Shown here piece after piece: positions 1-57,189 of a stretch of DNA of 57,189 nt. The position numbers were made by a program, and so were the translations under genes. The stretch lies in contig JAFUWW010000081.1 of assembly GCA_017471085.1 (NCBI GenBank), forward strand, positions 1-57,189, written 5' to 3'. The stretch's first letter is position 1; the number at the start of each line of letters is the position of its first letter. Below the pieces are notes generated by a model that saw only the letters and a program-made list of their open reading frames with translations, was not told where the DNA came from and searched no databases. This DNA comes from Bacteroidales bacterium (GTDB lineage Bacteria > Bacteroidota > Bacteroidia > Bacteroidales > UBA932).

Positions 1-822
1 GACGGGTGTAACAACTTCTGCGCTTACTGCACCGTGCCCTATGCCCGGGGCCGAAGCCGGAATATTCCCATCTGCGAGGCGGTGAGGGCCGCAAAGGAGA
101 TTGCCGCGCAGGGCTGTAAAGAGATTGTCCTTACCGGAGTGAATACCGGAGACTTCGGCCGCACCAACGGGGAAAGTTTCCTGGACCTGCTGAAGGCGCT
201 GAACCAGGTGGAAGGCATTGAGCGTTACAGGATTTCTTCCATAGAGCCTAACCTGATTACACCGGAAATCATTGACTGGATTGCCTCCGGAACCAAATTC
301 CAGCGGCATTTCCACATCCCGCTCCAAAGCGGCAGTGACACCCTGTTAAAACGGGTGGGCCGCCGCTACGACACAGCCCTCTTCGCTTCCCGCATTGACT
401 ATATCCGCCAGGCCTTGGAGCATCCCGGACAGCCACGGGTGTTCTTTGGAATTGATGTGATAGTGGGCCTTCCGGGAGAAACGGAGGAGCTGTTCATGGA
501 AACCTACAACTTCCTCAAGGAACGCATCCGCCCTGCGTATATCCACGTATTCCCCTACTCCCGCCGGCCCGGTACCCGTGCGGCCGAGTGGCCGGACCAG
601 GTAGCGGAATCGGTGAAGGCCCAGCGTGTAGCCCGCCTGGAAGCCCTCTGCAAAGAGCTCCATACCGCGTTTGTATCGGCCCACAAAGGCATGAAGGAAA
701 CCGTCCTGTGGGAAAGCTCGGTCAAAGGCGGCCTCATGGGCGGCTACACCGGCAACTACATCCGCGTAGAGAAACCTTATGACGCCGCCTCAGTGAACCA
801 ATTGGAAGACGTTGTACTGTGA
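1..822 (+). CDS. mtaB: tRNA threonylcarbamoyladenosine methylthiotransferase MtaB (5' truncated by window edge)
   Basis: Radical SAM methylthiotransferase that converts t6A37 to ms2t6A37 in ANN-decoding tRNAs. The window opens inside the gene, in frame from base 1; 273 residues remain. Residues 3, 7 and 10 form the CxxxCxxC cluster that binds the SAM-activating 4Fe-4S centre (read as CNNFCAYC). The N-terminal domain with the second cluster is missing because it lies outside the window. The C-terminal part (about residues 225-273, GGLMGGYTGNYIRVEKP) looks like the TRAM-type RNA-binding tail. MiaB is less likely because motifs such as TGVNTGDFG are MtaB-like. RimO, the third family member, is encoded separately at 7342-8655. 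Confidence 0.9.
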   Translation, partial: DGCNNFCAYCTVPYARGRSRNIPICEAVRAAKEIAAQGCKEIVLTGVNTGDFGRTNGESFLDLLKALNQVEGIERYRISSIEPNLITPEIIDWIASGTKFQRHFHIPLQSGSDTLLKRVGRRYDTALFASRIDYIRQALEHPGQPRVFFGIDVIVGLPGETEELFMETYNFLKERIRPAYIHVFPYSRRPGTRAAEWPDQVAESVKAQRVARLEALCKELHTAFVSAHKGMKETVLWESSVKGGLMGGYTGNYIRVEKPYDAASVNQLEDVVL

Positions 823-1126
823 CGCCCCTAAGCGCTCCCCGCTTCCCCGGCCCCAAAGCGACAGAAGCAAAAGTTCCCGGCAGGCTCCCGCATCAAATCG
901 GGCAATAAACTCATCCATTTTTCTTTCTCTTTTTTGTCGCCAGCCGGGCCAAAAAACTTGTTTTTAAAAAAGATTTGCCTAAATATGCAATCTGAAAATC
1001 CCACAGTCCTATCCGGAATAGGACAAGCAGGCCAGGACTCCCCTTCCGGCCTTTTTTTCCACCTTGCGCCAAGGACATTCCCAAATTTTTTTCGTAACTT
1101 GCAGCGATATTTTAATTGCACGCTGT
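823..1126. other. Intergenic stretch without a gene
   Basis: 304 bases between mtaB and the AAA-ATPase gene. I see no coherent protein here. It is AT-rich in its centre, holds a perfect hairpin at 1006-1024 (7-bp arms GTCCTAT/ATAGGAC around CCGGA), and a terminator-like hairpin with a T tract at 1029-1058. A weak Bacteroidota -7-like match (TAACTTGC) lies about 30 bases before the next start codon, without a clear -33 box. Confidence 0.5.
1029..1058 (+). terminator. Terminator-like hairpin upstream of the AAA-ATPase gene
   Basis: Arms AGGCC (1029-1033) and GGCCT (1048-1052) enclose a 14-nt loop and are followed by a run of seven T (1052-1058). The stem is short. It could end mtaB transcription, or act as an attenuator in a leader of the next gene. 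Confidence 0.45.
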
Positions 1127-2698
1127 ATGGGAGTATATATCAATGTTGGAAACGCCGGGTTCCGGTCTGCCAGAAACGGAGAATATGTGGATAAATCCGG
1201 GCTTATCCGAATTGTCAATGCAACGCTTTTCACAAAGCGCCGTTTCAGCTGTGTCACCCGTAGCCGCCGCTTCGGTAAATCCATGGCGGCAGAAATGCTC
1301 TGTGCCTATTATGACAAATCCTGCGATTCCAGGTCGCTTTTTGCTGACTTGGAGATTGCGTCGGACCCTGGATTTGAGGAGCATCTGAACAAGTATCCGG
1401 TTCTTTTCCTGGATCTTTCCGACTTTGTCACCCGCTTTGACGGGGATGTCATTGTGGAGAAGATGGATGCGGAACTTAGGGAAGATGTGTCCGCATCTTA
1501 TCCGGACATTCCACTTGTGGAAGGCGATGACCTCATGAAGTATCTTGGCCGCATTGTTGCTTCCACCGGGCAGCCGTTCATCTTCTTCATCGATGAATGG
1601 GATTCCATTTGCCGGGAATTTGAGCCGGACACCAAGGCCATGGACAACTATGTGAACTGGCTGCGGCGTTTGTTCAAGGGCGGCCAGTCATCGCAGGTCT
1701 TTGCAGGGGTGTACTTAACTGGCATTCTTCCCATCAAGAAGTACAATACCCAGTCGGCCCTGAATAACTTTGTGGAGTATTCCATGGTAGAGCCAGGGGC
1801 TATGGGACGCTATTTCGGATTCACCAAGGAGGAGGTCCGTGTCCTGGCCGAAAAGTTTGGAATGGACTTTGACGACCTGGAAAAATGGTACGACGGCTAC
1901 CAGATTGGGGACGAGCCTTCCATGTTCAATCCCAACAGCGTGATGATGGCGCTGTATGCCCGGCGCTGCCGCAGTTTCTGGGCTGCTACCGGCGCATTCG
2001 ACGCCGTATCGGCCTATATCCGGATGAACTACGAGGGGCTGAAAGACGATATTATCGGCATGCTTGCCGGAGCGCGCTGCAAGGTGAATCCTACCAAGTT
2101 TGGAAATGACATGCGGGATATCCACAGCAAGGATGATGTGCTTACGGTGCTGATTCACCTTGGGTATCTCTCTTACAACTGGCGCGAAGATGAATGCTAT
2201 ATTCCCAACAGGGAGGTTGCAGGGGAAATGGCAAACGCTATTGAGGCCAACAACTGGAAGCCGGTGGTGGATGCCCTTGCAAAATCAGAGAAATTGCTGG
2301 CTGCAACCCTAGCAGGGGATGAGGAGGCTGTTGCCCGCGGCGTGGAAGTGGTGCATGACGACAGCACCAGCATCCTCAGCTACAACGATGAGAACTCCAT
2401 CTCCTGCGTACTGAGCCTTGCCTATTATTATGCCCGCAACAACTACGTCATGCACCGGGAGCTGGCCTCCGGCAAAGGCTTTGCCGACATTGTGCTCATC
2501 CCCCGCAAAAACGTGGACACCCCCGCCATTGTAATCGAGCTGAAGGTAAACAAGGATGCCGATGCCGCCATTGACCAGATCCGCCGCAAGCAGTACCCCG
2601 CCAAAGTGGCCGAATATGCCGCCAAGCTCCTTCTCGTGGGCATCAATTACGACCGCGACACCAAGCAGCACACCTGCCGCATAGAAAAAGCCGGTTAA
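1127..2698 (+). CDS. AAA-ATPase-like protein with C-terminal PD-(D/E)XK nuclease domain
   Basis: A 523-residue member of the Bacteroidota family that joins an AAA-ATPase-like domain (PF09820 type) to a PD-(D/E)XK nuclease-like domain (PF08011 type). The ATG at 1127 is chosen because the family begins MGxYxNxGNxxFxxxRN, and here MGVYINVGNAGF starts at that codon; the longer reading frame upstream has no ATG. Visible motifs are a variant P-loop RSRRFGKS near residue 52, a Walker-B-like FFIDEWDS near residue 150, and a nuclease-like core near the C-terminus (GKGFADIVLIP then IVIELKVNKD). The family is expanded and variable in Bacteroidota genomes and its role is not established; defence or mobile-element functions have been suggested. 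It sits alone beside a decayed gene, so this is probably accessory DNA. Confidence 0.8.
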   Translation: MGVYINVGNAGFRSARNGEYVDKSGLIRIVNATLFTKRRFSCVTRSRRFGKSMAAEMLCAYYDKSCDSRSLFADLEIASDPGFEEHLNKYPVLFLDLSDFVTRFDGDVIVEKMDAELREDVSASYPDIPLVEGDDLMKYLGRIVASTGQPFIFFIDEWDSICREFEPDTKAMDNYVNWLRRLFKGGQSSQVFAGVYLTGILPIKKYNTQSALNNFVEYSMVEPGAMGRYFGFTKEEVRVLAEKFGMDFDDLEKWYDGYQIGDEPSMFNPNSVMMALYARRCRSFWAATGAFDAVSAYIRMNYEGLKDDIIGMLAGARCKVNPTKFGNDMRDIHSKDDVLTVLIHLGYLSYNWREDECYIPNREVAGEMANAIEANNWKPVVDALAKSEKLLAATLAGDEEAVARGVEVVHDDSTSILSYNDENSISCVLSLAYYYARNNYVMHRELASGKGFADIVLIPRKNVDTPAIVIELKVNKDADAAIDQIRRKQYPAKVAEYAAKLLLVGINYDRDTKQHTCRIEKAG

Positions 2699-2761
2699 GG
2701 GCCAAACAACTCTAGCGGGCGAGTTTCCAACTCTCCAGCCGACGGTTCTTGGTAGTGAAGT

Positions 2762-3004
2762 TTACAAACAGCCCAAAACAACCTCCCGTAAAAAAACACA
2801 GCCGAAAAGGACAGTGTCAATGTCAAGCGGCATTGTGACGTAAGCCTGCGGCGACACACTGTAACGGGTGGCACGGCCCTGACCGGTAACAGTGGCGGAG
2901 CCTTCCTCTACCAAGGCGGCAAGGATGCGTTTGAGCGTAGCGGGGCTTATGGTAAGACCACTGCCGGTTTCTATCTCACTTCTGGAAGATGCAGGATGGT
3001 AGTG
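2762..3004 (-). pseudogene. Remnant of a winged-helix (HTH) protein C-terminus
   Basis: The 393-base gap between 2698 and 3092 is not empty. The minus strand carries an 80-codon open stretch, closed upstream by TAA (3005-3007) and downstream by TAA (2762-2764), with no credible start codon. It reads like a winged helix: SRSEIETGSGLTISPATLKR, then ILAALVEEGSATVTGQGRAT, then RYSVSPQAYVTMPLDIDT, which is a helix-turn-helix followed by a beta wing. After DIDT the composition becomes implausible, and a different frame continues with protein-like sequence (GLFVNFTTKNRRLESWKLAR, stop at about 2713), which suggests a frameshift. I cannot name the parent family; such domains occur at the ends of Fic and AAA regulators. 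The rest of the gap holds the promoter of the next gene. Confidence 0.55.
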
Positions 3005-3052
3005 TTATTTTGTTTTCCCCCGACGCCAAAGGTCCATCCACGGGACCGGTTC

Positions 3053-3085
3053 TTTTGGGTTTTGCCTAAAAGAGTTGTAAATTTG
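3053..3085 (+). promoter_or_regulatory. Bacteroidota promoter for the metallohydrolase gene
   Basis: TTTTG (3053-3057), a 20-nt spacer, then TAAATTTG (3078-3085), matching TTTG-N(19-21)-TAnnTTTG. The start codon at 3092 lies six bases after the -7 box, so the transcript is nearly or fully leaderless. Confidence 0.8.
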
Positions 3086-3091
3086 TGTGCT

Positions 3092-3997
3092 ATGACCAAA
3101 CTTACGTTTCTCGGCACCGGCACTTCGCAGGGGGTTCCCATCATCGCCTGCCAGTGCGCCGTGTGCAAATCGGCTGATGCGAAGGACAAACGCTTCCGCT
3201 CATCGGCCCTGGTGGAATATAACGGGAAAACGATCCTGGTGGATGCGGGGCCCGATTTCCGCTCCCAGATGCTCGCGCACGACGTGCGGCACCTGGACGC
3301 TATCCTCCTCACCCACAACCACAAAGACCATACGGGCGGCCTGGACGACGTCCGTTCCTTTAATTATATAGACCGCAAAGCGGCCGAAATTTACTGCGAG
3401 GAAAAGGTGCTCCAAACCCTCCGGAACGACTATGCCTACGCCTTTGCCGAACATAAGTACCCCGGCGCGCCGGAGTGGCACGTCCACCTCATTGACGAGC
3501 ACCCCTTCCGCGTGGAGTCCCTCGAAAACACCGGAGACCTTGAATGGGTGCACGACATCGGCTATTTCTACAGGCAGGCCGATGGCAGCCTGGTCCACTC
3601 CGATAATGCCGTCACCGAGGCCTCCCGCGACGGGGCCGACATCATCCCCATCCGCGGCATCCACGGGCAGATGCCCGTGCTGGGCTTCCGCTTCGGGAAC
3701 ATCGCCTATATCACCGATATGAGCAAGCTCCCCGAGAGCGAATTCTCCAAACTGGAAGGCTTGGAACACGTGACACTGAATACGGTGAGCTATCACCCCC
3801 ACCACTCCCACTTCTCCCTGGATGAAGCCCTGGCCCTCTCCGACAGGATAGGCGCCCGCCACACCTGGCTTACCCACCTGAGCCACGCCTTCCCAAGACA
3901 CACGGAATTCTGCCGGCAACTCAAGGAGCTTTGCCGGGAAAGAGGGATTCACTCTGATGTAGAGCCCGCCTATGACGGGCTCTGCATAACAGACTGA
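3092..3997 (+). CDS. MBL-fold metallohydrolase, PhnP-like
   Basis: A 301-residue metallo-beta-lactamase-fold hydrolase resembling the phosphoribosyl cyclic phosphate phosphodiesterase PhnP. The ATG at 3092 gives MTKLTFLGTGTSQGVP, the typical first strand and loop of this group; the frame is open further upstream but those codons precede the promoter. Residues CQCAVC (about 18-23) match the C-x-C-x-x-C structural zinc site of PhnP, and THNHKDH gives the HxHxDH dimetal site. A further His cluster (YHPHHSHF) lies near the C-terminus. No other phosphonate genes are nearby, so a general cyclic phosphodiester substrate is as likely as phosphonate breakdown. Confidence 0.8.
   Translation: MTKLTFLGTGTSQGVPIIACQCAVCKSADAKDKRFRSSALVEYNGKTILVDAGPDFRSQMLAHDVRHLDAILLTHNHKDHTGGLDDVRSFNYIDRKAAEIYCEEKVLQTLRNDYAYAFAEHKYPGAPEWHVHLIDEHPFRVESLENTGDLEWVHDIGYFYRQADGSLVHSDNAVTEASRDGADIIPIRGIHGQMPVLGFRFGNIAYITDMSKLPESEFSKLEGLEHVTLNTVSYHPHHSHFSLDEALALSDRIGARHTWLTHLSHAFPRHTEFCRQLKELCRERGIHSDVEPAYDGLCITD
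3961..3983. terminator. Hairpin at the convergent metallohydrolase/upp junction
   Basis: A perfect 8-bp stem (AGAGCCCG at 3961-3968, CGGGCTCT at 3976-3983) with a 7-nt loop lies inside the last codons of the metallohydrolase gene and 17 bases past the upp stop. Neither strand has a T tract after it, so intrinsic termination is uncertain. Confidence 0.4.
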
Positions 3998-4000
3998 TGC

Positions 4001-4630
4001 TTACTTGGTGCCGAAGATGCGGTCGCCGGCATCACCCAGACCCGGGACGATATAGGCATTCGGGTTCAGGTGCTCATCTACCGCAGCCACAAAGATATCC
4101 ACGTCCGGATGCTGGGCCTGCACCTTGGCAATGCCCTCCGGAGCTGCCACCAGGCACATGAGGCGGATGTTGTTGCAACCGCGTTCCTTGAGCATGGCAA
4201 GGGCGTCGCAGGCACTGCCGCCGGTAGCCAGCATGGGGTCGGTCAAAATGACCAGACGCTCCTGGATGTCTTCCGGAAGCTTGCAGAAATAAACCACCGG
4301 TTTGTGCGTTTCCTCGTTGCGGTAAAGGCCGATGTGCCCCACCTTGGCCACAGGGACCAGGCTCAGGAGGCCGTCTACCATGCCGATACCCGCACGCAGG
4401 ATGGGGACAATGGCCAGTTTGCGGCCGGAGACCTTTTTCGCGGTCATGGGGCAGATGGGCGTTTCAATCTCCACATCAACCAGCGGCAGGTCACGGGTAA
4501 CCTCGTAACCCATGAGCATGGCAATTTCGGTAAGCAGCTGACGGAAATCCTTGGAACCGGTTTCCTTATTGCGCATGATGGTCAGCTTGTGCTGAATCAT
4601 GGGATGGTCTATTACATGCACTTGACTCAT
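4001..4630 (-). CDS. upp: Uracil phosphoribosyltransferase
   Basis: Makes UMP from uracil and PRPP in the pyrimidine salvage pathway; cytosolic. The 209-residue length is normal for Upp. The PRPP-binding loop is visible as [10 protein letters not shown] (about residue 131), and the uracil-binding region as [19 protein letters not shown] at the C-terminus. The start [16 protein letters not shown] is standard. Its stop codon lies three bases from that of the convergent metallohydrolase gene. It has its own promoter, which overlaps the terminator of pckA upstream. Confidence 0.97.
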
Positions 4631-4651
4631 ATCTATAAGGTATTAGGTAAA

Positions 4652-4683
4652 CAAAGGTAAAAAAAAGGAGTTGGAAAAACCAA
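4652..4683 (-). promoter_or_regulatory. Promoter of upp, overlapping the pckA terminator
   Basis: On the minus strand TTG (4683-4681), a 21-nt spacer, then TACCTTTG (4659-4652), a perfect TAnnTTTG box. The -33 element is inside the pckA terminator hairpin and the terminator's T run leads straight into the -7 box. Confidence 0.7.
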
Positions 4684-4690
4684 CTCCTTT
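4659..4690 (-). terminator. Intrinsic terminator of pckA
   Basis: Perfect 11-bp stem (AAAGGAGTTGG at 4664-4674, CCAACTCCTTT at 4680-4690) with a 5-nt loop. Read on the minus strand it is followed by an unbroken T run down to 4659. Confidence 0.9.
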
Positions 4691-4704
4691 AACAGTAAAA
4701 ACAA

Positions 4705-6321
4705 CTACAGCTTGGGGCCGGCCTTTACAAGGGCCTTGCCGGCACGGTTGCTCTCGTACTTGTGGAAGTTCTTGATAAAGCGGGCAGCCAGGTCTTTGGC
4801 TTTCTCTTCCCACTCGGCGGCATTCTTGTAGGTATCGCGAGGATCCAGGATGCCGGTGTCCACACCTTCCAGCTGGGTAGGGACGGTGAAGTTGAAGTAA
4901 GGGATGACCTTGGTGGGAGCCTTGTCGATGGCGCCGCTCAGGATGGCGTCAATGATGCCGCGGGTGTCACGGATGGAGATACGCTTGCCGGTACCGTTCC
5001 AGCCGGTGTTCACGAGGTATGCCTTGGCACCGCTCCTGTTCATCTTCTTCACCAGTTCCTCTGCATACTTGGTAGGATGCAGCTCCAGGAAAGCCTGGCC
5101 GAAGCAGGCGCTGAAGGTAGGAGTGGGCTCGGTGATGCCACGCTCGGTACCGGCCAGCTTGGCGGTGAAACCGGAGAGGAAGTAGTACTTGGTCTGCTCA
5201 GGGGTGAGGATGGAAACCGGAGGCAGCACGCCGAAGGCATCGGCACTGAGGAAGATTACCTGCTTGGCAGCGGGTCCGTGGCTTTCGGGGCGCACAATCT
5301 TCTCAATGTGGTAGATAGGATAGCTCACGCGGGTGTTCTCGGTGACGGACTTGTCGTTGAAGTCAATCTTGCCGGCAGCGTCCACGGTTACGTTCTCCAG
5401 GAGAGCATCCCTGCGGATGGCATTGTAGATGTCCGGTTCGGACTCCTTGTCCAGTTTGATAACCTTGGCATAGCAGCCGCCTTCGAAGTTGAACACGCCC
5501 TTGTTGTCCCAGCCGTGCTCGTCGTCGCCGATGAGAAGGCGCTTCGGGTCGGTGGAGAGGGTGGTCTTGCCGGTGCCGGAGAGGCCGAAGAAGATGGCGG
5601 TGTTCTCACCGTTCATGTCCGTATTGGCAGAGCAGTGCATGGCAGCAATGCCCTTCAGGGGCAGATAGTAGTTCATCATGGAGAACATACCCTTCTTCAT
5701 CTCACCGCCGTACCAGGTGTTGAGGATTACCTGCTCGCGGGAAGTGACGTTGAAAGCCACGCAGGTTTCGCTGCGGAGACCCAGTTCCTGATAGTTCTCG
5801 ACCTTGGCCTTGGCGGCGCAGTACACCACGAAGTCCGGCTCCTGGTCGAATTCCTTCTGGTTCTTGGGACGGATGAACATGTTGGTCACGAAGTGGGCCT
5901 GCCATGCAACCTCCATGATGAAGCGCACTTTCATGCGGGTGTCGGCGTGGGTGCCGCAGAAACCGTCCACTACAAAGAGGCGCTTGCCGCTGAGCTGCTG
6001 CTGGGCGAGCTTCTTGACAGCCTTCCAGGTGCTCACGGACATCTTGTGGTTGTCGTTGGGATATCCCTCGGTGGTCCACCAGATTTCGCCGGGCTTGCCT
6101 TCCTTGGTGGTGTTATCGTACACGATGTACTTGTCCTTGGGGGAACGTCCGGTATACACACCGGTCATCACGTTGATAGCGCCCAGTTCAGTGACCTGGC
6201 CCTTGTCAAAGCCTTCGAGACCGGGTTTGGTCTCTTCATTGTAGAGAACTTCGTACGTGGGGTTGTAGAGGATTTCCTTCACGCCCTTGATGCCGTACTT
6301 CTTGAGATCGATATTTGCCAT
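4705..6321 (-). CDS. pckA: Phosphoenolpyruvate carboxykinase (ATP)
   Basis: Interconverts oxaloacetate plus ATP and PEP plus CO2 plus ADP. In Bacteroidales it typically works in the CO2-fixing direction towards succinate during fermentation, and can also serve gluconeogenesis. The 538-residue length is typical. Motifs seen are the ATP-binding loop [11 protein letters not shown] (about residue 247), the metal-binding IGDDEHGW just after it, and [11 protein letters not shown] near residue 57 in the substrate site. It is a single-gene unit with a near-consensus promoter and a strong terminator, which fits a highly expressed central-metabolism gene. Confidence 0.98.
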
Positions 6322-6366
6322 ATTTATGGATTTGTTAGAGATTATTTTGTTTATTTTTAAATTTTA

Positions 6367-6397
6367 CAAATTTAAGAATTTTTATAAAAAAAAGCAA
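6367..6397 (-). promoter_or_regulatory. Promoter of pckA
   Basis: On the minus strand TTG (6397-6395), a 20-nt spacer, then TAAATTTG (6374-6367). The -33 box sits within the stem of the upstream gene's terminator, the same arrangement as at upp. Confidence 0.8.
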
Positions 6398-6416
6398 CAG
6401 TAAAAACTACTGCCGC
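6386..6416 (-). terminator. Terminator of the nusB-to-lipoprotein operon
   Basis: Minus-strand hairpin: arms at 6416-6408 and 6402-6394 make nine pairs including two G-U, with a 5-nt loop, followed by eight T (6393-6386). It includes the stop codon of the lipoprotein gene. Confidence 0.75.
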
Positions 6417-7345
6417 TTCATTTTGCTTTCGATTCTTTTCCTGAGCCCATCGGAAAGGACAAGGTCGCCATACAGCGCATCGGCCTGATCCAGCCAGCGG
6501 GTGGCAAGGGACATGTCGTCCAGCAGGAAGAAAGTGAGGGCGATATTGTAACTGGCGCAGGCCTGCCGGAGAGGATTGCCGCCCTGAACCAGGGGAATCC
6601 AGCCGTCTATGGCCTTGGCGAATTCCCCGTTCAGGCAGTGTTCCAGGGGGGATTCCCAGACATCTGAGTTGAATCCGTCGAAATAGTAGAAACTGAACCC
6701 CTCCGTCTGCCAGTTGGACAGGAAGCGGCGTGAGATCCGCTCACCGATCATCTCCCCTTCCCTGTCGCTCACCACCTTCCTGGCGAGAGCTTTCAGGTTC
6801 TCATCCGGCGTGAGGCCGTTGTTGTAGAGCATCGGCCTGAGTACCGTTGAACCCGTATAGCGGTACACCTTGTCTTCTCCCAGACTGTCATAAATGAACA
6901 GCGAGGTAAAGAGCGGAACCTGCGCCGGACGCACATACGCCGAATCCACCGACCGGGCATTTTGGATGACCGTGTTCTCCTCCAGGGCCACTTCGCCCAG
7001 GGTGGAAGTCACCAGGAACACGACATCTTCGCCGGTATCCATCACCAGGCTGCGCATGGTCTCCAAAGAGAGACTGTCGGCATAAGGGATCTTATACAGG
7101 CCGATCACCTCTTCCTCGCCGAAATAATCCTCTTCCAGGGTACGGGCAAAGGAAGAAGCCACCGAACGGTTGAACAGGGAATCTGCCCCGGAGGCGTTTT
7201 CCATGTATACCATGGCCATGGATTTCCCGGAGAAATCCAGGCCCATATCCGACGGTTTCCGGACATCCAGATAGTGCGTGTAGATGGCCGGAGAACAAGA
7301 GACCGCCAATGTAAGGACGGCCGCCAGCATTACGGAACGTTTCAT
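6407..7345 (-). CDS. Predicted lipoprotein, possibly DUF6340 family
   Basis: A 312-residue envelope protein of unknown function. The start MKRSVMLAAVLTLAVSC has a signal peptide ending in a lipobox with the acylated Cys at residue 17. The body begins with a beta-strand region containing SMAMVYMENASG, a pattern seen in Bacteroidota DUF6340 proteins. The C-terminal third (about residues 225-312) is helical and TPR-like (LRQACASYNIALTFFLLDD). The ATG overlaps the rimO stop codon as ATGA, so it is translationally coupled and the last gene of the nusB-yajC-ybbR-coaE-rimO operon. The family name is my recognition and not certain; the lipoprotein call is firm. Confidence 0.7.
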   Translation of the reverse strand: MKRSVMLAAVLTLAVSCSPAIYTHYLDVRKPSDMGLDFSGKSMAMVYMENASGADSLFNRSVASSFARTLEEDYFGEEEVIGLYKIPYADSLSLETMRSLVMDTGEDVVFLVTSTLGEVALEENTVIQNARSVDSAYVRPAQVPLFTSLFIYDSLGEDKVYRYTGSTVLRPMLYNNGLTPDENLKALARKVVSDREGEMIGERISRRFLSNWQTEGFSFYYFDGFNSDVWESPLEHCLNGEFAKAIDGWIPLVQGGNPLRQACASYNIALTFFLLDDMSLATRWLDQADALYGDLVLSDGLRKRIESKMKRQ

Positions 7346-8655
7346 ATTATCTCTGCTGTAAGGTCATACTCGTCGGCTGCGGTAATCCGGACGGTAAGGA
7401 ACTCTCCCACAAGGGAATAAGGTTCCACTCCTCCCAGGGCCGCCTCCGTATGTTTCACCAGGATCTCACCGTCCACCTCCGGGCTTTCGAATTCGCTCCG
7501 GCAGATAAGCATGCCGTCCGAGAAATCATCGACCAGGACACGGACTTCGGTGCCGATCCGGGATTGGTTATATGCAAGGGATATGCCACGCTGCACCTCC
7601 ATCAGGGCGTCAAGCCGGTTCTTTTTGGTCCGCTCGGAAATGGTATCCGGGAAATGCTCCGCACCGAAAGTCCCCTCCTCTTCCGAATAGGTGAAGGCGC
7701 CCAGGCGCTGGAAACGGGCTTCGCGGACAAAGTCCAGCAACTGCTCGAAATCGTTGTGCCGCTCACCGGGATGCCCCACGATCATCGTGGTCCGGAGCAC
7801 CACGCCCGGGACCTTTTCCCGCATCCGGCGGATCAGTTCGCGGGTCCATGCACCGTCCACATGCCGGTGCATATTGTCCAGGACCCGGTCCGAAATGTGC
7901 TGGAGCGGGATATCCATGTACCGGCAGACCTTGGGATTGCGGGCCATCTCGTCCAGGACGTCCTCGGGGAAATCGGCCGGATAGGAATAGTGGATGCGGA
8001 GCCATTCGATGCCCTCCACTTCCGACAACTGACGGAGCAGGGGCGCCAGCATGCGCTTCTTGTACAGGTCCAGCCCGTAATAGGTAGTGTCCTGGGCTAT
8101 GATCACCAGTTCCCGGATGCCTTGGGCGGCCAGTTCCCGCGCTTCCTTCACCAGTTCTTCCATGGGCACGGAACGGTGATTGCCGCGAATCAGCGGAATG
8201 GCGCAGTAGGAACAGCGGCGGTCGCAGCCTTCGGAGATTTTGAGGAAGGCATAGGGATGGCGTCCGTCCGTAAGCACCCGCTTATGGGCCGATGCCGGGT
8301 CCGGTTCGCAGCCCAGCGCCTTCACCAGCGGATCCAGCGTACGGGCGCCGAACCACCCGTCCACCTCCGGAATAAGCTCCGGCAAATCGGCGGGATAGCG
8401 CTGCGACAGGCAGCCGAAAACCATCAGGCGGCCCACCCGGCCCTCTTTTTTCCTCTCCGCGGCGGCAAGGATCGCCTGGATGGACTGTTCCTTGGCGTCG
8501 CCGATGAACCCGCAGGTATTGATGAGAAGGATGTCCACAGGCCGGTCCTCCCCTTCCGGGACCAGCTCATAGGAGCCGCGGACCTGGTAGAGAAGATGCT
8601 CGGTGTCCACCGTATTTTTGGAACACCCGAGCGTAATGACCTGCAGCGACTGCAT
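7342..8655 (-). CDS. rimO: Ribosomal protein S12 methylthiotransferase RimO
   Basis: Radical SAM enzyme that adds a methylthio group to Asp88 (E. coli numbering) of ribosomal protein S12. The length of 437 residues is normal. The N-terminal UPF0004 domain shows VITLGCSKNTVDTE, which is typical of RimO, and INTCGFIGDAKEQS. The radical SAM motif is CDRRCSYCAIPLIRGNHRS (about residues 143-161) with CxxxCxxC. The C-terminal 65 residues form the TRAM domain (DFSDGMLICRSEFESPEVDG). It lies three bases after the DUF5606 stop and overlaps the lipoprotein gene by four bases. Confidence 0.96.
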   Translation of the reverse strand: MQSLQVITLGCSKNTVDTEHLLYQVRGSYELVPEGEDRPVDILLINTCGFIGDAKEQSIQAILAAAERKKEGRVGRLMVFGCLSQRYPADLPELIPEVDGWFGARTLDPLVKALGCEPDPASAHKRVLTDGRHPYAFLKISEGCDRRCSYCAIPLIRGNHRSVPMEELVKEARELAAQGIRELVIIAQDTTYYGLDLYKKRMLAPLLRQLSEVEGIEWLRIHYSYPADFPEDVLDEMARNPKVCRYMDIPLQHISDRVLDNMHRHVDGAWTRELIRRMREKVPGVVLRTTMIVGHPGERHNDFEQLLDFVREARFQRLGAFTYSEEEGTFGAEHFPDTISERTKKNRLDALMEVQRGISLAYNQSRIGTEVRVLVDDFSDGMLICRSEFESPEVDGEILVKHTEAALGGVEPYSLVGEFLTVRITAADEYDLTAEII

Positions 8656-8658
8656 GGG

Positions 8659-9099
8659 CTAGGCCTCCTCCTGAGAGGCTGCGGCTTCCGCCTCACGTTC
8701 CTCGTCCGTCACGAATTCCAGCGAGGCGAAGTTCTTGAGGGCATTGTACCACTCCACCACCTTCTTCATGTGGGACACGTAGAAGCGGTTTTCATCATAA
8801 TTGGGCAGGGCCTTGGCAAACAGGGCCTTCAGCTCTTCGGGAGCGGCCTTGGCCGTGGGGGCGTCCTGGTCCCCGAGCACTTCGTGCAGTTTGCCGAACA
8901 CTTCCTGGAGTTTCACCTCGCCTTCATCGGTATAGATGGAGATGTCGGCCAGGGTGGTGATACCGGCGCTAGCGCTGAAATTGGAACGCTTCTTGTCTTC
9001 CAGGGCTTCCACGATGGCGCCGCTGCGGGATTGGGCGATATAAGTGAACAGTCCGTGCTGACCACGGATCGAAAGGGTTTTTGCGAGATCGGTTTTCAT
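8659..9099 (-). CDS. DUF5606 family protein
   Basis: A 146-residue protein of a Bacteroidota-specific family of unknown function. The start MKTDLAKTLSIRGQHGLFTY and the segment FYVSHMKKVVEWYNALKNFA near residue 110 are the family's most constant parts. The last dozen residues are acidic (DEEREAEAAASQEEA). The same frame runs upstream without a stop into coaE. I list it separately because the family is normally a free-standing protein of this length, its ATG is in the usual place, and a perfect -7 box lies 28 bases upstream. It is followed after three bases by rimO. Confidence 0.8.
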   Translation of the reverse strand: MKTDLAKTLSIRGQHGLFTYIAQSRSGAIVEALEDKKRSNFSASAGITTLADISIYTDEGEVKLQEVFGKLHEVLGDQDAPTAKAAPEELKALFAKALPNYDENRFYVSHMKKVVEWYNALKNFASLEFVTDEEREAEAAASQEEA

Positions 9100-9717
9100 T
9101 GCTTTTAAATCGTTGTTCAATATCTTGCAAAGATAGTTATTTTTGCCGAAAAAAACTTGTTCTGCCTCCTTGTAAAGCTCTTCAAGGGTGCCTTCGTTCC
9201 TGATAATGACATCGGCACGGGAAGAATCGATATCCTGGACGGCCATCCGCTGAAGGACCTTTTCCCGGGATGTGCCGTCCCGCTGCATGGCCCGCGCCAG
9301 ACGGACCTCCGGCGCCGCGTCCACCAGCACCACCGCATCGGCGATGCCGTCAAACAGAGGCTTGGAGAGGATGACGGCCGATTCCAGCACCACGAAAGGG
9401 GCGGAAGAAGGAACTGCCTCGCGCCACGACCGGAAATCGGCCAGCAGCGCGGGATACAGGAGGGATTCTACGGTATCGCGGGCGGAGGCATCCCGGAAAA
9501 TCAGGCCTGCAAGCGCGGCGCGGTCCAGTTTTCCGTCGTCCAGGCGGAGGGGGCGTCCCAGCCGCTCTTCCAGCAGAGGAAGGAGCGACGGGTCGGTATC
9601 GTACAACGCCTTGGCGCGGGAATCGCAGTCATAGACCGGAATCCCCCGCTCCCGGAGCAGGTTGCAGACGGCCGATTTGCCGCTTCCTATCCCTCCGGTG
9701 ACGATGACGGTTTTCAT
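8659..9717 (-). CDS. coaE: Dephospho-CoA kinase, open in frame into DUF5606
   Basis: Phosphorylates dephospho-CoA to CoA, the last step of CoA synthesis. Starting at MKTVIVTGGIGSGKS the P-loop GGIGSGKS lies at residues 8-15, followed by the family's DCDSRAK segment. A normal CoaE is about 190-205 residues, and the CoaE-like sequence here fades near residue 195 (EQVFFGKNNYLCK). There is no stop codon: the frame continues for 206 codons straight into the ATG of the DUF5606 gene, giving an uninterrupted 352-codon frame. Whether the cell makes a fusion is unknown, because a -7 promoter box and a standard DUF5606 start lie at the junction. The ATG overlaps the ybbR stop as ATGA. A sequencing or assembly error removing the stop is possible. 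Confidence 0.85.
   Translation of the reverse strand: MKTVIVTGGIGSGKSAVCNLLRERGIPVYDCDSRAKALYDTDPSLLPLLEERLGRPLRLDDGKLDRAALAGLIFRDASARDTVESLLYPALLADFRSWREAVPSSAPFVVLESAVILSKPLFDGIADAVVLVDAAPEVRLARAMQRDGTSREKVLQRMAVQDIDSSRADVIIRNEGTLEELYKEAEQVFFGKNNYLCKILNNDLKAMKTDLAKTLSIRGQHGLFTYIAQSRSGAIVEALEDKKRSNFSASAGITTLADISIYTDEGEVKLQEVFGKLHEVLGDQDAPTAKAAPEELKALFAKALPNYDENRFYVSHMKKVVEWYNALKNFASLEFVTDEEREAEAAASQEEA
9128..9135 (-). promoter_or_regulatory. -7 box inside the 3' end of coaE, for DUF5606-rimO
   Basis: On the minus strand TATCTTTG, a perfect TAnnTTTG. At about -33 there is only a T run, not TTTG, so strength is uncertain. It would allow DUF5606 and rimO to be expressed apart from coaE. Confidence 0.55.
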
Positions 9718-10685
9718 AGGGAAGCCTCTACACAGTCGAAAACTTCCGGCTGGACCCGATACTCCAGCACGCCGGCGGGAAGGCGGTGGACCCGGGGAGC
9801 ACACCGTCCCGTGATGGACGCCGCGAAGTCCTTGTAGTCCAGGTAGATCTTGAATTCCGGCAGCGGATCCTTGGCCAGCGGGAAGGAGCAGAGGAGCACC
9901 ACTTCCGCCGTTGCCGGGAACACTTGCAGCTGATGCCCGGCAGGCGCATTCCAGACCTCTACGGGGACCGTGCTCCGGAGTTCCACATACCGGGTGACCG
10001 GCAGTTCATAACTCACCTCCTCCACGGAGAAACGGACGCCGGGAATGCCGTTGAGGCGGAGGACACCGTGCCTGGATTCATGCACATCGTTGAGGGACAG
10101 ACGGGGGGTGGTCACTTTCTCGATGCCTTCCAGACGGGAATCCTCTCCGTAGACCGTCACCGAATCCGGCGAGGTGCGGAACGGGCCGCTCTGCATGTAC
10201 TGGGAGCGGGTGTGCACGGTCATCGGGACCTCTACCGGTACTTTCTTGTGGTTTTCCCGGGGAAAGATGAAACGGAGCGTATCGGTGATGAACGCCTCCA
10301 CCGTAGTGCCGTCACCGAAGAACTGGTTGACATAGGAATTCTTGGTGCCGCCGATAATGGAAAAAGCCTCGGAGCCCGTCCGGCGCATGTCGGCCGGGTC
10401 GAATTCCACCAGGATGGTCTTCTTCTCCCTGCGGCTGAGCTCGCGGACGAGGCGGAACCCCTGGGTACGGCAGCGGGCGCTGACCATGACGGTATTGGAC
10501 GACTGGTTCTGGTACCCGTCCAGGTTGCACTTGGCCACGACCGGCACGCTGACCGTACCGGAGTAGACCTGGGACAGGTTGCTGACCAGCCAGATAAGAC
10601 AGGCAAGCACCAGCGAGATGGTCAGCACCACCCACTTGCCTCCCAGCCTGATGCCGGGGCTGCCTGCGCCGCCTTTTATGGACAT
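9714..10685 (-). CDS. YbbR-like domain protein (CdaR-like)
   Basis: A 323-residue membrane-anchored protein. One N-terminal transmembrane helix (about residues 19-37, VVLTISLVLACLIWLVSNLS) is followed by an extracytoplasmic region rich in beta strands, consistent with YbbR repeats. In Firmicutes the YbbR protein CdaR regulates the c-di-AMP cyclase CdaA. In Bacteroidetes the gene commonly lies between yajC and coaE, as here, but no cdaA is in the window, so that role is only inferred from the family. The ATG lies six bases after the yajC stop, and the stop overlaps coaE. Confidence 0.8.
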   Translation of the reverse strand: MSIKGGAGSPGIRLGGKWVVLTISLVLACLIWLVSNLSQVYSGTVSVPVVAKCNLDGYQNQSSNTVMVSARCRTQGFRLVRELSRREKKTILVEFDPADMRRTGSEAFSIIGGTKNSYVNQFFGDGTTVEAFITDTLRFIFPRENHKKVPVEVPMTVHTRSQYMQSGPFRTSPDSVTVYGEDSRLEGIEKVTTPRLSLNDVHESRHGVLRLNGIPGVRFSVEEVSYELPVTRYVELRSTVPVEVWNAPAGHQLQVFPATAEVVLLCSFPLAKDPLPEFKIYLDYKDFAASITGRCAPRVHRLPAGVLEYRVQPEVFDCVEASL

Positions 10686-10691
10686 GGGACC

Positions 10692-11015
10692 CTACTTGGC
10701 ACCCTCGGCCTCGGAGTAGTCTTTCACGAGTCCCTGCTTGTCCACGCGCAGTTTCACGTCGCCGTCCACCTTGATGAGGGCGGTCTTCTCATTCACTTCC
10801 ACGATTTCGCCGTAGATGCCCCCGACGGTGACCACCTTGTCACCTTTCTTGAGAGCGTTGCGGAATTCCTGGAGTTCCTTCTGCTGCTTGCGCTGCGGAC
10901 GGATCATGAACAACCACATCACCAGGATGATGGCCGCGAACATGAGGATGGTGGGGAGGGCGCTCGTCTGCTGCTGGGCAGCTGCCTGAAGCGTAAAGAT
11001 AACGAGAGATTGCAT
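10692..11015 (-). CDS. yajC: Preprotein translocase subunit YajC
   Basis: Accessory subunit of the Sec translocon, associating with SecDF in the inner membrane. The 107 residues contain one transmembrane helix (about 20-40, LPTILMFAAIILVMWLFMIR) followed by the hallmark RPQRKQQKELQEFRNALKKG and GDKVVTVGGIYGEIVEV. It is nine bases downstream of nusB in the same operon, and SecDF is not in the window. Confidence 0.95.
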   Translation of the reverse strand: MQSLVIFTLQAAAQQQTSALPTILMFAAIILVMWLFMIRPQRKQQKELQEFRNALKKGDKVVTVGGIYGEIVEVNEKTALIKVDGDVKLRVDKQGLVKDYSEAEGAK

Positions 11016-11024
11016 AGTCGATAA

Positions 11025-11990
11025 TTAAATTAATCCTTTTCCGGTTTTATGGATGAAACCCGCGGCTTCCCTCTCCTTCAGGAGAGTATCCAGCAGGCCG
11101 TTTACGAAGCCCCGGCTCTTGGGCGTGGAATAATACTTGGAGATTTCCACATACTCGTTGATGGTGACCTTGAGCGGAATTTCGGGGAAGGTCTCCGCTT
11201 CCGCAAGGCCCATGGCGATGAGCACGGTGTCGGTAATATAGATGCGCTCCCTGTCCCATTTGGAGACAGAGCTGGCGACCAGGTCGGCGTATTCCTTGAA
11301 ACGGCCGAAGGCGGCGGTGAGCAGCGAATGGACGAACTGGCGGTCGCTGTCCGCCTTCCTGCCCTGGGCCTGCAGGATATCGCTCTGGTACAGCGGAGGA
11401 TAGGTCCAGCGGCCGGTCACGGCGATGTCGTCCAGCGAATGGAGGCAGGTGATGAGGGCGTACGGAAGGTCGTCGCTCCAGTAGACGGACTGGTCTTCCA
11501 GGATGGCCGCGAGGGCTTCGCTGTCTTCCAGTTCCTCCTGGAAAACATGCTTCCAGAGGGCCACGTCCCGCGAGAGGGACTCACCGGTCGCACCCATGTA
11601 GTCCTGATACCAGGAGCGGGTTTTCAGGGTTTCGTACAGATCGTGCAGGAAGACATCGTCCTGCGACCAGGAGAGTTTCTTCTTCTCCAGCAGCTTCCTG
11701 AAGTCGGGATCTTCCTCCAGGAGGGCCGATACTTTATTCTCTACGAAACGCAGATTGGGGTGAAGGTCTTCTTCGGTGGGATTGAACTTGGCCTTGGCGG
11801 CTTCCGTGCGCCGGGCGGCCTCCGCCGTGAGGGCGGGTATGAGCGAGAGCATCAGCAGGTACAGTTCCCGCGTGGCTTCGGATGAAGTATCCAGATTCGC
11901 AATCGCCTCTTTCAACGTCAGATCCGGATTCTCCGCATAGGAGTAGAGGACCTTGAACGCCTTGATTCTGAGGATACGTCGGTTAAGCAT
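11025..11990 (-). CDS. nusB: Transcription antitermination factor NusB
   Basis: RNA-binding factor that joins NusE (S10) on boxA during rRNA antitermination. The start MLNRRILRIKAFKVLYSYAE (11990) matches the family; an upstream extension of 40 codons would cross the promoter. At 321 residues it is about twice the length of E. coli NusB. The long helical middle is normal for Bacteroidota, and the conserved C-terminal core is RERIYITDTVLIAMGLAE, VTINEYVEISKYYSTPKS and GFVNGLLD. It is the first gene of the operon that continues with yajC, ybbR, coaE, DUF5606, rimO and a lipoprotein. Confidence 0.93.
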   Translation of the reverse strand: MLNRRILRIKAFKVLYSYAENPDLTLKEAIANLDTSSEATRELYLLMLSLIPALTAEAARRTEAAKAKFNPTEEDLHPNLRFVENKVSALLEEDPDFRKLLEKKKLSWSQDDVFLHDLYETLKTRSWYQDYMGATGESLSRDVALWKHVFQEELEDSEALAAILEDQSVYWSDDLPYALITCLHSLDDIAVTGRWTYPPLYQSDILQAQGRKADSDRQFVHSLLTAAFGRFKEYADLVASSVSKWDRERIYITDTVLIAMGLAEAETFPEIPLKVTINEYVEISKYYSTPKSRGFVNGLLDTLLKEREAAGFIHKTGKGLI

Positions 11991-12014
11991 GATGTCAAAA
12001 CAAATAAATTTGCA

Positions 12015-12052
12015 CAAAGTTAGTGTTTTTTTCAATAATTTCCCTACATTTG
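12015..12052. promoter_or_regulatory. Divergent promoters for nusB (-) and the PUR protein (+)
   Basis: The minus strand carries TAACTTTG (12022-12015) for nusB; the plus strand carries TACATTTG (12045-12052) for the DUF3276 gene. Both are perfect TAnnTTTG boxes separated by 22 bp, so each -7 box falls where the other promoter's -33 box should be. Neither has a good TTTG. Confidence 0.7.
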
Positions 12053-12080
12053 TATTCAGAAAACCAAATGAACTTACACA

Positions 12081-12422
12081 ATGTACAGTGAAGATTATGA
12101 GCGGGGACACGCCCAGGAGCGTAACTCGGAAGATGTGTATTCAAAGCCGGTCCGCGCCGGGAAGCGCACCTATTTCTTCGACGTGAAGGCCACCAAGGGG
12201 AACAACGATTTCTACCTGACCATCACCGAAAGCAAGCGCCGCCAGGAGCGTGACGGCTCATTTGGATTTGACAAGCACAAGATTTTCCTCTATAAAGAAG
12301 ATTTCGAAAAATTTGCCGAAGGCCTGCAGGATGCAGTCCATTACATCCTCCACGATCTGCTGCACGACCAACCCATCCGGCAATACACTCCGCGGGAAGA
12401 CCAGGAGAACGAGGAATTCTAA
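12081..12422 (+). CDS. DUF3276 / PUR family nucleic-acid-binding protein
   Basis: A 113-residue protein of the Bacteroidota DUF3276 family, which has a PUR-alpha-like single-stranded DNA/RNA binding fold. Constant features are visible: RAGKRTYFFDVKATKGNNDF, LTITESKR, and FDKHKIFLYKEDFEKFAEGL. The N-terminus is short and acidic, the C-terminus (PREDQENEEF) is charged and probably disordered. It has its own promoter and a strong terminator. The cellular target is unknown; a role in nucleic-acid metabolism is inferred from the fold. Confidence 0.9.
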   Translation: MYSEDYERGHAQERNSEDVYSKPVRAGKRTYFFDVKATKGNNDFYLTITESKRRQERDGSFGFDKHKIFLYKEDFEKFAEGLQDAVHYILHDLLHDQPIRQYTPREDQENEEF

Positions 12423-12433
12423 TCCATCAAAAG

Positions 12434-12458
12434 ACCGGCATCCATTGCCGGTTTTTTT
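12434..12458 (+). terminator. Intrinsic terminator of the PUR gene
   Basis: ACCGGCA (12434-12440), loop TCCAT, TGCCGGT (12446-12452), then a run of T to 12458. A perfect 7-bp stem. Confidence 0.9.
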
Positions 12459-12488
12459 GAATATGCCAACCACACTAACACAAAAACT

Positions 12489-13316
12489 ATGGATTCCAGA
12501 ATTGAAAGAATTGAAGCTGCCGTGCAGTCCGTAGGAGCGCGGCTTTCCGGCCTCAAGCCGCAGATCGGCATCGTGCTGGGCAGCGGCCTGGGCCGCCTGG
12601 CAGACGCCATCCAGGACCCTGTCGTCATCCCCTACCGGGACATCCCCGGCTTCCCCGTATCCACCGCAGTGGGACACAAGGGCAATTTCATCGTAGGCAC
12701 CTTGGGCGGCAAATGCGTCATCGCCATGCAGGGCCGCATACACTATTATGAAGGATACGGCATGGAAAGCGTAGTGCTTCCCATCCGCGTCATGATCGGG
12801 ATGGGCATCCGCTGCCTGCTGGTCTCCAACGCGGCCGGCGGCGTTAGTTTCAGCCTGCACCTGGGAGACCTCATGATCATCCGGGACCATATCAACCTCC
12901 TCCCCAATCCGCTGATCGGCCCCAACATGGACAAGGAAGGTCCCCGGTTCCCCGACATGACCCGCCCGTACGACCCGTCCCTCATCAAACTGGCGGAGGA
13001 ACTGGCCGCCCGGATGGGCATCGAGGTCAAGAAGGGCGTGTATATCGGCGACACCGGCCCCAGTTATGAAACCCCGGCCGAATACAAATTCTACCGCGCC
13101 ATCGGGGCGGATGCCGTAGGTATGTCCACCGTCCCGGAGGTCATCGTGGCCCGTCACGCCGGCATCCCGGTGTTCGGTATGTCCGTGATCACCAACGAGG
13201 CCCACGACGACTACTCGGAAGACTATGAGAACGACGGCGAAGACGTTGTAAGGGCTGCCAACGCCGCCGCAGACAAGATGACCAGCCTGTTCAAGAAGAT
13301 TATCGAGCACATTTAG
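12489..13316 (+). CDS. Purine nucleoside phosphorylase, copy 1 (Asn at specificity position)
   Basis: Trimeric-type (PNP-I) phosphorylase that splits purine nucleosides with phosphate into base plus ribose 1-phosphate for purine salvage. The 275 residues include the phosphate loop GSGLGRLAD (31-39), HKGN and GRIHYYEGY, SNAAGG, and the base-binding segment GPSYETPAE with Glu194. Asn236 (in MSVITN) aligns with human PNP Asn243 and lies 42 residues after that Glu, as in the human enzyme; this pair selects 6-oxopurines such as inosine and guanosine. A paralogue follows four bases after the stop and is about two-thirds identical by eye. No clear -7 box lies in front, so expression may rely on read-through past 12434-12458. 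Confidence 0.93.
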   Translation: MDSRIERIEAAVQSVGARLSGLKPQIGIVLGSGLGRLADAIQDPVVIPYRDIPGFPVSTAVGHKGNFIVGTLGGKCVIAMQGRIHYYEGYGMESVVLPIRVMIGMGIRCLLVSNAAGGVSFSLHLGDLMIIRDHINLLPNPLIGPNMDKEGPRFPDMTRPYDPSLIKLAEELAARMGIEVKKGVYIGDTGPSYETPAEYKFYRAIGADAVGMSTVPEVIVARHAGIPVFGMSVITNEAHDDYSEDYENDGEDVVRAANAAADKMTSLFKKIIEHI

Positions 13317-13320
13317 ACGT

Positions 13321-14145
13321 ATGACTAAACTGGAAACCATTCACGCGGCGGCAGACTATGTCCGCGGCATCATCGGAGATTCGCAGCCCCTGGTGGGCAT
13401 CGTCCTGGGCAGCGGCCTGGGAAAACTGGCCGACGAGATCACCAGCCCCCGGGTCATCCCCTACCGGGATATCCCCGGCTTCCCGTCCTCCACCGCCATC
13501 GGCCATAAAGGCAACTACATCGTCGGAGAACTGGGCGGAAAGCCCGTAATCGCCATGCAGGGACGCATCCATTACTACGAGGGCTACGATATGTTCGAAG
13601 TCACCCTGCCCATCCAGGTGATGAAGGTCCTGGGCATCCGCTACCTCTTCGTGTCCAACGCGGCGGGCGGTACCAACCTGTCCTTCCACGTGGGAGACCT
13701 TATGATCATCAAGGACCACATCAACCTGCTGCCCAACCCCCTGATCGGCCCCAACATCGACGAGTTCGGCCCGCGTTTCCCGGATATGACCCGCCCGTAC
13801 GACCCCGGCCTCATCCGCCAGGCGGAAGAGATTGCCGACAATCTGGGAATCGCCCTTCGCAAAGGCGTTTACGTGGCCTGCACCGGCCCCAGCTATGAAA
13901 CCCCGGCGGAATACCGCTACTTCCGCGCCATCGGGGCGGACGCCGTGGGCATGAGCACCACGCCGGAAGTGATTGTGGCCCGCCACAGCGGCATCCCGGT
14001 GTTCGGGATGTCCGTGATCACGGACGTGGCCCACGCCACGGACGATGAAGACTATGTCACCGACGGCGAGGCCATCGTGAAGGCGGCCGACGCCGCGGCA
14101 GACCGGATGTCCCTGCTGTTCAGGAAACTGATCGCAACGCTGTAG
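13321..14145 (+). CDS. Purine nucleoside phosphorylase, copy 2 (Asp at specificity position)
   Basis: Second PNP-I family member, 274 residues, immediately downstream of copy 1 and almost certainly co-transcribed. The phosphate loop GSGLGKLAD, GRIHYYEGY, SNAAGG and GPSYETPAE (Glu193) are all intact, so it should be active. The residue aligned with human Asn243 is Asp235 (MSVITD). Asp at this place is found in methylthioadenosine phosphorylases, and the human N243D change is reported to favour adenosine. Copy 2 may therefore accept 6-aminopurine nucleosides; this is inference. Many Bacteroidota annotations may still call it inosine/guanosine-specific. Confidence 0.9.
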   Translation: MTKLETIHAAADYVRGIIGDSQPLVGIVLGSGLGKLADEITSPRVIPYRDIPGFPSSTAIGHKGNYIVGELGGKPVIAMQGRIHYYEGYDMFEVTLPIQVMKVLGIRYLFVSNAAGGTNLSFHVGDLMIIKDHINLLPNPLIGPNIDEFGPRFPDMTRPYDPGLIRQAEEIADNLGIALRKGVYVACTGPSYETPAEYRYFRAIGADAVGMSTTPEVIVARHSGIPVFGMSVITDVAHATDDEDYVTDGEAIVKAADAAADRMSLLFRKLIATL

Positions 14146-14152
14146 GCGGCTG

Positions 14153-14827
14153 CTAGAACAAGAAAGAGATACCTCCTGTCATCGAGAAAAAATGGCGGGA
14201 GGTTTCTTCGTCCACAGAGGTGAACGAATAGTGATATACCGGCGTGATATTGAGGCCGATCCGCCAGATGGGGATGGACAGGACCAGGCCGACATCGCCG
14301 GTGACGGCCGGCTTGCCGCCGTACCAGGCAGGCGTAAGCCCCAAGAAATACTCCGAGCGGCGGAACAGCGCCAGCAGGAAGTCGTACAGGATGTTGCGGC
14401 CCACGCCGCTCATATCACCGTAGTAGCCGCCGCGGACCACATCGTACACGGCCATCTCGGCCGCATTCACCAGGCTCGTGCCCATACTGACGGTCCCGGG
14501 ACGCCATACCAGGGCCAGCGGAATGCCCGCTCCCCCCTCGCCCACCAGCTGGACCCCGGTCCTGAAGGCCAGCCGGCCGTAGAACTGGCGGGTGTACAGG
14601 GCCGACAGCATCCATTGCGACGGACCGCTGCCCTTGATGGGCGTATAGAAGCCATATTCGGCCCGCAAGTCCTGGATGGAATACTCAGGATTGAAACGGG
14701 GACGGACCACCTGCGACGGCTCGCTGCCCGGATGGACGGGAACTTCCGGGTCGAAACGCACGTGCTCCTGGGCGGACAGAGTCCACACGGCCAGCGCACA
14801 GAAAGCGGAGAGAAGGATTCTTTTCAC
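14153..14827 (-). CDS. Hypothetical secreted protein, probably outer-membrane beta barrel
   Basis: About 224 residues, not recognised. The frame extends upstream without ATG. I use the GTG at 14827 because it gives a clean signal peptide (KRILLSAFCALAVWTLSAQ) and because the promoter at 14858-14890 would exclude more upstream starts. After the signal the protein has alternating polar and aromatic strands (WMLSALYTRQFYGRLAFRTG, YFLGLTPAWYGGKP, IPIWRIGLNITPVYHYSF) and ends in FSMTGGISFLF. A terminal aromatic residue and such strands are typical of outer-membrane barrels. It converges on the second PNP gene with seven bases between stops. Confidence 0.65.
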   Translation of the reverse strand: MKRILLSAFCALAVWTLSAQEHVRFDPEVPVHPGSEPSQVVRPRFNPEYSIQDLRAEYGFYTPIKGSGPSQWMLSALYTRQFYGRLAFRTGVQLVGEGGAGIPLALVWRPGTVSMGTSLVNAAEMAVYDVVRGGYYGDMSGVGRNILYDFLLALFRRSEYFLGLTPAWYGGKPAVTGDVGLVLSIPIWRIGLNITPVYHYSFTSVDEETSRHFFSMTGGISFLF

Positions 14828-14857
14828 AGTTTTTGGGCTCGAAGGGTTAAAAACATA

Positions 14858-14890
14858 CAAAAATAATCGTTTTCTTCGCAAAAATACAAA
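14858..14890 (-). promoter_or_regulatory. Promoter of the outer-membrane-type gene
   Basis: On the minus strand TTTG (14890-14887), a 21-nt spacer, then TATTTTTG (14865-14858). Its position decides the start codon choice for the gene at 14153-14827. Confidence 0.75.
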
Positions 14891-14921
14891 GTATGCCTTC
14901 TTTTTATTGAAGGAATTTTAT

Positions 14922-14929
14922 TAAATTTG
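14922..14929 (+). promoter_or_regulatory. -7 box for the coiled coil-zapA-6S unit
   Basis: TAAATTTG, perfect TAnnTTTG, 23 bases before the start codon at 14953. The -33 region is only T-rich. Confidence 0.6.
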
Positions 14930-14952
14930 CACAAATAAGGTAAAAACCGGCG

Positions 14953-15222
14953 ATGCTGGAAGATCTGAGAAAAAAAATCGAAAGGCTGATTGCACTTTAT
15001 GAGGCTGAGAAAGCGGAGAACCAACGGCTTCGCGAAGAGCTACAATCGTGCAAGGAAACCGGTGCAAACCTTAAGGAGCAGATCATGGATTTGGAGTCTG
15101 AGATAGAGACCCGCAAACTCACGGAAGCCTTCACCGCCGGCGGAGACAGAGCCGCCGCCAAGGAAAAGGTCGATACACTCATCAGGGAGATCGGTAAATG
15201 CATCTCCTATTTGGAGGATTGA
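14953..15222 (+). CDS. Small coiled-coil protein upstream of ZapA
   Basis: 89 residues, predicted to be almost entirely coiled coil: heptad-like RKKIERLIALYEAEKAENQR, then EELQSCKETGANLKEQIMDL and ESEIETRK, ending in a short conserved-looking tail (DTLIREIGKCISYLED). No enzyme motif is present. A small coiled-coil gene directly before zapA is common in Bacteroidota, so a division role as a ZapA partner, comparable in idea to ZapB, is plausible but inferred from position and shape only. Its stop is two bases before the zapA ATG. Confidence 0.7.
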   Translation: MLEDLRKKIERLIALYEAEKAENQRLREELQSCKETGANLKEQIMDLESEIETRKLTEAFTAGGDRAAAKEKVDTLIREIGKCISYLED

Positions 15223-15224
15223 CG

Positions 15225-15515
15225 ATGGACCAGAAGATCAGCATCAAGATTGCAGGCCGGACCTACAACCTCATGGCCTCTTCCCCGGAACAGGAAGAAG
15301 TCTACCGGCTGGCCGCTGAAGCCATCAACAAGCGCCTCGCCGCCTACACCCGGAAGAATCCGGACAAGACTATCATGGACCTGATGTCCCTGGTGGCTTT
15401 GAACGAGACGGTCTACAGGATAGGTCTCCAGAAAGAACTCGAGCGTAACGAAAAGGAAAAAGGCGAACTGGAGAGGGACCTGGACCGCTATCTTCAAGAC
15501 ACCAGCACAAAATAA
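15225..15515 (+). CDS. zapA: Cell division protein ZapA
   Basis: 96-residue FtsZ-ring stabiliser. The ATG at 15225 (MDQKISIKIAGRTYNLMASS) is preferred over an upstream start at 15198 that would overlap the previous gene. The N-terminal globular domain (ISIKIAGRTYNL, EEVYRLAAEAINKRL) is followed by a C-terminal coiled coil (LQKELERNEKEKGELERDLD), as in the family. A 6S-like RNA begins at the base after the stop codon, and rny lies beyond it. Confidence 0.9.
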   Translation: MDQKISIKIAGRTYNLMASSPEQEEVYRLAAEAINKRLAAYTRKNPDKTIMDLMSLVALNETVYRIGLQKELERNEKEKGELERDLDRYLQDTSTK

Positions 15516-15702
15516 GCCGTCAACCATCGAAAGCTGAAATCAACACGTTTCAACGCGCCGGGTTGACTCAGACCGGGGATGACGGGCCCATTTTACCCGT
15601 AAAGGGGATTCTGCAGCGATGCAGGACGGGGGATATCAGTAACCGGTCGGGACCCAAATCTTATCCCATAAGATTTTCTGACTAGATGCTGACGGCTTTT
15701 TT
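15516..15702 (+). ncRNA. ssrS: 6S-like RNA (SsrS candidate)
   Basis: The region between zapA and rny has no protein but folds as a long rod. Nested pairings are GCCGTCA (15516-15522) with TGACGGC (15690-15696), GACCGG (15571-15576) with CCGGTC (15643-15648), and an apical hairpin CTGCA-GCGA-TGCAG (15611-15624). A local hairpin ATCTTAT-CCC-ATAAGAT (15658-15674) sits on the 3' side, and six T follow the closing helix (15697-15702). The span of about 181 nt, the rod shape with interior bulges, and the zapA-rny location fit 6S RNA, which binds the housekeeping RNA polymerase by mimicking an open promoter. The name is inferred from architecture and place; I could not run a covariance model. Confidence 0.65.
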
Positions 15703-15712
15703 CCAATTACAT

Positions 15713-15742
15713 GGCAGCTCCTGCAAGGGGGCTGCCTGTTTT
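15713..15742 (+). terminator. Terminator between the 6S-like RNA and rny
   Basis: Nine-pair stem with one G-U (15713-15721 with 15728-15736), loop TGCAAG, then TGTTTTG. It may be a back-up terminator for the zapA-6S transcript. Confidence 0.7.
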
Positions 15743-15767
15743 GTTTGAAACTTAATTAATAATATAT

Positions 15768-17309
15768 ATGGACATTATAGCTTTAATTATCGGATTTGTG
15801 GCCGGGGCGGTCATCGCCCTTGCCATCTACATACTGGTACGCCGTTCCCTGCTCAAGGGAAAACGGGAAGAAATCCTGGAAAAGGCGGAGATCGAGGGTG
15901 AGAAGATCAAGAACGAACGCATCCTCCAGGCCAAGGAGAAGTATCTCTCCCTCAAGAGCGAGCACGAAAAAACCGTGAACGAGAAGAACGCCCAGATCCG
16001 CGAAGCGGAGAATCGCGTGAAGCAGAAGGAGAACACCCTGAACCAGAAAATGAACGAGGCCGACCGCAAGAACAAGGAACTGGAGAACCAGAAGAACCAG
16101 CTCCACAACCAGCAGGAAGCCCTCAAAGCCAAGGAAGAAGAGTATGAGCTGCTGCGCGGACAAGTCATCCGCCAGATCGAATCCATCGCCGGCCTGAGCG
16201 CCCAGGAGGCCAAGGCCCAGCTGATGGAAAGCATGAAAGCGGAGGCCCGCACCGAAGCCCAGGCCTATATCAACGACTGCATCGACGAAGCCCGCCTGAA
16301 CGCCGCCAAGGAAGCCAAGCGCATCGTCATCAACACCATCCAGCGCACCGCCACGGAAACGGCCATCGAGAACGCCGTCACCACCTTCCCCATCGAGAAC
16401 GACGATATCAAGGGCCGCATCATCGGCCGTGAGGGACGCAATATCCGCGCCCTGGAGGCCGCCACCGGCGTTGAAATCGTGGTCGACGACACCCCGGACG
16501 CCATCCTGCTCAGCGCCTTCGACCCGGTCCGCCGCGAGGTGGCCCGCCTGGCCCTGCACCAGTTGGTAGTGGACGGCCGCATCCACCCAGCCCGCATCGA
16601 GGAAGTGGTCACCAAAGTCTCCAAGCAGCTGGAAGAGGAAATCCTGGAAACCGGCAAGCGCACTTGCATCGACCTGGGCATCCACGGCCTTTCCATGGAA
16701 CTTGTCCGCCTGATCGGCCGCATGAAATACCGTTCTTCCTACGGTCAGAACCTGCTGCAGCACTCCCGGGAAGTGGCCAACATCTGCGCCATCCTGGCAT
16801 CCGAACTGGGTCTGAATCCCAAGATCGCCAAGCGTGCCGGCCTCCTGCACGATATCGGCAAGGTCTCGGAAGAGGACCCCGAACTCCCGCACGCCCTGTT
16901 GGGTATGAAACTGGCCGAACAGTACAAGGAGAAACCCGAAATCTGCAACGCCATCGGCGCCCACCACGAGGAGACGGAAATGACCTCCCTGTACGCTCCC
17001 CTGGTGCTTGTGGGCGATGCCATTTCCGGTGCCCGTCCCGGCGCCCGCCGCGAAGTAATCGAAAGTTATATCAAACGGCTCCGCGGCATGGAGAACCTGG
17101 CCGCCAATTATCCCGGTGTCACTAAGGCCTACGCCATCCAGGCGGGCCGCGAACTCCGCGTGATCGTGGGTGCCGCCGAAGTGAGCGACCACGATGCAGA
17201 GGTTCTCTCCGGTGACATCGCCAAGAAGATCCAGGACGAGATGACCTATCCCGGCCAGGTTAAGATCACCGTTATCAGAGAAACCCGTTCTGTAGCCTAT
17301 GCAAAGTAA
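15768..17309 (+). CDS. rny: Ribonuclease Y
   Basis: Membrane-bound endoribonuclease that starts mRNA decay. The 513 residues show the standard order: an N-terminal transmembrane helix (about 4-25), a long charged coiled coil (about 30-190), a KH domain with [12 protein letters not shown] near residue 220, and an HD domain with [11 protein letters not shown] near residue 362 and GAHHEE later. A metal-dependent phosphodiesterase site is therefore intact. The gene overlaps the dsbD-like gene by 11 bases, and kef follows, so the three form an operon. Confidence 0.96.
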
Positions 17310-19218
17310 ACTCCCCAGACTTTTCATGACTTTTGTGGCAGCACTCCTGGTGGGTGTTGCCGCTTTTGCCCAAGACGCATCCGCCGTGTGGAAAGTGTCG
17401 GCCCTGCCTGTTTCGGACGGGCTGTACCGCCTTACCTTCACATCCCGGATCGCCCAGGGCATGCACATCTACGGCACCGACAATCCCGACAACCCCTTCT
17501 CCGTGGAATACACATCCCTGGACGGGGCCGTCCTTGAAGGAGACCTGACATCGGCCCTGGAGGCCACTGTATTCAAAGGCGAGCCGGTCTATTTCGACCG
17601 CGCCTCCTTTACGCAGGATGTCCGCACGGAAGGGTCTCACATCAGCGGTGTCATCCACTGGCAGGCCTGCCAGGACGATGCCTGCGGCTTCCCGGAAGAA
17701 CAGGAATTCTCCGTTACTGCCGGAGCGCCGGCCGCCGCGGCCCAAGGGCATGAAACCGCCATTGAAGACCCCGAGAAAGCCTCCTCCGGAAACGGCGGAA
17801 GCATCTGGGCCCTTCTCCTGGAAGCCATCCTCTGGGGCCTGGCCATGCTCCTCACCCCCTGCGTGTTCCCCATGGTTCCCATGACCGTTTCGTTCTTCCT
17901 CAAGGCATCGGACAACGTGCATCAGGGGCGTTTCAAGGCCTTCATGTACGGTCTTTTCATCGTCCTCCTGTACACCATTCCGGTAGTGATTATCTTCGGC
18001 CTTACCCGCCTGATCGGCGGAGAGGCTGTCACGGCCGATATTTTCAACTGGCTGGCCACACACTGGCTGCCCAACATCCTGTTCTTCCTGGTGTTCTTCG
18101 TCTTCGCCCTCTCCTTTTTCGGGGCTTTCGAGATCACCCTGCCTTCTTCCTGGAGCACCAAGACCGACGCCAAGTCCGGAAAGGGCGGCCTTGCCGGCGT
18201 CTTCTTCATGGCCCTTACCCTGGTCCTGGTCTCCTTCTCCTGCACCGGCCCCATCGTGGGTTCCGTGCTGCTGAAATCGTCCCAGGGAGAATTCTGGACC
18301 CCGATGGTGACCATGCTCGCCTTCTCGGTGGCCTTCGCCCTCCCCTTCACCGTTTTCGCGCTGTTCCCGCAGCTGCTCAAAAAACTCAAGAGCGGCAGCT
18401 GGCTCAATTCCGTGAAAGTGGTGCTGGGTTTCGTGGAGCTGGCCCTCGGCCTCAAGTTCCTCTCCACGGCCGACCAGACCTATCACTGGGGAATCCTGGA
18501 CCGTGAGGTTTACCTGGCCATCTGGATCGTGGTTTTCACCCTGCTCGGCCTTTACCTGCTGGGCAAGATCCGCTTCAAGTACGACAGTCCTACGGAGCAT
18601 GTCAGCGTGCTGCGGCTGCTGCTCGCCATCGGTGTCTTCTCCTTCGTGGTTTACCTGGTGCCCGGCATGTGGGGCGCTCCCCTCAAGGGGCTCTCCGGCT
18701 ACCTCCCGCCCATGTCCACCCAGGATTTCATCGTTTACAGCCAGGGTGACGCTCCCCTGACAGCGGCCTCCTCCCCTGCCGGGAACGGGACCGTCACCGT
18801 AGCGCACGGCCTCCAGAGTTACGAGACCCTGGAAGAAGGCCTGCAGGCCTCCAGGGAACAGGGAAAACCCGTTTTCGTAGACATCACCGGCCTCGGCTGC
18901 GTGAATTGCCGCGAGATGGAAGCCCGCGTCTGGAGCGATCCCGAGGTACTTCGCCGCCTGAGGGACAACTTCGTGATGGTGACCCTGAATACGGACGACC
19001 ACTCCCGGCTGCCGGAAAGCCGCTGGTTCACCACGCCCGCCGGCAAGGTGCTCAAAGAAGTGGGCAGCGTCAATGCATACACGGCCCGCACCCGTTTCAA
19101 CGTGAATGCGCAGCCCAATTATATCATCCTGGACGCCGACGGCAACATCCTTGCCGGCCCGCGCGCCTATAACCTTTCCATCCCGGGATACATCGAATTT
19201 CTGGATTCCGCACTATGA
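17299..19218 (+). CDS. DsbD-like thiol:disulfide interchange protein
   Basis: Carries reducing power from the cytoplasm across the inner membrane to periplasmic thiols. The 639 residues contain a signal peptide (to about AFAQ, residue 25), an N-terminal DsbD-alpha-like domain with a Cys pair ([13 protein letters not shown]), a multi-helix membrane domain with the conserved Cys in [11 protein letters not shown] and [10 protein letters not shown], and a C-terminal thioredoxin-like domain with CVNC near residue 534. The three thiol pairs needed for the electron relay are all present. The start overlaps the rny stop by 11 bases, and the stop overlaps the antiporter ATG by four. Confidence 0.92.
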
Positions 19219-21467
19219 GTGAACTTGCCCCGCTGATCGCCGACCTGGCACTCATCCTTATCTGCGCCGGTATCATGACGCTCGTCTTCAAGAAATTGAA
19301 GCAGCCGCTGGTCCTCGGCTATATCGTAGCCGGTTTCATCGCCAGCCCCCACTTTTCCCTGACACCCTCGGTCATCGACACGGCGAGCATCCACGTCTGG
19401 TCCGACATCGGCGTCATCTTCCTGCTGTTCGCCCTGGGACTGGAATTCAGTTTCAAGAAAATTGTGAAAGTGGGCGGGCCAGCCATCACCGCCGCGCTCA
19501 CCATCATCTTCGGCATGATCGTGCTGGGCTTCATGGTGGGATCGGCCTTCGGGTGGAGCAAGATGGACGCCCTGTTCCTGGGCGGAATGATCTGCATGAG
19601 TTCCACCACCATCATCTACAAAGCCCTGGAAGACCTGGGGCTGGCCAAGAAGAAGTTCGCCGGCCTGGTCATGTCCATCCTTATCCTGGAGGACATCCTG
19701 GCTGTGGTGCTCATGGTGGTCCTCTCCACCGTAGCCGTCTCGTCCAATTTCGAGGGCGGCGAACTGGTGTTCAGCATCCTGAAACTGGTATTTTTCCTTA
19801 TCCTGTGGCTGCTGGTGGGCATTTACCTGATTCCTCTCATCCTCCGCAAGACCCGTTCGCTGATGAATGACGAGACCTTGCTGGTGGTTTCCCTGGGGCT
19901 CTGTTTCATGATGGTGGTCATCGCCGCCAAAACCGGTTTTTCCGCGGCCTTCGGAGCCTTTATCATGGGTTCCATTTTGGCCGAGACGCTGGAAGCGGAA
20001 CATATCGAACGGCTGGTCAAACCCGTCAAAGACCTGTTCGGCGCCATCTTCTTCGTTTCCGTCGGCATGATGGTAGATCCGGCCATGATCGTGCAGTACT
20101 GGCTGCCCATCCTTCTGATTACCATCACCGTCATCGTGGGCCAGTCCTTCTTTGCCACGATCGGCGTGCTGCTTTCCGGACAGCCCCTCAGAACCGCCGT
20201 CCAAAGCGGTTTCTCGCTTACGCAGATCGGTGAATTTTCCTTCATCATCGCTTCCCTGGGCGTGGCGCTGGGAGTGACAAGCGACTTCCTCTACCCCATC
20301 GTGGTGGCCGTCTCGGTCATCACCATCTTCCTGACCCCTTACATGATCCGCCTGGCAGAGCCTGCGTACAACTTTCTGGACAAGCATCTCCCCTCGCGGG
20401 TACGCACGTTCCTGGATGGATATGCCGCATCGGCACTGGAGCCGGCCGCGGCCAAGGACAGCCCCTGGAAAACCTACCTGGGTTCCCTGGGCAAGACGCT
20501 CCTTATCTACGGCATCCTGTGCGTTGCCGTCTGCATGATTGGATTCGGCCTCCTGCAGCCGCTTGCCGAAAAATGGATTCCCGGCATCTGGGCGCATGTG
20601 GCGCTGGCTGTGGTGATCCTCCTGAGCATGGCTCCCTTCCTCAGGGCCATCCTGGTGAAAAAGAACCGGTCCGATGAATTCAAGGCCCTGTGGGCGCAGA
20701 ATCCGGCCAACCGGGCTCCGCTGGTAGCCGGCATCGCCCTGCGCCTGGTCATTGTCATCGGTTTCATCTTCTACGTCCTGGCGCGGCTTTTCCACATTTC
20801 CGTCCTCCTGATTCTGGTGCTCGCCCTGGCCGTCGTCGCATACCTTATGTTCGGCCGATGGGCCAAGAACTCGGCCCACAAGATTGAGGAGACCTTCATG
20901 ACCAACCTCAACTCCCGGGAAAAGAGGGCCGAATACCTGGGCGAGAAAAAGCCAGAATATGCCTCCCGCCTCCTGGACAAGGATATGCACCTGGCCGATT
21001 TCGACATCCCCGCCGAAGCCGACTGGGCCGGAAAGACCCTCCGGGACCTGAAGATCAGCCAGCAGTACGGCGTCCAGGTAGTGGCCATCGTCCGGGGGGG
21101 GAAGCGCCTGAACATTCCCGTCGCCGATACCCGCGTGTTTCCGAACGACCGCATCCAGGTAGTAGGCTCTGACGCCGGCCTGGAAGCCTTCGGCGCCGAA
21201 CTGGGCAAGAATTCCGGTTCCCTGCCGGAGGACTTTTCGGACCAGGAAGTCATTCTCCGCCGCCTTCCCATTGCGGAAGGTTCGCCTTTCCTGGGCAAGA
21301 ACCTGAAGGAGAGCAGCATCCGCAACCGCTACCGCTGCCTGGTAGTGGGCGTGGAAAAAGAAGACGGAAACCTCCACATCCCCAATCCCGTCATCCCCTT
21401 CGAGGAAGGCGACTTCCTCTGGCTGGTGGGTGAAAAGAAAGACATGGAGGTATTGATGGCAGAATAA
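19215..21467 (+). CDS. Kef-type cation/H+ antiporter (CPA2) with TrkA-C domains
   Basis: A 750-residue monovalent cation:proton antiporter-2 family protein. The first 390 residues form the antiporter membrane domain (IGVIFLLFALGLEFSFKK, GFSAAFGAFIMGSILAET, QIGEFSFIIASLGVALG). A second set of three to four helices follows (about 425-565). The C-terminus has two RCK_C/TrkA_C-like domains (AEADWAGKTLRDLKISQQYG with NDRIQVVGSD; GSPFLGKNLKESSIRNRY with EEGDFLWLVGEK). No full nucleotide-binding RCK_N domain is seen. It probably handles K+ or Na+ and protons. The start overlaps dsbD by ATGA. Confidence 0.9.
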   Translation: MSELAPLIADLALILICAGIMTLVFKKLKQPLVLGYIVAGFIASPHFSLTPSVIDTASIHVWSDIGVIFLLFALGLEFSFKKIVKVGGPAITAALTIIFGMIVLGFMVGSAFGWSKMDALFLGGMICMSSTTIIYKALEDLGLAKKKFAGLVMSILILEDILAVVLMVVLSTVAVSSNFEGGELVFSILKLVFFLILWLLVGIYLIPLILRKTRSLMNDETLLVVSLGLCFMMVVIAAKTGFSAAFGAFIMGSILAETLEAEHIERLVKPVKDLFGAIFFVSVGMMVDPAMIVQYWLPILLITITVIVGQSFFATIGVLLSGQPLRTAVQSGFSLTQIGEFSFIIASLGVALGVTSDFLYPIVVAVSVITIFLTPYMIRLAEPAYNFLDKHLPSRVRTFLDGYAASALEPAAAKDSPWKTYLGSLGKTLLIYGILCVAVCMIGFGLLQPLAEKWIPGIWAHVALAVVILLSMAPFLRAILVKKNRSDEFKALWAQNPANRAPLVAGIALRLVIVIGFIFYVLARLFHISVLLILVLALAVVAYLMFGRWAKNSAHKIEETFMTNLNSREKRAEYLGEKKPEYASRLLDKDMHLADFDIPAEADWAGKTLRDLKISQQYGVQVVAIVRGGKRLNIPVADTRVFPNDRIQVVGSDAGLEAFGAELGKNSGSLPEDFSDQEVILRRLPIAEGSPFLGKNLKESSIRNRYRCLVVGVEKEDGNLHIPNPVIPFEEGDFLWLVGEKKDMEVLMAE

Positions 21468-21471
21468 TCTG

Positions 21472-21504
21472 TTTTGCATATAACGGCATTATTGCATATA
21501 TTTG
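21472..21504 (+). promoter_or_regulatory. Promoter of the OmpA-like lipoprotein gene
   Basis: TTTTG (21472-21476), a 20-nt spacer, TATATTTG (21497-21504); close to consensus. The spacer contains a direct repeat of the element GCATATA (21476-21482 and 21494-21500). Confidence 0.85.
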
Positions 21505-21528
21505 TGTCATTAACAAATCAATAGCCAC

Positions 21529-21954
21529 ATGAAACGTTCAGTTATCGCCCTGCTGGGCTTTGCTTCCCTCCTTGCAGTTTCCTGCGGAACACCCAAGGCC
21601 GCCACAGAAACGGAAACGGAGAAAATTGTCACCTACGCCATTACCTTCGACACCGGAAAAGCCACGCTGAAGCCGGAGGCCGACCAGGAAATCCTCCGCA
21701 TCAGGGATCTGATGAAAAAGTATCCCGAACTCAAGTACGAGGTCCAGGGCCATTGCGACAATACGGGGTCCAATGCTACCAACGACAAGCTCAGCCAGCA
21801 GCGTGCAGAAGCCATCGTGGCCCGGCTTGTGGAGCTGGGCATCAGCTACGACCGCCTCACTCCTGTAGGCAAAGGCTCCCGCGAACCCATCGCCGACAAC
21901 AAAACGGAAGAAGGCCGCGCCAAAAACCGCCGCGTTGAATTCGTGAGACAATAG
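21529..21954 (+). CDS. OmpA-family lipoprotein
   Basis: A 141-residue outer-membrane lipoprotein with a C-terminal OmpA-like peptidoglycan-binding domain, comparable to Pal. The signal peptide ends in a lipobox (LLAVSC, Cys19). The OmpA domain has ITFDTGKATLKPEADQEI, VQGHCDNTGSNATNDKLSQQ, RAEAIVARL and TEEGRAKNRRVEF, which contain the residues that grip diaminopimelate. No TolB is next to it. It has its own strong promoter and a strong terminator, consistent with an abundant structural protein. Confidence 0.93.
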   Translation: MKRSVIALLGFASLLAVSCGTPKAATETETEKIVTYAITFDTGKATLKPEADQEILRIRDLMKKYPELKYEVQGHCDNTGSNATNDKLSQQRAEAIVARLVELGISYDRLTPVGKGSREPIADNKTEEGRAKNRRVEFVRQ

Positions 21955-21972
21955 GGGCTTCCCCATCCATAC

Positions 21973-22010
21973 AAAATACCCGGTGCAAATGGTTTTGCAC
22001 CGGGTATTTT
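21973..22010. terminator. Bidirectional terminator between OmpA gene and kinase operon
   Basis: A perfect 17-bp stem (21973-21989 with 21994-22010) around the loop TGGT. The ends are A4 and T4, so it can work for both converging transcripts. Confidence 0.95.
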
Positions 22011-22026
22011 ATATGGTAGCCAGGGT

Positions 22027-23139
22027 TTAGCGGCCCGTCACCCAGATGGGAGCGACACGCTTGCCTTCTACATCCACGAACACATAGAATCCCGGTTCCA
22101 CCTTGTCGTATTCAGTGACCTTGCGTCCTAAGGAAGCATAGGAGGTGGAAGGCTTCAGGGCCACATCCTCCTGCAGGTCGCCGACCTTTCCAAGGGTGAT
22201 GGTGTGGGATTTCGCGGAGAAGGGTTCGAAGGGCACCAGTATGAGATCCTTGCCACCCTCCTTCACATTCACGGCGACGAAATCATCCGTAACGGCAAGG
22301 ATGCTCTTGCCCAGATCCTCCACGGAGAAGGAGACGACTTCCTTCTTCTTGTCGATCTTCGCTTCAAGCCAGATGGCCGGATTGCCGTTGATGCGGACAT
22401 CCACCGCATCGTCCTCCTCCACGGGAACGGGAGCGGCCTCATAGGCATCATTGGGGACCTTGCGGATACTGGTTATCTTGCTCACGGTCAGGGGCATCAG
22501 GGAGCCTTCCCGGGTGAGGAAAATCGCCGAACCGTCCTGGAAATTCTGGGAAATCAGGGCGCCGGTCAACGTGGACATATCCTTTACCTCATAGATATCC
22601 AGATAAGGGAACATCTTGACGTTCAGGTTCTTATTACGGTCGACCGAAACCTTGGACTGACTGCGGATCTTGTTATCGGCGATCGTGATGATGCGGCCGT
22701 CCACTTCCATCTTCAGGTATTTGCCCACAATGGTTTCCACGATAGTCCCTTCGTAGGATTTGTCGGCCACGACCACATCGTGGATGACCTCGGAATAAGG
22801 ATAGCTGATGCGCTCGATATCCGACACTTTCACATAGATGGAGCCGGGGCGGTTCGTCGTGAAAGTGACCATGTCCCCTTCTTCCAGGATGTCGACGGAC
22901 TCAAACACATTCTTTCCCCAGCGGACTTCGGTCCTGTCGCCGGAGGAATAGACGGACAGGGAATCTCCGGGGATTGTAAATGTAGCGTTCGTATACGTGA
23001 TACAAGCTCTTCCGGAAGGATTCTGCTCGGAAACATAGCCGCTGTAAACGGCGCCGGTTTTGAGCTTCACCTCCTGAGCCTGGGCAAGACCCGCGACGGT
23101 AAGGGCCGCCGCAAGGGCCAACGCGAATCTCTTTGTCAT
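22027..23139 (-). CDS. Secreted protein with repeated small beta modules (last gene of kinase operon)
   Basis: 370 residues, not recognised. A signal peptide is clear (MTKRFALALAAALTVAGLAQAQ). The mature part repeats a motif that resembles SH3-like or Sm-like barrels: KLKTGAVYSGYV near residue 25, SYEGTIVETIVGKYLKMEVD near 129, and LTGALISQNFQDGSAIFLTR near 191, each with a Gly turn, hydrophobic strands, then a basic or acidic turn. Residues 250-370 differ (VDVRINGNPAIWLEAKIDKK). No catalytic motif is visible. It lies three bases after the WG-repeat gene and just before the terminator, so it is probably a periplasmic or surface partner in the kinase operon. Confidence 0.7.
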   Translation of the reverse strand: MTKRFALALAAALTVAGLAQAQEVKLKTGAVYSGYVSEQNPSGRACITYTNATFTIPGDSLSVYSSGDRTEVRWGKNVFESVDILEEGDMVTFTTNRPGSIYVKVSDIERISYPYSEVIHDVVVADKSYEGTIVETIVGKYLKMEVDGRIITIADNKIRSQSKVSVDRNKNLNVKMFPYLDIYEVKDMSTLTGALISQNFQDGSAIFLTREGSLMPLTVSKITSIRKVPNDAYEAAPVPVEEDDAVDVRINGNPAIWLEAKIDKKKEVVSFSVEDLGKSILAVTDDFVAVNVKEGGKDLILVPFEPFSAKSHTITLGKVGDLQEDVALKPSTSYASLGRKVTEYDKVEPGFYVFVDVEGKRVAPIWVTGR

Positions 23140-23142
23140 ACT

Positions 23143-24651
23143 CTAATCGAAAATAGGTTTAACCTGAAGGGACTTGGTGATGGTCTCGTCGCCATAGGCG
23201 ATGGTAATCCGGCGGCTCTCCGCCTTGGTAACCTTGAGGAAGGTGCCGTTTACACGGGCCTTCTGTCCGGCCTTCACCGTGATCGTCGTCTTCTTGGAAG
23301 AAACATTGCTGCCGGAGATGGAGACTGTCAGTTTCACATCCTGCTTGCCGGAATTGGTAAAGGAGACAACAAACGGCTGTTCATCCTTCTCATTGGCACG
23401 GTTCTGCGTGGTGGAAGCGGCAACAGCAATGCTGGCATCCGGACCCAGGGCGTCGAACTCCCCGGAGAAGATGACAAGGCCGTTGCAAGTGACCTCGACA
23501 TTATGGGTCGATGACGGCAGGACATACTGGGCGGTACGCTTGATGGTCCCGTCCCCCCGGAGCGTAAACTCCGAATTATGGTCGTCACCGAAACAACGGA
23601 CCGAGATGTCATCGTCCTTGAATTCTTCCGGCAGGGTAACCACGGCGGCAACGCCTTCCTTTCCCTTCTCGTTCACTGCTACGGAACCGCGCTCCAGAGA
23701 GCAGGATACTTCCCCGTCGATGAGTTTCAAAACACCCACCTCGCCGGAACGGACTTTCGCGACCGCGTAACCTTCCATGAAAGGCTTGGCCTCCTCGAAC
23801 TGGGCATTCAGGATGCGGCGGCTTCCCTTGACGTAACCGAACTTGCCGTTTTCCTGATACGTGGTGGGACCGTTGATGACAATGGGCTCCGTATAGCCTT
23901 CCGGTTGCTTCTCATCGGAAAGACGGTATTTCCAGTCGAACTTGAGATTGGGCTTCACATCCAGCTGGACAATCTGGCCGTTAGTGCCGATGGTGGCAAA
24001 AGAGCCGCTCTTGGTCCTGACCACGGCCTCATCCCTGTAGAAAGAGGTTCCGAACGTGATTTTTCCCAGACTCTTGTCCAGGGAAATCTCCACGCCGTTG
24101 CGGTCTACATAAGTGACCGGATCCTTGGAACTGAGCGGATCTCCGGTGGAAGAACCGTTCTTGCTGGGTTTCCCGAGGCCGACCAGGGCATATCCCTGGC
24201 AGAACGGATGGACCGTTGAATACTTGAAATCTACGGCCAGCCCCCCTTCCTTGTCCAGAAAGCCATAGGCTCCCTTCTTGTTGAACACCGGGAGCATGCC
24301 CTCGGAGAAGAAAGGATAGTCCCCTACATAGAACTCGCCCGGAGGGACCAGCATCTCACCGTCTTCCGAAATGATGCCGGCCAGACGGTAATTTTTGGAC
24401 TTGTCGACTTTAAGCGCTACGGCAAGGCCTTCGGAAAAATCGGTAATTTTGTCGGCCTCTTCCGGATCCACGACCATTTTTCCATCGGCGGTTACAACGC
24501 CTACACCCTTGACGGTCGTGACTTTGTACAGTTTCTCAGAAACCTGGTCGATGGATTCATACTCCGGCGGAACAGACCATTTGACACTCTGCGCCCGGAC
24601 ACCCAGGGCGCAGAGCATCAGACTCACAAAAACAAGTGTCTTTTTAATCAT
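23143..24651 (-). CDS. Secreted WG-repeat-like protein
   Basis: 502 residues with a signal peptide (MIKKTLVFVSLMLCALGVRAQ). Residues about 45-330 carry WG-repeat-like units: KGVGVVTADGKMVVDP, FSEGLAVALK, YRLAGIISEDGEMLVPP, FSEGMLPVFNKKGAYGFLDK, FMEGYAVAKVRSGEVGVLKL. The unit is a hydrophobic G-x-[IV/F]-[LIV]-x-x-x-G turn followed by [FY]-x-E-G-[LMY]. The C-terminal 160 residues look like Ig-type beta domains (FVVSFTNSGKQDVKLTVSIS; TTITVKAGQKARVNGTFLKV). WG repeats are thought to form beta-propeller-like binding platforms. It is separated by two or three bases from its neighbours, so co-expression with the FHA-protease is expected. Its ligand is unknown. Confidence 0.75.
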   Translation of the reverse strand: MIKKTLVFVSLMLCALGVRAQSVKWSVPPEYESIDQVSEKLYKVTTVKGVGVVTADGKMVVDPEEADKITDFSEGLAVALKVDKSKNYRLAGIISEDGEMLVPPGEFYVGDYPFFSEGMLPVFNKKGAYGFLDKEGGLAVDFKYSTVHPFCQGYALVGLGKPSKNGSSTGDPLSSKDPVTYVDRNGVEISLDKSLGKITFGTSFYRDEAVVRTKSGSFATIGTNGQIVQLDVKPNLKFDWKYRLSDEKQPEGYTEPIVINGPTTYQENGKFGYVKGSRRILNAQFEEAKPFMEGYAVAKVRSGEVGVLKLIDGEVSCSLERGSVAVNEKGKEGVAAVVTLPEEFKDDDISVRCFGDDHNSEFTLRGDGTIKRTAQYVLPSSTHNVEVTCNGLVIFSGEFDALGPDASIAVAASTTQNRANEKDEQPFVVSFTNSGKQDVKLTVSISGSNVSSKKTTITVKAGQKARVNGTFLKVTKAESRRITIAYGDETITKSLQVKPIFD

Positions 24652-24653
24652 TC

Positions 24654-26216
24654 TTAGAGGATATCTTTATACTCGTTGTAGAGTTCTTTCAAGAATTGGG
24701 CCTTGCAGGCCTTGCCGAAGGTGGCACCGGCCGTCCAGCGGCCCCAGTTCACACCATACAGCATTCCATTCTTGGGATTGAAGATTGGAGAACCGCTGGC
24801 TCCGCTGATGGATTCACCCTGATACTCGAAGGAATAGCGGTCCGGCTTCATGCTGACCATCGTCTCACGGATAACCGGCTGCAGAGAATGCGTGCTCTCT
24901 ACCAACGCATGCATGGTGCCACGAGGATAACCGATCATGACCAGTTTGTCGGCGAGAGGTTCGATGCTTCCTTCATATATTTTGGTTTCCATGTCAATCA
25001 CATACGGAATGTCATCCGGGGTCTTCTTGACATTCAGCTGAAGCAGGGCGACATCCTTCTCGTCCGTCTTGGACTCACCCAGCACAAAACAGCGGTCCAG
25101 TTCGTCCGTATGGGTGTAATAACGGTCCGGATAGCCCACGGAAATGTAGTCCATCACGCCCTTGAGGCTGATTTTCGCCTGGAGCATCTTGTCGATCATC
25201 GCATTCAGGTTGGCGCGGGAATTGTCACCGGAAGCGATCCATTGGTTGATAATCATAGAACCGAGAGAAGTACCTCTGAGCAGGTTTACGTCGTCCATGG
25301 AGTTGCACTCCGTAACAGGAATGAGCCTCTTGCGAAGAGCGTTCACATCATTGAGCAAGGAAGTACGGACTGCCTCGTCTTCATACTCCCAGGGGACGGC
25401 GACATGGCGGTTGGTGGCGAGGACACCCTTCCTGTCCACAAAGAAAGCCGTGGCAGAATAGGACTGAGAATTCTGGAATTCCAGTTCACCGTCCCATTCG
25501 GTCTTGGGGATGGGCGTATCCTCGAAGACGGCGATATAATGGTAGGAAGCCTGGACATAAACCACAGCAGGGACATATTTCTTGCTCCAGCCGCCGCCGA
25601 ACCCGCCGCCGAGCAGTGCCTTGATGCCGAAGAAGAGGCCGACGACCACAGCCGCAGAGGCAAGGGCGATGAGGGTAGGCTTGAGCCAGGCAGTATTATT
25701 GGGCATATAAGCGGCCAGCTGCTCGGTGACATCGGCATCACCGCAAATGACGCTCTGTCCGCGCTTGATGGGAACGAACTTGTTGACCGGGATCTTCTTG
25801 CCGTCCACCAGGGTTCCGTTCTTGCTCTCATTGTCCATGATGAAGAACTTCTTGTCCTTCTGCATCAGGATGGCATGATAACGGCCCACGAAAGGACTCG
25901 AAACAGGAATCTCCACCTTCTGGCTGGAGCCGATGTTGTACCAGGTCTCGCCGTTCTTGGGGCCGTAGTTCACCGGAACCTTGTTCCAGTTCAGTTCGAC
26001 GTCGCCGAAACGGACCAGGTCGCCCCTCTGGACGCGGACTTCCTCATTGGGGGTCAGTTTCTTGTTGCCCACGAAGGTTCCGTTGAGGCTGTTCTTGTCC
26101 TCCAGAATCATTTTTCCGTCGTCGGTCAGGAGCAGTTCTGCATGGAGACCGCTGACATACTCGCTGTTGAACACGATGTTGCAGCTGGCGGAGCTGCCGA
26201 TTTTCAAAAGTTTCAT
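24654..26216 (-). CDS. FHA-FHA-transmembrane-trypsin-like serine protease
   Basis: 520 residues in four parts. FHA domain A (1-78: LLKIGSSASCNIVF, SGLHAEL, SLNGTFVG) and FHA domain B (about 92-165: NIGSSQKVEIPV, GRYHAIL, SKNGTLVDG) lie in the cytoplasm. One transmembrane helix (about 178-204) follows. Residues 215-520 form a chymotrypsin-fold protease, presumably periplasmic, with a full triad: His271 (ATNRHV), Asp388 (EKDVALLQL) and Ser474 (GASGSP). Both FHA domains lack the Arg of the canonical GR motif that binds phosphothreonine (Ser instead), and domain B also lacks the Ser of SxxH. They may bind proteins without phosphate or hold the protease in a complex. It sits 33 bases downstream of the membrane FHA gene. 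Confidence 0.88.
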   Translation of the reverse strand: MKLLKIGSSASCNIVFNSEYVSGLHAELLLTDDGKMILEDKNSLNGTFVGNKKLTPNEEVRVQRGDLVRFGDVELNWNKVPVNYGPKNGETWYNIGSSQKVEIPVSSPFVGRYHAILMQKDKKFFIMDNESKNGTLVDGKKIPVNKFVPIKRGQSVICGDADVTEQLAAYMPNNTAWLKPTLIALASAAVVVGLFFGIKALLGGGFGGGWSKKYVPAVVYVQASYHYIAVFEDTPIPKTEWDGELEFQNSQSYSATAFFVDRKGVLATNRHVAVPWEYEDEAVRTSLLNDVNALRKRLIPVTECNSMDDVNLLRGTSLGSMIINQWIASGDNSRANLNAMIDKMLQAKISLKGVMDYISVGYPDRYYTHTDELDRCFVLGESKTDEKDVALLQLNVKKTPDDIPYVIDMETKIYEGSIEPLADKLVMIGYPRGTMHALVESTHSLQPVIRETMVSMKPDRYSFEYQGESISGASGSPIFNPKNGMLYGVNWGRWTAGATFGKACKAQFLKELYNEYKDIL

Positions 26217-26249
26217 ACAGTGTTATTTTTAATAATTATTGTCCGTTTG

Positions 26250-26855
26250 TTACAGTCCCAGCTTCATTCCTGCGGAGGCGGTATCGGCCGGCTCCTTCTT
26301 GGCTTCCTCGGCCTTCTTTTTGGCTTCTTGCTCCTTCTGCTTTTTCTTTCTTTCGGCCTCCCGCTTCTTGCGTTTTTCCTCTTCCGTCATCTTTTTGAGG
26401 ACTTCGTCCACATTGGTTCCCTCGATTCCGCTCTTCACGGTGTCGACAGGCTGAGTGGTTGCAGGAGGAACGGCGCCACCGCCGCCTCCACCGCCATAAG
26501 AACCGCCGCCGGAGGTCTTGAACAGGTAAGGTCTCGCAAGGAAGAAACCACCGACAAGCACGGCCAGGATCAGCAGGCAGAGCCCGGCGATCTTATAGCC
26601 CTTGAGCGGGTCCGGAATCTCTTTCCAGTCCAGCTGCGCCTGACCGGCGAAGGTGACCACATCCTTTCTCCGCACCCGGTAGGACATGTTCTGTTTCAGC
26701 TTGCGCCCGTTGATGGAAGTACCGTTGCTGCTCTTGTCAACGATTTCCATCTTGCCGGAAGGATAGACCTTCAGGAGCGCGTGCTGACGGCTGACAAATT
26801 CATTGTCTACGTGGATGGTATTGGTTTCTCCACGTCCAATGGTGTAGATTTTCAT
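26250..26855 (-). CDS. FHA-domain protein with membrane anchor and charged tail
   Basis: 201 residues. An N-terminal FHA domain (1-78) keeps the full phosphothreonine site: GR (7-8), SRQH (22-25), SSNGT (42-46). A transmembrane helix (about 88-107, IAGLCLLILAVLVGGFFLAR) follows, then a Gly-rich linker (116-127) and a Lys/Glu-rich helical tail (about 150-190, TEEEKRKKREAERKKKQKEQ and so on). With a cytoplasmic FHA the tail is periplasmic. It can act as a membrane receptor for phosphorylated kinase or FHA partners. The start is two bases after the PP2C stop. Confidence 0.85.
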   Translation of the reverse strand: MKIYTIGRGETNTIHVDNEFVSRQHALLKVYPSGKMEIVDKSSNGTSINGRKLKQNMSYRVRRKDVVTFAGQAQLDWKEIPDPLKGYKIAGLCLLILAVLVGGFFLARPYLFKTSGGGSYGGGGGGGAVPPATTQPVDTVKSGIEGTNVDEVLKKMTEEEKRKKREAERKKKQKEQEAKKKAEEAKKEPADTASAGMKLGL

Positions 26856-26857
26856 AA

Positions 26858-28276
26858 TTATATGCTGTTTAATATTCTATTCATTGCCGAAAGGATGTAA
26901 TTATACTGGCCCTCCGTGGAAGACTTTCCTTTATGGGTATAATTTACATCGTCCTGCTTGGCGATATCCTCTTTCAGCCATTGCAAGACATTCTTTGCAT
27001 CCTGAGTTCCGGCCTTTCCGGCCTTTTTGGCAAAAGCTTCGAAGTCGGCGCGGACGGCCTTGACTTCATTTTCCTTGTCCGTCGCATCCTGCCCGGCCTT
27101 TGCGGACATGGTCTTGAGCTTCTCCGTACGGCTGATAATGCCCCTCAGTTCCGCCCGCAGGCTTTCCCGCTCCGCTTTCTGCTCATTGATGCTCTCCTGC
27201 TCTTTCTTCACCCGCTCGGCGACCTTGCCCTGATTGCCCCCTGCTCCATCCATCTCGTTCACGAACTGGGCATGGTTTTCTTCCGCCTTCTGGAGGCGGG
27301 CCTGGGTATCCTTCAGTTCTTCATTCAGGCCGTTGACGACGAACACCAAAGAATCTACCTTGGTATAACCCTGTCCCTCGGCGGATTTGCCTGCAGGCTT
27401 GTTCCTTACAAGCAGGAACACGTTGAGCAGGATGCTGACAAGGGCGGCAGCCGCCAGTATCATGAAAAATGTTTTTTGCCTGGTACTCATTGTTTCGTGC
27501 ATTTTTGAACTTGTCTTTGTTTCCAGAAGGGCCAGCGTGAGGTTGTCGTGTCCTCCTCCCATGGCAAATCCTTCTTCGTCCACTTTTATCACCATGCTCT
27601 CCACCGCTCCGGACAGGACGGGCGTCCCGGCTGCGATGGCAATGATGGCTTTTTCCGGGAAAGCCCCCCAGATTCCGTCCGTACAGAGCATGAAGCGGTC
27701 GCCCTTCTCATAGGCCAGTTCCACGATGTCCGGCTTAACCGTTTCGGAGATACCCAGCGCCCGGAGAATGATGTTGGAATCCGGATGTACCCGTGCCTCT
27801 TCTTCCGAGCGGATTTCGTGTTCCAGAAGTTTGGCGAAGACCAGCGAATGGTCGAAAGTCCGGAAATGCTTGCGTCCGTGACGGAACTGATAGACCCGGC
27901 TGTCGCCCACATGGGCGACCACGGCCGAAAAGTCATCGATCAGAAGAGCGGTGAGCGTAGTGCCCATCCCTTTCTTTTCCGGATCCTCCTTGACGGCGTC
28001 AAGGATGGCCTGGTTGGCCGATTCAATCGCCTTCTTCATCAGGAGGCAGCGGTCCGCCTCCTCATCTCCGTGCTCCTGAAGGTACTGGAGCAGCGAATGG
28101 GCGGCAAGCATCGAAGCTTCCTTTCCGGACGGTCCGCCACCCATTCCGTCACAGACGGTGACCAGGAATCCCGCCGGGGTGTCGCCCCAGGCGCAGGAGT
28201 CCTGATTCTCCCGCCGGCCGCCTTGCCGGCTGTCCGCGAAGACGGTAACAGGGTAGGATGTTTTCAGTTGTTTCAT
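26858..28276 (-). CDS. PP2C-type protein phosphatase with membrane anchor and periplasmic coiled coil
   Basis: 472 residues. The PP2C domain (about 10-252) has the expected metal-binding motifs: RRENQDS, VCDGMGGG (Asp43), AHVGDSRVY, LCTDGIWG (Asp200) and GGGHDNLT (Asp244). It should be an active Mn2+/Mg2+-dependent Ser/Thr phosphatase. A transmembrane helix (about 269-290) links it to an extracytoplasmic coiled coil (about 305-415, with ESINEQKAERESLRAELRGI) and a helical C-terminus. The domain order, phosphatase inside and coiled coil outside, resembles a signalling phosphatase controlled across the membrane. The ATG overlaps the stop of the tail-anchored kinase (ATGA), which couples kinase and phosphatase synthesis. 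Confidence 0.92.
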   Translation of the reverse strand: MKQLKTSYPVTVFADSRQGGRRENQDSCAWGDTPAGFLVTVCDGMGGGPSGKEASMLAAHSLLQYLQEHGDEEADRCLLMKKAIESANQAILDAVKEDPEKKGMGTTLTALLIDDFSAVVAHVGDSRVYQFRHGRKHFRTFDHSLVFAKLLEHEIRSEEEARVHPDSNIILRALGISETVKPDIVELAYEKGDRFMLCTDGIWGAFPEKAIIAIAAGTPVLSGAVESMVIKVDEEGFAMGGGHDNLTLALLETKTSSKMHETMSTRQKTFFMILAAAALVSILLNVFLLVRNKPAGKSAEGQGYTKVDSLVFVVNGLNEELKDTQARLQKAEENHAQFVNEMDGAGGNQGKVAERVKKEQESINEQKAERESLRAELRGIISRTEKLKTMSAKAGQDATDKENEVKAVRADFEAFAKKAGKAGTQDAKNVLQWLKEDIAKQDDVNYTHKGKSSTEGQYNYILSAMNRILNSI

Positions 28277-29244
28277 ACAAACAATATAAGCAATAAACCG
28301 ACGAGTACCGCCGCACCTGCTCCAATCAGTACCGGAAGCAGCCAGGAAGGCGTTCCTCCGGATTTGCCGGAAGCATTCCGGGAGGGAGCAGACTTGCCGG
28401 CCACCGCCTCCGTCAGCGCCCGCTTGAATTCCGCCGCACTCTGGTAACGGTCGGCCGGAAAGCGCTGAAGGGCCTTGCTGAGCACCTTCATCACCGGACG
28501 GGAGACGCCGGGGATCGGCTTCAGGGAATCGGAATCATCCGAATAGGGTTTGACCCCGCTGAGCAGGTCGTACAAAGTGGCACCCAGTTCGTAGATGTCC
28601 GTGGTATTCTTGAACGAAATCTCCGTCTGTCCTTTCTGGATATACTGCTCGGGGGCCGCATAGCCCGGTGTTCCCAGCAGGCCGCCGTTGCCGGACGATA
28701 TCAGTTTGGAGGTATAGGCGATGCCCAGGTCCATCAGCCGGATGTTGCTTCCGTTCTCCACCATAATGTTGGAGGGCTTGATGTCCAGATGGACGATGCC
28801 TTTCTCATGCAGGTAGGTAAGGGCGTCCATCACAGGATAGGTGGTCCGGCAGATCCTCGCCACCCAGTCCGGCGAATTGCGGAGCTGCTCCACATATTTG
28901 TTCAGGGGAACACCCTGCACCAGCCGGCTGATGATGAAGATCGGCCCTTCGTCCTCATACTCTTCGCAGTAGCCCACCATCTCGATCAGGTTCCTGTGGC
29001 GGAAAGCCAGGGAAGCCTCCGTCTTGGCGCGCTGACGCACGGCCGGGATCTCGGCAATCTGGGGAGCCACCCGCTTGATGGCCACCATGTCGTAGCGGTC
29101 ATTGTAGGCACGGCCGAAATAGACGGTCCCCATGGCACCGCTGCCAAGGGGTTTTTCGGTCTTGTCATAATAGAACCACTCCCCCGTGTTGGCACGGAGA
29201 TAGACCTTGTTCCCGTCTACTTTTATATTCTGATGCCCTGACAT
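28273..29244 (-). CDS. Tail-anchored Ser/Thr protein kinase (non-RD type)
   Basis: 323 residues. The kinase domain covers about 28-275: Gly loop GSGAMGTVYFG, Lys57 (VAIKRV), catalytic Asp154 in VHLDIKPSNIM, metal-binding Asp172 in MDLGIAY, and GTPGYAAPEQ. The residue before the catalytic Asp is Leu rather than Arg (HLD), so it is a non-RD kinase, a class that often does not need activation-loop phosphorylation. A Ser/Gly-rich linker (about 280-299) leads to a C-terminal transmembrane helix (301-323), leaving no extracellular domain. Its start overlaps the stop of the upstream kinase (TAATG). Confidence 0.93.
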   Translation of the reverse strand: MSGHQNIKVDGNKVYLRANTGEWFYYDKTEKPLGSGAMGTVYFGRAYNDRYDMVAIKRVAPQIAEIPAVRQRAKTEASLAFRHRNLIEMVGYCEEYEDEGPIFIISRLVQGVPLNKYVEQLRNSPDWVARICRTTYPVMDALTYLHEKGIVHLDIKPSNIMVENGSNIRLMDLGIAYTSKLISSGNGGLLGTPGYAAPEQYIQKGQTEISFKNTTDIYELGATLYDLLSGVKPYSDDSDSLKPIPGVSRPVMKVLSKALQRFPADRYQSAAEFKRALTEAVAGKSAPSRNASGKSGGTPSWLLPVLIGAGAAVLVGLLLILFV

Positions 29245-30809
29245 TACTGCAACTTGCTGTTGACTTCCTCGGCAAAACGGGTATTCCCCTTATTGGCCGC
29301 CCAACGCGCACAGGCCTCCAGATGCCTCCGGGCCTTTCCGGGATCACGTTCTCCGGCGATGATGTCATCGACCCGCTTGGTGTAGGAATAGGCCAGTTCG
29401 TAATGGGCGTAGTAACAGGTGCTGTCCTGCAGATAAGCCTTGCGGCTAAAATCGTAGGCCTTCTGGTAGTCGATGTCGAAGGGAGACTCCAGGCCCAGGT
29501 CCGTGCAGGCGCCCTCGTGGCTGTACAAGGCGGCCATAATGGCATTTGCCAGGGCCGATGAAGTGGAATCCTTCTCAATGGCCTTGTTCAGGAGCTCCAC
29601 TCCCTCCGCAGACTGTCCGGCCTGCAGTTTGGCAATCGCTTCCTCCGTGTACCAGGCCGCGCTGGGAAGGGTATCGCGCGGAACGACCACCTCAGGCTCT
29701 TCCACCACGGCGGCGGGATCCGGCCGGGGCTGTTTGGGACGGGATGCCAGCGCTATGACGATGCCGGCGATCACCACCACCGTAGCGGCAATGCCGCCGA
29801 TGAGCTTCCAGTTGGGCGCAGCTCCTTTCAGGGCTACAGCGACGGGAGTACTGTCGGAAGCCGTTTTCTCCCTGGTGACCGTATGCTCCAGATCGGCCCG
29901 GAACTCGGCGGCCGACTGGTACCGGTCCGCCTGCTTCTTGGCCATGGCCTTGGACACGATGGCACGCATCTTCCTGTCCTTGATCTGCGCGACGGGGGGT
30001 GCGCTCTTGAGCTGCGCCTCCAGGATCTCCTGGCGGGGACCGTCGAAAGGAAGATGGCCTGTAAGGAGCTGGAAAAGCACCACGCCCACGGCGTACAGGT
30101 CCGTGGTGGGATCTTCATGCGCGATGTCGCCGAGCACCAGTTCCGGAGAAGCATAGGCTGCCTTGCCCATGAACTGGCCGGCCGTGGTGAGGTGGGCATT
30201 CTGCCCTTGGGCCTCCGATATCTTCTTGGCGATGCCGTAGTCGATGATCTTCACTTTCCCGTCGGCCGTGACCATGATGTTGCTCGGGTCGATGTCCCGG
30301 TGGATATAGCCCCTGTCGTGCAAGGCCATGATACCGGAGAGCACATTCTTGATGATGAAACGGGCGAACTCTTCCGGCTGCTGGCGGGACTGGAGATACA
30401 GGTCCTCCGCCAGTTTCACCGGCCTTCCGTCCGGCCCGGTGGTCACGCCTTCCAGCAGATCCGAAAGGATCACGCCATAGAGCAGTTCGCTGGCCACATG
30501 GTAATGGCTGACCACTCCGCCGTCCACCTGCTCATCCACCTGGATGAAGCCGAACATTTTGAGGAGGTTCTCATTGTCGATCTGAACCGACGCCTCGCGC
30601 CTCGAACGCTCGATGGCGTTGGGAGGGAGGTCATCGAACAGGAACTTTATGGCCGCAGCCTGACGTACACCGGTGCGTTCGTCCACCCGGACGCCCTTGA
30701 AGACCTGGCCCATTCCGCCTGCTCCGATCGGGTCCAGCTCCGTATCCACCTCGTAGTGGATGCCGAGCCGTTTTTCCTCAGCACCTTGAATCTTCAGGAT
30801 AGACGCCAT
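29244..30809 (-). CDS. Ser/Thr protein kinase with membrane anchor and TPR-like periplasmic domain
   Basis: 521 residues. The kinase domain (about 20-312) has a Gly loop GAGGMGQVFKG, Lys55 (AAAIKFLF), HRD at 170-172, DYG at 190-192 and YASPELV. The usual Lys two residues after the catalytic Asp is replaced by Asp174 (HRDIDPSNIM), so phosphotransfer may be altered. A transmembrane helix (about 335-356) leads to an acidic Pro-rich linker and a helical repeat domain (about 380-521; AWYTEEAIAKLQAGQSAEGV, YYAHYELAYSYTKRVDDIIA) that looks TPR-like and would be periplasmic. The layout resembles receptor kinases that sense outside signals through C-terminal domains. It is three bases from the FHA gene upstream. 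Confidence 0.93.
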   Translation of the reverse strand: MASILKIQGAEEKRLGIHYEVDTELDPIGAGGMGQVFKGVRVDERTGVRQAAAIKFLFDDLPPNAIERSRREASVQIDNENLLKMFGFIQVDEQVDGGVVSHYHVASELLYGVILSDLLEGVTTGPDGRPVKLAEDLYLQSRQQPEEFARFIIKNVLSGIMALHDRGYIHRDIDPSNIMVTADGKVKIIDYGIAKKISEAQGQNAHLTTAGQFMGKAAYASPELVLGDIAHEDPTTDLYAVGVVLFQLLTGHLPFDGPRQEILEAQLKSAPPVAQIKDRKMRAIVSKAMAKKQADRYQSAAEFRADLEHTVTREKTASDSTPVAVALKGAAPNWKLIGGIAATVVVIAGIVIALASRPKQPRPDPAAVVEEPEVVVPRDTLPSAAWYTEEAIAKLQAGQSAEGVELLNKAIEKDSTSSALANAIMAALYSHEGACTDLGLESPFDIDYQKAYDFSRKAYLQDSTCYYAHYELAYSYTKRVDDIIAGERDPGKARRHLEACARWAANKGNTRFAEEVNSKLQ

Positions 30810-30812
30810 GGC

Positions 30813-31496
30813 TTACAGCAAGTGAGAGGTAAAACCTTCGTTGGTGTCCGAATCGCCGTCCAGGCCTTCGGTGCCGCCCTGGGGACGACGGCGGGAATCG
30901 TACATGCGCCCGCTGGTGGAGGTACGGTCCGAATCGAGGTCGAACTCGTCGCGGATGGATTCCTCCTTCTTGGCGGAGGTCTGTTCCGCGGCGACGAAAT
31001 TCTCCGCCACCTTCATGCCCAGTTCGAACGGATTCACCAGAATCAGATAGAGCACGTAATTGTCGCCGATGGTGAGGAAGTCTCCATTCTTGCACTCGGC
31101 TTCCTTGCGGACTTCGTCTTCATTCACGAAACCGCCGTTGACGCCACGCACATAGATATCGGCCAGATACTCCTTGGTGGTCTTCATCCGGCGGATGTTC
31201 AGGGTGGCATGGTGGCCGGAAACGGTCATTTCCGAAAGGACGATGTCGTTGTCATCATCCCGGCCGATGGTATTCTCACCCAGATGCAGAGGCCAGTATT
31301 CGCCGGCGGAAGTCCTGGATACGGAATACAGGAAACCGACGATAGGTTCACCGGACATGAGGGTATGGTCCTTCTTTTCCTCACGGGGAGCCTTTTCAGG
31401 AGCGGAAGAAATAGCATTTTCCATATCGGGGATATGGGTCCCTTCGAAAGACTTGGAAGAGGCGCCGGAGCGCGAATACAAAGGTTTTAGTGCCAT
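30813..31496 (-). CDS. Soluble FHA-domain protein with Ser/Thr-rich tail (first gene of kinase operon)
   Basis: 227 residues, no signal peptide or membrane helix. The FHA domain (about 52-155) keeps the phosphothreonine site: TIGR (76-79), SGHH (93-96) and VNGG (119-122). The first 50 residues and the last 50 are low in complexity. The C-terminal tail (DSDRTSTSGRMYDSRR, then TEGLDGDSDTNEGFTS) is rich in Ser, Thr and acidic residues and is a natural candidate for phosphorylation by the two downstream kinases. It may be the cytoplasmic adaptor of the system. It has the operon promoter and a leader of roughly 110 nt in front. Confidence 0.87.
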   Translation of the reverse strand: MALKPLYSRSGASSKSFEGTHIPDMENAISSAPEKAPREEKKDHTLMSGEPIVGFLYSVSRTSAGEYWPLHLGENTIGRDDDNDIVLSEMTVSGHHATLNIRRMKTTKEYLADIYVRGVNGGFVNEDEVRKEAECKNGDFLTIGDNYVLYLILVNPFELGMKVAENFVAAEQTSAKKEESIRDEFDLDSDRTSTSGRMYDSRRRPQGGTEGLDGDSDTNEGFTSHLL

Positions 31497-31615
31497 AGCT
31501 ATACTGTATTAAGATTAAATTCGGTTAAAACTGTTTCCGCCTGAAAATCACACGCTTATAAACTTCTTCCAAAAGGGAAGAGGTCTATGGCGGATGATTT
31601 CTGACTTATTCTATG

Positions 31616-31647
31616 CAAATATATCATTTTTCTTCTTATTTATCAAA
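31616..31647 (-). promoter_or_regulatory. Promoter of the kinase/phosphatase/FHA operon
   Basis: On the minus strand TTTG (31647-31644), a 20-nt spacer, TATATTTG (31623-31616), a near-perfect Bacteroidota promoter. The start of transcription would fall near 31610, giving a leader of about 110 nt before the ATG at 31496. The leader has a small hairpin (CTTCC and GGAAG arms around 31563-31579), no T tract. Confidence 0.85.
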
Positions 31648-31650
31648 CAT

Positions 31651-32652
31651 TTATCTTGGGTTGATGAATAAAAATTCCAGCCGGGATTTATCTTCCGTGA
31701 AAAAAGGAATGTCCGGGTCCATCACGGCGGCAAAGAAGGAGGCAAGCCTGTCCCGTATTTCCGTAAAATATGGATTGAGAGAGCCGTCTTTATTCAGATG
31801 AATACTGTGTACTCCTCCCTCATAAGGGTGTAATTCTGAAACGCGTCCCATCTCCTTCAGCCTCCGGTCTATCTCATAAGAACCGAACATCCTGTCGAAC
31901 AGCGCAGTTTTCACTTTTTTGACGGATGCAAGCATTTCCTGGAAAGGGTAGCCTTCGACATAAGGGACGATCGGATCTTCGATGCTGTGGAAGGAAATGA
32001 CAGCCGCCCGGGAACGGCCGAGCATGTCCAGGTCCTGGATCGCACCCCATAGATTTCCTACAGCCCGCACGCTGAAAGACCGGTCCTCCTCCGGCATGAA
32101 CGCCAGGTTCAGGGCCGTGATGGCTCCCGCACTGGTACCGGCGACAAAGATGCAGTCCGGATCGATCCGCAGGGAATCCTGTTCCAGCAAAAAACGGATG
32201 GCCGCATCCGCATCCTGCACCGCCCGGTATCCCGCCCGCTGGATTTCGTCATGGGTTGGACGGAAACCCAGCCGGTAATTGACAGAGACCGCCACATAAC
32301 CCAGACTGGCGAAATGGCGGCACCACCCCGCATACTCCTGTTCCGCCTTGTCCCCGTTGAAAAAAGCGCCGCCATGAATCATCAGCAGAAGCGGCCGGGA
32401 AACCGGAACGTCCCCTTCAGGCACATAGATATCCATGCACAGTTCCTGCATGTCCATACCGACCAGAGCAGGAAGCTTCCGGGCATAGACAACCCCGAAA
32501 TCCTCCCCGTGTACACAAGGATAGGAAGTCCAGAAACCGCGCGCCCATCCATACGTGACATCCTTATACTCCGCCACCTCATAACGGGCATGGACCCAGT
32601 CGGCCGCCGGCCGGGATACAAACAACAGGGATAATAACAGGGCGATCATCAT
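31651..32652 (-). CDS. Secreted alpha/beta-hydrolase (carboxylesterase-like)
   Basis: 333 residues with an N-terminal signal sequence (MMIALLLSLLFVSRPAADW). The hormone-sensitive-lipase/carboxylesterase signature is seen: oxyanion motif MIHGGAFF (about residue 90), nucleophile elbow VAGTSAGA (about 166-173), a likely acidic residue in HSIEDPIVPY, and a likely catalytic His in GGVHSI. It probably removes acyl or acetyl groups, perhaps from glycans, but the substrate cannot be told from the sequence. It ends just before the -33 box of the kinase operon and follows the gene at 32667 after 14 bases. It may read through into that operon, as no terminator is visible. Confidence 0.8.
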   Translation of the reverse strand: MMIALLLSLLFVSRPAADWVHARYEVAEYKDVTYGWARGFWTSYPCVHGEDFGVVYARKLPALVGMDMQELCMDIYVPEGDVPVSRPLLLMIHGGAFFNGDKAEQEYAGWCRHFASLGYVAVSVNYRLGFRPTHDEIQRAGYRAVQDADAAIRFLLEQDSLRIDPDCIFVAGTSAGAITALNLAFMPEEDRSFSVRAVGNLWGAIQDLDMLGRSRAAVISFHSIEDPIVPYVEGYPFQEMLASVKKVKTALFDRMFGSYEIDRRLKEMGRVSELHPYEGGVHSIHLNKDGSLNPYFTEIRDRLASFFAAVMDPDIPFFTEDKSRLEFLFINPR

Positions 32653-32666
32653 CTTCTTCCGCTGAA

Positions 32667-33164
32667 TCAGTCAGGTATCCTGGTCTGCAGGAACTCGATC
32701 TCCAAAGCAGCCGCAGCCATCTTTCCGTACGACAGGTCCGAGAAATAAAGCGCTCCGTACATTCTTGACAGGTTGTCCTCCCGGTATTTGGCCGAGTAAC
32801 GGCTCTGCTTGCTCCAACGGGTGAAAGAACGGGTGGGCGTCCCGTTGGAGAGCTGCGTCACATGCCGGAAATAAGGCATTCCGTCATGGTCGCCCCGGGC
32901 GATTTCGTACCTGCTGGTATAAGCGTGGATGAAGGAGCGGAAGGCGATTTCCACAACCAGCCTTGAAGAATCGCAGGAGACAATTTCATAGCCCTCATAC
33001 GTGTCGTTGGGGTGCGCGAAGGAGGCCAGGAAAGCGGCGCCGGGCCCCTCCATCCACTCACACCGCAACTTCCAGAACCCGGAAAAATCCTGGGCTTGTC
33101 CGCACGGGCAGGCCGAAAAAGCGCAAACGGCAGTGAGGAAAACCGCCAGAAAGAATCTTTTCAT
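32667..33164 (-). CDS. Hypothetical secreted protein
   Basis: 165 residues, not recognised. The ATG at 33164 gives a good signal peptide (MKRFFLAVFLTAVCAFSACP, cleavage near GQAQ). A longer frame begins before the promoter and is rejected. The Cys residues at about 19 and 21 could serve as a lipobox but the AQ cleavage site is better. The mature part is beta-rich, with DFSGFWKLRCEWMEG, TYEGYEIVSCDSSRLVVEIA and RYEIARGDHDGMPYFRHV, somewhat like a lipocalin-type small barrel; that is only impression. It is followed by the esterase gene. Confidence 0.6.
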   Translation of the reverse strand: MKRFFLAVFLTAVCAFSACPCGQAQDFSGFWKLRCEWMEGPGAAFLASFAHPNDTYEGYEIVSCDSSRLVVEIAFRSFIHAYTSRYEIARGDHDGMPYFRHVTQLSNGTPTRSFTRWSKQSRYSAKYREDNLSRMYGALYFSDLSYGKMAAAALEIEFLQTRIPD

Positions 33165-33186
33165 CACAAAAAAGGGTTGCAACACA

Positions 33187-33228
33187 CAAATATAGCATTT
33201 GTTTTCCATTTTTTTATTAGTAAATTCG
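33187..33228. promoter_or_regulatory. Divergent promoters for the secreted protein (-) and 5'-nucleotidase (+)
   Basis: Minus strand: TATATTTG (33194-33187) for the gene ending at 32667. Plus strand: TTTG (33198-33201), 19-nt spacer, TAAATTCG (33221-33228, one mismatch) for the nucleotidase gene. The minus -7 box and the plus -33 box are three bases apart. Confidence 0.65.
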
Positions 33229-33249
33229 CGTGATAATACAATTCCGTAT

Positions 33250-34995
33250 ATGAATTTCAAATCCCTTGCCCTGGCGGCCGCCTTCCTCCTCCCCCTCGCT
33301 TGCAGCCGCACACTCAAAGACGGAGACTATACCCTTACGGTGTTGTCTACCAACGACGTACACAGCACCTGGTTCGATTCCACCTATGTAGGCGGAGGCG
33401 TCCGGAACTCCATCTTCGCCATGAATTACTATATAGACAGCGTCCGTACCGCCGACGGAGCCTCCCATGTGCTGCTGATAGACGCAGGAGACTGCCTCCA
33501 GGGCGACAACGCCGCCTATTATTACAATTATATCGACACGGTGACCCCGCATATGTTCCCCCGGCTCATCGAATACATGAAGTATGATGCCGTGGCCATG
33601 GGCAACCACGATATCGAGACAGGACACCCGGTGTACGACCGCGTACAGAAAGACCTGGTAAAGGCCGGCGCCCCTTTCATGGCGGGCAACGCCATCCGCA
33701 ACGACAACGGCGAGCCATATTTCCCCCTGTACAAAGTGGTGAAGAGAGCCGGACTCAAAATTGCCATCATCGGCTACAACAACGCCAACATCAAGGCCTG
33801 GCTCTCAGAGGATATCTGGAGCGGCATGCACTTCGAGTCCATCGCAAAACAGGTTCAGCGGGACGTGGACTATGTCCGTGAAAAAGAGCATCCGGACGTG
33901 ATGATCACCGCCATGCACTCGGCCTGCGGGCAGGGTGACGGCAGCATCCTGGAGGCCGAAGCCCTGGATGTCTTCAACAGTGTGCAAGGCGTGGACTGGG
34001 TCATCTGCGGCCACGACCACAGGCCCTACGTGGAAACCCGGGAAACCAGCGCCCTCCTCAACTCCGGCAGCCACAGCCGCTTCGTGGCCCACGGGAAAAT
34101 GCATCTTACCGTAGAGAAAGGCAAGGTGGTCAAAAAAACCTTCGAAACCGACCTGATCCCCGTAAAAGCAGAAAAGGCCGATCCTGTCATGCGCGATCAT
34201 TTCCGCAAGGATTTCGAAGCCGTACGGGCCTTCACCCTGCAGGAAGTGGGCATCCTGAACGAAGATCTCTATACAAGGGATTCCTATAAAGGCATGAGCC
34301 TGTATGTCAATCTCCTGCATACCCTCAGCCTCAACGCCACCAAGGCCGACCTGTCCCTGGCCGCCCCACTCACCTACAACGGCCACGTCAGCAGCGGCCC
34401 CATCATCTTCAACGACCTGTTCACCATCTATCCGTTCGAGAACCAGCTGTATGTGGTACGGATGACGGGAGATGAATTCCGCCGCGTGCTGGAAGCGTCC
34501 TACGACCACTGGATCCAGACCATCTCCAAGCCCGGAGACCACGTGCTCAAGATCGTCCCGATGGATGAGCCCCGCAACCAGCAGAAAGGATGGTCCTTCA
34601 TCAACCGTCCCTACAATTTCGACTCCGCCGGCGGTGTGAACTACACGGTCGATGTCACCAAGCCCCTTGGCAGCCGCATCAGCATTACCACCCTGGCCGA
34701 CGGCACCCCGTTCGACCTGCAGAAAGAATATCATGTCGCCATGACCTCCTACCGTGCCAGCGGCGGCGGCAACCTGCTCAAGGAAGGCGGCGTTGACTCC
34801 GACAACATCGACGAGCGTGTCGTGGAGCGCTATCCGGAAATCCGCAACATCCTTTACGACTATCTCATGGAATACGGCTCCATCGACCCGGAAGTGGTGG
34901 GAGACGCAAAAGTAATAGGCCGGTGGTCCTTCGTTCCCGAAGCCCTGGCCGGCCCTGCCGTGAACGCCGATATGGCGCTGCTTTTCAAAAGATAA
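33250..34995 (+). CDS. 5'-nucleotidase/UDP-sugar hydrolase-like lipoprotein
   Basis: 581 residues. The ATG at 33250 gives a signal with lipobox LPLAC (Cys18), so it is a lipoprotein. The N-terminal metallophosphatase domain has LSTNDVHS, DAGDCLQGD, GNHDIE, MHSACGQGD and GHDHRP, which give the dimetal site. The C-terminal 5_nucleotid_C domain (about 350-540) includes APLTYNGHVSSGPIIFNDLF and TIYPFENQLYVVRMTG, the substrate-binding part. It probably splits nucleotides or UDP-sugars in the periplasm for uptake. It converges on ffh with 20 bases between stops. Confidence 0.92.
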   Translation: MNFKSLALAAAFLLPLACSRTLKDGDYTLTVLSTNDVHSTWFDSTYVGGGVRNSIFAMNYYIDSVRTADGASHVLLIDAGDCLQGDNAAYYYNYIDTVTPHMFPRLIEYMKYDAVAMGNHDIETGHPVYDRVQKDLVKAGAPFMAGNAIRNDNGEPYFPLYKVVKRAGLKIAIIGYNNANIKAWLSEDIWSGMHFESIAKQVQRDVDYVREKEHPDVMITAMHSACGQGDGSILEAEALDVFNSVQGVDWVICGHDHRPYVETRETSALLNSGSHSRFVAHGKMHLTVEKGKVVKKTFETDLIPVKAEKADPVMRDHFRKDFEAVRAFTLQEVGILNEDLYTRDSYKGMSLYVNLLHTLSLNATKADLSLAAPLTYNGHVSSGPIIFNDLFTIYPFENQLYVVRMTGDEFRRVLEASYDHWIQTISKPGDHVLKIVPMDEPRNQQKGWSFINRPYNFDSAGGVNYTVDVTKPLGSRISITTLADGTPFDLQKEYHVAMTSYRASGGGNLLKEGGVDSDNIDERVVERYPEIRNILYDYLMEYGSIDPEVVGDAKVIGRWSFVPEALAGPAVNADMALLFKR

Positions 34996-35004
34996 ACCCT
35001 TTTA

Positions 35005-35028
35005 CAGGCCTCGGTTTACCGGGGCCTG
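35005..35028. terminator. Hairpin across the ffh stop codon
   Basis: A 10-pair stem (CAGGCCTCGG at 35005-35014 with CCGGGGCCTG at 35019-35028, one G-T pair) with loop TTTA. The loop and the stem edge include the ffh stop. T tracts after it are poor on both strands, so it may be factor-assisted. Confidence 0.5.
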
Positions 35029-36341
35029 AATCCTTTCATCTGCTGCATGAGGCTGCCCGTCATGGCACCTTTCATCACTTTGCGCGTTCCCTCGAACTGT
35101 TTCAGCAGCCGGTTCACTTCCGGAACGGATGTGCCGGAACCATCGGCAATACGTTTGCGGCGGGAGCCGTTGATCACGTCCGGATGCTCCCGTTCGTACG
35201 GAGTCATGGCCAGGATGATGGCTTCCACGCTCTTGAACGCATCGTCCGGAATGTCCACATCCTTGATGGCTTTCCCGACTCCGGGAATCATGGAGGCTAG
35301 GTCCTTGATGTTGCCCATCTTCTTCACCTGCTGGATCTGGGTATAGAAATCCCACAGGGTGAACTGGTCCTTGGCCAGTTTTTTCTTGAGGGCGCGGGCT
35401 TCTTTTTCATCGAACTGCTCCTGGGCCTTTTCCACCAGGGAGACCACGTCGCCCATGCCCAGGATACGGTCTGCGATACGGGCCGGATGGAATACATCCA
35501 AAGCTTCCAGCTTCTCGCCGGAAGAAACGAACTTGATGGGCTTGCCCACAACGGCCTTGATGGAAAGGGCGGCACCGCCCCGGGTATCGCCGTCCATCTT
35601 GGTAAGCACCACGCCGTCGAAATCCAACCTGTCATTGAACGCCTTGGCGGTTTCCACCGCATCCTGGCCGGTCATGGCATCCACCACGAAAAGGGTCTCG
35701 GTGGGCTGGACCGCCTGGTGCAGGGCCGATATTTCGTCCATCAGCTGCTGATCTACCGCCAGACGGCCGGCGGTATCCACGATGACGACATTGAAGCCCT
35801 CGGCCTTGGCTTTGGCGATGGCGGCTTTGGCGATCCGGATGGGGTCTTTCTCCCCTTCTTCCGTGTAAACGGGAACGGCGATGCTCTCACCCAGTACTTT
35901 CAGCTGCTCGATGGCCGCGGGACGGAACGTGTCGCAGGCGGCCAGCAGCACCCGCATGCCTCTCTTGGACTTGATATGGAGGGCGAGTTTTCCGGAGAAG
36001 GTGGTTTTACCGGAGCCGTTGAGGCCGGCCACCAGGACGACGGCGGGGTTGCCCTTGATGTCGATGTCCTGCGCGCTGCTGCCCATGAATTCGGCCAGCT
36101 CGTCGTGCATGATCTTGATCATCATCTGCTGCGGTTTCACCGCGGTGAGCACATTGGCGCCGATAGCTTTGTCCTTGACCCGGTTGCAGAAATCCTTGGC
36201 CACCTTGTAGCTGACGTCGGCGTCCAGCAGGGCCTTGCGGATATCCTTGACGGTTTCCGCCACGTTGATCTCGGTGATTTTTCCTTCACCTTTCAGTATC
36301 TTGAAAGACCTCTCCAGCCTTTCGCTCAGATTCTCAAACAT
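35016..36341 (-). CDS. ffh: Signal recognition particle protein Ffh
   Basis: 441-residue GTPase that binds 4.5S RNA and signal sequences for co-translational targeting. The start MFENLSERLERSFKILKGEG is typical; the reading frame is open for 22 more codons but these overlap the promoter. N domain 1-90; G domain with GLNGSGKTTFSGKLA (about 106-120), DTAGRLAVD (about 188), TKMDGDTRGG (about 246); M domain from about 300 with a short Met-rich end (VMKGAMTGSLMQQMKGFRPR). The short C-terminal extension is usual for this phylum. Confidence 0.97.
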   Translation of the reverse strand: MFENLSERLERSFKILKGEGKITEINVAETVKDIRKALLDADVSYKVAKDFCNRVKDKAIGANVLTAVKPQQMMIKIMHDELAEFMGSSAQDIDIKGNPAVVLVAGLNGSGKTTFSGKLALHIKSKRGMRVLLAACDTFRPAAIEQLKVLGESIAVPVYTEEGEKDPIRIAKAAIAKAKAEGFNVVIVDTAGRLAVDQQLMDEISALHQAVQPTETLFVVDAMTGQDAVETAKAFNDRLDFDGVVLTKMDGDTRGGAALSIKAVVGKPIKFVSSGEKLEALDVFHPARIADRILGMGDVVSLVEKAQEQFDEKEARALKKKLAKDQFTLWDFYTQIQQVKKMGNIKDLASMIPGVGKAIKDVDIPDDAFKSVEAIILAMTPYEREHPDVINGSRRKRIADGSGTSVPEVNRLLKQFEGTRKVMKGAMTGSLMQQMKGFRPR

Positions 36342-36363
36342 AATTCTCTTTTTATCAAGTCTG

Positions 36364-36371
36364 CAAAGATA
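36364..36371 (-). promoter_or_regulatory. -7 box of ffh
   Basis: TATCTTTG on the minus strand, 22 bases before the start codon. The upstream spacer has TTCCGCCAAAAAA, similar to spacers at 9136-9155 and 49465-49486. No clear TTTG at -33. Confidence 0.6.
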
Positions 36372-36507
36372 AGGATTTTTTGGCGGAATCCGGCCCCAAA
36401 GGGACATCGGTTGAAAAAATGCCGAAAAAGTTTCTGTTTTTTAAGATTCGGTTGAAAAAACGGTGCATTTATTTCTGTTTCCGGACAAGACGGCAGGGAC
36501 AGACCGC

Positions 36508-36541
36508 TAACTTTGCCGATGTCCGGACACGGTGTCCGGAC
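36508..36541 (+). promoter_or_regulatory. -7 box and 21-bp palindrome before the DUF4493 lipoprotein gene
   Basis: TAACTTTG (36508-36515) is followed at 36521 by a perfect 21-bp palindrome: GTCCGGACAC (36521-36530), G, GTGTCCGGAC (36532-36541). The first transcribed base would be at or next to the palindrome. A further half-site CCGGACA occurs at 36480-36486. It is either an operator or a 5'-end mRNA hairpin. Confidence 0.65.
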
Positions 36542-36558
36542 TATAAAATTTTGATCGT

Positions 36559-37641
36559 ATGAAATGCAGAAGATGGATGGCGGCCTTGCTCCCGCTTTTG
36601 GCAGTGGCAGGCGCCTGTGAAGACTTCGGCCTCGTATCGGAGGCCGGACCGGGAGAATTGAGATGGACGCTGGACGAGACCGCCCTCACCAAAGCATCGG
36701 CCGAAATCCCAGACACCAACGATTTTATCCTTACCGTTACCGATTCAAAGGGAAAGACCTTGTACGAAGGCAGTTATGGAGATTCTCCGGAGGCGCTCAC
36801 CGCAGAGCCCGGCAGTTATACGGTTTCCATCTGCTCCGTGACCTTCACCACCCCGGCATTCTCCCGTCCCCAGTATGGCGACGAGCAGGTCGTGGTGGTA
36901 AAAAGCGGCCAGACTGCTCAGGTAAAACTCATCTGCACGCTGCTCAACGCCGGGATCCGGCTGAAGATCGCCCCGGATTTCCTCACCTCTTTCCCCGCCG
37001 GCGTACTCTATGTGAAATCCGGCAACACCCGCCTGATGTACAGCTACAAGGAGGAGCGGATCGCCTACTTCAAGCCGGGAGAAGTGTCCGTCATCCTGTA
37101 CAATGAGGGGAAGGACGAAACCCTTTTCACCCGCACGCTGGAAGCCAGGGACATCCTGACGGTAAGCATCTCCGCCCCGGGGACGACGCAGGGAAGCAGT
37201 TCCATCCGGGTGGCCGTAGACACCACCAAGAACTGGAAAAACGAGCACTTCACCATTGGAGGGAACAACGGAGGAAGCGGAAACGGCGGCGGGGACGACA
37301 TCAAGGCCTACTCCGTACCGGAAGCCGCCGCCCATATCGGCGAAGAAGATGTGTGGGTGTACGGCTATATCGTCGGAGGAGACCTGAGCAGCAGTGGGGA
37401 TGCCGTGAAAACGAAAAACCTCTCGAAAAGCACCCACCTGGCCATCGCGGCGCGTTCTTCCGTCACTTCCAAGGCATCCTGCATCGCGGTTGAACTGCCT
37501 TCCGGAGAGGTCCGGCAGGCACTCAACCTGACCGACCACCCAGATTTGATCGGGTGCAGGGTCTATGTGAAAGGGAACCTGGTGGATAAATATTACGGGA
37601 CCACCGGTCTCAAAGGCGTCAGTGACTATGTGCTGAAATAG
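36559..37641 (+). CDS. DUF4493/DUF6359-type surface lipoprotein
   Basis: 360 residues. The signal peptide ends near LLAVAGACEDFG, with a likely lipidated Cys20. Residues about 30-230 match the DUF4493 style of Bacteroidales lipoproteins (LRWTLDETALTKASAEIPDT with DFILTVTDSKGKTLYEGSYG). A Gly/Asn-rich linker (about 234-246) leads to a C-terminal DUF6359-like OB-fold domain (WVYGYIVGGDLSSS; CRVYVKGNLVDKYYGTTGLK). Functions of both are not established; related proteins occur with fimbria-like or surface adhesion proteins. A palindromic element sits at the start of its mRNA. Confidence 0.8.
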   Translation: MKCRRWMAALLPLLAVAGACEDFGLVSEAGPGELRWTLDETALTKASAEIPDTNDFILTVTDSKGKTLYEGSYGDSPEALTAEPGSYTVSICSVTFTTPAFSRPQYGDEQVVVVKSGQTAQVKLICTLLNAGIRLKIAPDFLTSFPAGVLYVKSGNTRLMYSYKEERIAYFKPGEVSVILYNEGKDETLFTRTLEARDILTVSISAPGTTQGSSSIRVAVDTTKNWKNEHFTIGGNNGGSGNGGGDDIKAYSVPEAAAHIGEEDVWVYGYIVGGDLSSSGDAVKTKNLSKSTHLAIAARSSVTSKASCIAVELPSGEVRQALNLTDHPDLIGCRVYVKGNLVDKYYGTTGLKGVSDYVLK

Positions 37642-37644
37642 CGC

Positions 37645-39099
37645 CTACAGAAGGGCATCCACCAGCCTGAAAAGACGGCCGACGAAAACCTGATACCATT
37701 TCCGGGAGGCTTTCCACTGCTCCAGGTGCAGTTCGTTGCACTGCTCCATGTCCCTCAGGAAGACCTCCTTGGAAGCAAGGGCGGCCTCCTTCCCGAAGAT
37801 GTAGGCATTCACTTCGTGGTTAATCTGGAAACTGCGGAAATCCAGGTTGGAAGCCCCTGTAAGGGTGAGATAGTCGTCGCAGACCAGGGTCTTGGAGTGG
37901 ATGAACACGCCTTTCCAGATATACAGGTGGATGCCTGCTTCCAGGCATTCGGCATAGAAGGAGCGGTTCACCGGTCCCATCAGGGGGGCATCGACCTTGG
38001 CGGGCAGGATCAGGCGGACGTCCACGCCCCGGAGGGCCGCCCCCTTGAGGCCGTTCAGGACAGATTCCGGAGGGCCGAAATAAGGGGTCTGCAGATAGAT
38101 GTAGTCCTTGGCGTTCTGCAGGATCCACTCATAACTGAGCTGCACGTTGGGATAGGGGAAATCCGGCTCGTCCGTAACGATCTGCACCAGATTGTCCTGC
38201 AGAGGAGCCTCCCCTCCCTTGATGCCCGGACGGAAATAGGCCGGAAGCGACTCCGGGAGCTTTCCGCCGGAGGTGAGCCACGTGTCGATGAAAGAGGCCT
38301 GGAGGGCATGGATGGCCGGGCCGACGATGCGCAGATGGGTATCTCTCCAGAGATAACGGTAATTGTCGTTGATGTTCATGCCGCCCGTATAGGCCACCTT
38401 CCCGTCTATCACCACAATCTTGCGATGGTTGCGGCTGTCGGTCCTGACCCAGAATTTGAGCAGGCCGTACCGGGGATTGGAGAAGCGTTTCACATCGATC
38501 CCGGCCTTCTGCATCTCCCTGTAATAAGACCAGGGAATCATCCTGTTGGCAAAGCCTTCATGGATGTAGCGGACTTCGATACCCTCCCGCGCACGGGCCA
38601 TGAGGGCGTCCCGGATTTCCCGGCCGGCCTTGTCGTTGCCCAGGCGGAAATACTCGATGTGGATAAACTTCTCTGCGGCGCGGATATCGGCCAGGAGGGC
38701 TTCCCACTTGCGCTGTCCGGTGGTGATGATTTCGATGGAATTGTCCTTGGAAAGTTTGTTGCCGGCATTTCCTCCCAGCAGGAGCCTGACCAGCGGGCGG
38801 TAGCGCTCCTCCACCTCGGCGATGGCATCGTCCGGAAAAAGCTCCCGGGCCAGGGCAGGAGAAATCTCCTTGTCGAAGCGCTTGATCACTCCTTCGTGGA
38901 TGCGCGGCAGAATGCCCAGCCGGCGGAAGTTTACGCCTGCAATCAGATAAAAGAGGAGGCCGATTACCGGAAACAGGGATATCATCAGAAGCCAGGAAAC
39001 CTTCCAGCCGGAATCGCCGTCGTCCAGGATAATGAAAACCACCACGCTGATATACAGCATGGCTACAATACTCCCCAATATGATGGCACTCAGAGTCAT
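37645..39099 (-). CDS. cls: Cardiolipin synthase
   Basis: Phospholipase-D-type enzyme that joins two phosphatidylglycerols into cardiolipin. The 484 residues start with two transmembrane helices (about 5-27 and 33-55). The two PLD active-site motifs are NHRKIVVIDGKVAYTGG (about residue 218) and HSKTLVCDDYLTLTGASN (about 397). It meets the DUF4493 gene tail to tail with three bases between, without an obvious terminator. Confidence 0.95.
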   Translation of the reverse strand: MTLSAIILGSIVAMLYISVVVFIILDDGDSGWKVSWLLMISLFPVIGLLFYLIAGVNFRRLGILPRIHEGVIKRFDKEISPALARELFPDDAIAEVEERYRPLVRLLLGGNAGNKLSKDNSIEIITTGQRKWEALLADIRAAEKFIHIEYFRLGNDKAGREIRDALMARAREGIEVRYIHEGFANRMIPWSYYREMQKAGIDVKRFSNPRYGLLKFWVRTDSRNHRKIVVIDGKVAYTGGMNINDNYRYLWRDTHLRIVGPAIHALQASFIDTWLTSGGKLPESLPAYFRPGIKGGEAPLQDNLVQIVTDEPDFPYPNVQLSYEWILQNAKDYIYLQTPYFGPPESVLNGLKGAALRGVDVRLILPAKVDAPLMGPVNRSFYAECLEAGIHLYIWKGVFIHSKTLVCDDYLTLTGASNLDFRSFQINHEVNAYIFGKEAALASKEVFLRDMEQCNELHLEQWKASRKWYQVFVGRLFRLVDALL

Positions 39100-39132
39100 T
39101 CCGAATTACAAATATAATAATAATTCCGGATA

Positions 39133-39339
39133 TTACCGAGAACCCAGATATAAGAAGAACAGACTGAGTATCAGAATGGCCAGGATGGACAGAAACACAC
39201 CGATGCTCTGATACAGGTTCAACCGTTCGCCGAACAGGAAAAGGACGGGGATGACGGCGTTGTCCTTCAAAGAGATTTTCTTGAAAGAATCGTAGCAGCC
39301 CAGCAGGGCGGCAGACAAAAAGGACAGAATCCACCACAT
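39133..39339 (-). pseudogene. EamA/DMT transporter with an internal deletion
   Basis: 68 codons. The first 35 residues (MWWILSFLSAALLGCYDSFK, then KISLKDNAVIPVLFL) match the amino end of Bacteroidota EamA family transporters, and the last 30 (ERLNLYQSIGVFLSILAILI, then LSLFFLYLGSR) match the carboxyl end. The middle eight helices, over 200 residues, are missing. The join lies near 39230-39240 and stays in frame. A two-helix product could be made but cannot be a normal transporter. The frame has a TTG further upstream, not needed. Confidence 0.7.
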
Positions 39340-39379
39340 ATCAGGGCGCAAAAAAACTGCTTTTTTTCGGGAAAAAGCC

Positions 39380-39387
39380 TATATTTG
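39380..39387 (+). promoter_or_regulatory. -7 box of the GH3 gene
   Basis: TATATTTG, 22 bases before the ATG. The spacer reads TTTTTTTCGGGAAAAAGCC, similar to that at 9136-9155 (minus strand). A T run stands in for the -33 box. Confidence 0.65.
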
Positions 39388-39409
39388 TAAAATAAATACC
39401 ACCAGAACC

Positions 39410-41707
39410 ATGAAGAGAGTCACAATTTTGGCGGCCTCGTTCGCCACCCTTCTCGCTGTCAGCGCCTGCGGTCCCAAATGGCAGGAATCCCAGGCCGACG
39501 GCTACAAACTGATTACCCAGAAAGGCGGAGCTACCCTCGGCTACACGACGGCTTCTATCCTGGAAGTGGACGGATACGCCTTCAAGGACCTGAACCGCAA
39601 CGGTGAACTGGATGTCTATGAAGACTGGCGCAAGCCTGCACAGGAGCGTGCAAAAGACCTGGCCTCCCAGCTCTCCATCGAGGAGATCGCCGGTCTGATG
39701 CTTTACAGCGGCCACCAGGCCGTTCCCGGCCAGGCATACGGTTTCGGCGGCGCCACCTATGGCGGCAAGAACTACGCCGAAAGCGGCGCCAAGCCCTACG
39801 ACCTCACGGACCAGCAGAAGAAATTTCTGGAGGAGGACAACCTCCGGGCCGTGCTGGTGACCAGCGTGGAAAGCCCGGAAGTGGCAGCCCGCTGGAACAA
39901 CAACGTACAGTCCTTCGTGGAAGGGCTCGGCCATGGCATTCCCGCCAACAATTCCTCCGACCCGCGCCATGAGACTGCCGCGACGGCCGAATTCAACATG
40001 GGCGCCGGCGGACAGATTTCCCTCTGGCCCAGCACCCTGGGTCTGGCCGCCACCTTCGACCCTGCCATCGTGGAGAAGTTCGGCGAAATTGCCTCGGAAG
40101 AATACCGCGCCCTGGGCATCGCAACGGCCCTGAGCCCGCAGATTGACCTGGCTACGGAGCCTCGCTGGACACGCTTCAGCGGCACTTTCGGCGAAGATCC
40201 CGCCCTGGATACGGACATGGCCCGCGCCTATGTGGACGGCTTCCAGACAACCCCCGGTTCCAAAGACGGCTGGGGTGACAAGAGCGTCAACGCCATGATC
40301 AAGCACTGGCCCTCCGGCGGTCCCGAAGAAGGCGGACGCGACGCCCACTACAACTACGGCAAATACGCCATCTACCCCGGCAACAACTTCGAAACCCACC
40401 TCCGCGCATTCGTGGACGGCGCTTTCAAACTTGCCGGCGGTACGGAGAAAGCCTCTGCCGTCATGCCTTACTACACCATTTCCTACAACATCTCCCCGGA
40501 CGGCGAAAATGTAGGAAACAGCTACAACAAGTACATCATCACTGACCTGCTCCGCAACAAATACGGATTTGACGGGGTGGTCTGCACCGACTGGAACATC
40601 ACCAAGGACAACGGCGCCATCGAGAATTTCGACGGCAAGTGCTGGGGCGTGGAAGGCCTGACCGAGGCTGAACGCCACTACGAGGTCATCAAGGCCGGAG
40701 TAGACCAGTTCGGCGGCAACAACGAAAAGGGTCCCGTGCTGGCGGCCTACAAGATGTGGGTGCGCGACTTCGGCGAGGAATCGGCCAAGGCGCGTTTCCA
40801 GGATTCCGCCCGGCGCCTTCTCATGAATTCCTTCCGCACCGGCCTGTTCGAGAATCCCTATCTGGACCCCGCAGCGACAACATCCGTCGTAGGCAAGCCC
40901 GAATTCATGCAGGCAGGCTATGAGGCCCAGCAGAAGTCCATCGTCATGGTCAAGAACCATGGCGGAGCGCTTCCCGTCAAATCGGCCAGGATCTACGCTC
41001 CCAAGCGCTTCTATCCCGCCGGAGGCGGCATGTTCGGTTTCGGTGCCAACAGGCAGGCCCGCTGGGACTATCCCCTGGACAAGGAACTGGCAGGCCGCTA
41101 TTACCAGTGGACGGAAGACCCGGCCGAGGCCGACTTCGCCCTGGTCATGATCCAGGGACCTTCCTCCAACGGCGGATACAGCGTGGAAGACCGCGCCAAA
41201 GGCGGCAACGGCTACATTCCCATCAGCCTGCAGTATCGTCCCTATAAGGCCGAATACGCCCGTGCCGTGTCGGTGGCCGGCGGAGACCCCAAGGAGAGTT
41301 TCACCAACCGAACCTATAAAGGCAAGACCGTCACCACCTCGAACGAGGAAGACCTGGATCTCGTGATCCGGACCAAAGCTGCCATGGGCAGCAAGCCCGT
41401 GGTCGTGGTGGTCAACCTCACCCGTCCCGCGGTTCTGTCGGAACTGGAGCCGTATGCCGATGCCGTGCTGATAACCTTCGGCGTCCAGAACCAGGCTGTG
41501 CTGGATGTGATCAAAGGCACCGTGGAGCCCTCCGGCCTGCTGCCCATGCAGCTTCCTGCCGACATGCGCACCGTGGAAGAACAGCTGGAAGATGTCCAGC
41601 GCGACATGCGCCCGCTGGTGGATGCCGACGGCAACGCCTGGGACTTCGCCTATGGCCTCAACTGGTCCGGCATCATCAACGACAACCGCGTGCAGAAATA
41701 CAAATAA
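39410..41707 (+). CDS. Glycoside hydrolase family 3 lipoprotein
   Basis: 765 residues with signal and lipobox (LLAVSAC, Cys20). The GH3 N-terminal barrel is clear: LNRNGELDVYEDWRKPAQER, LSIEEIAGLMLYSGHQ, LGIATALSPQIDLATEPRWT and SVNAMIKHWP. The nucleophile Asp is in GFDGVVCTDW (about residue 397). The C-terminal GH3 domain follows (AYEAQQKSIVMVKNHGGALP-like, then GLLPMQLPADM near 710). Likely a beta-glucosidase or beta-xylosidase; the exact sugar is not decidable. No SusC/D pair or other glycosidases lie nearby, so it is not in a visible polysaccharide locus. The acyl-CoA ligase gene follows nine bases later. Confidence 0.92.
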   Translation: MKRVTILAASFATLLAVSACGPKWQESQADGYKLITQKGGATLGYTTASILEVDGYAFKDLNRNGELDVYEDWRKPAQERAKDLASQLSIEEIAGLMLYSGHQAVPGQAYGFGGATYGGKNYAESGAKPYDLTDQQKKFLEEDNLRAVLVTSVESPEVAARWNNNVQSFVEGLGHGIPANNSSDPRHETAATAEFNMGAGGQISLWPSTLGLAATFDPAIVEKFGEIASEEYRALGIATALSPQIDLATEPRWTRFSGTFGEDPALDTDMARAYVDGFQTTPGSKDGWGDKSVNAMIKHWPSGGPEEGGRDAHYNYGKYAIYPGNNFETHLRAFVDGAFKLAGGTEKASAVMPYYTISYNISPDGENVGNSYNKYIITDLLRNKYGFDGVVCTDWNITKDNGAIENFDGKCWGVEGLTEAERHYEVIKAGVDQFGGNNEKGPVLAAYKMWVRDFGEESAKARFQDSARRLLMNSFRTGLFENPYLDPAATTSVVGKPEFMQAGYEAQQKSIVMVKNHGGALPVKSARIYAPKRFYPAGGGMFGFGANRQARWDYPLDKELAGRYYQWTEDPAEADFALVMIQGPSSNGGYSVEDRAKGGNGYIPISLQYRPYKAEYARAVSVAGGDPKESFTNRTYKGKTVTTSNEEDLDLVIRTKAAMGSKPVVVVVNLTRPAVLSELEPYADAVLITFGVQNQAVLDVIKGTVEPSGLLPMQLPADMRTVEEQLEDVQRDMRPLVDADGNAWDFAYGLNWSGIINDNRVQKYK

Positions 41708-41716
41708 TTAACTGGA

Positions 41717-43339
41717 ATGCCCATGACGCCATACCTGAAAAAACTGGAAGAACAGATCCGCCTGAACGGTGACAAAGCCGCCCTGTGCGACTACGGTTCC
41801 ACCATTTTTACGTACAAGGACCTGGCCGAACAGATGGAAATCCTGCACCTGTTTTTCAGGGCGGCGGGCATCAAGAAAGGAGACAAGATAGCCCTCTGGG
41901 CCCGGAATTCGGCCCGGTGGGCTGTCACTTTCCTTGCTGTAAACACCTACGGGGCGGTCATCGTCCCCATCCTGGCCGATTTCACGCCGGAAGGCGCCGC
42001 CCGCCTGGTAGACCACTCGGAGAGCGTGCTGCTGTTCACGGACCCGGATGCCTGGAAGCGGATGGACGTCACCTCCATGCCCCGGCTCAGGGCGGCTGTA
42101 AACTGCAAGGCCGACAAGCTCCTGTGGACCGCGGGGAAGAAGTACGAATCGGCCTGGAGTTACCGGAAGAAACAGTTCTCCGGACTGCACCCCGGAGGCT
42201 TCAAGGCGGAGCATTATTCCCTGCCCAAGCACGAAGAGAACGACCTGGGCATCATCAATTACACGTCCGGCACATCGGGAGATCCGAAAGGCGTGATGCT
42301 CCCCTTCGCCGCCATGTCGGATATCGTGGAGTACTGCCAGCAGCATATCCTTAACGAGCCGGACCAGATTGTCTGCATGCTCCCCATGGCCCACATGTAC
42401 GGCCTGGCCATCGAGTTCATTTATCCCTGCTGCACGGGCTTCACCATCCATTTCCTGGGGAAAGCCCCCTCTCCGTCGCTCCTGCTCAAGGCTTTGCAGG
42501 AGATAAAGCCCAAGCTGATCATTACAGTTCCGCTGGTAGTGGAGAAACTGCACCATGCCCTGGTGGTACCGGACCTTGCGTCACACAATTTCCTTGTCCC
42601 CGGCATCAGCAAACTGCAGTACAAAGCCATCGGCAAGAAAATGATGAAAGCGCTGGGAGGAAGGGTGCAGAGCCTGATTATCGGCGGTGCGCCCCTCAAC
42701 TGGGAAATCGAGAGCAGCCTCCGCCAGATCGGGCTGCCCTATGTGGTCGGTTACGGCATGACGGAAGCCTGCCCGCTGCTGGCCTATGAAACGGTCGGCA
42801 AATACGTACCCGGTTCCTGCGGAAAGCCCATCCACACCATCCGCATCGATTCATCCGACCCCGAAAACGTACCGGGAGAAATCCAGGCGCAAGGGCCGAA
42901 CCTCACCATCGGTTATTACAAGAATCCCGAGGCCGATGCCGCCGCCTGGACAGAAGACGGCTGGTTCCGGACCGGCGACCTGGGCACGCTGGACCCGGGC
43001 GGGAACCTCTTTATCCGCGGTCGCCTGAAAGCGCTGATTCTGAGCGCCACAGGGCAGAACATCTATCCGGAAGAAGTGGAGCAGCTGCTGGACGCCCACC
43101 CGCTGGTCAAGGAGTCTGTGGTCCTTTCAAGAAACGGAAAACTGGTCGCCCTAGTCTATCTGGATGCAGAAGGGCTTGCCGGCCTCGAAGAACGGGATCA
43201 TCAGGAAGTGCAGGAGATTATCCGCGCCCAGGTGAACACCCGGCTCCCGGCCTTCAGCCAGCTGGGCAAGGTAGAACTGGTGGACATTCCGTTTGTCCGT
43301 ACGGCCAAAGGCACCATCAAGCGGCACCTGTATCAGTAA
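41717..43339 (+). CDS. AMP-forming acyl-CoA ligase (long-chain fatty-acid-type)
   Basis: 540 residues of the ANL superfamily, activating an acyl chain as acyl-AMP and then thioester. Motifs: INYTSGTSGDPKGVML (about 180-195, P-loop), YGMTEACPLL (about 344, adenine binding), WFRTGDLG (about 416, ribose) and a C-terminal GTIKRHL Lys. It is shorter than FadD (about 560) but complete. It starts nine bases after the GH3 gene; a second ATG two codons on is also possible. There is no functional link with the GH3 gene apparent. Confidence 0.9.
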   Translation: MPMTPYLKKLEEQIRLNGDKAALCDYGSTIFTYKDLAEQMEILHLFFRAAGIKKGDKIALWARNSARWAVTFLAVNTYGAVIVPILADFTPEGAARLVDHSESVLLFTDPDAWKRMDVTSMPRLRAAVNCKADKLLWTAGKKYESAWSYRKKQFSGLHPGGFKAEHYSLPKHEENDLGIINYTSGTSGDPKGVMLPFAAMSDIVEYCQQHILNEPDQIVCMLPMAHMYGLAIEFIYPCCTGFTIHFLGKAPSPSLLLKALQEIKPKLIITVPLVVEKLHHALVVPDLASHNFLVPGISKLQYKAIGKKMMKALGGRVQSLIIGGAPLNWEIESSLRQIGLPYVVGYGMTEACPLLAYETVGKYVPGSCGKPIHTIRIDSSDPENVPGEIQAQGPNLTIGYYKNPEADAAAWTEDGWFRTGDLGTLDPGGNLFIRGRLKALILSATGQNIYPEEVEQLLDAHPLVKESVVLSRNGKLVALVYLDAEGLAGLEERDHQEVQEIIRAQVNTRLPAFSQLGKVELVDIPFVRTAKGTIKRHLYQ

Positions 43340-43345
43340 CCGGCC

Positions 43346-43672
43346 TCACATCCACTCCACACCGGACACATCCAGCGGCTCACCGGCCTCCCAGCCGTCG
43401 CGGCTGTAGGTAAACGCGTATCCCTCCAACTCTTTCGGAATACAGTCCAGAAACCGGAAATCCGGGTCGCCATAGTCCCCGGACCGTCCGTAGAGCGCCA
43501 TTACCTTGCGCTCATCGTCCTTCTCATACCATCCTCCCCCATGCACTTTCGCATATCCCTGCTCCCGCACGAACTGCGCCAGGAGTTCCTTGTGCTGGAA
43601 CACCCTCCCATATACAAAAATGCCCTTCAGCGGCTCCTGCGCCCGGGAGACAAGGATGAATTTTGGGTTCAC
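43346..43672 (-). CDS. Hypothetical protein
   Basis: 108 residues, not recognised. The start is GTG at 43672 (MNPKFILVSRAQEPLKGIFV), with no ATG close by. It has a mixed alpha/beta composition, many aromatic residues (GGGWYEKDDERKVMALYG; FRFLDCIPKELEGYAFTYSR), no membrane helix and no known motif. The stop is six bases from that of the convergent ligase gene. A 19-codon Ile/Thr-rich open frame ends three bases before the GTG, so translation might be coupled. Confidence 0.55.
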   Translation of the reverse strand: MNPKFILVSRAQEPLKGIFVYGRVFQHKELLAQFVREQGYAKVHGGGWYEKDDERKVMALYGRSGDYGDPDFRFLDCIPKELEGYAFTYSRDGWEAGEPLDVSGVEWM

Positions 43673-43675
43673 GTA

Positions 43676-43735
43676 CTACTTGTAATCGTAATATAGCGTA
43701 ATTGTAATAATCGTAATAATACTGGAGGTATTCAT
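43676..43735 (-). CDS. Possible leader peptide, Ile/Thr/Tyr-rich (19 aa)
   Basis: The minus strand has an ATG-started frame MNTSSIITIITITLYYDYK that stops with TAG three bases before the GTG of the 108-residue gene. Nine of 19 residues are Ile or Thr, like threonine-operon leader peptides, with Tyr at the end. The DNA is an imperfect GTAAT-type repeat, so the composition may be a by-product. No attenuator hairpin or biosynthetic gene is visible. Weak call. Confidence 0.25.
   Translation of the reverse strand: MNTSSIITIITITLYYDYK
43681..43724. repeat. Imperfect GTAAT/CGTAAT tandem repeat
   Basis: The plus strand reads as TGTAATCGTAATA, then TAGCGTAAT, then TGTAATAATCGTAATAATA. Five or more copies of GTAAT in an AT-rich block stand out from the GC-rich surroundings. 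Confidence 0.6.
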
Positions 43736-43853
43736 AGGATTGGCCTGCCGTCCTTTCCACCACCCTCCCCCGATGACATGATCATATTTCAGTAGTCTTC
43801 CTCACAAAAATACAGTTTTTTTCTTGCATTCCGTTATTCCCGCCCTTTTTTGT

Positions 43854-43861
43854 TATCTTTG
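43854..43861 (+). promoter_or_regulatory. -7 box of the tyrosine phosphatase gene, probably leaderless
   Basis: TATCTTTG ends four bases before the ATG at 43866. With transcription starting about 4-7 bases beyond the box, the first codon would be at the 5' end. No TTTG at the right distance. Confidence 0.6.
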
Positions 43862-43865
43862 CGCC

Positions 43866-44663
43866 ATGAATTTCGAAGCGATCGTAAATGCACGGGATCT
43901 GGGCGGATTGCCTGCCGCGGACGGAAGGACTGTCCGGAAAGGCATGCTGCTCCGAACCGGGCACTTGCACGATGCCACTGATGCCGACGTGCGCCTGCTG
44001 GTGGAGAAATACCATCTCTGCCGCATCTTCGATTTCCGCACGGAGCAGGAAATACAGGCCCAGGCCGACAGGCCGGTTCCCGGGGCACAACATATCTCCC
44101 TTCCCACGCTGGACACGGAAAAGGAACGGGAAAGCGGCGAAGCCGTGCCGGAAGGCATCTTCCTGGACCTCCCCCGCTACATCGTCCAGCTGTCCTTCAA
44201 CAAGTTTTTCCAGCAGAAAGGCCGTGACCTGTACCCCTCCCTGGTCCAGAGCGAATTTTCCCAACTGCAGTACGCCGCCTTTCTCAACCTTATCATGGAA
44301 GCGCCGGAAGGGGCCGTCCTGTGGCACTGTTCCCAGGGAAAAGACCGTACCGGGATTGGTGCCGCCTTCATCCTGTCGGCCCTGGGAGCCGACAGGGATA
44401 CCATCGTGGCCGATTTCGACCGCTCCAACCTCACCTACAAACCCCTGGTGGACGAACTGCTGCAGAAAGTGACGCAGGCGGGCGGACAAGAAGCGGAACT
44501 GGACACCATCCGCGCCTTCATGGGCGTGAACACGAAAAACTTTTGCCGGACCCTGGACCTGATAGACCGGGAATGGGGGTCGATGGACCGTTACCTCACG
44601 CAGCAACTGGGCCTTACGGACGATGACCGGGCCCTGCTCCGGAAGCGCTTCCTGGAAGGCTAG
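43866..44663 (+). CDS. Tyrosine-protein phosphatase (Y_phosphatase3 type)
   Basis: 265 residues, resembling the bacterial protein-tyrosine/lipid phosphatases (PF13350 type). The start MNFEAIVNARDLGGLPAADG is characteristic of the family, so the upstream 14-codon extension is rejected. FDFRTEQEI near residue 57 and the P-loop HCSQGKDRTGIG (CX5R, about 155-166) are intact. Substrates could be phosphotyrosine proteins or phosphoinositides; the sequence does not tell. It ends four bases inside the convergent gene at 44660. Confidence 0.9.
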   Translation: MNFEAIVNARDLGGLPAADGRTVRKGMLLRTGHLHDATDADVRLLVEKYHLCRIFDFRTEQEIQAQADRPVPGAQHISLPTLDTEKERESGEAVPEGIFLDLPRYIVQLSFNKFFQQKGRDLYPSLVQSEFSQLQYAAFLNLIMEAPEGAVLWHCSQGKDRTGIGAAFILSALGADRDTIVADFDRSNLTYKPLVDELLQKVTQAGGQEAELDTIRAFMGVNTKNFCRTLDLIDREWGSMDRYLTQQLGLTDDDRALLRKRFLEG

Positions 44664-45889
44664 CGGTGCTGCCTGCGCAGCCGGCTGATGGCATGCTCCA
44701 GACTCTCCGAAGGCTCGATGATGTTGTAATCCTGCCAGAAATCGGGATCCAGGAATTCCTTGGCCTTGTCGGTCATCACGTCCCCGGTCCGGAACATCTC
44801 CTGACGGGAAATCTGAACGACCGGCTCCCTCAAATCCGTGACCACCAATTCGTTGACAACCGTGTAATTGGTCTTGAAGAGCCGTCTGCGCCAATCACAG
44901 GCGAAGCGCATGGTGCAGCGCAGGTACCCCAGCCTGGAACGCTCACCGTCACGGCGGTAGTTGACGATGAAAGACATCTCGCGCGGGGTGAACCGGAGCG
45001 TGAAAGGCTTGCTGCGGAGCATCACGCGGGTGGCCTTGTTCTTGTCGGTCATGTCCAGGGAAAGTTCGATCCGGGTAAAGGTAAGCGTTTCCACATCGAC
45101 AAAAAGCCTGGCATGATACAAGGGATAATCTACGGCATCGACAGAGTAAGGTTCCATCTTGACCACGAACTGGAGCCGGTCTTCGATGAAAGAGGGGGTG
45201 TCCATTGCATAGGAATACAGCTGCAGGTCCTCCCGGTTGAAGAGAATGTAATTGTCTTTCACCACATCCAGGGTCGTTGCCATGGTAGGACCGCCCTGCA
45301 GTTTCACGCTCAGGGTATCGGACTTGCGCTGGCTCAGCAGCACCCGGCTTTTCTCCAAGGCGGCACGGTCCTGGAACGTGCTTTTGTTATAGGAAGACTT
45401 GAACATCCGGGATACCGCTTCCGCGATGTAGGTATAGCGGGAGCCTTTCTGGACGGTTTCCCGGTAGAAGCATTCCAGCAGTTCGTCCTTGTTGGAATAA
45501 TTGTCCGGAATCTTGCTGACGGCGGAACGGACCACCTCTTCCGGATCGGCCGAAATAATCAGGGCCTCGTCCAGCTGGAGGGATTCCGGGACCATGCGGA
45601 CCTCTATCTTCCCCTCCCTAGGACGCTGGTAGACAGTTTTGTAGCCCAGATATGTGAAAACAAGCGTGCCGATGGCCGCATCGGATTTTATCACGAAGTC
45701 GCCGTCGGCGTTGGTGACCGTGGCATGATGACGGTCCGGGACCGCCACGTGGACGGCCTCCAGAGAACGCCCGGTATACGCATCCACAACCTTCCCTCTT
45801 ACCGAATGTACCAGCCGCAGCGTATCTGTCTGGGCAAAAAGGGTCGCCGCACACAGCAGCAGGCCGATGGAGAGTAATATTTTTTTCAT
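44660..45889 (-). CDS. Secreted protein with carboxypeptidase-regulatory-like domain
   Basis: 409 residues. Signal peptide MKKILLSIGLLLCAATLFAQ. Residues about 28-98 form a CarboxypepD_reg-like beta sandwich (VRGKVVDAYTGRSLEAVHVA; TNADGDFVIKS; LVFTYLGYKTVYQRP), the same module that begins many TonB-dependent transporters. The rest (about 110-409) is a Bacteroidota-specific beta/alpha region (IPDNYSNKDELLECFYRETV and TFTRIELSLDMTDKNKA) that resembles DUF5686-like parts and lacks a barrel. It is likely an outer-membrane-associated protein of unknown role. It diverges from the ZIP transporter gene. Confidence 0.75.
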   Translation of the reverse strand: MKKILLSIGLLLCAATLFAQTDTLRLVHSVRGKVVDAYTGRSLEAVHVAVPDRHHATVTNADGDFVIKSDAAIGTLVFTYLGYKTVYQRPREGKIEVRMVPESLQLDEALIISADPEEVVRSAVSKIPDNYSNKDELLECFYRETVQKGSRYTYIAEAVSRMFKSSYNKSTFQDRAALEKSRVLLSQRKSDTLSVKLQGGPTMATTLDVVKDNYILFNREDLQLYSYAMDTPSFIEDRLQFVVKMEPYSVDAVDYPLYHARLFVDVETLTFTRIELSLDMTDKNKATRVMLRSKPFTLRFTPREMSFIVNYRRDGERSRLGYLRCTMRFACDWRRRLFKTNYTVVNELVVTDLREPVVQISRQEMFRTGDVMTDKAKEFLDPDFWQDYNIIEPSESLEHAISRLRRQHR

Positions 45890-45906
45890 TTCTTCTGAAT
45901 GTAAAC

Positions 45907-45922
45907 TATCTTTGCAACGATA
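45907..45922. promoter_or_regulatory. Palindromic pair of divergent -7 boxes
   Basis: TATCTTTG (45907-45914, plus, for the ZIP gene) directly abuts CAACGATA (45915-45922), which on the minus strand is TATCGTTG (one mismatch, for the gene at 44660-45889). The 16-bp unit is a near-perfect palindrome. Confidence 0.6.
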
Positions 45923-45936
45923 AAAACACGTTGGAT

Positions 45937-46701
45937 ATGAATCCTGTCGTCATAGCCTTGTTGATTCCGCTTCTGGGAACCATGCTGGGGTCGGCCTTTG
46001 TTTTCTTCATGAAGAAGGAAATGCCGGACCTCCTTCAGAAGATGCTTCTGGGCTTCGCCTCCGGCGTCATGGTAGCCGCCTCCGTCTGGTCCCTCCTCAT
46101 TCCCGCCATGGAGATGGGCGAAGGGAGCAGCGCCATCGTCCCCGCCACCATCGGCCTGCTGGGCGGTTTCGCCTTCCTGCTCCTGATCGACTATATCACG
46201 CCCCACATCCATCCCGCAGGAGGGCCGGAAGGCCCCAAGAGCAAACTTTCCCGCACCACCATGCTGGCCCTTGCCGTCACCATCCATAATTTTCCGGAAG
46301 GAATGGCGGTGGGCGTCGCCATCGCCGGTGCCCTTTCTTCCGATTTCAGCATGGCCGGCGCACTGGCTCTGTCCCTCGGCATCGCCATCCAGAACATCCC
46401 GGAAGGAGCCATCATCTCCATGCCCCTCCGCGCGGCCGGCAACAGCCGGTTCAAGGCTTTCACCATCGGCAGCCTGAGCGGAATCGTGGAACCCGTGGGC
46501 GGCGCACTGGTGCTGCTGCTCGCCTCTTCCGTGACGGGCATCATGCCCTACATGCTCTCCTTCGCGGCAGGCGCCATGCTCTACGTCGTCATCGAGGAAT
46601 TGATCCCGGAGGCCTCCCAGGGAGAACACTCCAACATCGGAACCATCGGCTTTGCCCTCGGGTTCACCCTCATGATGATCCTGGACGTGGTGATGGGGTA
46701 A
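45937..46701 (+). CDS. ZIP family metal transporter
   Basis: 254-residue inner-membrane importer, like ZupT, for Zn2+, Fe2+ or similar cations. The ATG at 45937 (MNPVVIALLIPLLGTMLGSA) is preferred over a TTG two codons upstream. The metal-site motifs HNFPEGMAVG (about 117) and NIPEGAII (about 154) lie in two membrane helices, and a His-containing loop ITPHIHPAGG is between helices 3 and 4. About eight helices are seen. No metal regulator is next to it. Confidence 0.93.
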   Translation: MNPVVIALLIPLLGTMLGSAFVFFMKKEMPDLLQKMLLGFASGVMVAASVWSLLIPAMEMGEGSSAIVPATIGLLGGFAFLLLIDYITPHIHPAGGPEGPKSKLSRTTMLALAVTIHNFPEGMAVGVAIAGALSSDFSMAGALALSLGIAIQNIPEGAIISMPLRAAGNSRFKAFTIGSLSGIVEPVGGALVLLLASSVTGIMPYMLSFAAGAMLYVVIEELIPEASQGEHSNIGTIGFALGFTLMMILDVVMG

Positions 46702-46723
46702 CGGATTTACTGCAAAAATTGTA

Positions 46724-47122
46724 CTAATCAAGCACTTCCCCTTCCTTGGGAAGGTACAGGTCGATCGTGTTGGCGATGGAGAGGATGGTCTGGAAGAAAA
46801 GGATGTTGGAATCTTTCAGGGACATCCAGCGCTCATCGGAGCGCTTGCTGCGCAGGAACTTGTCCGTATAGATGGTTCCGTAAGTCCCCACATACACTTC
46901 CACGGAGCCGTTCTCCGCTATCCGCATGGCCCGGATGGGAAAAGTCTCCGAGTAGCCTTTGGCGCTGTTGAACACCAGGGCTTTCATGTCCTTCTTCTCC
47001 TGCCGGTTGTTGGTGGTGTTCAAAAAGCCGCCCGCCTGGGAGATCTGTTCCCGGATCGCATCGTGAATGGCATTTCCTGCCTCACGGTAACTGTTGGCCA
47101 GTCTGTTCAGTTCCTCTTGCAT
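46724..47122 (-). CDS. Hypothetical protein
   Basis: 132 residues, not recognised and without signal peptide or membrane helix. The first 30 residues look helical (MQEELNRLANSYREAGNAIH), the middle is beta-rich (SVEVYVGTYGTIYTDKFLRS), the end hydrophobic (NILFFQTILSIANTIDLYLP). It follows the antiporter gene after 14 bases and may be its co-transcribed partner. Function unknown. Confidence 0.6.
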   Translation of the reverse strand: MQEELNRLANSYREAGNAIHDAIREQISQAGGFLNTTNNRQEKKDMKALVFNSAKGYSETFPIRAMRIAENGSVEVYVGTYGTIYTDKFLRSKRSDERWMSLKDSNILFFQTILSIANTIDLYLPKEGEVLD

Positions 47123-47136
47123 ATCATTTCACTGTA

Positions 47137-48741
47137 TTAAGCCTTCGGACGGTAACGGAGCAGCACCAGCTGATCTCCGGGGTACAGGACCGTATCGCCG
47201 TTGGGGATGAAACTCTCTTCATTCCGCTTCACAAGCAGCACCAGGCCGTCGCTGGTGACATCCTTGATGGCTTTTCCTGCATGACGCCCTTTCTCTTTGA
47301 CAGTTTTTTCTACCAGGGATGTTGTCGTGTCCTCGAAAGCCTTGGTCACCACCACTACCTGGTCTCCTGCCTGCATCATCGTATCTCCCTTGGCGATAAT
47401 GCGCTCCTTCCCTCTCAGGACCAGCGCGACGAGAAGATTCCTGGGCAGGCTCAGATCCTTTACCAGTTTATTGTCCCAGGCACCGCCGGCAACCACTTCG
47501 ATATAACCGAACTGCATGTCGGTGCCTTCCGAATAATCGTTGAAAGTTTTCATGACATTGGAGTCGGCATCGATCATGTCCAGTTTTTTGGAGACAGTAG
47601 GAATAAGGCTGCCCTGGAGCGCGATGGAAATCAGCACCAGGCAGAACACGATATTGAAAAGATCGTTCTCCAGCATCGTGTTGCCCACCGTAGCCATGAT
47701 GGCGAAAACGATGGAGGCCGCTCCCCTGAGTCCAACAAACGAGATGAGTGTCCGCTGCTTGAAGGGATACTTCCGGAACGGCCCGAGGATGGACCCCACA
47801 GCCAGGGGCCGGGCCACCAGCCACATGAAAAAGAAGATAGCCAGGGCCGGCAGGATGGCTTTGTACAGTCTGGCAGGCCACACGAGCAGGCCCAGCAGGA
47901 AGAAGATCAGCACCTGCATGAGTCCGGTGAGGCCGTCGAAGAAATTGACCAGGCCCTTTTTATTGGGGATATCGCTGTTGCCAAGGACGATGCCGACGAT
48001 ATAGGTACTGAGATACCCGTTTCCTCCCATCACATCCGGCAAGGCATACGATGCGATGGCCACCGCCAGGATAAAAAGGGAGTCGAATCCCTCTCCTTTG
48101 ATCTGGACATGCTCGATCGCCCAGCGTGCCACCCAGGCAATCAGGAAACCGAAGCCGAGGCCGAATCCGACCTGCGCGATCAGCATCCAGGCAATGCCGC
48201 CGCCTGTGGCCGTTCCTTTCATGATGCTGAGCATGAGGGCCGTAAGCATGTACGAGCAGGGGTCGTTGCTGCCGCTCTCCACCTCCAGCATGGGGGCCGT
48301 ATTGTTTTTCAGGCCCAGTTTCTTGCCGCGAAGGATGGAAAAGACGGAGGCGGCGTCGGTGGAACTCACGACGGAGCCCATGAGGAAACTCTCAATCCAG
48401 TTCCATCCCAGTGCGAAATGGCAGAAAAGACCCGTGAGGCCGGCCGTCAGCAGCACACCCACGGTGGCCAGCAGGGTGGCCTCCCTCATGACGGGTTTCA
48501 CCGCCTCCCAGCGGGTGCCGAACCCGCCATAGAACATGATGAAAATCAGGGCGACGGTACAGGTCTCCTTGGCGAAATCGTAATCCTCGAACTCCAGCGG
48601 GAACACGCCGTTGTTGCCGAATACCATGCCCAGTACGATGAAGGCCAGCAAGGTAGGGACTCCGATCCGGGCCGATACATTGTTGAGCCCGACGCACAGG
48701 AGGATGACAACCGCGATGAGTATGAGAAACAGGGAGGTCAC
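47137..48741 (-). CDS. Potassium/proton antiporter (CPA1, NhaP2/CvrA type) with TrkA-C domain
   Basis: 534 residues. About twelve transmembrane helices (1-400) include the family core SSTDAASVFSILRGKKLGLK, near a Asp-containing helix, and VESGSNDPCSYMLTALMLSI. The C-terminal about 135 residues hold a TrkA_C/RCK_C-like pair (FGYIEVVAGGAWDNKLVKDL; GDTMMQAGDQVVVVTKAFED; GDTVLYPGDQLVLLRY). It likely expels K+ or Na+ in exchange for H+. It begins four bases after the cytidylate-kinase-like gene, so the two are co-transcribed with 46724-47122. Confidence 0.9.
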   Translation of the reverse strand: MTSLFLILIAVVILLCVGLNNVSARIGVPTLLAFIVLGMVFGNNGVFPLEFEDYDFAKETCTVALIFIMFYGGFGTRWEAVKPVMREATLLATVGVLLTAGLTGLFCHFALGWNWIESFLMGSVVSSTDAASVFSILRGKKLGLKNNTAPMLEVESGSNDPCSYMLTALMLSIMKGTATGGGIAWMLIAQVGFGLGFGFLIAWVARWAIEHVQIKGEGFDSLFILAVAIASYALPDVMGGNGYLSTYIVGIVLGNSDIPNKKGLVNFFDGLTGLMQVLIFFLLGLLVWPARLYKAILPALAIFFFMWLVARPLAVGSILGPFRKYPFKQRTLISFVGLRGAASIVFAIMATVGNTMLENDLFNIVFCLVLISIALQGSLIPTVSKKLDMIDADSNVMKTFNDYSEGTDMQFGYIEVVAGGAWDNKLVKDLSLPRNLLVALVLRGKERIIAKGDTMMQAGDQVVVVTKAFEDTTTSLVEKTVKEKGRHAGKAIKDVTSDGLVLLVKRNEESFIPNGDTVLYPGDQLVLLRYRPKA

Positions 48742-48745
48742 TGTC

Positions 48746-49399
48746 TTAGTCGGCGTATTTTATGAATTTGAGGATGCAGAGGACGGCCTCGTCGTCCGTC
48801 ATGCCGGCGACATTCATCACCAGGTCGTAATTGCGCGCATCGTAGCGGCTTACCCCGGCATAGCGCTTGATATAGATTTCGCGGCTTTCATCCACGGCCT
48901 TGATCACCGTGGCAGCCTCTTCGCTGGTGAGATTCTGCTTCTTCATCACCCGGCCGATGCGCTGCCCGAGAGGGGCCTGGATGAAAATGTTCAGGTGGTT
49001 GGGATGCTCCTTGAAAACGGAGAACCCGAGACGGCCCGCGATGACGCAGGACCCTTCGGCCGCGATGCTCTTCAGGATTTCCGTCTCCGCCTCAAAAATC
49101 TCATCCTGCTTCACGCTGATATTCCAGTCATTGGCCTTCGCCGGGTCAAAACCCACAAAGGAGCCTTTGTTGGGAAGCGGGGCCACTGCCTCCACGAAGT
49201 CCGTGAGCCAGTTGCGTTTCTTCGCCTTGATGCGCTCGATCTCGTAGGTGGTGAGATTGAACTTTTTCATCAAGTCTTCGATGAGATTCTTGTCACTGTA
49301 GCGAACACCCAGCTGAGCGGCCAGTTTCTGTCCGATGGTGCGTCCTCCGGAGCCCAGCTCCCGGCTGACAGTGATTACAAAGGGTTCTTTCGTATTCAT
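48746..49399 (-). CDS. Cytidylate kinase-like family protein
   Basis: 217 residues of the cytidylate-kinase-like family (PF13189 type), a nucleotide kinase-fold protein not identical with Cmk. The P-loop is SRELGSGGRTIGQKLA (about 12-27), and the core includes GSCVIAGRLGFSVFKEHPNH and RYAGVSRYDARNYDLVMN. Many members occur in Bacteroidota and their substrate is not established. It is the first gene of a transcription unit with the antiporter, and its promoter is interleaved with that of nnrD. Confidence 0.85.
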   Translation of the reverse strand: MNTKEPFVITVSRELGSGGRTIGQKLAAQLGVRYSDKNLIEDLMKKFNLTTYEIERIKAKKRNWLTDFVEAVAPLPNKGSFVGFDPAKANDWNISVKQDEIFEAETEILKSIAAEGSCVIAGRLGFSVFKEHPNHLNIFIQAPLGQRIGRVMKKQNLTSEEAATVIKAVDESREIYIKRYAGVSRYDARNYDLVMNVAGMTDDEAVLCILKFIKYAD

Positions 49400-49456
49400 T
49401 ACAAGCAGATCAATGATTAGTATTCCTGTTATCCGGGACCGCAGTCCCGCTTGTTA

Positions 49457-49505
49457 CAAAGATAGACACTTTTTGCCGAAATTGCACAAAAGTTTGTTAT
49501 CTTTG
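49457..49505. promoter_or_regulatory. Interleaved divergent promoters (kinase-like gene and nnrD)
   Basis: Plus: TTTTG (49471-49475), 22-nt spacer, TATCTTTG (49498-49505), then the nnrD ATG at 49510. Minus: TTTTG (49491-49487), 22-nt spacer, TATCTTTG (49464-49457). Each -33 box lies within the other promoter's spacer, symmetrical about position 49481. Confidence 0.8.
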
Positions 49506-49509
49506 GACA

Positions 49510-50358
49510 ATGATACAGATTAATCCTGAATATCTCCGTCCGCGGCTTCTTTCCCGGGAGAACGACTCGAACAAACACGATTACGGACGCCTGCTCATCG
49601 TTGCCGGCTGCGCGACGATGCCGGGTGCCGCCATCATGGCCACCGGTGCAGCCCTCAAGTCAGGCTGCGGTCTGGTTATGCTCCATTCATCGGCCAACAC
49701 GCTTTTGGCTGCCGCCACCCGCTATCCGTCGGCCATGTTCTCGGAGAATCCGGGACCCTACTTCAATAGCGTCCCCGAGCACATGGAACGCTACAAAGCC
49801 CTTGCCATCGGCCCGGGACTGGGATGGTCGCCCGGGACGATGAACGCACTGATCGATATCCTCACGGACGCTTGCTCCCGGAAGATTCCCGCCGTCCTCG
49901 ATGCCGATGCCCTCAATATCCTCTCGGTGATGGCCGAATGGACGGAACTGATCCCCAAAGGCTCCGTCCTCACCCCCCATAAAGGAGAACTGCGGCGGCT
50001 CCTCCCCTGCAAGAGCGACGAGGAAAGGGAATCCCAGGCATGGGAACTCTGTGCCGAAACAGGATGCTGCATCGTGATGAAGGGATATCACACCAGGGTC
50101 TTCACGCCGGACGGGACATGCCTGGTCAATACGACAGGAAACCCCGGCATGGCCAAAGGAGGAAGCGGCGACGTGCTCACCGGCCTCGTCGGAGGACTGC
50201 TGGCAAGAGGCTACAGCGCCATGGATGCGGCAGCGCTCGGAGTATGGATCCACGGGTATGCCGGAGACAGGCTCACGGCCCGCAACACCATGGAGGCCTA
50301 TAACAGCCACGACCTTGTAGATGAACTGAGCAGCGGCTTCAGCAAGTTATATCAATAA
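49510..50358 (+). CDS. nnrD: ADP-dependent NAD(P)H-hydrate dehydratase
   Basis: Repairs hydrated NAD(P)H (the S form) using ADP. 282 residues with YGRLLIVAGC, GPGLGWSPGT, LDADALNIL, LTPHKGELRRLL, and the hallmark NPGMAKGGSGDVLTGLVGGL near residue 215. The NnrE epimerase domain that is often fused in front is absent; the protein starts directly with the NnrD domain (MIQINPEYLRPRL). So either NnrE is elsewhere or the organism lacks the fusion. It is probably leaderless and is three bases before sbcD. Confidence 0.93.
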   Translation: MIQINPEYLRPRLLSRENDSNKHDYGRLLIVAGCATMPGAAIMATGAALKSGCGLVMLHSSANTLLAAATRYPSAMFSENPGPYFNSVPEHMERYKALAIGPGLGWSPGTMNALIDILTDACSRKIPAVLDADALNILSVMAEWTELIPKGSVLTPHKGELRRLLPCKSDEERESQAWELCAETGCCIVMKGYHTRVFTPDGTCLVNTTGNPGMAKGGSGDVLTGLVGGLLARGYSAMDAAALGVWIHGYAGDRLTARNTMEAYNSHDLVDELSSGFSKLYQ

Positions 50359-50361
50359 AGC

Positions 50362-51633
50362 ATGAAAATCCTTCACACAGCCGACCTGCATCTTGGGCAG
50401 ATCCTATATCAGAATTACGACCGGGTGGACGAGCATGCGCACTTTTTCGCCCAGTTGGAGAGGTGGTGCCGGGAGGAGCGCCCCGACGCCCTCCTTGTCA
50501 GCGGCGACATCTTCGACATCCAGCAGCCGGGCGCTGCCGTCAAACATTTTTTCAACGATCATTTCGTTTCCCTCGCCCGCCAGAATCCCGGGATGGTCAT
50601 CATCATCACCGCGGGCAACCACGATTCCGCTTCGCGCATCCAGGCCGACAGTCCCCTCTGGTCCATCGCCGACGCGCACCTGATCGGCCTGCCTCCCTCT
50701 GCCGATACCAGCCTGACGAAAACGGGCTGGGAAGACGATTTCATCATCCGCCTCGAAAGCGGCTACGTGATCGCCCTTCCGCATTTCGCCGGAGAAAGGA
50801 GCGCACTTATCCAGTCCATCCTCGACAAGGTTGCCGCAGAGAATACCGGGAGAAAGCCCGTCGTCCTCATGGCCCATCTCGCCCTCACAGGCTCGGACGT
50901 GACAGGACATGGAGAGATCGGCACCCTGCGCACGTATGAACTCAGCACCATGGGAAGCGGCTGGGATTACCTGGCTCTCGGACATATCCACAAGCCTCAG
51001 ACGCTGGGGCATCAGGAAGATGCGCTCCAGGAGATGGTCTCCTACCCTTCCGGAGTGGCGCGCTACAGCGGCAGCGCCCTCCATGTCAGTTGCGACGAGA
51101 CCTATCCCCACACGGTCAGCGTGGTGGAAATACCCTCGCACGGGGCCCGGGTGACTGTCCGCCAGCTCCGGATCGACGAACTCCGGCATTTTTTCATCCT
51201 TCCCGAAAAAGGGGCCTTCAAGAGTCAGGACGAAGCCCTGGAAGCGGTCCGATCATTCTGCAGGACGGAGGGCCGGGGCTATTTCCGTTTCCGCCTGGAC
51301 GCAGGGGTGATGCTGGATTCCAATTTCAACCAGCGGATCTACGAGTTGATCGAGCCCTGCCATGACGAGGTGCGCTACAACCCGAAGCCCCTCTGGGAGG
51401 GAAAGTCCGAAGATGCCGCCGAAACAGAGAAACCCGTCTTCGAAGTGGCGGAGCTCCAGCAGATGAGAGACCCGCTGACATTCATCGGGAAGACCTTGGA
51501 CCAGTACCCGGGCCTTGACATGGACATGCTGCGCGAAGCTTTCGAGGAAGTGCACGCGGAAATCGTACGCATGGAAAACGAGGAGAAGGACGCCGCAGCG
51601 AAGAAGGCAGCGAAAAAAGGCAAGAACGAATAG
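50362..51633 (+). CDS. sbcD: Exonuclease SbcCD subunit D
   Basis: Nuclease subunit of SbcCD (Mre11 homologue), which cuts hairpins and blocked double-strand ends. 423 residues. The phosphoesterase motifs are all present: HTADLHLGQ (5-13), VSGDIFDI (about 48), TAGNHDSASR (about 82), MAHLALTG and LALGHIHKPQ (about 207). The tail (about 375-423) is long and charged, ending in a Lys/Ala-rich stretch (ENEEKDAAAKKAAKKGKNE). It lies 12 bases before sbcC. Confidence 0.96.
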   Translation: MKILHTADLHLGQILYQNYDRVDEHAHFFAQLERWCREERPDALLVSGDIFDIQQPGAAVKHFFNDHFVSLARQNPGMVIIITAGNHDSASRIQADSPLWSIADAHLIGLPPSADTSLTKTGWEDDFIIRLESGYVIALPHFAGERSALIQSILDKVAAENTGRKPVVLMAHLALTGSDVTGHGEIGTLRTYELSTMGSGWDYLALGHIHKPQTLGHQEDALQEMVSYPSGVARYSGSALHVSCDETYPHTVSVVEIPSHGARVTVRQLRIDELRHFFILPEKGAFKSQDEALEAVRSFCRTEGRGYFRFRLDAGVMLDSNFNQRIYELIEPCHDEVRYNPKPLWEGKSEDAAETEKPVFEVAELQQMRDPLTFIGKTLDQYPGLDMDMLREAFEEVHAEIVRMENEEKDAAAKKAAKKGKNE

Positions 51634-51645
51634 GAGGCCGGACGT

Positions 51646-54600
51646 ATGGAAATCAAGGAACTGCATCTTAGGAATATCGCCTCCATCGAACAGGCGGACA
51701 TAGACTTCGGAAAGGACCTCGCAGACCCCGTCACCGGCGATCCTGTCCCTGTTTTCCTCATCTCGGGAGATACCGGTGCGGGCAAGTCCGTCATCCTGGA
51801 CGGCATCTCCATGGCGCTCTACGGCACCACCCCGAGGACGGAATCGGTCCCGAACCAGAAGAACAACAAGTTCAGGGATGGGAGCGGAGAACTCTCCAAC
51901 ACCTACGACATCGAGCAGTACACTCGGATCGGCATTTCCGAAAAGGACGACTGCTACAGCGAGGTGGTCTTCACCGGCAACGACGGGAGGGAGTACCGCT
52001 CCCGCCTCACACTGGGCGCCTATCTCGGCAATACCGACAAGGCGACGCAGCGGCGCTATCTGAAACACCGCGCGGCCAGGATGAAGGTCACTGTGGGAAG
52101 CGAGGAGTATAGCGGGAATGAGGCGAAACAGGTCATTGAGAAGGCCATCGGCCTGAGTTTCGCGCAGTTCAGCCGGATGGCCATGCTCGCCCAGGGGCAG
52201 TTCGCGGCGTTCCTGACGGGCAGCAAGGAGGAGCGCGAAACCATTCTGGAGCAGCTCACGGACACCAGGCACTTCAGCACCTATGGGAATGCCATCGGCA
52301 ACCTCTTCAAGGCGGCCAAGGAAAGCCTGGCGAACGCCCGGACGGCTTACGATACGGAGAAGCAGCACGCCCTCCCCGAAGAGGAACTCGACTCCCTGAA
52401 CCGTTCGCTGGAAGAAGCCGAGGGAAAAAAGAAGGAGAACGACGCCCTGGCAGACAGGAACGACAGTCAAATCAAAGCTGTCGAGAAGCTGGACACGGCC
52501 AGGGCGAACCTGGCGAATGCATCCGGGAAGGAGAAGATGCTGAAAGAAATCATGGAAGGAGATGACTTCCGGAAAGCGAAAGAGCTCCTCGCCGACTGGG
52601 AAGCCACGTCCCGACAAAGGTTCCAGCTCCGGGCGCTCCGTGAACACCGCCGCGAGCAGGAACGGAGTAAAACGGAGCTGCTCCCTGCCCTGCAAGAGCG
52701 GTTCACGGCACTCTCGGCCGATCTTCTCTTCCGCCAGCACACACTGGAGGGACGGAAGGCGGCTCTCGGGAAGGAAAAGGAATGGCAGACAGAAAATGCC
52801 TCCCGGGACACGCTGTTCCGGAACGCCGAGGCGACGGTCAAAGACCTTGAACAGTTCAAGACGGTTTCCAGAAAACTGTCCGACGCACTCACCCGCCTGA
52901 AAGCCGAGATGGGAAAGACCGATGGTATAAGGAAGGATTTTTCCCTGAAGATGGAAGCGTTCAGCCGAGCCGACGATGCCTGCAAAGCCAAACAGGCAGA
53001 AATCGACACAAAGGCTGCAGAAAAGAAGACGCTCGAACCCGAGAAGACAAACAGGGAACTGGACGCTCTCACAGAACGGGTCAATGCCCTTACACTGTTG
53101 AAGGCATCACTTGGAGAAGTGGAGATGAAGGAGAAGGCCAGGGAATCACTTGTCGCCGAAATCGAAAAGGACGGGAAGACGCTGGAGGGCCTGTCCATCA
53201 GGAAAGAATCGGACAAAAAAGCCTACGACGTAGCCGGGAACGCTTTCGAACTGGCTCAAGCCTGTTTCTCTACCATGAGCAGCAGTGTCAATGAAGTACT
53301 GGTCAACCTGCGTCATCGTCTGGTGGAAGAGAAGGAAGAATTCTGCCCGCTGTGCGGCCAGCGCATTGAAAGCATCCGGGATGATTTCTCGGACCAGTTG
53401 ACCGCCCTGGAAAAGAAGCAAAAAGAAACAAAGAAACTTCGCGACGAGGCAAAAGCGACGTTCGAAGCCAGCAACATGGAATGGAGTGCTTTTTCCGGCA
53501 GACTCAACGGGAAAAAAGAAGCGCTTATCGCCCAGGACGGCATTCTCACGGAAAGCCGCGCCCAGGTGAAGCGGCAGGCCGCAGAACTGGGACTGGACGC
53601 GGACGCAGAACTGACCGCTCAGATAAAAACCGCCCTGCTTTCGCTCTCCGGGGAAGAAGCTTCCCTGAAAGAGAAACAGCAGGCGGCCATCACCCTCCAG
53701 CAAGTCATTGATTCGCTGCTGCTCCAGAAAAACGACCTTGACAGGATGGCCGCCTCAGCAAAAAGCCAGATGGATGAGGTCAGGAATGCGCTTGAAAGGA
53801 ATGCCGGAGAGATCGAGCGGCTGAAGAAGGAATCCGAAGAACTGAATGGCGAGAAGGCCGGCATCATCGAATCCGTCTCTAAGGCCATCGGGAAGGATTA
53901 CCCCGAATGGCAGGTCGATGCCGACACTGCCATCTCCCAGCTCAGGAAAGACAGCCGGACGTATCTCGAACGCGTGAAAGCCATCGCTGCAGAGGAAGGC
54001 CTCATCGGCACGGAAGAAGGGATGCTTGTGACCGTCAGCGGCTTCCGGGAAGGGATCCTGAAAACCTTCCCCGGCTGGACCGGAGCGCCCGCTCCCAAGG
54101 CCTGTCACACCGGAAACCTTACCGGTGACTGGAGGAGACTTGGGAACGACGTGAACGCCCTTGCAACCTCCATGGACATCCACGAGAAGAGCATCAAAGA
54201 ATGTCAGGAATTCCTGGACGGATGGTACAGAAAGACCGGAAGGGATGAGAAGGCGCTGGACGAGATTACTGCGTCCGAGAACAGCCTGGAAAGCAGGAAA
54301 ACGTTTGTGACGGAGACCGAAGCGGCCTTGCGATCGGCGGCGGACGCCATCACGGAAGCCGTCTGGCTGAAAGAGGAAGCGCTCAAAGCGCTCGGCGTGG
54401 CCCAAGAGCAGGACGCGCCACGGAAGGAAGACCTCGGGAAAACGAAAGAGGCGCTGAAACAGACCGGGGAAGAACTGGTCCGGAAGATCGGCGAAATCAA
54501 CGGGAAACTGGAGCAGGAGCGCTCCAACGCGGAACTCCTCAAGAAAATCGAAGCCCGGAAGAACGAGGCGGAGAAGGTCTATGCCAAATGGAAGCTCCTC

Positions 54601-55092
54601 AACGACTATTTCGGAGGGACGCGTTTCCGTACCCTGGTCCAGACCTATATCCTCCGTCCCCTGCTGAACAACGCGAACATCTACCTGAGCCGTATTACGG
54701 ACCGTTACGAGCTGACCTGCAGTGAGGAGAACGAACAGCTCTCCATCTTTGTCAGGGACAAGGACAACCGGAACCAGATCCGCACGGCCACGGTCCTTTC
54801 CGGCGGCGAGCGGTTCATGATATCCCTGGCGCTGTCCCTGGCACTCTCCTCCCTGAACCGTCCCGACCTGAACGTGAATATCCTTTTTATCGACGAAGGC
54901 TTCGGCACCCTGGACAAGAACAGCCTGGAGTCTGTCATGTACACCCTCGAAAAACTCCAGGAGATAGCCGGAGAGAGCAGACGCCGGGTGGGCATCATCT
55001 CTCACCGTGAGGAACTGGACGAGCGCATCCCGGTCCAGATTCACGTGAAGAAGAAAGGCGAAGGGAGAAGCATCGTCGAGTTCAAGCATTGA
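51646..55092 (+). CDS. sbcC: Exonuclease SbcCD subunit C
   Basis: Rad50-like ATPase partner of SbcD. 1148 residues. The N-terminal Walker A is SGDTGAGKSVILDGIS (about 42-57). Long coiled coils flank a zinc hook with CPLC at residues 567-570, at the middle of the chain as expected. The C-terminal half has the signature LSGGERFMISLALSLALSSL (about 1050) and Walker B NILFIDEGFGTLD. Between hook and head (about 780-860) there is a non-coiled insert (ALATSMDIHEKS...). It overlaps nothing, but its stop lies just 32 bases before the next ATG. Confidence 0.96.
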   Translation: MEIKELHLRNIASIEQADIDFGKDLADPVTGDPVPVFLISGDTGAGKSVILDGISMALYGTTPRTESVPNQKNNKFRDGSGELSNTYDIEQYTRIGISEKDDCYSEVVFTGNDGREYRSRLTLGAYLGNTDKATQRRYLKHRAARMKVTVGSEEYSGNEAKQVIEKAIGLSFAQFSRMAMLAQGQFAAFLTGSKEERETILEQLTDTRHFSTYGNAIGNLFKAAKESLANARTAYDTEKQHALPEEELDSLNRSLEEAEGKKKENDALADRNDSQIKAVEKLDTARANLANASGKEKMLKEIMEGDDFRKAKELLADWEATSRQRFQLRALREHRREQERSKTELLPALQERFTALSADLLFRQHTLEGRKAALGKEKEWQTENASRDTLFRNAEATVKDLEQFKTVSRKLSDALTRLKAEMGKTDGIRKDFSLKMEAFSRADDACKAKQAEIDTKAAEKKTLEPEKTNRELDALTERVNALTLLKASLGEVEMKEKARESLVAEIEKDGKTLEGLSIRKESDKKAYDVAGNAFELAQACFSTMSSSVNEVLVNLRHRLVEEKEEFCPLCGQRIESIRDDFSDQLTALEKKQKETKKLRDEAKATFEASNMEWSAFSGRLNGKKEALIAQDGILTESRAQVKRQAAELGLDADAELTAQIKTALLSLSGEEASLKEKQQAAITLQQVIDSLLLQKNDLDRMAASAKSQMDEVRNALERNAGEIERLKKESEELNGEKAGIIESVSKAIGKDYPEWQVDADTAISQLRKDSRTYLERVKAIAAEEGLIGTEEGMLVTVSGFREGILKTFPGWTGAPAPKACHTGNLTGDWRRLGNDVNALATSMDIHEKSIKECQEFLDGWYRKTGRDEKALDEITASENSLESRKTFVTETEAALRSAADAITEAVWLKEEALKALGVAQEQDAPRKEDLGKTKEALKQTGEELVRKIGEINGKLEQERSNAELLKKIEARKNEAEKVYAKWKLLNDYFGGTRFRTLVQTYILRPLLNNANIYLSRITDRYELTCSEENEQLSIFVRDKDNRNQIRTATVLSGGERFMISLALSLALSSLNRPDLNVNILFIDEGFGTLDKNSLESVMYTLEKLQEIAGESRRRVGIISHREELDERIPVQIHVKKKGEGRSIVEFKH

Positions 55093-55124
55093 CTTTTTAT
55101 GAATCACGAAATCACAGCAATCCT

Positions 55125-55901
55125 ATGGTCCCTGTAACTTCTCTTATTCTCATGGCTGTTAATGCCGTCCTGGGCATTGCGGTTCCCGTCGGCCTTGCCT
55201 GGTGGCTGGTACGGAAGTATCATGCCAAGCTTTCCACCATTCTCATCGGTGCAGGCACGTTCATTGTCTTTGCCCTCATCCTTGAAAGCCTGGTGCATCA
55301 GGTTGTCCTGAAAGGGCCGCATGGGGCCGATATCCTGGGAAACACCCTCTGGTACGCCTTGTATGGCGGCCTTGCCGCCGGCATTTTCGAAGAAACCGGC
55401 CGGTTCCTGTCCATGAAGTTCCTCATGAAGAAGGAGCCGGAATCGGCCATCCCGGCCGTTGCCTACGGCGCAGGACATGGCGGAGTGGAGATGCTCCTCA
55501 TCTTCGGGCTCACCATGGTCTCCAACCTGGTCATTTCCCTGATGATCAATGCAGGCCATGCCGATGTCTTTTCCATGGCGCCCGGCGATGCAGGAGCGCA
55601 GGTGCAGGCCCAACTGGAACAGCTGCAGACTACACCTGCCGGCACTTGGCTTATCGGCCTTTGGGAACGCTTTTCTGCCTTGATTCTTCATCTTGGCCTG
55701 TCCCTGATTGTCTGGACGGCAGTGAAAAAGGGAGGAAAATGGCTCTGGCTCATCCTCGCCGCCATCCTGCTTCACGCTTTTGTTGATGCAGGGGCTGTTC
55801 TGCTGCAGAAATCTGTCGGCATGGCCGCCCTGGAAATCATCGTTACCGCCGAAGCCCTTGCCACAGGTGCCATCGGCTATATGCTTTTCAAGAAATTCTG
55901 A
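55125..55901 (+). CDS. YhfC-family integral membrane protein (predicted intramembrane metalloprotease)
   Basis: 258 residues. The ATG at 55125 is preferred to a TTG at 55089 that overlaps sbcC. About seven transmembrane helices are seen. Family motifs are IFEETGRFLSMKFL (about 97-110), YGAGHGGVEMLL (about 119-130), a His in LILHLGLSLIVW and another in LHAFVDAGAVLL. The EE and His pattern resembles the CPBP/Abi type of intramembrane proteases. Function is unproven. It is followed by a rhomboid protease gene 26 bases later. Confidence 0.8.
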   Translation: MVPVTSLILMAVNAVLGIAVPVGLAWWLVRKYHAKLSTILIGAGTFIVFALILESLVHQVVLKGPHGADILGNTLWYALYGGLAAGIFEETGRFLSMKFLMKKEPESAIPAVAYGAGHGGVEMLLIFGLTMVSNLVISLMINAGHADVFSMAPGDAGAQVQAQLEQLQTTPAGTWLIGLWERFSALILHLGLSLIVWTAVKKGGKWLWLILAAILLHAFVDAGAVLLQKSVGMAALEIIVTAEALATGAIGYMLFKKF

Positions 55902-55927
55902 CTCCGTCCGATTTCCGTCACCGCATT

Positions 55928-56539
55928 ATGGTTACCCTTATCCTCATAGCCGTTACGTGCCTGATAAGCATCCTGTGTTTTACAGGCACTTTGAACGGCA
56001 ATAGACTGCTTTTCAACGCCTATTCCGTGTGGCACCGGAAAGAATGGTACCGGATGCTGAGCTATGGCCTTGTCCATGGCGGCTGGGGGCACCTGCTGTT
56101 CAATATGCTCACGCTCTACTTTTTCGGAAGGGTCGTGGAGCAGTATTTCGCCCTGGCTTTCGGCGGCACCCTGGGTATCGTGCTGTATGTGGTGCTGTAT
56201 GTCAGCGCCATCGCCGTCTCCAGCGTCTGGGACCTCGTGAAATACAGAGATAACTGGAACTACAATGCCGTGGGAGCCTCCGGAGCCGTATCGGCCATCC
56301 TTTTCGCATCGATTCTCTTTGAGCCCAAGATGGGCATCTACATTTACCTGATTCCCATTCCGGTTCCCGGTTACATCTTCGCGCCGCTATATCTGCTGTA
56401 CTGCTGGTACATGGCCAGGCGCAACATGGACAACATCGGCCACACCGCCCACTTCTGGGGCGCGGTCTACGGCCTCCTGTTCCCGCTTGTCTGCCGCCCC
56501 GATATCATCCACCACTTCCTGGCACAACTCGGACTATGA
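55928..56539 (+). CDS. Rhomboid-family intramembrane serine protease
   Basis: 203 residues with about six transmembrane helices. The signatures are HGGWGHLLFNMLTLYFFG (HxxxN, about 50-60), the nucleophile Ser in GASGAVSA (about 116-123), and His in GHTAHFWGAVYG (about 173). The catalytic dyad is intact. Substrates are unknown. The ATG of the next gene overlaps its stop (ATGA). Confidence 0.92.
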   Translation: MVTLILIAVTCLISILCFTGTLNGNRLLFNAYSVWHRKEWYRMLSYGLVHGGWGHLLFNMLTLYFFGRVVEQYFALAFGGTLGIVLYVVLYVSAIAVSSVWDLVKYRDNWNYNAVGASGAVSAILFASILFEPKMGIYIYLIPIPVPGYIFAPLYLLYCWYMARRNMDNIGHTAHFWGAVYGLLFPLVCRPDIIHHFLAQLGL

Positions 56540-57009
56540 CCCGCATCCTGCATACCGGAGGCAGGCTTTTTTCCCTCCTGCTGTTTCTGGCCCTGCTCTC
56601 CTGCGGGACACCCCGACATCTTTCCAAGGCCAGTCTTGCCGATTCCGTGTGGACTTTCAGCCAGAGCCATCCCGATGGATTCACGCTCGATATCCGCAGC
56701 ATGGCCGCACCCGCAGAGGGAATCAGCGTCGCATACGCCGCCACGCAGGACAGTCATGGCAGGCAGGCGCTGGATGCGGTGATAAGCCATGCCACTGCAC
56801 ACGACGGCTTTGTGGGAGGATGGCTGGACTCCTCGGACAGCCTCTATTACTTCGACAGCGTCCGCATTTTCCCGGAAGACTCGCTGGAGGCCGCCGTCAA
56901 CTTCGGCAAAGCCAACTTCCAGAAGGCCGTTTTCAAACTCTCCACAGGCGAGGAGATTCGTCTGGAGCGAATTCATCCCCGTCAATCCCGACGACTTGAC
57001 GACTTATGA
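56536..57009 (+). CDS. Hypothetical lipoprotein, possible 3' frameshift
   Basis: 157 residues as read. The signal peptide with lipobox LLSCG (Cys23) is clear. The mature part is unfamiliar: WTFSQSHPDGFTLDIRSMAA, then AVISHATAHDGFVGGWLDSS and EAAVNFGKANFQKAVFKLST. The last residues (RLERIHPRQSRRLDDL) look unnatural, whereas the +1 frame from about 56965 reads WSEFIPVNPDDLTTYE and stops at 57013. A single-base insertion near 56960-56966 would explain this. The gene is coupled to the rhomboid gene by ATGA. Confidence 0.65.
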   Translation: MTRILHTGGRLFSLLLFLALLSCGTPRHLSKASLADSVWTFSQSHPDGFTLDIRSMAAPAEGISVAYAATQDSHGRQALDAVISHATAHDGFVGGWLDSSDSLYYFDSVRIFPEDSLEAAVNFGKANFQKAVFKLSTGEEIRLERIHPRQSRRLDDL

Positions 57010-57013
57010 ATGA

Positions 57014-57189
57014 CCGGCTCCCCTGCCCGGCGCTGTTCTGTTCAATACAATTATAAAAACGATCACTAAGAACTCAGACCTCAAAAGACAGAGGAACTTG
57101 TACAAACACTTTTTGCGCGAGTTACGCAACAACCGAAAGAAGAAAACAGACCCTTCTCAGAGGAATACAGGAGTATTCATTCGGGCTAA
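57014..57189. other. Window end: AT-rich stretch with an open frame but no start
   Basis: After the lipoprotein, composition becomes AT-rich. The frame that contains DDLTTYE continues, after its stop at 57013, open to the window end (KNSDLKRQRNLYKHFLRELR, then NNRKKKTDPSQRNTGVFIRA), without an ATG. It may be part of a gene continuing beyond the edge; I cannot identify it. No RNA gene or repeat is seen. Confidence 0.3.

Follow-up and report, generated by a model that had tools for sequence, protein, structure and literature searches.

We describe an eight-gene operon, conserved in gut Bacteroidales, that resembles the known T6SS-arming switch and may be a relative of it not yet described, a new version of a phosphorylation-driven envelope switch. 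It lies on the minus strand at 22027–31496 of the window, by which we mean the whole 57,189-nt stretch of DNA analysed, and we infer that it probably links cytoplasmic phosphorylation to a protease outside the inner membrane. A sequence-only reading had put the operon forward as a possible new transmembrane phosphosignalling system; the operon itself is confirmed, and the interpretation is partly supported.

ORF coordinates and spacing bear out the close packing described in that reading, with gaps from gene 1 to gene 8 of 3, −1, −4, 2, 33, 2, and 3 bases. Gene 1 (30813–31496) encodes FHA1, a soluble FHA protein of 227 aa (Pfam FHA, 5.6e-11), and is followed by genes for two Ser/Thr kinases, KIN1 (29244–30809, 521 aa; Pkinase, 2.2e-31) and the tail-anchored KIN2 (28273–29244, 323 aa; Pkinase, 2.8e-32). 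Then come a PP2C phosphatase (26858–28276, 472 aa; PP2C_2, 1.9e-16), the membrane FHA protein FHA2 (26250–26855, 201 aa; FHA, 2.8e-16), and FFP (24654–26216, 520 aa; FHA twice plus Trypsin_2), in which two FHA domains, a transmembrane (TM) segment, and an HtrA-like serine protease follow one another. The last two genes, on the minus strand like the rest, encode a WG-repeat protein (WG; 23143–24651, 502 aa; WG_beta_rep, 5.8e-14) and BETA (22027–23139, 370 aa), for which no Pfam family exceeds its cut-off; BETA forms one family in all subtypes (hhalign probability 100, E 1.5e-66), and its predicted structure is nearly all beta (model pLDDT 89.0). An exact match to TTTG-N20-TAnnTTTG, which we take to be a Bacteroidota-type promoter consensus, lies upstream of gene 1 at 31616–31647 on the minus strand; the window holds seven matches as compared to 0.39 expected, none of them inside 22027–31496. 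The flanks of the operon carry Ffh, RNase Y, and SbcC-like genes.

A hydropathy scan gives one TM segment each in KIN1 (∼336–354), KIN2 (at the extreme C-terminus), FHA2, and FFP, and two peaks in PP2C, a strong one at 272–290 and a marginal one at 211–229 within the catalytic region. The KIN2 tail anchor exceeds the hydropathy threshold in just 23 of 48 homologues. The topology that we propose follows domain type; TM-flanking charges are not decisive. The membrane segments earlier assigned to KIN1, PP2C, FHA2, and FFP agree with hydropathy. The C-terminal ectodomain of KIN1 is plausibly TPR-like, yet no TPR family exceeds its cut-off there in Pfam or NCBIfam. The PP2C ectodomain is coiled-coil-like, and the N-termini of WG and BETA, as read from the sequence, appear signal-peptide-like.

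Active-site residues of both kinases, PP2C, and FFP are conserved throughout the homologous loci considered below. HxD and DxG are present in all 43 rows of the KIN1 alignment (Lys in 42, with one gap) and all 49 of the KIN2 alignment (Lys in 48, with one X), and nine PP2C motif positions are kept in 50 of 50 rows. FHA2 retains its G, R, S, R, and N positions, including the phospho-binding Arg, in 49/49 rows and is by these residues a canonical phospho-reader; FHA1 has the GR Arg in 32 of 41. The two FHA domains of FFP have the phospho-binding Arg in only 10/50 and 0/50 rows; as this residue is mostly missing, they probably do not read phospho-sites in the usual way. On this point the earlier interpretation finds no support in the form given. 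Phosphorylation inside may be coupled to proteolysis outside, but the Arg loss weakens a simple phosphate-to-protease wiring.

The protease domain of FFP is HtrA/Deg-like, sharing with HtrA, DegP, and DegS a chymotrypsin-like fold with a His-Asp-Ser triad and, with DegS, a membrane anchor. It differs in having no PDZ match (Pfam, E 0.1) and instead two FHA domains N-terminal of the TM segment, and in a helical insertion between His and Asp. The same FHA-FHA-trypsin architecture was tabulated in 2008 for NP_811686.1 of Bacteroides thetaiotaomicron (PMC2605481), with no operon, topology, or system given in the portions of that paper available; the word ‘kinase’ occurs 0 times in its main text. 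For the operon, our literature search found no description.

We collected homologous loci by FFP alone; of 147 stretches confirmed in this way, the best 80 were kept and gave 77 loci. For the counts, 49 Bacteroidales loci were kept, from separate genomes of which some are close kin; the 28 left out (L049 and L051–L077) include three, L049, L051, and L053, with a full-length FFP-like protein beside FHA, PP2C, and kinase genes in a different order. Among these best stretches, gene order is kept in 41/49 loci (41/52 with those three added), a recurrence beyond chance that speaks against random assembly. PP2C is present in 49/49, KIN2 and the membrane FHA gene each in 48/49, and KIN2-PP2C-FHA2-FFP is contiguous in 44/49, again from the best 80 of the 147 stretches. 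WG is found in 39/49 loci and BETA in 38/49 at the thresholds used. ORFs in these loci were called by greedy choice with no trained caller, under which an FHA1 match in L037 seen in one scan was lost; contig ends truncate L020 and L048. Between KIN2, PP2C, FHA2, and FFP, pairwise distances correlate (r 0.70–0.88); for FFP/PP2C, the one pair tested, none of 1000 permutations attained the observed 0.70. Shared descent alone would also produce such correlation. By these sequence criteria, the operon is supported as one conserved co-directional unit with active-looking kinases, phosphatase, and protease. Full-length FFP occurs in at least 6 of 393 sampled Bacteroidales genomes, possibly an underestimate as at most three candidates were scored per genome, and carriers include the named isolates Phocaeicola massiliensis DSM 17679 and P. 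faecalis.

This patchy distribution and the adjacent kinase, kinase, and PP2C genes would suit an anti-phage or toxin–antitoxin module like the prophage kinase-kinase-phosphatase module KKP, where PP2C would restrain toxic kinases that phage inhibition of PP2C frees. KKP, so far as the available text of PMC11341870 describes it, likewise sets two Hanks kinases by a PP2C and involves FHA, and the operon kinases have matches among the PADLOC kinase models, which would be true of most Hanks kinases in bacteria. However, KKP has one kinase with a cold-shock domain and one with an FHA domain, and in the eight proteins Pfam finds no cold-shock domain and no FHA domain fused to a kinase. The operon moreover has membrane segments, a protease, and exported genes, and such a module leaves the exported parts unexplained. 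FFP matched 0 of 50,697 phage records, one viral contig by a short stretch, and, in a plasmid search, one Phocaeicola record labelled as a plasmid. The 12 window neighbours scanned include no phage gene, and the operon resembles its Ffh, RNase Y, and SbcC-like flanks in base composition, which also argues against a KKP-like role; we regard one as very unlikely.

Among the closest known counterparts is the T6SS threonine-phosphorylation pathway, TagQRST-PpkA-PppA-Fha (PMC10482370 and PMC12607579, in the portions available), with which the operon has in common a membrane Ser/Thr kinase with catalytic residues, a clustered PP2C (49/49), and FHA proteins, among them the canonical FHA2. It differs by its two kinases, several FHA proteins, the transmembrane FHA-FHA-HtrA protease, WG, and BETA. 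T6SS core genes do not accompany the operon in the window, where ClpV-, TssB-position, TssC-, Hcp-, VgrG-, and TssR-like queries matched none of 224 ORFs, but three relatives' operons run into T6SS genes (L047/L102-L103, L046, and G260). In seven other genomes (subtype B), TssR-like, ABC, and FtsX genes share a cluster with the operon homologue, and none of these seven gave a TssC match. As in the known pathway, subtype B clusters encode an outer-membrane barrel protein together with an ABC ATPase and an FtsX-type permease. The zinc-ribbon and PKD labels of subtype B are based on matches below Pfam cut-offs. T6SS linkage occurs in one clade and TssR-like/ABC/FtsX linkage in another, on a tree that carries a long-branch warning from the tree tool. 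L025, placed among subtype A, has PKD-position and outer-membrane genes after its operon, where the contig ends, and its genome gives no TssR match. The absence of Tss genes and the distinctness from PpkA/PppA/Fha noted at first therefore apply to the window and not to these relatives, whose linkages indicate a system close in build to that pathway.

Subtype B locus L027 shares with the T6SSiii membrane complex TssNQOPR (PMC10781749, as far as the available text goes) a TssR-type protein, whose N, VWA, and C domains here all score above the Pfam thresholds for TssR; in subtype B the TssR-like protein instead accompanies ABC, FtsX, kinase, PP2C, FHA, and protease genes. This also bears on TerY-P triads and vWA-MoxR ternary conflict systems: the eight proteins have no Pfam VWA match, in keeping with the reported lack of TerY, but subtype B relatives do encode this vWA protein.

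The operon could simply be a PpkA-PppA-Fha pathway acting on a T6SS encoded elsewhere in the organism. Besides the direct linkage in three relatives, TssC occurs in 7/49 carriers as compared to 15/387 of those sampled Bacteroidales that lack a full-length FFP (Fisher p 0.007, with kinship and completeness ignored). Yet 42/49 carriers have no TssC match (many are MAGs, where some absences may be gaps, and in one of the 42, the genome of L046, the TssC start is cut by a contig end), and 6 of the 7 carriers with TssC encode it on a contig other than that of the operon. Nor does the pathway, so far as the available part of PMC10482370 describes it, include anything corresponding to the HtrA-like protease, WG, or BETA. 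T6SS and TssR-like block queries also found no match in L001 or L002, which, with the window result and the 7/49, implies that T6SS is not the general target. We think this explanation distinctly unlikely.

The low TssC count, the Deg/HtrA-like protease, and the flank-like base composition would fit a PrkC/DegS-type envelope stress pathway that has nothing to do with secretion machines and whose links to T6SS and TssR-like genes are secondary captures. Against this, the sparse distribution is unlike that of housekeeping genes, and the operon kinases have no Pfam match to the PASTA repeats of PrkC/PknB kinases (158 and 135 bits for NCBIfam PknB_PASTA_kin, cut-off 450). Furthermore, the TssR-like/ABC/FtsX block and core keep a single gene order in six genomes, and loci chosen independently of FFP contain a comparable block alongside PP2C, kinase, and FHA genes. 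A stress pathway of this kind is, in our judgement, unlikely. Two results weaken the overall picture: in G058, which belongs to a set of four TssR-like genomes lacking TssC, the two regions examined gave no kinase or PP2C match, and in G116 the kinase match is a fragment of 148 residues (31 bits) where the fetched region ends.

We put at about even the chance that the operon is a Ser/Thr phosphorylation switch acting across the envelope, similar in build to the T6SS pathway, with a membrane-tethered, outward HtrA-type protease as extra output. In such a switch, WG, BETA, and the kinase and PP2C ectodomains would sense envelope state beyond the inner membrane; KIN1 and KIN2 would phosphorylate threonines on cytoplasmic system parts or partners, with PP2C as reset; and FHA2 (and FHA1) would bind these sites, assembling an inner-membrane complex. 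FFP may enter the complex via its two FHA folds, mostly through docking that does not depend on phosphorylation, and assembly would turn on its ectodomain against periplasmic substrates. BETA or WG would be first candidates, with neither an obligate substrate everywhere, given that they were not found in 11 and 10 of the 49 loci, respectively, at the thresholds used. In relatives the same switch may gate T6SS or a TssR-like/FtsX envelope complex. More tentatively, and with considerable doubt, Bacteroidota may possess a T6SS-independent family of envelope machines gated by phosphorylation. Their kinase/PP2C/FHA core would control both a complex of TssR-like vWA protein with FtsX and an FHA-HtrA protease that crosses the membrane; T6SSiii TssR and Proteobacterial TagQRST-PpkA would then be specialised relatives or parallels, and the window a stripped form with the protease as sole output.

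Bacterial Ser/Thr phosphorylation is mostly known as signalling inward or within the cytoplasm. If FFP has its FHA domains inside and its HtrA-type protease outside, it would, in a conserved operon with kinases and a phosphatase, connect phosphorylation in the cytoplasm to proteolysis in the periplasm. The relatives linked to T6SS further suggest that a T6SS of Bacteroidota is controlled by phosphorylation; in the main text of the Bacteroidota T6SS literature that we sampled, the words ‘kinase’ and ‘FHA’ are both absent. The Phocaeicola isolates that carry the operon make both ideas testable.

The eight minus-strand reading frames at 22027..31496, put forward in the sequence-only reading as a possible new transmembrane phosphosignalling system, are confirmed at the positions assigned there, with intergenic gaps of 3, -1, -4, 2, 33, 2 and 3 bases. 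The first seven products match, in order, Pfam FHA (FHA1), Pkinase (KIN1), Pkinase (KIN2), PP2C, FHA (the membrane protein FHA2), two FHA plus Trypsin_2 (FFP, an FHA-FHA-TM-HtrA-like serine protease) and WG repeat (WG); the eighth, BETA, has no Pfam family above cut-off. The Bacteroidota promoter consensus is matched at 31616-31647 on the minus strand; it has seven exact matches across the 57 kb window compared with 0.39 expected, none of them within the operon. Two of the seven face each other at 49457-49505. A BD-FAE/alpha-beta hydrolase gene (31651-32652) lies 154 bases upstream on the same, minus strand; we left it out of the operon because the gene preceding the operon in the related locus L001 is longer and on the opposite strand. 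Base composition of the operon resembles that of sampled flanking genes; genes for Ffh, RNase Y and an SbcC-like ATPase are among its neighbours.

Searching 5.8 billion proteins with FFP, we scored 7995 candidates and obtained 481 matches (120 of them listed). A 37-row FFP alignment then served for locus retrieval, in which the best 80 of 147 confirmed stretches gave 77 loci; 49 of these (L001-L048 and L050) were analysed. Random assembly of the genes in relatives, the alternative raised with the original proposal, is not borne out: the window's order is kept among the genes found in 41 of 49 loci, and 23 of the 27 loci with complete eight-gene sets follow it. The co-occurrence of FFP with PP2C and WG, which that proposal suggested looking for, holds across Bacteroidales loci (49/49 and 39/49, respectively), alongside KIN2 and FHA2 (48/49 each), KIN1 (42/49), FHA1 (40/49) and BETA (38/49); the FHA1 and KIN1 counts are too low, since six subtype B loci scored without them carry both farther upstream. 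KIN2-PP2C-FHA2-FFP is uninterrupted in 44 of 49 loci, and pairwise distances among these four proteins correlate at r 0.70-0.88 (48 rows), the FFP/PP2C value of 0.70 comparing with a maximum of 0.27 in 1000 permutations.

Catalytic residues are strongly conserved. HxD and DxG are present in 43/43 KIN1 and 49/49 KIN2 rows and the lysine in 42/43 and 48/49, the remaining rows having a gap and an X, respectively; PP2C keeps all nine motif positions (50/50), as does FFP its triad of His271, Asp388 and Ser474 (50/50). Phosphate is held by an FHA arginine, which occurs in 32/41 FHA1 rows. FHA2 retains its motif residues G, R, S, R and N in 49/49 rows, whereas FFP has the arginine in 10/50 rows of its first FHA domain (Ser in 34/50) and 0/50 of its second (Ser 41, Thr 8, Lys 1). 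On this pattern the small membrane protein FHA2 is the likely phospho-reader, and in most members the FFP FHA folds probably dock independently of phosphate.

We distinguish subtypes A, B and C (labels our own), the window's operon being subtype A; most C loci have an outer-membrane-barrel gene (c2) after WG. Six B genomes, whose FFPs are 39-72% identical to one another, share the order FHA1-KIN1-large PKD-like protein-outer-membrane barrel-c8-c13-TssR-like-ABC-FtsX-KIN2-PP2C-FHA2-FFP-BETA, some with an added or duplicated gene, and a seventh (L022/L132) has the same genes in a different order. The L027 TssR-like protein exceeds Pfam cut-offs for the TssR N, VWA and C domains, and the adjacent proteins exceed those for ABC_tran and FtsX; the TssR-like proteins of the remaining six genomes are 43-49% identical to that of L027. 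TssC gave no match in any of the seven. Behind the full TssR-like gene of L132 (G414) lie two shorter TssR-like pieces of 123 and 163 residues, one match containing an internal stop: a tandem copy that is decayed or split. In the FFP tree A and B are joined (100/100), seven B rows cluster (87/78) and L025 is placed among A. BETA is a single family over the subtypes (hhalign probability 100, E 1.5e-66), with an almost wholly beta predicted structure (pLDDT 89.0) and no convincing relative among solved structures. An M6 peptidase gene adjoins the operon in L041 (by clustering, L042 too), and an S41 peptidase gene in L039 (by clustering, L043 and L045 too).

A TssR_C search of 393 sampled genomes, made independently of FFP, gave nine positives. 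Matches above 100 bits (G002, G021, G146, G241 and G310) all come with TssC; the four weaker ones (G058, G116, G350 and G384) all lack it, and in all four ABC and FtsX genes come after the TssR-like gene. Three of these four have PP2C and kinase matches nearby, the G116 kinase match being a fragment at the region's edge; G058 has neither within the regions examined. Pfam places FHA in G116, G350 and G384, kinases in G384 and G350, and PP2C in both genomes tested (G116 and G384). Because these loci were picked without FFP, the association is not a selection artefact. L133, L135 and L136 (G116, G384 and G350), in genomes with no TssC match, have ABC and FtsX genes after the TssR-like gene and, following these, genes for FHA, PP2C and kinase; they perhaps represent a broader family of such systems that lacks the FHA-FHA-protease.

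The absence of Tss genes, part of the original case for distinctness, stands for the window, where T6SS, TssR-like and related queries against 224 ORFs matched only the operon's own families; it fails in some relatives. In L047/L102-L103 the operon continues co-directionally into genes for a ClpV-like AAA protein, for a protein of 148 residues that occupies the TssB position and has no Pfam match, and for TssC, two Hcp (TssD) and a VgrG-like spike; beyond these lie genes for another WG protein, for a kinase and for a kinase-FHA protein. G260 has the same junction, with no TssR_C match, and L046 has it as far as its contig reaches, which ends inside TssC. As L047, G260 and L046 form one FFP clade (100/100), the T6SS link is limited to one branch, with the window outside it. 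TssC (PF17541) occurs in 7/49 carriers of the FFP operon, in six of the seven on a different contig from the operon; among sampled genomes that lack full-length FFP it occurs in 15/387 (Fisher p 0.007, uncorrected for kinship). The Bacteroidales T6SS of L100-L102 (G260 and G436) is divergent, its TssC scoring 434 and 436 bits versus up to 770 elsewhere; in G436 it has two Hcp and a VgrG-like spike, flanked on both sides by kinase, FHA and WG genes.

FFP is spread thinly but widely: full-length in 6 of 393 sampled Bacteroidales genomes (two matched in two pieces), by its FHA part only in four more, and in loci whose labels include Prevotella, Phocaeicola, Muribaculaceae, Tannerellaceae and Cryptobacteroides. 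It matched none of 50,697 phage records, gave one short match among viral contigs, and was found in one plasmid-labelled record. A distant relative system (L049, L051 and L053; Bacteroidales and a Clostridium-labelled MAG) has FHA-FHA-protease, FHA, PP2C and kinase genes, this kinase carrying FHA in L049, the one scanned, plus a further kinase of about 1230-1270 residues; two of the three have a small FFP-like FHA protein.

The FHA-FHA-trypsin architecture of Bacteroides thetaiotaomicron NP_811686.1 was tabulated in 2008 (PMC2605481). Titles and abstracts of the literature searched hold no recognisable description of the eight-gene operon; as subscription journals lay mostly outside the search, this silence is weak evidence of novelty. 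By word search, “kinase” and “FHA” are absent from the main text of two Bacteroidota T6SS papers (PMC10781749 and PMC4714493), and a bacterial PP2C classification (PMC12088040) contains no word beginning with “trypsin”. The prophage kinase-kinase-phosphatase module (PMC11341870) and vWA-MoxR conflict systems (PMC7159879), as outlined in those papers, differ from the operon in their defining parts. In gene content the operon parallels the T6SS threonine-phosphorylation pathway TagQRST-PpkA-PppA-Fha, as set out in PMC10482370. We favor the reading that the operon would act as a similar trans-envelope switch, whose signalling direction, substrates and topology we infer, with the protease as its output.
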